Virus record (IMG/VR): IMGVR_UViG_3300044568_002177
Coordinates: 1-25,449 of that record
Strand: one strand, 5' to 3'
Length of the DNA: 25,449 bases
From: a virus
Shown: positions 1-25,449 of the stretch, one piece after another
Numbering within the stretch: the first letter of the stretch is position 1
Layout: every line of letters begins with the position of its first letter
The notes under the pieces: generated by a model
Told to the model about the DNA's origin: nothing
The model's input: only the letters and a program-made list of their open reading frames with translations
The model's database searches: none
Translations under genes and position numbers: made by a program

Positions 1-205
1 CAGTTTCCGTGAAATGCCCGCTGGCAAAAAACCCCTGCATCGCCATCCCCGCAAACCAGTCACGGAGGGACATTCCGGTGGATTCTTGATGCACTATGTT
101 GCCGGAAAAATTCCCGGCGCTGTCGTGTTGTTCCGCGATTATCTCGCCGTGCGGGAATGCGCTGCCCCCGTCGTCGGTTGGCTTTGTTTTTATTGGCTGA
201 GTCAT
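1..205 (-). CDS. Partial conserved phage protein (AFP...GMSLRDWFAG family)
   Basis: Partial gene of 68 codons that runs off the left edge of the window; the start is the ATG at 205. The visible protein begins MTQPIKTKPTDDGGSAFPHG and later contains GMSLRDWFAGMAMQGFF (residues 45-61). The combination of an N-terminal GG-AFP motif with a GMSLRD(W/Y)FA motif is what I recall from a very common small phage protein of unknown function. No catalytic residues are evident. It follows the gene at 277-534 in the same direction, separated by a 71-nt gap that holds a strong hairpin. No Shine-Dalgarno sits close to the ATG. The reading frame is certain from codon structure and motif; the function is unknown. 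Confidence 0.8.
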   Translation of the reverse strand, partial: MTQPIKTKPTDDGGSAFPHGEIIAEQHDSAGNFSGNIVHQESTGMSLRDWFAGMAMQGFFASGHFTET

Positions 206-220
206 TGTCGTGCTTGGTTT

Positions 221-263
221 CCCGCGCCCTCCCGGTCTGAAACCGACCAAGGAAAAGCGCGGG
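221..263. other. Nested stem-loop between two early genes
   Basis: A 7-bp perfect stem pairs CCCGCGC (221-227) with GCGCGGG (257-263). Inside it a second stem pairs GGTC (234-237) with GACC (245-248) around a 7-nt loop. It lies in the gap between the genes at 277-534 and 1-205. There is no U-tract on either strand, so a simple intrinsic terminator is unlikely. It could be an attenuator, an RNA-processing site or a structured 5' region for the leftmost gene. Confidence 0.4.
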
Positions 264-276
264 AGGGGTTGGGAGA

Positions 277-534
277 TTAGGCGTAAAGATGTTCGCGGTG
301 TTTTGTGATATAATCGCGAATCTCTCGAATCTTAAGATTGATGTTTTGACGGGCAGTCAACGCCTCGATCCATGATTCTGGTCCTTGCGGGTAGTAATCT
401 CTTGCGTTGAATTCCATTGATTCCCATGCTCTAATAAATTCAAACAAAGCATCATCGGCGGCGTCGTAGCACTTTTGCAAATCAGCGCGTGATGTCCCAT
501 TGCGGTGGATAATTGGTAGCGTAATGTCACTCAT
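277..534 (-). CDS. Small conserved phage protein (HRNGTS...RDYYPQG)
   Basis: 85 residues, starting at the ATG at 534. An upstream in-frame TTG at 570 is less likely because the leader before 534 matches the leaders of two other operon-first genes. The protein has HRNGTSRADL near the N-terminus, NARDYYPQG in the middle and a helical, charged C-terminus (IREIRDYITKHREHLYA). I recall the NGTS plus RDYYPQ combination from many small phage proteins of unknown function. It has no signal peptide or membrane segment. It is the first gene of a leftward operon with its own promoter (579-607). Function unknown. Confidence 0.8.
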   Translation of the reverse strand: MSDITLPIIHRNGTSRADLQKCYDAADDALFEFIRAWESMEFNARDYYPQGPESWIEALTARQNINLKIREIRDYITKHREHLYA

Positions 535-578
535 TTGGTTTGGTCGGTTGTGTTGCCGCTCGTCGGTCAACTGAGGAG
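535..578 (-). promoter_or_regulatory. Hairpin plus A/C-rich 5' leader, copy 1
   Basis: The stretch between the -10 box and the ATG at 534 is 44 nt. Read on the minus strand it contains a hairpin (GTTG 571-568 pairs with CAAC 555-552, with inner CCG/CGG pairs and loop ACGAG), then an A/C-rich run ending CCAAACCAAATG. The same layout occurs before the genes at 4218 and 6327. There is no Shine-Dalgarno. Confidence 0.6.
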
Positions 579-607
579 AACCTAGGGGATGCCCTTCCCA
601 GTTGCAA
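579..607 (-). promoter_or_regulatory. Promoter candidate, copy 1 of the leader cassette
   Basis: On the minus strand TTGCAA (607-602) is followed after 17 bp by TAGGTT (584-579), 44 nt before the ATG at 534. The -10 match to TATAAT is only 3 of 6. Support comes mainly from its equivalent position to the better promoters at 4264-4291 and 6374-6401 and from the shared CTCC-CAGTTG sequence just downstream of the -10 in copies 1 and 3. Confidence 0.4.
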
Positions 608-626
608 GGAAAACTTTCATTATTTT

Positions 627-956
627 TTAGGGGGCGGGAAAGGCTTGTTTCACCGGTATTCCGGCCTCAAGGCGTAGCATAATCGCCAGCATCTCGGCGG
701 CGGAATGCACGACATGAACTTGCCCTTGCCATGATGCGTGAAAGGCAACTTGCGGCTCGGTTAGCTTGCGGTCACTCGGCCTAACATCCGGGTTCTTGAC
801 CTCAAAAAGGTAGTTCTTGCCCCGCCATCCCACCACAAGATCCGGGAACCCCTCGCCGCATGCGGAGGCGTCGAAAACGCTGGCATCCGGCATTGCGGCT
901 TTGAAGGCGTGGATTGCCTCTAGCTGGTTCTTGTCCACTCTGGCGGCGTATTTCAT
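627..956 (-). CDS. VRR-NUC-type nuclease (PD-(D/E)XK fold)
   Basis: 109 residues from the ATG at 956, which has a strong Shine-Dalgarno (GGGAGGAG) and a TGA/ATG overlap with the upstream gene. The core nuclease motif is GFPDLVVG (residues 36-43, acidic Asp39), followed by FEVKN (51-55, Glu52 and Lys54) and a conserved Gln69 in EPQVAFH. This GxPDL ... ExK arrangement is typical of VRR-NUC and Holliday-junction-resolvase-like nucleases common in phages. It is the last recognisable gene of the operon with ERF and YqaJ, so a role in processing recombination or replication intermediates is likely. The exact substrate is not known from sequence. Confidence 0.8.
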   Translation of the reverse strand: MKYAARVDKNQLEAIHAFKAAMPDASVFDASACGEGFPDLVVGWRGKNYLFEVKNPDVRPSDRKLTEPQVAFHASWQGQVHVVHSAAEMLAIMLRLEAGIPVKQAFPAP

Positions 957-1192
957 GGCGACTCCTCCCGCTGTTTGATGTCGGCAAACATGGCGTCGAT
1001 TGTTTCTCGCAAGATTGGCCATACTTCCGGCTCGATTTGCATATCATTGGTTGGCCCCTGAGATTCGGACTTTACAGACACAAACTCGCCAGCCGCCTCG
1101 TCTTCGATTGATGCGTGATACCCGTGTTCGCTGAAAAGCGACTCGCCCTCGGGAATGATGGAGACGCGGGTGATTCTGGATTCGTATTTCAT
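953..1192 (-). CDS. Small acidic phage protein of unknown function
   Basis: 79 residues from the ATG at 1192. The start is supported by GAGGAGG about 9 nt upstream and by a 4-nt ATGA overlap with the preceding gene. The protein starts MKYESRITRVSIIPEGESLF, has an EIEDEAAGEF-like acidic middle (IEDEAAGEFV) and ends in a helix containing EPEVWPILRETIDAMFADI. I recognise it as a type of phage hypothetical but know no function. Its position between recombination genes suggests an accessory role in the same operon. Confidence 0.75.
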   Translation of the reverse strand: MKYESRITRVSIIPEGESLFSEHGYHASIEDEAAGEFVSVKSESQGPTNDMQIEPEVWPILRETIDAMFADIKQREESP

Positions 1193-1407
1193 CGAACGCC
1201 CTCCTCATTCCAAAGCCGGATATTGAGGGACTTAGCGGCAGCGGTTAGAGCTTCGTCTTCGGTTGCGCCCTTGCCGATAACGGTCATGCCATGCCTTGCG
1301 GCGTAGCGGTTGCTGTTTTCTTCGGTGACTGGCTCAACGGTTAGATGGTGGCGTTGCATCCACCGCAAGCGCGGGGAAGGGGTTTCGGGGATGTCGAATA
1401 GGTTCAT
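1189..1407 (-). CDS. Small phage protein of unknown function
   Basis: 72 residues. The ATG at 1407 overlaps the stop of the exonuclease gene (ATGA), and its own stop overlaps the next start. The visible pattern is SPRLRWMQRHHLTVEPV at the N-terminus and GMTVIGKGATEDEALTAAAKSLNIRLWNEEG at the C-terminus (described here in parts: GKGATEDEAL, then IRLWNEEG). The basic N-terminal helix could bind nucleic acid, but no known domain is evident. Confidence 0.7.
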   Translation of the reverse strand: MNLFDIPETPSPRLRWMQRHHLTVEPVTEENSNRYAARHGMTVIGKGATEDEALTAAAKSLNIRLWNEEGVR

Positions 1408-2048
1408 GGTTTGTCTAAGTGTGGGAATATGATTAGAAACTCTTCGGCTAGGATGTCGCTGGCGAGTTCTTCCAGCCTGTCGCAGAATTTGAGAATCCCG
1501 GCTTGGAGCTTCTCGGTGTATTCGTCGCGCTCAACAACAACCAGCATGTTGTCGATGTGCGGGTTGTCGGCATAGGCTAGGAAGTAGCACTTATCCGCGC
1601 CCGTCACAATCATCTCGCCATGACATTGCGCCTTGTGATCTAGCGGCAATCCGCCCTCAATCCGCCATTTCAGGAAAGTATGGAGTGCGGGGCATTTGAT
1701 CTCCACTGGGCATCCGTCGTCCGCGATGGCATCAGGACTAGCCCCATATCGCCCACAGTCGGACAGGAAGAACCCGCAATCACGGGCGTTGAGGCCATGC
1801 CGGAAGTTAAGCCATGACAGCGCCTGCTTCTCCAGATAGTTCCCGCGCTCGGTGTCTGGCGAGCCTTTGAAGTCTGCCAACCACCCGCAGGCGGCGGCGA
1901 TGAGTTCGGCAGCGTAACTATCTGACGACTTGGAATACTCGCCCTTTGCTGGCGTGACGATCCGGCCAAACTCGCTCGCTGTAGGTCTGCCCTTTCGGTA
2001 TGCCCACCATTCCGGTGAGCCTTGCACGCATTGGATTTCGCGGCTCAT
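1404..2048 (-). CDS. YqaJ/lambda-exonuclease-type alkaline exonuclease
   Basis: 214 residues from the ATG at 2048, which has AAAGGA upstream and overlaps the ERF stop. A longer frame to 2129 exists but the extension lies inside the ERF gene. Motifs of the lambda exonuclease/YqaJ fold are present in order: QGSPEWWAYRKGRPTASEF (residues 9-26), ERGNYLE (68-74), GASPDAI (102-108, Asp106), VEIKCP (115-120, Glu116 and Lys118) and QCHGEM (141-146). This enzyme resects double-stranded ends 5' to 3' to make substrate for the annealase encoded just upstream. Length is normal for the family. Confidence 0.9.
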   Translation of the reverse strand: MSREIQCVQGSPEWWAYRKGRPTASEFGRIVTPAKGEYSKSSDSYAAELIAAACGWLADFKGSPDTERGNYLEKQALSWLNFRHGLNARDCGFFLSDCGRYGASPDAIADDGCPVEIKCPALHTFLKWRIEGGLPLDHKAQCHGEMIVTGADKCYFLAYADNPHIDNMLVVVERDEYTEKLQAGILKFCDRLEELASDILAEEFLIIFPHLDKP

Positions 2049-2731
2049 GGCAGTTTGTCCTTTAGGGTTTTGATGACCTTGCGGAAGGCGTCGGCAGGGA
2101 TGTCGGCCAGCGTCTCGACTTGGAGCCATTGCAGCATTTTATCCTTCGTATCCGTCGCCGGGATTTGGGCAAGTAATCCCTCAATCTCGGCAATCTGCGC
2201 GGCGGTGATGTTCGGCGTTCCGGCAGATCCCCCGTTGTCGTCATGGTCGGAAACAATTAGGTTGAGCGCGGCGGTTAAAGCGTAGCGTTTCGCGTAGCTG
2301 ATTGCGCTGCCCATCTTCTGCGTGTCATTTGCCCTCATCGCTGAGTCCACGGGAACGGTCACAGATCGGTTAAACGCCCCGCCGTCCTTGTGCATAACGT
2401 GGCAGACGGCGGTCAGTTTTCCCGGTTCCGGTGTCTGGGTGTCGAATGAAACCGACAAGCCGTTTGACGCTAGGGATTCACGGATTGCCAGCATTATGTC
2501 ATCAAGGCTGGCGAATTGTCCGCGGTCTGACTTGCGTCCCTTGAAGGTTGATGGCGCGGTTGATTGGAAGCTGGCGAGGGCGGATGCAAGTGCTTTGTCC
2601 GCCTGCTTTGCCTCCCATCGCTCCTGAAGCTGCATGAGCTTCTCCAGCTTGTCAGTGTCAACGGTGGAGAGGTCGGCTCCTAGCAGGAGGGACATGGGTG
2701 CAGCTTGCGGCGTTGTTAGTTCGGTGCTCAT
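2045..2731 (-). CDS. erf: ERF-family single-strand annealing protein
   Basis: 228 residues from the ATG at 2731. The ERF core is visible: a helical lead-in (LEKLMQLQERWEAKQADKAL, in the range 29-48), FKGRKSDRGQFASLDDIM (63-80), IRESLASNGLSVSF (83-96) and MGSAISYAKRYALTAAL (140-156) followed by DHDDNG. This family anneals complementary single strands during phage recombination. It overlaps the YqaJ exonuclease by 4 nt, giving the classic two-component recombination pair. The C-terminal ~60 residues (from ITAAQIAEIEGLL) resemble a small helical appendage often seen in ERF proteins. No single-strand binding protein is recognised nearby. Confidence 0.92.
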   Translation of the reverse strand: MSTELTTPQAAPMSLLLGADLSTVDTDKLEKLMQLQERWEAKQADKALASALASFQSTAPSTFKGRKSDRGQFASLDDIMLAIRESLASNGLSVSFDTQTPEPGKLTAVCHVMHKDGGAFNRSVTVPVDSAMRANDTQKMGSAISYAKRYALTAALNLIVSDHDDNGGSAGTPNITAAQIAEIEGLLAQIPATDTKDKMLQWLQVETLADIPADAFRKVIKTLKDKLP

Positions 2732-2742
2732 TGGTTTATCGG

Positions 2743-2934
2743 TTAGCGTTTAAATGCGTTCTTGACCCCGGCGGCGTGTGCGCGGCGGGCCTTCTTGCGG
2801 ACTTGGCGCTGGCTTGGCTCGCTGGTCTTGTTGCGGCGTCTTTTTTCCGATGGGATGAAATGGCCTTGCGGATCTTCATGGTCGCAGAATTTCAATGTCG
2901 CCGGAATGTTTTGGAATGGATTGGGTATCATCAT
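2743..2934 (-). CDS. Small very basic protein, unknown function
   Basis: 63 residues; the ATG at 2934 overlaps the stop of the upstream gene (ATGA), which sets the start. The C-terminal half is extremely basic (SEKRRRNKTSEPSQRQVRKK, then ARRAHAAGVKNAFKR), suggesting nucleic-acid binding. The N-terminus is MMIPNPFQNIP. No known domain. It sits 11 nt before the ERF gene, with the spacer ending CTAACCGATAAACCAATG. Confidence 0.6.
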   Translation of the reverse strand: MMIPNPFQNIPATLKFCDHEDPQGHFIPSEKRRRNKTSEPSQRQVRKKARRAHAAGVKNAFKR

Positions 2935-3122
2935 TGTCTTGTGTTTGTCAGGTATTTCCCCGGCTTTACCGCATGGGGTTTTGCGGTCGGGTATACGCTA
3001 TGCGCATGCCCGAAAGATTGGTTAACGTCGGCGGTGATTGCCGCCTTGTATCGCCGCCATTCGGTGAAGGCGATTTGGGCGAGCAGGACAGCAAAGCCTG
3101 TGGTGACGGTGGCGAGGATCAT
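2931..3122 (-). CDS. Small single-pass membrane protein
   Basis: 63 residues from the ATG at 3122; the start overlaps the preceding stop as TAATG, so the longer frame to 3173 is unlikely. Residues about 2-19 (ILATVTTGFAVLLAQIAF) form one hydrophobic segment, followed by EWRRYK and a soluble tail. It may be an inner-membrane peptide of the early operon; functions such as host takeover or exclusion are possible but not shown. No lipobox is present. Confidence 0.6.
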   Translation of the reverse strand: MILATVTTGFAVLLAQIAFTEWRRYKAAITADVNQSFGHAHSVYPTAKPHAVKPGKYLTNTRQ

Positions 3123-3340
3123 TAGTCTAAGTCGGTAAAGTATGATCCAAAAGGTTTCCCCGCGGGCTTGCAATCCGCGCAGCAGTCAGTAGCAAAATCG
3201 CCGTTGGCTTCCAGCACAGCATCTTGCGCGTCGATCAACTCAAACGTCACGGGGTCGCATAGCTTCTCGCCTTGGAGTTGCCACGTTTTGCCGCAAAAAC
3301 GGCAGCAGAAGTGGAACAGCGGGGTGATCGTCATCTTCAT
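3122..3340 (-). CDS. Small Cys-rich (zinc-ribbon-like) protein
   Basis: 72 residues from the ATG at 3340, fixed by the ATGA overlap with the upstream gene; the longer frame needs a TTG. Two cysteine knuckles are visible: CCRFCG (residues 12-17) and CCADCK (53-58). A CxxC ... CxxC pair spaced by about 38 residues is consistent with a zinc ribbon. It ends PFGSYFTDLD. Function unknown; such proteins often bind nucleic acid or protein partners. Confidence 0.65.
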   Translation of the reverse strand: MKMTITPLFHFCCRFCGKTWQLQGEKLCDPVTFELIDAQDAVLEANGDFATDCCADCKPAGKPFGSYFTDLD

Positions 3341-3648
3341 GGCTGGCGTTTTGGCAGGGGTTTTGACCAAATGGAAAGCCCCTTGGAGAGTTGCACAAGG
3401 ACAACGGGGCGCGGGTGGAAGGTTCGCAAAGCATCGTAAAGCATGACATGCTGGAATTGCGGGTAATGCGTTGTTAGTTGCTCATACCCCTGAGCAACAG
3501 CTTCGCTCCTGCGTAGTCGCGGCACCTTGGCGATATACGCGGCGGCGTCGGGCATACGTTCGATTGCAGACTTGGCGAGTCCTTCGATACTGGATGCGCG
3601 GGACATGGCTCGGGCGACAAGCTGGGAGGCTGTTAGTGTGTGGGTCAT
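3337..3648 (-). CDS. Hypothetical phage protein
   Basis: 103 residues from the ATG at 3648, overlapping the preceding stop (ATGA). The sequence is mostly helical with AAYIAKVPRLRRSEAVAQGY in the middle and a basic C-terminus (WSKPLPKRQP). No domain recognised. It is part of the tightly coupled operon running from 4218 to 627. Confidence 0.6.
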   Translation of the reverse strand: MTHTLTASQLVARAMSRASSIEGLAKSAIERMPDAAAYIAKVPRLRRSEAVAQGYEQLTTHYPQFQHVMLYDALRTFHPRPVVLVQLSKGLSIWSKPLPKRQP

Positions 3649-4031
3649 ACGGCTTCGATGTGGAAAGTTTTGTCTGAAAAATAGAACGTGTAGTCAAAAG
3701 CCCAATGGAGCGCATCCCAGTAAAAAACACAGCGTTGCCCTGCTTCAATTTCCAGCCCCTCAAACTCGCCCCGTCCAACCCACTCCGTTTTCCCCTCGGG
3801 CAGCGGCGGGAGATGCGGCAGCATGTGTTCCGGTATCGACACAATGCGCTGTGTCGGGTCTTCCGGCTCATTGGCAAGCATGGAGTCGAGGCGGGCGGTT
3901 AGGGCGTCAATCTGCGCTTGTAGCGCGTCAATGCGGGCGTTTAGATCGGCGTGTTCTTCGGGGGTCATTTGGTCAAGGCGTTGAGGTTGGCCGGGGGTTG
4001 GACCCGGCTTGGGGGTGGCATTAAGCGGCAT
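3645..4031 (-). CDS. Hypothetical protein with N-terminal coiled coil
   Basis: 128 residues if started at the ATG at 4031, which overlaps the upstream stop by 11 nt; an alternative ATG at 3968 (MTPEEHADLN) would give a shorter form. A Pro/Gly-rich lead (TPKPGPTPGQPQ) is followed by a heptad helix (LNARIDALQAQIDALTARLD) and a Trp/Tyr/Phe-rich C-terminal domain (WVGRGEF..., YWDALHWAFDYTFYF). The C-terminal part looks like a small beta domain, the helix like an oligomerisation stalk. Function unknown; the exact start is uncertain. Confidence 0.6.
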   Translation of the reverse strand: MPLNATPKPGPTPGQPQRLDQMTPEEHADLNARIDALQAQIDALTARLDSMLANEPEDPTQRIVSIPEHMLPHLPPLPEGKTEWVGRGEFEGLEIEAGQRCVFYWDALHWAFDYTFYFSDKTFHIEAV

Positions 4032-4218
4032 CACTAAGGAGTTTCTCAAAGCGATCTTCAAGCTCGTCTTGCCAAAAATCGGCAATTTGATTCACACTAT
4101 GGGCTTCAAGAAACTCCACAGCAAAGATGGTCTTTTCGTCTGAATTGCGCCAAGCGATAGCGTCGGCAAGTGTGGCAGATTGAACTTTGTCAGCAAATTT
4201 GTTTCCAAGGAGTTTCAT
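4021..4218 (-). CDS. Small hypothetical protein, first gene of the recombination operon
   Basis: 65 residues, starting at the ATG at 4218. The longer frame to 4413 would read through the promoter region, so it is rejected. The protein is acidic and helical (LADAIAWRNSDEKTIF, then FWQDELEDRFEKLLSDAA). No known domain. It is headed by promoter TTGCGG-16-TATCTT and the hairpin/A-C leader, and begins an operon that ends with the nuclease at 627. Confidence 0.65.
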   Translation of the reverse strand: MKLLGNKFADKVQSATLADAIAWRNSDEKTIFAVEFLEAHSVNQIADFWQDELEDRFEKLLSDAA

Positions 4219-4263
4219 TTGATTTGGTCGGTTAGTGTTGGCAGCGCGTCGGCTGATGTGTGG
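4219..4263 (-). promoter_or_regulatory. Hairpin plus A/C-rich 5' leader, copy 2
   Basis: 45 nt between -10 and ATG. The minus strand has CAGC (4255-4252), loop CGACGC, then GCTG (4245-4242), followed by CCAACACTAACCGACC and AAATCAAATG. Compared with copies 1 and 3 the stem bases differ but still pair, and the loop keeps CGACG. No Shine-Dalgarno. Confidence 0.6.
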
Positions 4264-4291
4264 AAGATACAAAACCCGCCCCGCCCCGCAA
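4264..4291 (-). promoter_or_regulatory. Leftward promoter of the recombination operon
   Basis: Minus strand TTGCGG (4291-4286), 16-bp spacer, TATCTT (4269-4264; 4 of 6 matches to TATAAT). It faces away from the plus-strand promoter at 4365-4392, which uses the same TTGCGG hexamer and the same 16-bp spacing. The 73 bp between the two -35 boxes are the natural place for operators. Confidence 0.55.
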
Positions 4292-4364
4292 GTTTTTTTT
4301 GCATTATTCTCACGGGAAAGCGCAAAGCCTTGTTTTTCAACGGGTTGTAACGTGCAAGAATTTG

Positions 4365-4392
4365 TTGCGGGGGCGGGTCGGGATGGTAGAAT
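4365..4392 (+). promoter_or_regulatory. Rightward promoter giving a probably leaderless repressor mRNA
   Basis: TTGCGG (4365-4370), 16-bp spacer, TAGAAT (4387-4392; 5 of 6 matches). The ATG begins at 4399, only 6 nt after the -10, so transcription would start at or next to the A of the start codon. No Shine-Dalgarno could fit. This resembles the leaderless cI transcript from lambda PRM. Confidence 0.55.
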
Positions 4393-4398
4393 TGCAGC

Positions 4399-4599
4399 AT
4401 GACGCAAGCGCAAATCAAGAAACTCGCTGAAAAGTGGCTGAAAGCATCGCCTCCTACGGGTTGGGGGCGTCGGACTAAAAGCCTGCTGGCGGAAAGGTCC
4501 GGCGTTTCAGTGCCTGAAATCTCCCGCCTGTTAGGCGACAAGGGCAAGCCATCGGCGCGGACGCTGGCGGCGGTTGAGACGTTTTTGACGAGCTTCTAA
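4399..4599 (+). CDS. HTH repressor-like protein (plus strand)
   Basis: 66 residues, one of only two convincing plus-strand genes. A helix-turn-helix is clear at residues 29-46 (LLAERSGVSVPEISRLLG), followed by a short helix (SARTLAAVETFL). It is a single DNA-binding domain without a peptidase or dimerisation domain, so smaller than lambda CI. It diverges from the recombination operon, which points to a phage repressor or Cro-type regulator. Its own promoter would give a leaderless message. The minus-strand frame covering the same bases is a shadow. Confidence 0.75.
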   Translation: MTQAQIKKLAEKWLKASPPTGWGRRTKSLLAERSGVSVPEISRLLGDKGKPSARTLAAVETFLTSF

Positions 4600-4610
4600 C
4601 AAACTTTCTC

Positions 4611-4660
4611 GCCACGGGGTTAACGGGCTTCATGCCCGGTGGCAAGTGTCCCGACTTGCC
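4611..4660 (+). other. Overlapping hairpins between the repressor-like gene and its neighbour
   Basis: Three stems can form: CGGGC/GCCCG (4624-4628 with 4634-4638), GGCAAGT/ACTTGCC (4641-4647 with 4654-4660), and GCCAC/GTGGC (4611-4615 with 4639-4643). The last shares bases with the second, so they are mutually exclusive. No U-tract follows. It could reduce read-through or modulate translation of the next gene. Confidence 0.35.
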
Positions 4661-4690
4661 CGCCCTGTGGTGAGGATTCCATTCAAAGCC

Positions 4691-5020
4691 ATGAACAAAC
4701 CGCAACGCATAGCCGAATGGGAAGCGAAGATCGTGCCGATTGTCGCGGCGTTTGAGCGGCTCCGCGATGCCACCGACAACGCAAACGCGGCTGGAACGCT
4801 TGACCCCAACGGCGAGCTTTTCATGGCCACTTGGTGTGCCTTTGAAGAATTGCTTGGGATGCTCGATTCTGGCGGGTGGATTTGCTGGTTCCTTTATTAC
4901 AACCAATGCGGCAAGCGCGGCCTTGAGGCTAAGCCTTGCGCCGGCAAGAAGCGCAGGAAGGTCCGCACGCCTCGCCAGCTTGCGCGGCTGATTGTTGAGT
5001 GGGAGGATGCGCAGGAGTAG
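4691..5020 (+). CDS. Conserved phage protein, unknown function (plus strand)
   Basis: 109 residues from the ATG at 4691. The pattern is FATWCAFEELL-like helix (LFMATWCAFEELLGML), then GGWICWFLYYNQCGKRGLEAKP and RTPRQLARLIVEWED (given in parts). I recall a widespread phage hypothetical with W-(S/T)-WF--N-CG-+--EA and a following RTP--LA motif, and this protein fits. It follows the HTH gene in the same direction, so it may belong to the lysogeny unit. The 3' end overlaps a convergent minus-strand gene by 92 nt. Confidence 0.7.
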   Translation: MNKPQRIAEWEAKIVPIVAAFERLRDATDNANAAGTLDPNGELFMATWCAFEELLGMLDSGGWICWFLYYNQCGKRGLEAKPCAGKKRRKVRTPRQLARLIVEWEDAQE

Positions 5021-5201
5021 GCCGCCCGCCGTATAGCAAATCAGCCGCCTCAACACACCACGCGCAAGGGTCTTCGTCGCACCAGTTATAATTGCCGTTG
5101 TCGGGGGTTTTATGCGCTAGCAAGGTGTCTTCTAGTAGCGCCTTGAATCGCTCCTCACGGCAGGCGCATGCGAAATGGCAGGTGGTGCATTGCTTTTTCA
5201 T
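4929..5201 (-). CDS. Small Cys-rich protein
   Basis: 90 residues; the ATG at 5201 overlaps the upstream stop (ATGA). Cysteine motifs CTTCHFACAC (5-14) and CAWC (46-49) suggest metal binding. The C-terminal ~30 residues, which overlap the plus-strand gene 4691-5020, are low-complexity and end in CASCRRKA. The first 60 residues look like a real protein; the tail may simply be tolerated read-through to the next stop. Function unknown. Confidence 0.55.
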   Translation of the reverse strand: MKKQCTTCHFACACREERFKALLEDTLLAHKTPDNGNYNWCDEDPCAWCVEAADLLYGGRPTPAHPPTQQSAAQAGEACGPSCASCRRKA

Positions 5202-5554
5202 GCGTTATTGATACTTTTGGGGGGGCATAAAATACTGTTCGCCTTATGAATTTGCTCCAGCACCACGTCCCATTCGGGCATGGATTCTTCGACGGTTTCG
5301 ATGATCATCATTCGCGCCCTTCGCATCGCGGTGTTGGCTGTCCCTTTGTGGGTGCCATTGAGCACTTCGAGAGCGTCCACCAGTCCGACCACGTTTTGCA
5401 GCACGTTGACCAGCTTCTGGATTCGATCCGCCACTTCGTCTTGCATGAGCTTCCCGTGGGGATCTCCGATGATCTGGCGCACACCCGCAAAGGCGAACAA
5501 GTCGCGGATGGGCAATCCGCATTCTGTGGTTTCTTCAACGGTTTCTGGTATCAT
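5198..5554 (-). CDS. Hypothetical phage protein
   Basis: 118 residues from the ATG at 5554. It begins MIPETVEETTECGLPIRDLF and is otherwise helical, with ADRIQKLVNVLQNVVGLVDA in the middle and MPEWDVVLEQIHKANSI near the end. No recognised domain. It is the fourth gene of the operon that starts at 6327, separated from the previous gene by 54 nt. Confidence 0.6.
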   Translation of the reverse strand: MIPETVEETTECGLPIRDLFAFAGVRQIIGDPHGKLMQDEVADRIQKLVNVLQNVVGLVDALEVLNGTHKGTANTAMRRARMMIIETVEESMPEWDVVLEQIHKANSILCPPKSINNA

Positions 5555-5608
5555 AAAGTCGTTTCATTCGGTGGGGTTTTCTCGTCGGCGGATGCCATCG
5601 CTTGAGCG

Positions 5609-5845
5609 TTAGCCCTCTTCATTGTCCTCCTGGGGAGCGGGTTTGACTCGCGAGGCAAGATCGCGGAGGCGCGACATTTCACGGGTCAGAGCACAGGCCA
5701 CATTGGCAGGCATCTCCGATTTGTGCTTTTCGTAGTAGCTCGCGATGATGTTCGCGGAGCGGCTTAGTTCTTCGGCGATTTGCTCGCCAACACGAGGGCT
5801 AACAAGCCGCTGCTGTCCAACTGTCGGGGCGGTGATGTCGTTCAT
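5609..5845 (-). CDS. Small helical protein of the Cro-like operon
   Basis: 78 residues, taking the ATG at 5845 rather than the longer frame to 5983, which would overlap the HTH gene. It is helical (GEQIAEELSRSANIIASYYE, then ACALTREMSRLRDLASRV) with an acidic tail (QEDNEEG). No domain recognised. It lies directly downstream of the HTH protein and may be a regulator or accessory early protein. Confidence 0.55.
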   Translation of the reverse strand: MNDITAPTVGQQRLVSPRVGEQIAEELSRSANIIASYYEKHKSEMPANVACALTREMSRLRDLASRVKPAPQEDNEEG

Positions 5846-5903
5846 GGATTCGATGTCGGTTGCGCCCCGCCAGTGGCAGAGCTTGTTTCGTTCTGGGGAA
5901 GAA

Positions 5904-6092
5904 TCATTTGCGCGGAGTCTTCCGGTTGCGGAGGCGTGCCAAGGCTCCCTCCTGGGTGAGGACGTGCGGCGTGTTTCGCCCACTTTCCCATGCGGCTACC
6001 TGTCCCCGGCACGTATCGAGGACGGCATCCGCCCCGGCCTGTGTCAGGCCGAGGCGTTTGCGCTCATCGCGGATTTGATCGGCGAAGCTCAT
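5904..6092 (-). CDS. XRE-family HTH protein, Cro-like
   Basis: 62 residues from the ATG at 6092. An XRE-type helix-turn-helix spans about residues 4-38: FADQIRDERKRLGLTQAGAD, then the recognition helix RGQVAAWESGRN. The LGLTQ ... WE-GR signature is typical of Cro/CI-type proteins. There is no C-terminal regulatory domain. It is the second gene of the operon whose promoter carries two GAGATTCTC palindromes, which makes it the best candidate for the protein that binds them. Confidence 0.85.
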   Translation of the reverse strand: MSFADQIRDERKRLGLTQAGADAVLDTCRGQVAAWESGRNTPHVLTQEGALARLRNRKTPRK

Positions 6093-6096
6093 CGGA

Positions 6097-6327
6097 TTAG
6101 GCTTCGATTTCCTCCATCATTGCGGCGAATGCTTCTGGGTCTTGCTCTTCCCAGACAGGATCGCCGTTGGTGTCGATCACACGGGTTCCTCCAAACCAGT
6201 AAGCGGTGGTCTTGGCGTCTCCGGTTTTTCCGTTGGTGCCGATGAGTTCCACTTCGCTGATTCCGTCGATTTTGCCTTGGGCTTGGATTCCGTTGGAGTT
6301 GATTTCGTTGATGCTGATCGTTTTCAT
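6097..6327 (-). CDS. Small acidic protein, first gene of the Cro-like operon
   Basis: 76 residues from the ATG at 6327; the upstream extension crosses the promoter and is rejected. It starts MKTISINEINSNGIQAQGKI and has an acidic C-terminus (VWEEQDPEAFAAMMEEIEA). The middle (TTAYWFGGTRVIDTNGDPVW) suggests a small beta-rich fold. No known family is recalled. It has the third copy of the hairpin/A-C-rich leader. Confidence 0.65.
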   Translation of the reverse strand: MKTISINEINSNGIQAQGKIDGISEVELIGTNGKTGDAKTTAYWFGGTRVIDTNGDPVWEEQDPEAFAAMMEEIEA

Positions 6328-6373
6328 TTTCGTGTTTGGTTTGGTGTTGGCGTTGCGTCGTGCAACTGGGGAG
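6328..6373 (-). promoter_or_regulatory. Hairpin plus A/C-rich 5' leader, copy 3
   Basis: 46 nt from -10 to ATG. The minus strand contains GTTGC (6366-6362), loop ACGAC, GCAAC (6356-6352), then GCCAACACCAAACC and a run ending ACGAAAATG. The 5-bp stem is perfect. The sequence CTCCCCAGTTG at the 5' end closely matches CTCCTCAGTTG in copy 1. No Shine-Dalgarno. Confidence 0.65.
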
Positions 6374-6401
6374 ACAATACGAGATTCTCGCACAAGGTCA
6401 A
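6374..6401 (-). promoter_or_regulatory. Promoter of the Cro-like operon
   Basis: Minus strand TTGACC (6401-6396; 5 of 6 matches), 16-bp spacer, TATTGT (6379-6374; 4 of 6). One of the two GAGATTCTC palindromes lies inside the spacer and the other upstream of the -35, so bound repressor would block RNA polymerase. This is the best sigma-70-type promoter in the window. Confidence 0.75.
6381..6389. promoter_or_regulatory. Operator 1 (GAGATTCTC), inside the promoter spacer
   Basis: A 9-bp palindrome with a single central base (GAGA-T-TCTC), placed between -35 and -10. An identical site lies at 6414-6422, with centres exactly 33 bp apart, about three helical turns, so dimers would sit on the same DNA face. 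Confidence 0.65.
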
Positions 6402-6409
6402 CATTTATT

Positions 6410-6520
6410 TTACGAGATTCTCATATTTCTTTCGCACCCCAAAAAGACCCAGAACAAGACGCTGATGACAAGCGCCGGAAGCGCCCTGTCAGAAATCGGA
6501 GTCTTGCGCGGCGCTGTCAT
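6410..6520 (-). CDS. 36-residue membrane peptide
   Basis: A short gene whose ATG (6520) overlaps the stop of the upstream gene as ATGA. It encodes MTAPRKTPISDR followed by a hydrophobic segment ALPALVISVLFWVFLGCE (residues 13-30) and a basic tail RNMRIS. The coupling and the clean membrane segment argue for a real peptide, perhaps a lysis accessory or exclusion protein. The final codons lie over operator 2, so its 3' end and the downstream control region share sequence. Confidence 0.5.
   Translation of the reverse strand: MTAPRKTPISDRALPALVISVLFWVFLGCERNMRIS
6414..6422. promoter_or_regulatory. Operator 2 (GAGATTCTC), upstream of the -35
   Basis: Second perfect copy of the 9-bp palindrome, preceded by the same AC dinucleotide as operator 1 and in the same orientation. 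Its centre is 33 bp from that of operator 1. Confidence 0.65.
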
Positions 6521-6723
6521 AGCTCAGCGTTATGCCCCTCGGCTTCCCGGTGTGTCGCGCACATCGTCCCGCGCCAGTGTTCATCGGGACAGGTCATTGC
6601 GCTCCGATATGTCGGGTCAGGCGTGAAGAATGGCCCGTAGGCTTTGGCGACTGTCTGTTTCCCGCAAACGGGGCATAACAAGGTGCTGCCAACAGGCGGG
6701 GAGGTTTCGGCTTGTGTGTTCAT
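6517..6723 (-). CDS. Small Cys-rich (zinc-binding candidate) protein
   Basis: 68 residues from the ATG at 6723. The motif LLCPVCGKQTV gives one CxxC knuckle; further Cys/His residues occur in MTCPDEHW and MCATHREAEGH. This could bind one zinc ion. It lies between the lysis candidate and the 36-residue membrane peptide. Function unknown. Confidence 0.6.
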   Translation of the reverse strand: MNTQAETSPPVGSTLLCPVCGKQTVAKAYGPFFTPDPTYRSAMTCPDEHWRGTMCATHREAEGHNAEL

Positions 6724-6763
6724 AAGGTCTATTTGCGCCCCGGCTGTGCCAGGACAGGGACGT

Positions 6764-7336
6764 TCACAGCCACCCCTCCGGCAAGATGCACATGCTGAAA
6801 TTAACCACCCCAAGCCTGGACATTTCCGAGTCGATCAAGGCGTAGTAAGCATCCCATTGCCTAGGGGGAACGGTCAGGCACCCTTCGGAACTTGTCCCGT
6901 TGATGCCGCCTCGGTGGTTGTTGTTCGCCACGCCGTCACGCTTTGATCGGCCTTTCTCGCCGTCTCGCTTCACAGGTAAGGCCTCGCCCATTGTTGCGGG
7001 CCTGAATGCGGGATGTCCGCTTTTCTTGCCTCGCTTGTGGTAGCCGCGCCGATAGGGGTAAATCCCCGGCAGGACGGTGGAAATGCCAGTTTTATAAAGG
7101 CTGGGGTCGGAGTTGAAGTTGAAGCTGGTAAACGTCCGGTCGGTGACGACGAAGGCAGCATCGTCGTAGAATCCCCGGTCATTGCCGGGTTTGCCGAACG
7201 TGTTAGAATAGTAGCCGGGGGCGACAACTACGGTAACGGGCGCGATTTCCTTGCCCTGATCGCGGTGCCATTTCCGCATGGCAGACATGACTTTTTCGCG
7301 CGGGGCTTGCGGGCGGTTTGGTGGTATGATTGACAT
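6764..7336 (-). CDS. Putative lysis enzyme, L,D-transpeptidase-like
   Basis: 190 residues from the ATG at 7336. The C-terminal part has NNNHRGGINGTSSEGCLTVP (residues 138-157) with His141, Ser150, Gly152 and Cys153, then RQWDAYYALI. A His followed by S-x-G-C is the layout of the YkuD/L,D-transpeptidase catalytic site, and I recall similar HRGG...TSS-GC-T phage proteins annotated as putative endolysins. The spacing is shorter than in classical YkuD enzymes and the usual GC(I/V)R arginine is absent (GCLT). No signal peptide is present. It sits in the lysis area, so a cell-wall role is inferred rather than shown. Confidence 0.6.
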   Translation of the reverse strand: MSIIPPNRPQAPREKVMSAMRKWHRDQGKEIAPVTVVVAPGYYSNTFGKPGNDRGFYDDAAFVVTDRTFTSFNFNSDPSLYKTGISTVLPGIYPYRRGYHKRGKKSGHPAFRPATMGEALPVKRDGEKGRSKRDGVANNNHRGGINGTSSEGCLTVPPRQWDAYYALIDSEMSRLGVVNFSMCILPEGWL

Positions 7337-7383
7337 GGCGGTTTGATTTGGGGTGTGTTATGGACGCTTATTGGCTGTCATAA

Positions 7384-7713
7384 TTAACTGTTCGGCGGAA
7401 GAAGATAATCGCGGGCGGAGCTTCCCATGAATTTCCAATCTTCGTAGGTGTCGCAGCCGTCAATGTATCGCTCTTCGATGGCCTCGATAACGGCAAGCGC
7501 CTTCCGATATTCGGCGGCGATGATGCGAGCGGCGGCGAGATTCACGTCTTCCACTCCATCGCAGTGAGCGCACATCGGACTCGCCACATTGATCCAGTCT
7601 TGCGGGCGTTCAGCGCCTCGGCACGGGCCGAAGTCCACCAGTGCGAGCGCAGCGTCCAACGCCGAACAAGGCGGCGCATTCGACCCGGTGAAGCTCTCCA
7701 GTTGCTTATTCAT
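7384..7713 (-). CDS. Hypothetical protein of the lysis/accessory region
   Basis: 109 residues from the ATG at 7713, chosen over 7740 because AAAGGA lies about 8 nt upstream. It contains ALDAALALVDFG and a Cys-rich stretch (MCAHCDG), then a helical segment (AARIIAAEYRKALAVIEAIE) and ends in ARDYLLPPNS. No known domain recognised. The 110-nt gap upstream (7714-7823) contains no convincing gene or promoter. Confidence 0.6.
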   Translation of the reverse strand: MNKQLESFTGSNAPPCSALDAALALVDFGPCRGAERPQDWINVASPMCAHCDGVEDVNLAAARIIAAEYRKALAVIEAIEERYIDGCDTYEDWKFMGSSARDYLLPPNS

Positions 7714-7823
7714 TGGCGTTTCCTTTCTCTTCGGGCGCATAGCCTATTGCGTTCGGGTTAGTCACTCCGACCCGCCTAGTGATAAAGAAGCGAGGCTTTC
7801 CCCTTCGGCGGGCCGGAATGAAG

Positions 7824-7979
7824 TTATTTGGCTTCGATGATTTCGATGATGCGGATGGCGCTTGGTGCGTCAATCGTTGCGTCTTTTGACCCGTCCGCGT
7901 TGATGCGGACAGCGCAGGCGTTGAGGATCGGCGCGATGGAGAATAAGGCGGCGAGGTGGATTAGGCGGGGCAGTTTCAT
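7824..7979 (-). CDS. Small lipoprotein (possible outer-membrane lysis or accessory protein)
   Basis: 51 residues; the ATG at 7979 overlaps the upstream stop (ATGA). N-terminal MKLPR, a hydrophobic core (LIHLAALFSIAPIL) and a lipobox L19-N20-A21-C22 indicate a type II signal peptide, leaving a mature lipoprotein of about 30 residues. Small lipoproteins in phage lysis regions can be outer-membrane spanins (Rz1-like), but this one is not proline-rich and no embedded or overlapping Rz-like partner is obvious, so that role is only a possibility. Confidence 0.65.
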   Translation of the reverse strand: MKLPRLIHLAALFSIAPILNACAVRINADGSKDATIDAPSAIRIIEIIEAK

Positions 7980-8320
7980 GGTGTTGTTGGTGGAGATTCT
8001 TGCCAAAGGTTAAGGGCGCGAAGGTAGGCTTCTGCGCGTTGGGCGGCGGTTGCGTGGATGTCGGAGTAGAGAGATACATCGCAAGCCCTTCTTAGCGTTC
8101 GGGCGTAATCACACCATAACGCAAGACCCGGTTTCCGGATTGTCTTCTCCGCTTCGTGCATCGCGTTGAGGTCGTTGAGGTAGTCGGCAACTCCATGCGT
8201 TCCCCATTCGATTCCGTCTGCTGTTGCCGTTGATGCGATGCAAGCGCCGGATTCGGTGAATCTTGGGTTGATTTCCCCGCAAGCCTCGGCAATGGCGATT
8301 CTCTGCGCTTCGGGACTCAC
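7976..8320 (-). CDS. Conserved phage protein (PEAQRIAIAEACG ... DYLNDLNAMHEAEK)
   Basis: 114 residues with a GTG start at 8320, which is set by the overlap GTGA with the upstream stop and a strong GGGAGGG before it. The N-terminus SPEAQRIAIAEACG, the centre VADYLNDLNAMHEAEK and the C-terminus ATAAQRAEAYLRALNLW match a phage hypothetical pattern I know well; it may belong with phage ABA-sandwich-type proteins. It has no catalytic motif. It forms an operon with the coiled-coil protein and the lipoprotein. Confidence 0.75.
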   Translation of the reverse strand: MSPEAQRIAIAEACGEINPRFTESGACIASTATADGIEWGTHGVADYLNDLNAMHEAEKTIRKPGLALWCDYARTLRRACDVSLYSDIHATAAQRAEAYLRALNLWQESPPTTP

Positions 8321-8769
8321 TCGGCCCTCCCTTCTAGGGTGGCGAGGGCTTTATCCCACTCAGCCACATAGTCGTCGCATGAGCTAGGACAGACGTTCCT
8401 GAGTTTGCCGCCGATTCTCGCCAGCGCGTCCCGTTGCTTTATCGCCTGCTCTGCTAGATCCATGGAATCATTGGCGGCTTTCAGGCAAGCGGCGTGTTCT
8501 TCCTCCCATTTAGCGCATAGATCCTTGGCCTCCTGTATGGCGGTTAGACAGTTCTTTGCGCCGTCCACTTGTTTTTGTAGAGCTGTGTTTTCCTCCCGCG
8601 CCTCGGCAAGTTCGCGTTCAAGCTGGCGGGCGAAGTCGGCGGTCACGATATGGGAATGGCCAAACGTGGCTTTCCTCCCACTAGGCCATCCTCCAGCTAC
8701 TGTGCGAGGGTGCGTATCTATGAGTAATTCAGCATCCGTCCTCGGCGTCGGTGTGTGTGCTGCGTTCAT
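8317..8769 (-). CDS. Conserved phage coiled-coil protein (TPRTDAE ... DFARQLERELAEAREE)
   Basis: 150 residues from the ATG at 8769. The N-terminal TPTPRTDAELL and the VTADFARQLERELAEAREE stretch are hallmarks of a common phage hypothetical. Residues about 48-75 predict a coiled coil, followed by a Cys-containing helical domain (KDLCAKWEEEHAACLKAA). A short purine-rich AGGGG precedes the start. Function unknown; structural or regulatory roles are possible. Confidence 0.7.
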   Translation of the reverse strand: MNAAHTPTPRTDAELLIDTHPRTVAGGWPSGRKATFGHSHIVTADFARQLERELAEAREENTALQKQVDGAKNCLTAIQEAKDLCAKWEEEHAACLKAANDSMDLAEQAIKQRDALARIGGKLRNVCPSSCDDYVAEWDKALATLEGRAE

Positions 8770-8823
8770 TGTTCGCAACCCCTACCGCTTACGAAATGAC
8801 CTTGCAAGGAATTTTTTCACAAA

Positions 8824-9264
8824 TCACCCAAAAACCTTGCAGACCACGGCAGATTCCTCGCACGCCCACTTGCAAACCGTCTCACCACCGCCCGGCCCGT
8901 ATTGCGCGGAATGAAGCTCGCCCGCCTTGCTTTCGTGGATGTCCCCCGGCCTCAAAACCTTTGTTGACCCGTTGTGGGTGAGTAGCAATCGGCCTTTAGT
9001 TTGGCGCAACGTCTCGGGGTATTCGTGGAAATGCTCGCCCATGGACGCCGCGCCTAGTGATCGAAACTTCACGGCTTGAAATCCATCCTCGCACGGCACG
9101 CGGCACCATTCCACCGGGGATAACGATGGGTTAGCCAAGGGGAATGACTCCCAATCGCCACCCGGCAATGCCAGCGAAACCGTGCCTGCTTTTGGCGCTA
9201 GCGCCAGGAATGCCCCGCTGATCGCATCATCTAACCGCTCAATCGCTGGGGGGTAGTCAATCAT
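8824..9264 (-). CDS. Cupin-fold protein encoded by the phage
   Basis: 146 residues from the ATG at 9264, overlapping the holin candidate by 8 nt. Cupin motif 1 is seen as GEHFHEYPETLRQTKG (His78, His80, Glu84, Gly91), matching H-x-H-x3-E-x6-G. Motif 2 is GDIHESKAGELH (107-118, with His118), matching G-x5-P-x-G-x2-H except Lys for Pro. All four usual metal ligands are present (His78, His80, Glu84, His118), so it should bind a metal. The substrate is not predictable; possibilities are sugar binding or modification, or dioxygenase chemistry. A metal-ligand-complete cupin inside a lysis cassette is unusual. Confidence 0.8.
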   Translation of the reverse strand: MIDYPPAIERLDDAISGAFLALAPKAGTVSLALPGGDWESFPLANPSLSPVEWCRVPCEDGFQAVKFRSLGAASMGEHFHEYPETLRQTKGRLLLTHNGSTKVLRPGDIHESKAGELHSAQYGPGGGETVCKWACEESAVVCKVFG

Positions 9265-9541
9265 GGCCGACAATGGTTTTGATTTCTTCGATTTTCGATA
9301 GCATATCACGCTTCCATTGCGCATCGCCAGATGAGGCGGCGGAAATGGTAGCAATCGCGGAAACGGCCTTGTCGGTGATTTCATTGATCCGGGCATCTTT
9401 CTTTTCGATAGTTGAGCCAAGTTCTTGATGGAGTTGTTTTATCTGATCTTGCAGCGTTTTAATCCACCAAATCATCACGCCTAAAGCCCCGGCGCTTCCG
9501 GTGATGACCTTAACCCATATATCAACGCTTGTCTCGTTCAT
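9257..9541 (-). CDS. Holin candidate: one membrane segment plus coiled coil
   Basis: 94 residues, ATG at 9541 overlapping the preceding stop. After a short N-terminus, residues about 8-27 (IWVKVITGSAGALGVMIWWI) form one membrane segment; a long heptad helix follows (QDQIKQLHQELGSTIEKKD and beyond). This layout resembles small single-pass holins of the BhlA/UviB type or membrane-anchored lysis regulators. Position next to other small hydrophobic proteins and close to the tail fibres supports a lysis role, but no family signature proves it. Confidence 0.6.
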   Translation of the reverse strand: MNETSVDIWVKVITGSAGALGVMIWWIKTLQDQIKQLHQELGSTIEKKDARINEITDKAVSAIATISAASSGDAQWKRDMLSKIEEIKTIVGHD

Positions 9542-9699
9542 TGCTTGTCACGCGCAAAGTAGCCAAAGCCCATCATGCCCAGACCCGCAAGAAACGCGTC
9601 GAGGGAAAATACGGTTTTCGGGTCGTTGTCAAAGTGGTCGTTGAGTTCACCCGCAATGAGAGCGAGTCCCGCGAAGAATCCTGTTAGTGTGGTTTTCAT
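9538..9699 (-). CDS. Small hydrophobic protein of the lysis region
   Basis: 53 residues, found by reading from the ATG at 9699. It has ATGA overlaps at both ends, strong evidence that it is translated. Two hydrophobic stretches (LTGFFAGLALIAG, residues 5-17, and FLAGLGMMGFGYF, 36-48) flank a polar middle (ELNDHFDNDPKT). It could be a second holin component or antiholin. No homolog family is recalled. Confidence 0.65.
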   Translation of the reverse strand: MKTTLTGFFAGLALIAGELNDHFDNDPKTVFSLDAFLAGLGMMGFGYFARDKQ

Positions 9700-9968
9700 G
9701 GTAATGATTCGGTTTCTGTCAGAGTGCCATCCGCCAGCAAAGCGGCGAGAGCCGGGGCGATTTGAGGAAGTGTTGAATGCTCATCCGCAAGGGCGATGTA
9801 GCAGTTGCCGTCCGCGTCAGTGATGGCGCTTTCGACGGGCGGCATGCACGTTTCCGTTGTGGCGACTGTCGGGTTTTCCGGGTCGCTGAAATATGGGTAG
9901 CCGAACGCCGCGTCGATTTGAGCGCGAATCGCTTCATAAGCCTGCGGAGTGGCGCGGAAGATTCTCAT
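9696..9968 (-). CDS. Small conserved protein downstream of tail fibre gene
   Basis: 90 residues from the ATG at 9968 with ATGA overlaps at both ends. It begins MRIFRATPQAYEAIRAQIDA and contains DADGNCYIALADEH. I recall small proteins with the same ATP--YEA-RAQ-D start and a DADG-(V/C)Y-A motif just after tail fibre genes in other phages, with unknown function. It may be a fibre chaperone or accessory. Confidence 0.7.
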   Translation of the reverse strand: MRIFRATPQAYEAIRAQIDAAFGYPYFSDPENPTVATTETCMPPVESAITDADGNCYIALADEHSTLPQIAPALAALLADGTLTETESLP

Positions 9969-10723
9969 GGTGTGCCGTATTGGGTTTTGAGGTAATTTCT
10001 CACTTTCACTTCCTCATCAGCCGTTAGAATCCGTGAGTAGGCGATGATGGCAGCGAAATCGACATGGCACCAAGCACTTAACCCTAAATTGTTTGCTCCG
10101 ATGGTTAAAGACCCCGCCCCCGATGAAGCTCCTGCGGTCCCGGAGTTTTCTGTCCCGCCGTCAATTCGGACCGTGTTCACGGTTGCACTCATTCTTTGAG
10201 TGACCACATTCCAAGTCGAAAGCGTGTGCGAAACGATTGGAGAGTCGAATGGCCCCCTGATTTGACCTGCCGCGACCCGCTGAACAAGCAAAGGTCGGCC
10301 TCCCGCGCCTCGCGTTTCGTAAACCATGTCGCTCGTGGTAAAACTATTTTGGCGCATGACCGTGAAAACGGTGCATGGGAAATCGAAAACAAGTGAGGCT
10401 TTTAGCAAGAAGTCATTCGCACCGTCAAAAGTGATTGCTCGCCCGGAGCTTGGTCCCGCGCTGGTGGAAAGCAAAGGGCGGCTTCCTGATACGGTTTGCG
10501 CGAGGATGTGTGCGTTCGCGGATTTATCGACCCAGCGCGCCACGGCTTCACCGTTTGTGGCAGGCACAAATCCGCTGCCGGTATCGCGTAGGACGGTGCT
10601 GGCGTCCATCGCGTCTAACCAAACAGCAAGATTGGCGATTGATGAAGGCGTAAAAGACGGCGCGGGCGAGGTGCCGCGAGTTGTCAAGCGTGTAGTTCCG
10701 CGAGTTGTTAGCCGGGTTGTCAT
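9965..10723 (-). CDS. LamG/concanavalin-like tail protein (adhesion candidate)
   Basis: 252 residues from the ATG at 10723 (overlap ATGA). After a repetitive N-terminus the body is a LamG-like beta-sandwich: LAVWLDAMDASTVL, VARWVDKSANAH, GRAITFDGANDFLL, FTVMRQNSF and a C-terminal IAYSRILTADEEVKVRNYL. The W(L/Y)-DA ... W-DKSG-N--- FDG---- pattern is typical of LamG/concanavalin domains in phage tail and adhesion proteins. It likely binds cell-surface glycans at the tail tip. The N-terminus has a tandem repeat (TTRLTTRG twice). Confidence 0.8.
   Translation of the reverse strand: MTTRLTTRGTTRLTTRGTSPAPSFTPSSIANLAVWLDAMDASTVLRDTGSGFVPATNGEAVARWVDKSANAHILAQTVSGSRPLLSTSAGPSSGRAITFDGANDFLLKASLVFDFPCTVFTVMRQNSFTTSDMVYETRGAGGRPLLVQRVAAGQIRGPFDSPIVSHTLSTWNVVTQRMSATVNTVRIDGGTENSGTAGASSGAGSLTIGANNLGLSAWCHVDFAAIIAYSRILTADEEVKVRNYLKTQYGTP
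10673..10720 (-). repeat. 24-bp imperfect tandem repeat encoding TTRLTTRG
   Basis: Two adjacent 24-bp units just after the start codon of the LamG gene encode TTRLTTRG twice. Each contains ACAACTCGCGG. The repeat may be the short attachment peptide that docks the fibre to the tail, or a slippage-prone sequence. Confidence 0.6.
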
Positions 10724-11691
10724 TCGGGAAGCTCGGTGACGATGGCGGTGATGCTTGGCGTGGTTGATCCGGCGACGTTGAGATTGATCGTCGAAAGCAT
10801 TCCCACGTTTGTTCCGATGAGTTGCCCAGCGGCGGTAAAGGAAATCGCGTTGTCGCCTGAGAAGTCAACGAACGTGCCTGCCGTGCCTCCCGTGAATGCG
10901 GATTCGGCAAGCGGCTCAATCAGTCCCGCGCCGTCATATTCCGCCGCCAAAGCCGCTGAGAAGTGAGGTGCGACGATGGCGGAGGTGTTGAGCAAAGCGA
11001 CAAGCTCGGCGCTTGTGGTGGTGATTGCGGCGTTTTCCCCGCCCCCGGCAAGATTGGTTTCCGCAAGCGCGGTAACAACACCGCTGCCGTTGTCGCCGGA
11101 TTTCAACTCGGCTTCCATGAGCGCGGCAAACGGCGCGTAAGCGTTGAGGGCGGCGATGAGTTGGCTGGCGGTGGTGGAAATCGCGTCGGCAGCACGGGCA
11201 AGCGTGACGCTGAATTTGAGGTTGTCGCTTGTGGTGACAGAAAGCGCCTGCGTGGTTCCGCTTCCGGCGAGTAGCTCGATGCTGTAACTGTTAGCGAGTG
11301 ATCCGGCGACATTGGCAACGATGCGGATGTCGTTGTGTGATCCCATCATGCTGGTCGCAAGCTCGGCAGTATCGCCCGCATCGCATGCGGGGGTAACGAC
11401 GAAATCCAGCCCGGTTTGTGTGATTGCGAGAGCCTGACTTTCGGCAGGGTCGCCAATGGCGAAGGTGTAGCCATTGCCGGCGGTTCCGGGGTTTTTCGCG
11501 GTGAGGGTGAATGCCCCGGTTTCCGTGTCGTCGTCCACGACTTCGGTAGCGGCGACGGGTCCGGCGGTGGCGTATTGGGCCTTGATGGTTCCGCTGCCAA
11601 ACGTGCCTGAGACGGCAACGCTAAATTCGCGCCCGAATCCGATGGAGTTGATTGGAAAGTTTCCGTTTCCGGTGATGGTTAGATTGGTCAT
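10720..11691 (-). CDS. Tail fibre or adhesion protein with repeated beta modules
   Basis: 323 residues from the ATG at 11691, 12 nt after the previous stop. At least two related modules are visible: one with NPGTAGNGYTFAI ... SQALAITQTGLDFVV, the other with VAGSLANSYSIEL ... TQALSVTTSDNLKFSVTLA and STTASQLIAALNA, then SGDNGSGVVTALAETNLAGG and its echo YDGAGLIEPLAESAFTGGT. I recall this kind of module (GN-I-V----...S-ALSV---G-A-TV-LA...STA--V-AA-N) from many phage tail fibre and tail-sheath-associated proteins. The C-terminus is Thr/Val-rich. No enzyme motif. Confidence 0.7.
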   Translation of the reverse strand: MTNLTITGNGNFPINSIGFGREFSVAVSGTFGSGTIKAQYATAGPVAATEVVDDDTETGAFTLTAKNPGTAGNGYTFAIGDPAESQALAITQTGLDFVVTPACDAGDTAELATSMMGSHNDIRIVANVAGSLANSYSIELLAGSGTTQALSVTTSDNLKFSVTLARAADAISTTASQLIAALNAYAPFAALMEAELKSGDNGSGVVTALAETNLAGGGENAAITTTSAELVALLNTSAIVAPHFSAALAAEYDGAGLIEPLAESAFTGGTAGTFVDFSGDNAISFTAAGQLIGTNVGMLSTINLNVAGSTTPSITAIVTELPE

Positions 11692-11703
11692 TTGAGGTTG
11701 ATT

Positions 11704-12564
11704 TTAAGCGGTTTCGCCGATGACTGTAATTCTTATTTCTGATGGCCCGCTTGATGAAAATGTTAGTTCATCAAACAGTAAAGAGTTTGCGGTTAGTGTT
11801 GGAATCTCTGCCGGGTCAATCAAGCCCATTGTTCCATACGATTCAGTAGCATAGGCAACCACCCCACTAACCCCTTCCAAAATCATGCCCTTTAGATTTG
11901 TGATTGTCGGTATGGCAATTCCTTCAAAATCCTTGCCGTCTCCGTCATAAATTACGCATCCAGAAGTCGCAACGCCTTGGGTGGTGTTGGCGCTTGTTGC
12001 CGCTGGCGTGATTCCTGTGCAAGTGCCATTATCAATGGCGATATTGATCGTTGAATCATTGTCTTGATAGATCGGGATAGAAAGTCCGCCAATTTCTTTG
12101 ACCGTCAAAACAATAGCAGTCGAAGCCCCTCCCACGGAAAAAACAGACGCAACATCAACGTCTGCCGCAAGAGCAGTGCGAACCTTTCCAGCCCAAACCG
12201 CCGCCGTGTCGCCTGAAGTTACATCAACAAGAATGGTCTTGGGGGAGTTGTCCATGCTGTCGCAAGTGACGATTATCTCTGCGTTTCCGTTTCCGCTGCC
12301 AATGGTCCCTACCGCGGTTGCGGTTTCGACTTGAGCCACGCCAGCAACCCACGCATCGCTCTCATCAGTGGTTCCGTCTGGAACATTCAAAACAAAATCA
12401 GACGCCGGGGCAATGATAGCCCGCACGGAATAGGCAACGTCTGCGGTCGGGAATGCGAATTGGGATTGCGACGGTCCAATTTGAACGGTTCCGGTGACAT
12501 TCGTGGAGCTTGGCGTCCCGGCAGCGTTAAGCCCTATAATCGCTTGTGCGGAAGAAACTGGCAT
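11704..12564 (-). CDS. Tail structural protein with beta repeat module
   Basis: 286 residues from the ATG at 12564. Residues about 85-200 contain GSGNGNAEIIVTCDSM, SPKTILVDVTSGDTAAVWAG, KVRTALAADVDVASVFSVGG and INIAIDNGTCTGITPAATSA. This matches a module I recall from many phage structural proteins (GNA-V-V-A-----SP-T--V-V-SGD-A---A-K-R-ALAAD---). The N-terminus (SSAQAIIGLNAAG) and C-terminus (ITVIGETA) are distinct. Together with the next gene it likely forms the distal tail or fibre. It carries a TTGACAT element 27 nt upstream. Confidence 0.7.
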   Translation of the reverse strand: MPVSSAQAIIGLNAAGTPSSTNVTGTVQIGPSQSQFAFPTADVAYSVRAIIAPASDFVLNVPDGTTDESDAWVAGVAQVETATAVGTIGSGNGNAEIIVTCDSMDNSPKTILVDVTSGDTAAVWAGKVRTALAADVDVASVFSVGGASTAIVLTVKEIGGLSIPIYQDNDSTINIAIDNGTCTGITPAATSANTTQGVATSGCVIYDGDGKDFEGIAIPTITNLKGMILEGVSGVVAYATESYGTMGLIDPAEIPTLTANSLLFDELTFSSSGPSEIRITVIGETA

Positions 12565-12591
12565 GCCGTGTCGATTGGTTTGTGGTGGCGG

Positions 12592-12598
12592 ATGTCAA
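12592..12598 (-). promoter_or_regulatory. TTGACAT element before the tail protein gene
   Basis: TTGACAT followed by CCGC on the minus strand, ending exactly 27 nt before the ATG at 12564. CCAAT lies further inside the spacer. No TATAAT-like box and no Shine-Dalgarno are visible. Same spacing as at 17964, 18908 and 23135. Confidence 0.6.
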
Positions 12599-13275
12599 GC
12601 GGGGTTTTCCGGCGGATCTGGGAAATTTATTCCGTAAGGGTAAGCCACGATCGGCAGGAAGATGTCACTTCTGAGCCTTTGCTTTATGGTCGCGGCTCCG
12701 TCTCCGTCAACCGCCACGGTTCCGACATGGACGAACGCCAAGTCGTCATTCCAGTCTGGCTGGTCGTCTGGATCTGGAAAATCATCAGTGACGAATATCG
12801 AAACCGCGCCAAGCAACGGTTCGGAACTCATACCGTCATAATCGTCGCCCCCGAATCCTTCAAACGATTCAGTTGGAAATCTTTCGATTTGAACCCATAC
12901 GCCATACGTCGTCGAAATTGAAAGAACGGAATGCCCGATTGTCCCGCTTGGATTGTATGGGTCATTGATGAGGTAAGTCGGAGTCGCCGCGTTAAATCTG
13001 GATTCCAGCGAAATCATTGTTGGCTGAAGATTGTTTAACCTCATCGCCGTCACCGCTCCGTAATACGTCTTGAGCCTGATTTCCGACTCCTCTTCAACAA
13101 CTTGCAACTTCCACGGGTGCTTGTAAGTCGTTGGCATTATCCTTGGAAGTTCGGGAGTGCCGCTCCTCGCCAACCGCGCCACTGCCTGCCGGATTGAATT
13201 AAAATCGGCAGCTTTAACAGCCTCGCCACTTTCCACGCGAGGTGGAAGGTTGATTGAAATCCCGGGTTTACTCAT
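12595..13275 (-). CDS. Distal tail protein, unknown type
   Basis: 226 residues from the ATG at 13275, overlapping the upstream stop by 8 nt. It starts SKPGISINLPPRVESGEAVK and continues with FNSIRQAVARLARSG, then aromatic beta-rich sequence and an acidic patch (DDFPDPDDQPDWNDDLAF). The N-terminal pattern of a short Pro-rich lead plus a helix is common in small phage tail-tip proteins. No enzyme motif. Assigned by position between tape measure and fibres. Confidence 0.6.
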   Translation of the reverse strand: MSKPGISINLPPRVESGEAVKAADFNSIRQAVARLARSGTPELPRIMPTTYKHPWKLQVVEEESEIRLKTYYGAVTAMRLNNLQPTMISLESRFNAATPTYLINDPYNPSGTIGHSVLSISTTYGVWVQIERFPTESFEGFGGDDYDGMSSEPLLGAVSIFVTDDFPDPDDQPDWNDDLAFVHVGTVAVDGDGAATIKQRLRSDIFLPIVAYPYGINFPDPPENPA

Positions 13276-14095
13276 CGTCTCCGTAGAGTTTTTGGTTGAT
13301 GTCGTTGTCGTCTATCAAAGTCCATGTGATCGACCATGAAGAAGCGGTTCCGACCGTGCGGCTTTCGGTCGATCCAGACATGAACCAAATCATCCCGGCA
13401 GGCGCGGCAGGGTCTCCATCTGGAACGTCGATCTTGCCAAGTTTTTCCAAATCAATGTTTGCCAAGCCTCCCGCGTTGCTGCGGCTTTTCGTCCATTCGG
13501 AAGTTGCTGCTTGATACGTCTTTATTCCGCGAGTAACGATAAAATCCCACCATTCGATCGCGAGCGCGTCAATCAGCGCGCCCCGATTGCCTTGTGTTAC
13601 AACGTCCCATATCTTGTAATTACTGGCAGTCGATGCCGTCTTGTTTTTCTCGTAAAGGCCATCATGTCCCTTCACGATCAATTCAATGTCCTCGATGTCA
13701 GTAACGTCGGCGAGGAACTTCGGATGGCGCAGGATGCTTCTTTCCTCGAGCGCGTTGTTTCGGGAATAAACCGTTTCACGGTCTTGCATCTCTGAGTCAA
13801 CTTGGATGTATCCGACATAGGTGACAAAAATTTTGTCAATCCCGCCCGGCTCCTCTTGGCATTCTGCGGTGTCGATTTCAAGCGGATGAAGGTATGACAA
13901 GACCTGTGGATAAACCACGGAAATCTTCGTTCCCTTGCGGAACGCGGCTTGCATGATCTGCCCGTAAAAATCTTGTCGGTTTGCCGAGAATGTTTGTGAT
14001 CCAGTAACCTTTCCGGTTGTGTCGCGCTGAAAAACAAAATCCGGCCCCGGCAACCATGAGTTGCGGGCGATTCCTCTAATGGTGGCAAGGCTCAT
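13268..14095 (-). CDS. Tail protein downstream of the tape measure (distal tail candidate)
   Basis: 275 residues from the ATG at 14095 (ATGA overlap with the tape measure gene). It begins MSLATIRGIARNSWLPG and is rich in Tyr/Trp/Ile with an acidic end (DDNDINQKLYGDDE). In siphophage gene order the gene directly after the tape measure encodes the distal tail or hub protein, which fits. No recognisable domain. The MSLAT-(V/I)-(R/Y)G start is shared with the tube candidate at 16327-16755. Confidence 0.6.
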   Translation of the reverse strand: MSLATIRGIARNSWLPGPDFVFQRDTTGKVTGSQTFSANRQDFYGQIMQAAFRKGTKISVVYPQVLSYLHPLEIDTAECQEEPGGIDKIFVTYVGYIQVDSEMQDRETVYSRNNALEERSILRHPKFLADVTDIEDIELIVKGHDGLYEKNKTASTASNYKIWDVVTQGNRGALIDALAIEWWDFIVTRGIKTYQAATSEWTKSRSNAGGLANIDLEKLGKIDVPDGDPAAPAGMIWFMSGSTESRTVGTASSWSITWTLIDDNDINQKLYGDDE

Positions 14096-15150
14096 GCGTA
14101 TTTTGCTGTTATGCCGTCACGCTGAATCCGCGTAAGAACGGCGGTTTGTCTTTGGTTCTCTTTCAGAAGCGGGTCGGATTTGTTCGATGCGAATGGGTTC
14201 ATTGATTGGATGAATCCTTTTGGCGAGATTGATTCCTTGATGCTTTCCGCGATGCCTTCACCAATGGACTTGCCAAGCCCCTTGAACATGTCGCTGAAAA
14301 CATTTCCAACGCCAGTCTGCGCGACGTATTCGATTGACGTTCTAAACACCTTTCCAAACTCGCGCATTTTGTCGGACATGCCATTCAGCTTGTCGAACAT
14401 CGCGTCAATGCCGGATGCTGCACCCTTTATTCCAGATCCTCCGACCGCGCCTTCAAAGAAACCAGCAAGCAGGCTTCTGCGCGTCATTGTCCACCGTTCT
14501 AAGTATTCCCCGATTTTATCAAATCCCTCAAACGCATCTTGCGACATTCCCCCAAATGAAGAAATGTTGCTTTTTGCTTTTGCCAAGCTGCCGTCAAAGT
14601 CTCGGAAAAATCGTATGAATTTCGAGCCGCCTCTCATCCCGAATAGGTCACCCATGATTCCCTCTAGCCCTTCAAACTCAGGTCCAAGCTCAGAGACTGC
14701 TTTGCCGATTGTGTAAAATTGTTCATCAAGTTTCATGTGTTTCAAGTCCGAAGCACCAAACCCCAGTTTATTTAACGCATCTTTTTGAGTTTCCGCGCCT
14801 TGCGTTGCTTTATACATATTATCCGCAAAGCGCGACATAATCATTGAGGTGTCTGCCGCTTTCGCTCCCGCAATCGTTAATGCCTCTTCCATGAGCATCA
14901 GCCGATCAACAGAAATCCCCGTCTGCATGCTCATGTCGTTTAGATTTCCAACCCAGTCCAGCATCTCTCTTCCGGCTTGAGGAACGGCGAGGATAATCCG
15001 GCCCATCAAGTCCGTGACTTGCGCCCCGGCTTGCCGCAATCCGCCGATGCCGATTTGCCTTCCGATCCTGCCAAATAGCCCGCCAAGCCCGCCAAGCCCT
15101 TTTTGCACGGCGGTTGCGTCAAATCCAAGTTTTACGGTTGATCCGATCAT
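14092..15150 (-). CDS. Tape measure protein
   Basis: 352 residues from the ATG at 15150 (ATGA overlap with the chaperone frame). Typical tape-measure features: Gly/Leu-rich hydrophobic N-terminus (GLGGLGGLFGRIGRQIGIGG), long helical sequence (MSMQTGISVDRLMLMEEALT, SMIMSRFADNMYKATQ) and a conserved LGP-type segment (LGPEFEGLEGIMGDLFG). It is the longest gene of the tail block but short for the family; at about 1.5 angstrom per residue it would specify a tail of roughly 50 nm. It follows the frameshifted chaperones as expected. Confidence 0.8.
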   Translation of the reverse strand: MIGSTVKLGFDATAVQKGLGGLGGLFGRIGRQIGIGGLRQAGAQVTDLMGRIILAVPQAGREMLDWVGNLNDMSMQTGISVDRLMLMEEALTIAGAKAADTSMIMSRFADNMYKATQGAETQKDALNKLGFGASDLKHMKLDEQFYTIGKAVSELGPEFEGLEGIMGDLFGMRGGSKFIRFFRDFDGSLAKAKSNISSFGGMSQDAFEGFDKIGEYLERWTMTRRSLLAGFFEGAVGGSGIKGAASGIDAMFDKLNGMSDKMREFGKVFRTSIEYVAQTGVGNVFSDMFKGLGKSIGEGIAESIKESISPKGFIQSMNPFASNKSDPLLKENQRQTAVLTRIQRDGITAKYA

Positions 15151-15377
15151 TCAAGTGGTGGCGGTTCGATGTTTGCTAGTTCCTCAAATTCATCCGTTAG
15201 GGCTTTCGATGGCTCGAAAAAGTAAACCCAGCGGAAATCCTGTCCGTTTCGCATTCCGTCCGCGTGGATAAGCTGCATGACGTGCGCGCATTCCATTTCC
15301 CATATTGCCGTATGCTGGCAAATACCCGCTCGCCTTGCGAACATCTCGACGGATGCTAGGACGCATGGCGAGCATCC
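15147..15377 (-). CDS. Tail assembly chaperone, -1 frame extension (GT-type)
   Basis: The frame open from 15377 to 15147 (76 codons plus stop) is entered by a -1 shift from the chaperone gene 15356-15745. It reads GCSPCVLASVEM and then MFARRAGICQHTAIW ... FFEPSKAL. An internal ATG at 15344 exists but has no Shine-Dalgarno, so translation mainly as the C-terminal part of a 199-residue fusion is more likely. The equivalent lambda GT protein helps wind the tape measure, whose gene follows at once with an ATGA overlap. Confidence 0.7.
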   Translation of the reverse strand, partial: GCSPCVLASVEMFARRAGICQHTAIWEMECAHVMQLIHADGMRNGQDFRWVYFFEPSKALTDEFEELANIEPPPLE

Positions 15378-15745
15378 CCCTTTCCCGGCGCTACGCTTTC
15401 CACCATTGCGGCTTTTAGTTGCTGGAGTCTTTCAACCACCCCCTCGATGATTTCCGGCAACTCATCCTCGTAAGTGGCGCAAAACTTCACGAAATCCGCG
15501 TCAAGCTCATCACGGGCTTTTGAAAGCGCCTCAATCATGGATTCTTTGCTCATCGCCATGATCCAAGCGCATTCATGCACGGCGGCGGTTTCGCTTTGCT
15601 CGCGCTCCGATCCGGTGGAGAAGATGATGTTCCCCCACCGCCTCAAAAGCTCAAATCGTCCAAACGGCAAGCGCAATTCTTGCCCGTCCAGCTTTAGCGG
15701 CGGGCCAGTCCAAACGGCGGAAAGCAGGCATTCTCTTTTTGTCAT
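15356..15745 (-). CDS. Tail assembly chaperone (G-type), frameshift donor
   Basis: 129 residues from the ATG at 15745, which has AAGGA 8 nt upstream. It contains LRLPFGRFELLRRWGN, a conserved ETAAVHECAWIMAM stretch and a helical C-terminus (FVKFCATYEDELPEII). It sits directly before the tape measure like lambda G. The slippery heptamer near the 3' end makes a fraction of ribosomes continue in the -1 frame. Homology to a named chaperone family is not claimed; the call rests on position and the frameshift. Confidence 0.75.
   Translation of the reverse strand: MTKRECLLSAVWTGPPLKLDGQELRLPFGRFELLRRWGNIIFSTGSEREQSETAAVHECAWIMAMSKESMIEALSKARDELDADFVKFCATYEDELPEIIEGVVERLQQLKAAMVESVAPGKGDARHAS
15377..15383 (-). 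other. -1 frameshift slippery heptamer A AAG GGG
   Basis: In the zero frame the codons are AAG (15382-15380) and GGG (15379-15377), preceded by an A, giving the XXXYYYZ pattern. After a -1 slip the next codon is GGA and the frame stays open for 76 codons. The zero frame stops six codons later at TAG (15356). Position, just before the tape measure, matches the conserved siphophage/myophage tail chaperone frameshift. Confidence 0.75.
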
Positions 15746-15749
15746 GGGA

Positions 15750-16322
15750 TTATCCTTCTAATCGCGCAAGCAGTTCGTTGCGCTGGTGTTTTGGGAGTCG
15801 TGAATCAATCAAGGTGTGGAGTTGATCCCCACGGCTTTGATGGATTGCGCGGCGGGCGTTGTTGTAAAGTTGGAAGCACGTCCAGCGGTTGTAAACAAAC
15901 GCGAGAATATAGCTTTCGAGTGATTGCGGGAGAGCCTGAACAAAAGCCGGAATGTCCGACATTCGGCGCAATCCCGGCAGCGGAATTGAACGCGCTTTCA
16001 GCCAATCAACGGCGTGATCCAGCCATTCATCCGACGAAAGAATGCCGTTAGGTTTTTCTTTAATGAACTCGGAAATTCTCGGAAGCGGATGACCTTCCCT
16101 TAAGGTTCCGCCGTTTGCCCAAAACTCCATCAGGGCTTGAGTGTCCTCCATGCCGTCCTCTGATATCGCGCAAACCAAAAACGATCCGTAGGGCTTATCC
16201 CTCGTGGTTGATTCGATTAACTTGACCGGGCAATTCCGATCTAGCGGAATCCCGCACGCCATCAGCGCAGATGCTAGATTCACGTCTCCGGTCTGGAATG
16301 TCGATTGTCCTGTGAGTTGCAT
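15750..16322 (-). CDS. Tail-region protein of unknown function
   Basis: 190 residues from the ATG at 16322, 4 nt after the upstream stop. It starts MQLTGQSTFQTGDVNLASAL and contains CPVKLIES, YGSFLVCAISEDG, a central helix (EFWANGGTLREGHPLPRISE) and a basic C-terminus (SRLPKHQRNELLARLEG). It lies between tube candidate and chaperones, where tail assembly genes are found. No known domain. Confidence 0.6.
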   Translation of the reverse strand: MQLTGQSTFQTGDVNLASALMACGIPLDRNCPVKLIESTTRDKPYGSFLVCAISEDGMEDTQALMEFWANGGTLREGHPLPRISEFIKEKPNGILSSDEWLDHAVDWLKARSIPLPGLRRMSDIPAFVQALPQSLESYILAFVYNRWTCFQLYNNARRAIHQSRGDQLHTLIDSRLPKHQRNELLARLEG

Positions 16323-16326
16323 TCCG

Positions 16327-16755
16327 TTAGGTCAAGGTGACTGGAGAATTGGTGGCGACCGATGGGAGGTAAATTGCTTGCACGTTCCCGCTTTCAAACC
16401 CGTTATTGGTTGGCGTGACGTTGTTGCCAATGATAACAAGTCCTGCGTTTGCGTTTGGGGTGTCGCCAAGATTTGAACTGCTGCGGGTTCGGCTGTTGCT
16501 GGTGGAGTTTGCGAGCACGATCACCGATCCGATATTCCCGACAAGTCCCGTAGCCTTCACCGCAACAATCCCATCAAGCGAAACATCCTTCTTGGCGTTA
16601 TAAACCGAAAAAGCCGCATCGCACCCGATATGGTTTGGCGCAAATGCCTGCTCGCTGGTTCCGTTGTAAGAGATGGTCCCGGTAAAAAGCCCGGACGCGG
16701 ATGTTTCATCGGCGGTGCCGAATTGGGCGGTTCCGTAAACTGTGGCAAGGCTCAT
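16327..16755 (-). CDS. Tail tube protein candidate
   Basis: 142 residues from the ATG at 16755. It is Thr/Ser/Asn/Gly-rich and predicted beta-strand (SLATVYGTAQFGTADETSAS, LDGIVAVKATGLVGNIG, SVIVLANSTSNSRTRSSS), similar in composition to phage tube proteins, and lies between a tail-terminator candidate and the chaperones, the usual place for the tube gene. The length is typical of small tube proteins. No strong family signature, so the call is mostly positional. Confidence 0.6.
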   Translation of the reverse strand: MSLATVYGTAQFGTADETSASGLFTGTISYNGTSEQAFAPNHIGCDAAFSVYNAKKDVSLDGIVAVKATGLVGNIGSVIVLANSTSNSRTRSSSNLGDTPNANAGLVIIGNNVTPTNNGFESGNVQAIYLPSVATNSPVTLT

Positions 16756-16767
16756 GGTTGAAAAGTG

Positions 16768-17226
16768 TTAGTAGTTGGGGCAGGCAACGACGTTCATTTG
16801 AATGGTTGTCACGCGGCGTCCGTCCTGTGCGCTGGTAGTTGGATTGATGTTGCGGATGTCAAGGATATTGACGCCGTTTCGCGCTTGGCAAAATTGGATC
16901 GCGTCCCGATTCGCCAAGATGTCGTAAAGCGCGGAAGCCATGGCGCGATGATCCTCCTTCGTGGTTCCGCAAGTCTCCTCATCGCTTTCCTCGTCTGGCA
17001 CTGTTTCCAGAACTACTGAGAGCGGAACCGAAAGGACGCCGTGCATTGTGACGCCGCTTTGCTCCCATGTCTCAACGTCGCCGGATTCGGTGATTCCGAT
17101 AAGAGGCGGGGAAGCTGTTGGGTTGTCGCCGTTTACCAAAACTTCCAGCCCGGCAAGAATTGAAAAAAGCGGTTGCTTCAAAAGCACCCATTCGCGGATT
17201 GATTGGATTGTGTTGTCGGTTGTCAT
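16768..17226 (-). CDS. Tail terminator/completion candidate
   Basis: 152 residues from the ATG at 17226, set by the ATGA overlap (the longer frame to 17268 lies inside the neck gene). The N-terminal helix IQSIREWVLLKQPLF and a beta-rich body (VETWEQSGVTMHGVLSVPLS) are followed by a helix with EDHRAMASALYDIL and VTTIQMNVVACPNY. Helix-then-beta small proteins between the neck protein and tube gene are usually tail terminators. Assigned by position and layout. Confidence 0.55.
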   Translation of the reverse strand: MTTDNTIQSIREWVLLKQPLFSILAGLEVLVNGDNPTASPPLIGITESGDVETWEQSGVTMHGVLSVPLSVVLETVPDEESDEETCGTTKEDHRAMASALYDILANRDAIQFCQARNGVNILDIRNINPTTSAQDGRRVTTIQMNVVACPNY

Positions 17227-17936
17227 TTTGCGTTGTCTAGTGATGCCTTTGCCGCTTTTCGATACCACTGCGTAGTTTTACGTAGGCCGAAAGTGATTGC
17301 TTTTTGGCTTGCCCCCGATCCCAAAACGCTTGCCGCCGATGAATGGCGAACGGAGTTTTTCAGTTCGGTGATGGGCTTGAATGGATTCAGCGGCTTTTTC
17401 GCGCTGCCAAATTTCGAGTGTTTTTGAGCGTAGCCAAGGAAGTTTCGGCCAATGTTGATCCGGCCTTGTCCGGTTTGAGCTCGGGCGATTTCCTGCCCAG
17501 CGCCAAGCCATCCGCCCTTCGCCATGCCAGCTCTCGCGTATCGTGCACGCATGGCCTTTTTGAAGTTGGCCTCAGTGACTTCTCTGCGCTCTTCAATGGG
17601 GAGCTTGGCGGTTCTGCCTCCTCGCCTCGTCCTGTTGACCTCAATCCAATCATTGATTTCCTCGACCGTAACAAGCTCGCGCTTGCGCCTTTTGGTCGAT
17701 TTTCTGAATCGCTTCCCATCCATTACGAGCAAAACATTCAAAGCGTCGGCAAAAATCGCCCCCTCCTGTTTTCCTCTGGTTTTCGTCCTCCCCCATGCCT
17801 GAGTCTCAAAAGCCAGTTCCCTCGCAGTTTGCACGCCCCATCTGACAACGGCTTGTTTTGATGATTCGCCAAATCCTTTTGCCGCGCTCCTTAGCGAGCG
17901 TTGCAGTTTAGGCATGTCAACTTTGGCGCGAATCAC
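17223..17936 (-). CDS. Neck/tail-completion protein (gp10-like candidate)
   Basis: 237 residues if started at the GTG at 17936; an ATG exists eight codons in. The GTG is favoured because it lies exactly 27 nt from a TTGACAT element, like three ATG starts elsewhere, and has GAGG and AAGG upstream. The protein is very basic with KLQRSLRSAAKGFGESSKQA at the start, then QTARELAFETQAWG, which resembles HK97-gp10/neck-type proteins. The basic middle (RFRKSTKRRKRELV) is unusual. The C-terminus (GLRKTTQWYRKAAKASLD) is helical. Confidence 0.6.
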   Translation of the reverse strand: MIRAKVDMPKLQRSLRSAAKGFGESSKQAVVRWGVQTARELAFETQAWGRTKTRGKQEGAIFADALNVLLVMDGKRFRKSTKRRKRELVTVEEINDWIEVNRTRRGGRTAKLPIEERREVTEANFKKAMRARYARAGMAKGGWLGAGQEIARAQTGQGRINIGRNFLGYAQKHSKFGSAKKPLNPFKPITELKNSVRHSSAASVLGSGASQKAITFGLRKTTQWYRKAAKASLDNAK

Positions 17937-17963
17937 GCCTCACGCCTTAGATGGTGCGGGCGA

Positions 17964-17970
17964 ATGTCAA
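17964..17970 (-). promoter_or_regulatory. TTGACAT element before the neck protein gene
   Basis: TTGACAT then TCGC, immediately after the ligase stop codon, ending exactly 27 nt before the GTG at 17936. Spacing is identical to the copies before the genes at 12564, 18880 and 23107. Confidence 0.6.
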
Positions 17971-18501
17971 TCAAATAGGGCGGTCAAGGTCGGACACAAG
18001 GCGCTTTACCTTAATCACGTCGCCCATGCGGCCCGGTCGGTAGTTGCTGCCGGGGCGGCGGATGACGCAACCCTCGCCGCCGTTGGATACGATTTCCGCT
18101 TCCATTCCTGAAAGGTCAGCATGGCCGGAAAGCTGACGATGCGTCACTCGGTAAACGTGCGCGGGAAGTTTGATCTTAGCCAACTTGGCTTCGCGGTCCT
18201 CAAATGTGCCGGATTCAGCTAAGTCAAAGACGTGGTAGGTGATGTTTCGCCAGTCGCTTCCTTTGGTCTGGATGCTGGACAATAGGGCATCAAAAGTGCC
18301 GCGCCCCATCCAGATTTCCCCGTCGAGACGAAAGCCAGAGGGAAGCCCTGCGGTGAACCATGCTGGCGCTTTTAGGTCTTTGCCGTGGCGACTCAAAAGT
18401 CTCGATCCGGTCCAGATTGCGCGAACGCCGTCAAGCTTCTCACTCACCCACCATCCGGCTACTTCGGGCGGAATTTGGCTTGTGAGTAACGCGGCTTGCA
18501 T
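17971..18501 (-). CDS. Minimal ATP-dependent DNA ligase (LigE-like, adenylation domain only)
   Basis: 176 residues from the ATG at 18501, which has AAGGAA about 9 nt upstream; a GTG at 18525 would add eight residues. All nucleotidyltransferase motifs are visible: I, EKLDGVRA (21-28, nucleophile Lys22); Ia, SRHGK (37-41); III, DGEIW (60-64); IIIa-like, YHVFDL (89-94); IV, EGCVIR (143-148); V, IKVKR (163-167). The wording around motifs I to III (APAWFTAGLP, LDGEIWMGRG) is close to bacterial LigE-type ligases. The protein ends nine residues after motif V, so the OB-fold domain with motif VI is missing. It lies among head and neck genes, an odd place for a replication or repair enzyme. Confidence 0.85.
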   Translation of the reverse strand: MQAALLTSQIPPEVAGWWVSEKLDGVRAIWTGSRLLSRHGKDLKAPAWFTAGLPSGFRLDGEIWMGRGTFDALLSSIQTKGSDWRNITYHVFDLAESGTFEDREAKLAKIKLPAHVYRVTHRQLSGHADLSGMEAEIVSNGGEGCVIRRPGSNYRPGRMGDVIKVKRLVSDLDRPI

Positions 18502-18547
18502 GCGGACATTTTCCTTATTGACCACGGCAATGCAAGAATAATTTGAA

Positions 18548-18880
18548 TCATGCCCGTTCTTTTCCGGTTAGGGTGATGATTACAAAATCCCGCCCGCGAT
18601 TAATTGACCCGACGCGGAAAACCCGGCTTTCGGTTGTTGCTGATTTCTTGAGGTAAGATTGCGAGTCAAGAGGGTAAGCCGCGTCAAATGCACTCCGTTT
18701 GCAAACGCAAGTTTTTTGCGTATTTGGGTCTTGCGCGTATTCCATCAACTCGGACCCGTCCATGGTCTCAGCCCCCACGATGTCCACCACATCACCCCCG
18801 CCAATGGAAAGCGTTTGCGTCCCCATGATTGCAAATGCCTGAGTAGCGGCGGCGGCGGCAAAGGCGGAAACAAGGCTCAT
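18548..18880 (-). CDS. Head-completion/head-tail connector candidate
   Basis: 110 residues from the ATG at 18880. The N-terminus is Ala-rich (SLVSAFAAAAATQAFAIMG), followed by TQTLSIGGGDVVDIVG and a beta-rich C-terminus (VFRVGSINRGRDFVIITLTG). The layout, a helix followed by a small beta-barrel-like domain, is common in head-closure proteins located between capsid and neck genes. No family signature. A TTGACAT element lies 27 nt upstream and a strong hairpin just beyond it. Confidence 0.55.
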   Translation of the reverse strand: MSLVSAFAAAAATQAFAIMGTQTLSIGGGDVVDIVGAETMDGSELMEYAQDPNTQKTCVCKRSAFDAAYPLDSQSYLKKSATTESRVFRVGSINRGRDFVIITLTGKERA

Positions 18881-18907
18881 GGCGTTGCTATTGGTCGCAA
18901 CTAGCGG

Positions 18908-18914
18908 ATGTCAA
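18908..18914 (-). promoter_or_regulatory. TTGACAT element before the head-completion gene
   Basis: TTGACAT then CCGC, exactly 27 nt before the ATG at 18880, with CCAAT inside the spacer. It lies 4 nt downstream (in transcription direction) of the hairpin at 18919-18950, so the pair looks like a terminator followed by a new initiation site. Confidence 0.6.
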
Positions 18915-18918
18915 CACA

Positions 18919-18950
18919 AGACCGCCGCCCGGTTTCCCAGACGGCGGTCT
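18919..18950 (-). terminator. Stem-loop downstream of the capsid transcription unit
   Basis: A perfect 9-bp GC-rich stem pairs AGACCGCCG with CGGCGGTCT (18919-18927 with 18942-18950) around a 14-nt loop. On the minus strand it follows the gene at 18975-19343 and is followed by only a weak T-rich stretch (TGTGTT), so termination may be partial. It would lower transcription of neck and tail genes relative to capsid. Confidence 0.5.
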
Positions 18951-18974
18951 GCCAATGAATACGACGCAAGAAAG

Positions 18975-19343
18975 TTAGACGATGATCCCAAGTTCCGCAA
19001 GTTTTTCCTTGGCCTCCTTCACCTCGGCCTTCCGCCCGTCGCCAGCGGCGAGGGCTTTGAGGGCTTCGATGTCGGGTTGCTCCGCTTCACCCGATTGCTC
19101 GGGTTCGTCGGTTGGCGCGGTTGGCGCTTCCGGTTCTGGGGTTGGCGCTTCGGGGGGTTCCTCGCGGAAAACAAGGCCGCTCGCCTCGCCCTTTCGCTTG
19201 GATGCTACGGGGCGAAGATATGCGGCGGCAGATCCATCATGCGCCTTGTATGCCCGCAATACCTCATCGGCATTACCTGATATGCAAAGCAGCGTGGCTT
19301 TGCCTTCATCATCGAAAGAAACGGCAAATGATGGTTTTTCCAT
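18975..19343 (-). CDS. Protein with Pro/Glu/Thr linker downstream of the capsid gene
   Basis: 122 residues from the ATG at 19343. A small N-terminal domain (SFAVSFDDEGKATLLCISG, RAYKAHDGSAAAYLRPVASK) is joined by a repetitive Pro/Glu/Thr/Ala linker (EEPPEAPTPEPEAPTAPTDE) to a C-terminal helix (EVKEAKEKLAELGIIV). In DNA the linker contains repeated GGTTGGCGC-type units. Small proteins next to the capsid gene are often decoration, head-fibre or connector proteins; which one applies here cannot be decided. Confidence 0.65.
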   Translation of the reverse strand: MEKPSFAVSFDDEGKATLLCISGNADEVLRAYKAHDGSAAAYLRPVASKRKGEASGLVFREEPPEAPTPEPEAPTAPTDEPEQSGEAEQPDIEALKALAAGDGRKAEVKEAKEKLAELGIIV

Positions 19344-19354
19344 AATCGTTAGAA

Positions 19355-20239
19355 TTACGCGGTGACAACCCGGACGCCAAAGTCCATACCAACGGCAACG
19401 CCGTAAAGCAGGCCAACGGAGTATTTCAATTCGCCAGCGTTTGGATCATACCAACGGCGGAATTGAACCGGGAGATTAAGACCGGGGATGATGATGTTTT
19501 CGACCTCAACGCCAACCTCGGCGGCTCCGGTGGAGTCAACACCACGACCAGCCATGAGCAAGGATGAACGATGGAAGGCGAAGGCGGCGAGGTTTTGCGA
19601 ATTGGCATCGCATTGGTCGGATTCGTAAATGTTGAATCCGGCTACACGTGGTGCCATGGCCTCGGTTTTGTTCGCGTCCATGCCGGGGAACTCGGCGGAG
19701 TTGAGCGTTTTGACAATGCTTCCGTAGTGACCCGGCGCGGACCAGATAGTCCGTCCAGCTTTCGGCGCTTTCTTGGTGTTGGTAAGCGCGGTGCCAAGGT
19801 CAACGATGTCGTCACGGTCAAAGTTCGCGGCGGTGATGGTGGTAGAGGTTGCGAAGTTGTCAGCGACAACCAGATTCCACAAGTCACCGAAAACCTTCGT
19901 TCCCAACGCTTGAAGCGATGGCTGAATGAAAAGGTCGTTGAGGAAGATGGAGGACTTGGAGCGTTCCACGTCCTTGAATCCGTAAACGAAGCCGTAAAAG
20001 GTGTCGAGGGTGACGGTTTTCGCCGTGAGCGCGGTGTTTTGCGAAGTGTAACCGCTGGAAAGGTCAACAGCAGTCGGCACGGTTGCAAAGCGGGTGGTGA
20101 CGCTCGCGCCCTCGGCGGCGATGTCAGACGAGAAGTCGGTGATTACTCCGTTGAGGGGAGCGAACAACGCTTGAAGGTGTGGAAGGGTTTCTTCCGCGAT
20201 TTGTGCGAGGTTTACGCCCGCGATGGTGTTGGTGGCCAT
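19355..20239 (-). CDS. Major capsid protein (HK97 fold, P22-coat-like)
   Basis: 294 residues from the ATG at 20239. Its position right after protease/scaffold, its length and its composition fit a major capsid protein. Visible segments are an N-terminal helix (IAEETLPHLQALFAPLNGVI), a TRFATVP strand, an E-loop-like stretch, FGDLWNLVVADNF, IWSAPGHYGSIVKTL, and near the end the beta-rich VGLLYGVAVGMDFGVRVV. This resembles P22-coat-type proteins (phage coat protein 5 family) more than classical HK97 gp5. There is no long N-terminal delta domain, consistent with a separate scaffold. The leader CTAACACTCACCACTAAACC has no Shine-Dalgarno. Confidence 0.8.
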   Translation of the reverse strand: MATNTIAGVNLAQIAEETLPHLQALFAPLNGVITDFSSDIAAEGASVTTRFATVPTAVDLSSGYTSQNTALTAKTVTLDTFYGFVYGFKDVERSKSSIFLNDLFIQPSLQALGTKVFGDLWNLVVADNFATSTTITAANFDRDDIVDLGTALTNTKKAPKAGRTIWSAPGHYGSIVKTLNSAEFPGMDANKTEAMAPRVAGFNIYESDQCDANSQNLAAFAFHRSSLLMAGRGVDSTGAAEVGVEVENIIIPGLNLPVQFRRWYDPNAGELKYSVGLLYGVAVGMDFGVRVVTA

Positions 20240-20258
20240 GGTGGTTTAGTGGTGAGTG

Positions 20259-20708
20259 TTAGGATTTGATGGAAAGGATTGATTTGTGTTGGTGGAAAAA
20301 TGCGCTGCGTTCTTCGCCTGCGGGCATTGCTTGGAACTTTGCGATGATTTCCTCCTTGGAGTCCTTCGCGCTTCCGCTAATCTCAAAAGCCTTCTCTTGC
20401 CCAACGGTTGCCATTTCAGCAACGGCGGCGGCAGCGACGGCGGATTGAGTCGCCTTGGATTTTTCGGTTAGCTCGGCAATGGTCGAATCCCTTTCGGCAA
20501 GTTTGGCGGTGAAATCATCAACCTTGGTCGTTAAATCGGTGATCTTCAAATCTTTCGCGGCGATTTCGCCAGCGAGGTTTTGAAGGTCGTCGATCTTCGC
20601 TTGCGCGGTGGCGAGGGATTCGCGGAGTGTTGCGTTTTCCGCAACTTCGCTTTCGAGTTTAGCGATGGCGTCGGACTTGTCGGGGAAAAGTGCGCTTAGA
20701 AAGCTCAT
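20259..20708 (-). CDS. Nested scaffold from an internal start of the protease gene
   Basis: An in-frame ATG at 20708 (Met211 of the protease) is preceded by CCAGGACGC, giving AGGA at good distance. It would yield the C-terminal 149 residues alone: MSFLSALFPDKSDAIAKLES, a long coiled coil (ENATLRESLATAQAKIDDLQ and beyond) and a helical tail. This is the same logic as lambda C and Nu3, where the scaffold is made from a start inside the protease gene. Confidence 0.55.
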   Translation of the reverse strand: MSFLSALFPDKSDAIAKLESEVAENATLRESLATAQAKIDDLQNLAGEIAAKDLKITDLTTKVDDFTAKLAERDSTIAELTEKSKATQSAVAAAAVAEMATVGQEKAFEISGSAKDSKEEIIAKFQAMPAGEERSAFFHQHKSILSIKS

Positions 20709-21338
20709 GCGTCCTGGAGTTGGGGAATCACCGCCAATGTCAACCGTATTTTTTGCGTTGAATTTAACAATCGAATCCGCAAAACCGCGTTCAACCGACT
20801 CCTTCGCACCCATCCACGTCTCAGCCTTCATGAGTTCGCGCATTTCTTCTGGCTTGGCTCCGGTGCGATTGGCATAAATGGCGGCGATTTCCTCACTGAT
20901 TTCTTCCAGATTCTTAGCGGCTCGGGCGTGATCGGCGGCGTTTCCAGCGATGACTTGCGCGGCTTCATGGATCATAATCCGCCCGCCTTCGACGATCTTG
21001 ATCTCATCCGCCGCCATGAGAATGACGCTGCCCATGGATGCGGCTAGGGTGTTGACGGTGGCGATAACCTTCACGCCGCGCGAACGCATGCCCATCAAAG
21101 CGTTGTAAATTCGGTAGCCATCAAGAACGCTACCGCCCGGCGAATTGATTTCAATTTCGAGGGTTTCCAGCGCGTCATCAGCGGACGCCGTGAAGCCTCC
21201 AACGGTCATGTTTTCTGCCACCGCTTTGTTTCCATAGCTCCGCTCAATGTCGCCAATCAAATCGTCGGCAGACCATGGAGTTACGGCATCATTTAGGCGA
21301 ACTTTCGCGGCCCGGTTTTCAATCGTTAGGAGTTTCAT
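20259..21338 (-). CDS. ClpP-like head maturation protease fused to scaffold
   Basis: 359 residues from the ATG at 21338, overlapping the portal stop by 20 nt; the longer frame to 21380 is inside the portal gene. ClpP/S14-type motifs: NSPGGSVLDGY (65-75), AASMGSVILMAADE (99-112, catalytic Ser101), IMIHEAA (121-127, catalytic His124) and ETWMGAKESVERGFADS (173-189, likely Glu173 as the acid). From about residue 211 the protein changes to a Lys/Glu/Ala-rich coiled coil, the scaffold part. It processes or assists procapsid assembly; the capsid gene follows. Confidence 0.88.
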   Translation of the reverse strand: MKLLTIENRAAKVRLNDAVTPWSADDLIGDIERSYGNKAVAENMTVGGFTASADDALETLEIEINSPGGSVLDGYRIYNALMGMRSRGVKVIATVNTLAASMGSVILMAADEIKIVEGGRIMIHEAAQVIAGNAADHARAAKNLEEISEEIAAIYANRTGAKPEEMRELMKAETWMGAKESVERGFADSIVKFNAKNTVDIGGDSPTPGRMSFLSALFPDKSDAIAKLESEVAENATLRESLATAQAKIDDLQNLAGEIAAKDLKITDLTTKVDDFTAKLAERDSTIAELTEKSKATQSAVAAAAVAEMATVGQEKAFEISGSAKDSKEEIIAKFQAMPAGEERSAFFHQHKSILSIKS

Positions 21339-22830
21339 CGTCTTGAGTGGTTTCGGTTTGTGTTGATTGCTGCCCGGCAACTTCGTTTGGCGTTAGCATC
21401 GCCATTTCGCGGTCTTCCACGGTGATTTCCTGCCCGTGCTTTTTGTTGAGTTCTTCCGCAACGCGCTTTGCGGTGTATTTCCGCATCCAGATGATCCGGG
21501 CGCGGCGTTCGTGAAATTCATCGTCGGTAAGACCTCGCGCTCCCGTGATTTCGTCGGTGTTGCGAAGTCCTGCCCGCCACTCTTCAAGCTCCATCTTTGA
21601 TTCGCGCCCATCGTCAACAGATAGCCGGGGCGGACGGGAAAATGACCACGAAAACGGATGATCCAGCAAAGGAACGCGCTTTTCTTCGTGGAAAACGGAA
21701 TAGGCCCATGAGATTGCACGGCGGGCAAAAAAGTCTAGCAGTTTCTGGCGTTTCACGATGGCGCGGCGAGCCTTCATTATTTCCGCACGCTCTGCCGTTC
21801 CTTGGCCGGGAGAGTTCCAAACAAGCGAATAAACCCAATCGGCGGCGACAATCGCGGACTTGAAGAGTCGGTCTTGGAATGACTCGTAAAGAGCGCCGGG
21901 TGATTCGTGCTTGATTTGCTCGATCTTCTCGCCCGCGCCTGCGGTCATGTAAATGATCCCGCCCGGAGTCGCTGTTGCAACGAATGAGTTGCCGTTAGAA
22001 TCAGGCTGGCTCATGGAGTTTCGAGGGTTCTCTAGGTCCGGGCCCCCTAGCTCGTTGTGAATCGAAAGGTGAAGGCGGGAAACGATTTGTTGGCGGATGC
22101 GCTCATCGTCGATTGAGCAAAGCGAGGTTTTGAAATCCTCAAGGGCATGGGTGAAAAGCGGCAATCCTCGGCCCTGCTTGGCGAATAGCACGTTGAACCC
22201 GTAGATCATATTCGATGCCGGAACATCGGTGTAAACAGACGCATCATCACCCATTTGCACGCGGAAAGCGGCGATTCTTCCGCTGGCATAACGGATGATT
22301 CCACGCGAGATTTTGAAACCATTCCAAGGCCCGCCCTCAACTGTTTCCTTTGAGTTGTCGGATCGCACGCGATGCGGCGGCAAGCATTGAATGCGCGGGA
22401 ATCCATCCTCACCTTTGATGAGCATCCAAAACGCATCACCGTAAATATCCACGGTGATTGAAGTTAGTTCAAGCAGCGAGTGCCAATCCATCACCCCGCC
22501 TTCGACGGTGCATGACGGAAACCAGTATTTACGCATGAACGAGGCGATTGCTTTGCCGTCGTCCATGTCTGATTCGCCTGTGTAAGTTGGCAGGAAAGCC
22601 TCTCCCACGCTGAATGAAGCCCGTTGATTGATTACAGCTTTTGGGATTCCAAAGTTGACGTAAAGCCGCTCGGATAGCGAGCAAAGCACATTCCAGTCGT
22701 GAGTCGGGATGAGCTTGTCGATGTCATCACGCCTAACGGCAAATTGCGGGCCACGGAATCGCGAGCGATCTGCCGCATGCGCGACCCTGTTTCCATAGGC
22801 GTAAGGCTGGCCAAATTCGTTTAGGATCAT
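21319..22830 (-). CDS. Portal protein (lambda GpB type)
   Basis: 503 residues from the ATG at 22830, one base after the TAA of the upstream gene (TAACATG). Segments typical of portals are visible: IDKLIPTHDWNVLCSLSERL, the WML-I--EDG-P-IQCLPPHRV wing, VLFAKQGRGLPLFTHALEDF (Q-RG-P-L--A--D), WVYSLVWNSPGQGTAER, and the C-terminal RIIWMRKYTAKRVAEELNKK helix. It forms the dodecameric DNA-entry ring at one capsid vertex. The order terminase, joining protein, portal, protease matches lambda. Confidence 0.88.
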   Translation of the reverse strand: MILNEFGQPYAYGNRVAHAADRSRFRGPQFAVRRDDIDKLIPTHDWNVLCSLSERLYVNFGIPKAVINQRASFSVGEAFLPTYTGESDMDDGKAIASFMRKYWFPSCTVEGGVMDWHSLLELTSITVDIYGDAFWMLIKGEDGFPRIQCLPPHRVRSDNSKETVEGGPWNGFKISRGIIRYASGRIAAFRVQMGDDASVYTDVPASNMIYGFNVLFAKQGRGLPLFTHALEDFKTSLCSIDDERIRQQIVSRLHLSIHNELGGPDLENPRNSMSQPDSNGNSFVATATPGGIIYMTAGAGEKIEQIKHESPGALYESFQDRLFKSAIVAADWVYSLVWNSPGQGTAERAEIMKARRAIVKRQKLLDFFARRAISWAYSVFHEEKRVPLLDHPFSWSFSRPPRLSVDDGRESKMELEEWRAGLRNTDEITGARGLTDDEFHERRARIIWMRKYTAKRVAEELNKKHGQEITVEDREMAMLTPNEVAGQQSTQTETTQDDETPND

Positions 22831-22831
22831 G

Positions 22832-23107
22832 TTAGAAAATGGCGTGGGATTCGGAAGCCGGAATGCCGCCCGCTTCGTTCATTTTGAGGATTAAACCAAG
22901 CATCCGCAAGCGGTCCTGATTGGTCATTGTGGCGCTACCCGAAAAGGATTGGCCGTTCACTGTGGCGTTTGTGATGCGCATTGATGCGTTGGCGTCGGTT
23001 GCGAGCGATAGCGCAAGGGCAGCGCGTTCCGTGGCAATTGTGGCCATGGCGGATTCGTCATCCTTCAATGCGATGTAAATGGATCGCGCCGTTGCAAACA
23101 ATGACAT
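22832..23107 (-). CDS. gpW-like head-tail joining protein candidate
   Basis: 91 residues from the ATG at 23107. A helical first half (MSLFATARSIYIALKDDESA, then ERAALALSLATDANASM) is followed by a short beta pair (NATVNGQSFSGSATM) and a helix (NQDRLRMLGLILKMNEAGG). Position between large terminase and portal is that of lambda W, and the helix-beta-helix plan agrees, though it is longer than the 68-residue lambda protein and lacks an obvious sequence match. A TTGACAT element precedes it by 27 nt. Confidence 0.6.
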   Translation of the reverse strand: MSLFATARSIYIALKDDESAMATIATERAALALSLATDANASMRITNATVNGQSFSGSATMTNQDRLRMLGLILKMNEAGGIPASESHAIF

Positions 23108-23134
23108 GCCGCCCGAATTGGGTGCTTGGCGCGT

Positions 23135-23141
23135 ATGTCAA
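23135..23141 (-). promoter_or_regulatory. TTGACAT element before the gpW-like gene
   Basis: TTGACAT then ACGC, exactly 27 nt before the ATG at 23107, with CCAAT inside the spacer. It lies between the terminase stop and the joining protein gene. No TATAAT-like box follows. Confidence 0.6.
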
Positions 23142-23144
23142 GAT

Positions 23145-24893
23145 TCAATCCGTCTCGAAAAGCTCAAACACTAGCGAGCATCCAACTTGGTAAACAAGGC
23201 AGTCCCAAAGGTGATTCTGGCGGTTGCGTGTGATCCATAGCGGAGTCTCCTGCCCGGTTCTGGCGTGCCTCACCACTTCCCGCCGTTCGGATTTCATGTG
23301 CGTCTCGAAAGCCTTGGAAACATCGCCCGGAACTTCTAGCTCACCGCCTTGGCCAGTAATGAGCCTGTGCGCGATGTCTTTAACGGGGTTGGTCGCCAGC
23401 CAAAACCACTTAGCAATCCCTCCTGACTTTGCTTTCTGGCGTTGCGTTTTCGAGTAAAGGCGGCGGACTTTGTTTCCAGTTCGGTCAACGTGTTCCCAAT
23501 CCGTCCGCACGCCATCGCCCTTGATGCCCGTCCATCCGTGTTTCACGCATAGGTCAAGTATGCGGTCTTGGTCGAATCCAATGTCAATAATGGTTTTTCC
23601 GGGTTCTACTCCGTATTTTTTCCGCAAGTCCTCCAATGCTTTTTCGTCTTTGCCGTCGCTTGGAACGTAACCCTCCGAAAGAATCCGGGCTTTCCCGCCA
23701 TCACCCCATGCGCAAACCATGTGCCAGAAGTGATTTCCCCCGGCGTCGATTGTCATAAACCTTTCCTTTTCCCAGTCGAAACGCTCGGCAGATTCGCAGT
23801 CTGCTTTTGTGAAATCGGCGCGTGAGATGGGCATGGCGTCATCACTCATGTGATCGGCCCAGAATTTAGCGCGGCGTTTTTGCCACCACTGGCGGCGTTT
23901 ATCGACAATACCCTGCTTCAATGCGCGGACAGATTCCAGCCATCCAATGACTTCGCTTGACCATGGAACCCACCAGACCGCGAGGGCGTCGATATGGAAT
24001 CCGCGATACCCGCGCAGGCCGCTTTCCGTGGTGGAAACATACCCGCCATGACCATTGCCGAGATTGGATGTTGCTAGCTTCCGGCGATTTGCTGGCGTGT
24101 CGGCATAGGCTTTGCGGCAGATTTTGCACTCCATGCGGGCGGTGTCGGCAGTCGCCTGCTCGTCAATCGTTCCGTCTTCGCGGGGGATTGTATCGAATCT
24201 TAGCGCCTCGAAATCGTAGGCTTGCTCATGCCCGCAATCGCACCGCCAAGCGAAATCCGCCATGTCGGTTTTCTTCCACTCGCCCTCAAACTCTCCATCC
24301 GCAAATCCGCCTTGCGATACTAGAAAAACCTTTCGATTCCATCGGTCGTGATGGCGGGCGAGAAACTCACGGATCAACCCGGCTTTCCATTTCCAGACCT
24401 CATCCCCATAAAGCCATCGCATTGACTTTTCTTGGAAGTTTGACCCGTTCGCCCCTCCCATAATTAGGGGCATGTGAGGGAAAATGATGTCGAGCTTGCG
24501 CGACTTGTGACGGTCTTCCGGCCATAGATCAGCTATGGCAGCGCATGATTTGAGCGCGGGTTGGAGTCGGGTTTCCGCCCAGAACTTCGCGTCCTCGTCA
24601 GTTTGGGAAGCGTAAAGAAACGGCCCCGGATCTTCGCTGACAACGTAGGGAATCAACGCTTCCGCAAGCGTGGATTTGCCGCTTCCGGTTGGCGCTAGAA
24701 CCACTACCTCGCGCGTCTCGGCATCGGCAGCGCATTCCATCGGCGCTTTCCACCATGGAGTTTGCTCCGGGTCGTATTTGCTTGATCGCTCTGAGTTGGA
24801 AATCTTTACGTTCTTCGCCGCCCACTCCCACGGCTTTAGCGTGGTTGGAGGTTTCCATCCTAGGCATGCGCCTTTGACGACGGCGGGAATCAT
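23145..24893 (-). CDS. Terminase large subunit (lambda GpA family)
   Basis: 582 residues from the ATG at 24893 (ATGA overlap with the small subunit). Walker A is APTGSGKST (67-75, Lys73); Walker B is RWLYGDEVW (159-167, Asp164-Glu165). The GpA-type zinc motif CDCGH (217-221) pairs with CKIC (255-258). The nuclease domain begins near FMTIDAGGNHFWHMV (378-392, Asp382) and continues with ETPLWITRNRQNHLWDCLVY near the end. It is the ATP-driven packaging motor that cuts concatemers. Length is in the normal range (lambda GpA 641). Confidence 0.95.
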   Translation of the reverse strand: MIPAVVKGACLGWKPPTTLKPWEWAAKNVKISNSERSSKYDPEQTPWWKAPMECAADAETREVVVLAPTGSGKSTLAEALIPYVVSEDPGPFLYASQTDEDAKFWAETRLQPALKSCAAIADLWPEDRHKSRKLDIIFPHMPLIMGGANGSNFQEKSMRWLYGDEVWKWKAGLIREFLARHHDRWNRKVFLVSQGGFADGEFEGEWKKTDMADFAWRCDCGHEQAYDFEALRFDTIPREDGTIDEQATADTARMECKICRKAYADTPANRRKLATSNLGNGHGGYVSTTESGLRGYRGFHIDALAVWWVPWSSEVIGWLESVRALKQGIVDKRRQWWQKRRAKFWADHMSDDAMPISRADFTKADCESAERFDWEKERFMTIDAGGNHFWHMVCAWGDGGKARILSEGYVPSDGKDEKALEDLRKKYGVEPGKTIIDIGFDQDRILDLCVKHGWTGIKGDGVRTDWEHVDRTGNKVRRLYSKTQRQKAKSGGIAKWFWLATNPVKDIAHRLITGQGGELEVPGDVSKAFETHMKSERREVVRHARTGQETPLWITRNRQNHLWDCLVYQVGCSLVFELFETD

Positions 24894-25396
24894 TCTGCGT
24901 AAAGCGTGGAAGTTTCGTCAGCAAGGCGGGTGAGGACTTCGATCACGCACTCGCGGATAAGCGGCTGCATTTTAGCGGCTGACAGACCCTCCAATCGCGG
25001 CGGAAGGTCTGCGGATAGCTTGAGGATTTCACCACGGGCAGCGGCGACGACTTTCGTAATAGATTGCCGGACCTCGCCAGCCGGGACAAGCTCGCGGGTT
25101 TCTTGTTGGACAGCAACGATGCCTTTTAGGGCGAGAACCTTTTCCTTGAGGATTTTAACCGTGTCGATGTCTTTAGCAGAACGGATCGCGTGATCCATCT
25201 CCTCTAGGCTTTGAGCGGATGCGGCGGATGGATCGGTTATCGTGGTTCCCGGCGCGATTCGATGGCGGCGAGAACCCAGCCAAGCGCCCATTTCCGGGCG
25301 GCTCCATGGGTCGATTCCTTGGCGCTTGGCTTCATCCCAATCCTTCCGGTCAATGCCTCTTTCCCGGCAGGCGTCGGCTATTGTGGTTCTTGGCAT
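24890..25396 (-). CDS. Terminase small subunit candidate
   Basis: 168 residues from the ATG at 25396, preceded by TAGGGA at about 9 nt. The longer frame to 25438 lacks a strong start. The N-terminal part (TTIADACRERGIDRKDWDEA) looks like a winged-HTH or Nu1-like DNA-binding helix pair, the middle contains a helical segment (DTVKILKEKVLALKGIVAVQ) and the C-terminus an amphipathic helix (MQPLIRECVIEVLTRLADET). Position directly upstream of the large subunit with a 4-nt overlap supports the assignment. Three phased TTGCA repeats lie just upstream. Confidence 0.75.
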   Translation of the reverse strand: MPRTTIADACRERGIDRKDWDEAKRQGIDPWSRPEMGAWLGSRRHRIAPGTTITDPSAASAQSLEEMDHAIRSAKDIDTVKILKEKVLALKGIVAVQQETRELVPAGEVRQSITKVVAAARGEILKLSADLPPRLEGLSAAKMQPLIRECVIEVLTRLADETSTLYAE

Positions 25397-25410
25397 GGCT
25401 TGGTCCCTAG

Positions 25411-25437
25411 TTGCAAGTTTGTTGCATAAAGATTGCA
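25411..25437 (+). repeat. Three TTGCA repeats spaced exactly 11 bp
   Basis: TTGCA occurs at 25411-25415, 25422-25426 and 25433-25437, so every copy is on the same DNA face. The array lies 15-41 bp upstream of the small terminase start and close to the window edge, so more copies may exist beyond it. Repeats here fit a terminase-binding (cosB/pac-like) site or an activator site for late transcription. Confidence 0.5.
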
Positions 25438-25449
25438 CGGCCGACGCAG

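Follow-up and report, generated by a model that had tools for sequence, protein, structure and literature searches.

Leaderless promoters and phage late promoters are already known, and the system described here would be a variant of them. According to the portion of the report by Zheng et al. (2011, PMC3160421) considered here, bacterial leaderless genes carry a TANNNT element about 12 bp before the start codon; the promoter places the transcription start site (TSS) at the start codon, and no Shine-Dalgarno (SD) sequence is present. The late promoters of phages phiEco32 and 7-11, which have been mapped and are read by a phage sigma factor, occur in several copies before late genes and consist of bipartite or single elements that differ between related phages (PMC8948821). 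In phiKZ, the late promoter motif is TATG, the last base of which is the TSS, and transcription is carried out by the phage's own multisubunit RNA polymerase (PMC4666361). P8625 is described as the first lytic phage of Verrucomicrobiota, and its genome paper makes no mention of promoters (PMC4642752).

The locus described here resembles each of these promoter systems in part. As in bacterial leaderless genes, the promoter would place the TSS at the start codon and there is no SD sequence; in contrast to the TANNNT promoters, the strongly conserved part is an extended -35 element, the -10 element is reduced to an A at -11 in the main group of phages, and the pattern is confined to structural genes in phages that probably infect Verrucomicrobiota, which that portion of Zheng et al. 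does not mention. Similar to phiEco32 and 7-11, several copies precede late genes and the element differs between related phages; unlike in those phages, no sigma factor was found and the element is based on TTGACA. The tight register with the predicted transcription start is shared with phiKZ, whose motif is not -35-like.

The window, that is, the whole stretch of DNA that was analysed, comprises 25,449 bases and corresponds to an IMG/VR virus record; all family-matched structural and replication open reading frames (ORFs) tested lie on the minus strand. The pattern TTGACATNCGC has five exact matches in the window, all on the minus strand (Table 1), compared to a mean of 0.09 in dinucleotide shuffles, none of which (0/100) reaches five. 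The original prediction described four copies of the heptamer TTGACAT, each 27 nt before a start codon (counted from the end of TTGACAT). All four were recovered at this distance, before ATG 12564, GTG 17936, ATG 18880 and ATG 23107, while the fifth exact copy and a near-copy inside the protease gene had been overlooked. We put the probability at roughly 0.8 that the motif is the -35 part of phage late promoters whose transcripts begin with the first base of the start codon, yielding leaderless structural mRNAs. In this mechanism, the box TTGACAT[TC][CG]GC at -34 to -24 would form the upstream part of the promoter, transcription would begin on the start codon itself, and one copy of the box would drive the scaffold gene from within the protease gene. 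The boxes would presumably be read by RNA polymerase with a host sigma70-like factor, possibly aided by a phage protein.

Table 1. Putative promoter boxes and associated features of the window.
Feature	Coordinates	Strand	Remark
Putative promoter box TTGACATACGC (extended -35)	23131..23141	minus	27 nt before ATG 23107
91-aa gene in the terminase large subunit/portal interval	22832..23107	minus	start codon is the predicted +1; gpW-like label from position only, no family match
Intrinsic-terminator-like hairpin	18920..18949	minus	ends about 5 nt before box 18904..18914
Box TTGACATCCGC	18904..18914	minus	27 nt before ATG 18880
110-aa conserved late gene	18548..18880	minus	predicted leaderless mRNA
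Box TTGACATTCGC	17960..17970	minus	27 nt before GTG 17936
237-aa late gene, GTG start	17223..17936	minus	predicted leaderless mRNA
Box TTGACATCCGC	12588..12598	minus	27 nt before ATG 12564
286-aa late gene	11704..12564	minus	predicted leaderless mRNA
Near-copy box TTGACATTGGC inside Clp-protease gene	20733..20743	minus	28 nt (from TTGACAT) before internal in-frame ATG 20708
Predicted scaffold protein, 149 aa	20259..20708	minus	in-frame C-terminal part of protease ORF 20259-21380
Fifth exact copy	16852..16862	minus	inside ORF 16768-17268 (166-aa protein), about 100 nt before ATG 16755 of next gene

Other details of the original prediction fared unevenly. The pentamer CCAAT does occur in three of the four spacers (the remaining one has CTAAG there), but it is not a general part of the motif, as it is specific to the window phage and near-identical strains, and relatives conserve only the A at -11. 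Consistent with this, a search of viral contigs for TTGACATNCGC-N9-CCAAT returned near-identical strains together with apparently unrelated, off-register places, and CCAAT was rejected as a motif element. The boxes before 12564, 17936 and 23107 lie just after a preceding stop, as had been claimed for all four; the box before 18880 does not, and is instead preceded by a strong terminator hairpin. The reported lack of a TATAAT-like box was borne out by a standard sigma70 scan, which lists none of the sites and finds fewer sites than in shuffles. A search against Rfam gave no match. Between structural genes, 17971-18525 encodes a 184-aa protein that contains an ATP-dependent DNA ligase domain and occurs in 12 of the searched loci.

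The spacing of the motif was examined in relatives collected by a terminase search of viral contigs, which yielded first 24 and later 80 loci; dereplication left 34, totalling 444 kb. Among 279 TTGACA sites in these 34 relatives, 31 lie 28 nt and 32 lie 29 nt before an ATG or GTG opening an ORF no shorter than 60 codons. Other offsets mostly hold 0-6 sites; in these counts TTGACA is the search word, sites in homologous genes are not independent, and ORF starts are as predicted rather than fixed by experiment. An unbiased scan of all hexamers by offset in the same 34 relatives places TGACAT at 27 nt first and TTGACA at 28 nt second, so that the check proposed with the original prediction, enrichment at a fixed spacing in relatives, was strongly passed. 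Furthermore, when the comparison is anchored on homologous proteins rather than on the motif, the box precedes the gene after the terminase in 34/34 dereplicated phages; most carry TTGAC[AT], with TTGCCA (L060, L076) and TTGCGA (L112) as variants. In the near-identical strain L008/L052 the spacer at 17936 has been rewritten, with TTGACAT, CGC and an AA pair kept. Whole records of most main-group phages contain 4-7 copies of the motif, on one strand only, and the motif is confined to the late structural module. The capsid protein of L119/L028 is 91% identical to that of the window phage and the terminase only about 50% identical, reflecting module exchange.

Numbered from the start codon, the consensus begins with TTGACAT[TC][CG]GC over positions -34 to -24; an A follows at -11 and a C at -1, with a purine (A or G) as +1. 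In the logo of sites with a spacing of 28 (n=36; TTGAC itself was the search word), the conserved positions are T-28 (34/36), G-25 (35/36), C-24 (30/36), A-11 (32/36) and C-1 (29/36). With the first base of the start codon taken as +1, these positions coincide with those at which a sigma70 promoter is expected to have its -35 box, the -11A of its -10 element and the pyrimidine/purine pair of its start site. The box contains the -35 hexamer of such promoters, and TTGACA at -34, A-11 and C-1/R+1 together agree with a TSS at that base; it is from the spacing and C-1/R+1 that this TSS is predicted. Of the TAnnnT that sigma70 promoters carry at a spacing of 16-18 bp, the main group lacks a conserved T-7, so that no standard -10 element is apparent there. 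Clearer -10-like elements are seen elsewhere: L028 has an explicit one (TTGACA-N17-TAGAAT-N6-ATG), along with TATCGT before a GTG, and P8625-like phages have TTGACA 30 nt and TATTGG 7 nt before the start, corresponding to an N17 spacing.

Dyads are also found between box and start codon in some relatives. In P8625 (L116), the palindrome GTATCCA-N5-TGGATAC or variants of it occupy this position at 5412-5447, 10736-10771 and 15558-15593 and form a candidate operator. CTAACAG/CTGTTAG dyads or direct repeats with an operator-like look lie between TTGACA and the start codon in L028, L082, L112 and L115, and the element is repeated several times near 5250-5330 of L115.

The terminators bear on where transcription could begin. 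The hairpin upstream of the 110-aa gene has a folding energy of -31.7 kcal/mol over 56 nt (z -5.7), and hairpins of the same type, with T-runs, directly adjoin the box before this gene in L016, L017, L065, L107, L116 (P8625) and L196, among others. Promoter and RNA start would consequently have to fit into the final ~35 nt ahead of the start codon, which allows no leader or at most a very short one. No SD signal above background was detected in the phages or in two metagenome-assembled genomes (MAGs) of the host phylum, as expected of leaderless genes; the SD-like bases that the original prediction had singled out at 17936 are nothing special in this setting. The leader of the major capsid gene (20240-20280 in the window) is, there and in nearly all relatives, C/A-rich and similar in style, without an SD sequence (e.g., CTAACACTCACCACTAAACCACC-ATG).

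An RNA element, such as a protein-binding or translation signal at a set position in a longer leader, could also keep a constant distance from the start codon in two lineages (-34 here and -19 in a sister lineage considered below) in the absence of SD sequences; no promoter would then be involved. However, transcripts from upstream would often not cover the box, given that a terminator ends just before it in several phages, and A-11, C-1/R+1 and the clear -10-like elements at N17 in L028 and P8625 fit transcription. An RNA element is consequently judged improbable. Leaderless late mRNAs, one of the options raised in the original prediction, are the best supported reading, based on the fixed spacing, A-11, C/R at -1/+1 and the abutting terminators, all of which suggest that the boxes are promoters, presumably late ones.

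The near-copy within the protease gene offers a separate view of the constraint on the box. In phage lambda, the genes for protease and scaffold overlap (C/Nu3). The window shares this layout: its predicted scaffold corresponds to the C-terminal portion of the protease gene, in the same frame and with a start of its own. The arrangement differs in that a promoter-like box lies inside the protease gene in leaderless register before that start. In L097, L103, L112 and L115, stops separate the protease from the downstream scaffold region. The codons NTT-GAC-ATT at this site are kept in 18/18 relatives while the first residue varies (F/V/L), with a joint p of 1.5e-13 under each phage's codon usage and with phages treated as independent. 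The box at the scaffold start is held at the nucleotide level within coding sequence. Its spacing to the scaffold start in relatives is mostly 29, with 32, 35, 38 or 44 in some and never shorter. Lengthening with no shortening is what one would see if no start codon could precede the TSS, and further argues against an RNA element.

Conservation of this kind might alternatively reflect coding constraint or chance, since FDIR, the peptide encoded by TTTGACATTCGC, is found repeatedly in late proteins, and one conserved occurrence of it, in the 166-aa protein, contains the fifth exact copy. Such an origin is very improbable for the pattern as a whole: most boxes lie outside coding sequence or straddle stops, the first residue at the scaffold start varies where the nucleotides do not, and both the protein-anchored comparison and the codon-usage test at the scaffold site, as well as the low count in shuffles, contradict it. 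For the fifth copy itself, relatives keep GAC in 19/19, ATT in 16/19 and CGC in 16/19. Because its codons are also biased, this copy may promote transcription of the gene at 16755 with a leader of ~70 nt, or else be a coding FDIR motif. An additional copy at 23577-23587 (TTGACATTGGA) lies in the IDIG motif of the terminase; it was taken as coding and rejected as a promoter.

The family of the window phage probably infects Verrucomicrobiota. The major capsid protein of the window phage shares 72% identity with its counterpart in Verrucomicrobia phage P8625, whose host is Puniceicoccales IMCC8625, and a search with the capsid protein identified three MAG contigs, including an Opitutae MAG and a Verrucomicrobia MAG, with one labelled Flavobacteriales. 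A terminase search of genome contigs, a second route to the host, gave no match. The pattern including A-11 and C-1 was also considered as a host promoter and rejected: it has 5 matches in 289 Verrucomicrobiota genomes versus 1 for the control, and four of the five are one and the same sequence, in which GGAGA precedes the ATG. In 195 kb of an Opitutae MAG, no peak is seen at 28-30 nt. The near-absence of the extended motif from the 289 genomes indicates a phage feature.

These results raise the question of what reads the box. Reading by a host sigma factor alone finds no support in the Verrucomicrobiota genomes, which do not use the extended motif, and this together with the degenerate -10 of the main group makes help from a phage protein possible; a phage factor reading the box, in line with the activator-dependent phage promoter that the original prediction offered as its other option, is plausible. 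In its stronger form, the box would be what a phage-encoded specificity factor (a sigma-like protein or an activator) recognises in redirecting host RNA polymerase to the late genes. This proposal overlaps with the leaderless promoter reading and differs from it in the reader of the box. It is consistent with the lineage-specific spacer dyads (GTATCCA..TGGATAC in P8625; CTAACAG..CTGTTAG in L028/L082/L112/L115), and there is precedent in phiEco32 and 7-11, which encode diverged sigma factors for their single-element or bipartite late promoters (PMC8948821). P8625 gp40 (L116:26427-26849) and an ORF of the L125 contig (L245:437-958) were read as tandem helix-turn-helix proteins and are possible late regulators. 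On the other hand, TTGACA is already a host-type -35 element, and no match to Sigma70_r2/r4 exceeded the cut-off in 16 phage records, some of which are possibly incomplete. A 62-aa helix-turn-helix protein of the window (5904-6092) was rejected as a common regulator, as it is absent from the relatives searched. We consider a dedicated specificity factor possible, while leaning against it.

A sister lineage with a related capsid gene (L120, L122, L140, L141, L143, L195) also bears on this question. In these phages TTGACA lies 13-15 nt before many late starts, directly behind a terminator in L120, L122 and L195. At this distance it cannot serve as the -35 element for a start at or before the ATG, so the leaderless model does not explain this lineage. 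One possibility is a shorter, single-element promoter as in phiEco32 (PMC8948821). Lineage-specific spacing under a phage specificity factor would account for both the -34 and the -19 positions. An extended scenario can be drawn, in which a phage factor redirects the Verrucomicrobiota RNA polymerase to an extended -35, almost -10-less promoter, controlling a leaderless late regulon that includes the intragenic scaffold promoter, with the register shifted by ~15 bp in the sister lineage; taken as a whole, this scenario is tentative and rather unlikely.

Regulation in Verrucomicrobiota phages is hardly known. Being recognisable in the sequence itself, such a promoter would allow late genes and true start codons to be called in these phages. 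The promoter reading of the boxes predicts structural mRNAs that are leaderless and begin with GTG in an SD-free setting, and provides a testable way in which a scaffold could be made from within the protease gene. Finally, the 15-bp shift in the sister lineage poses a question of promoter evolution.
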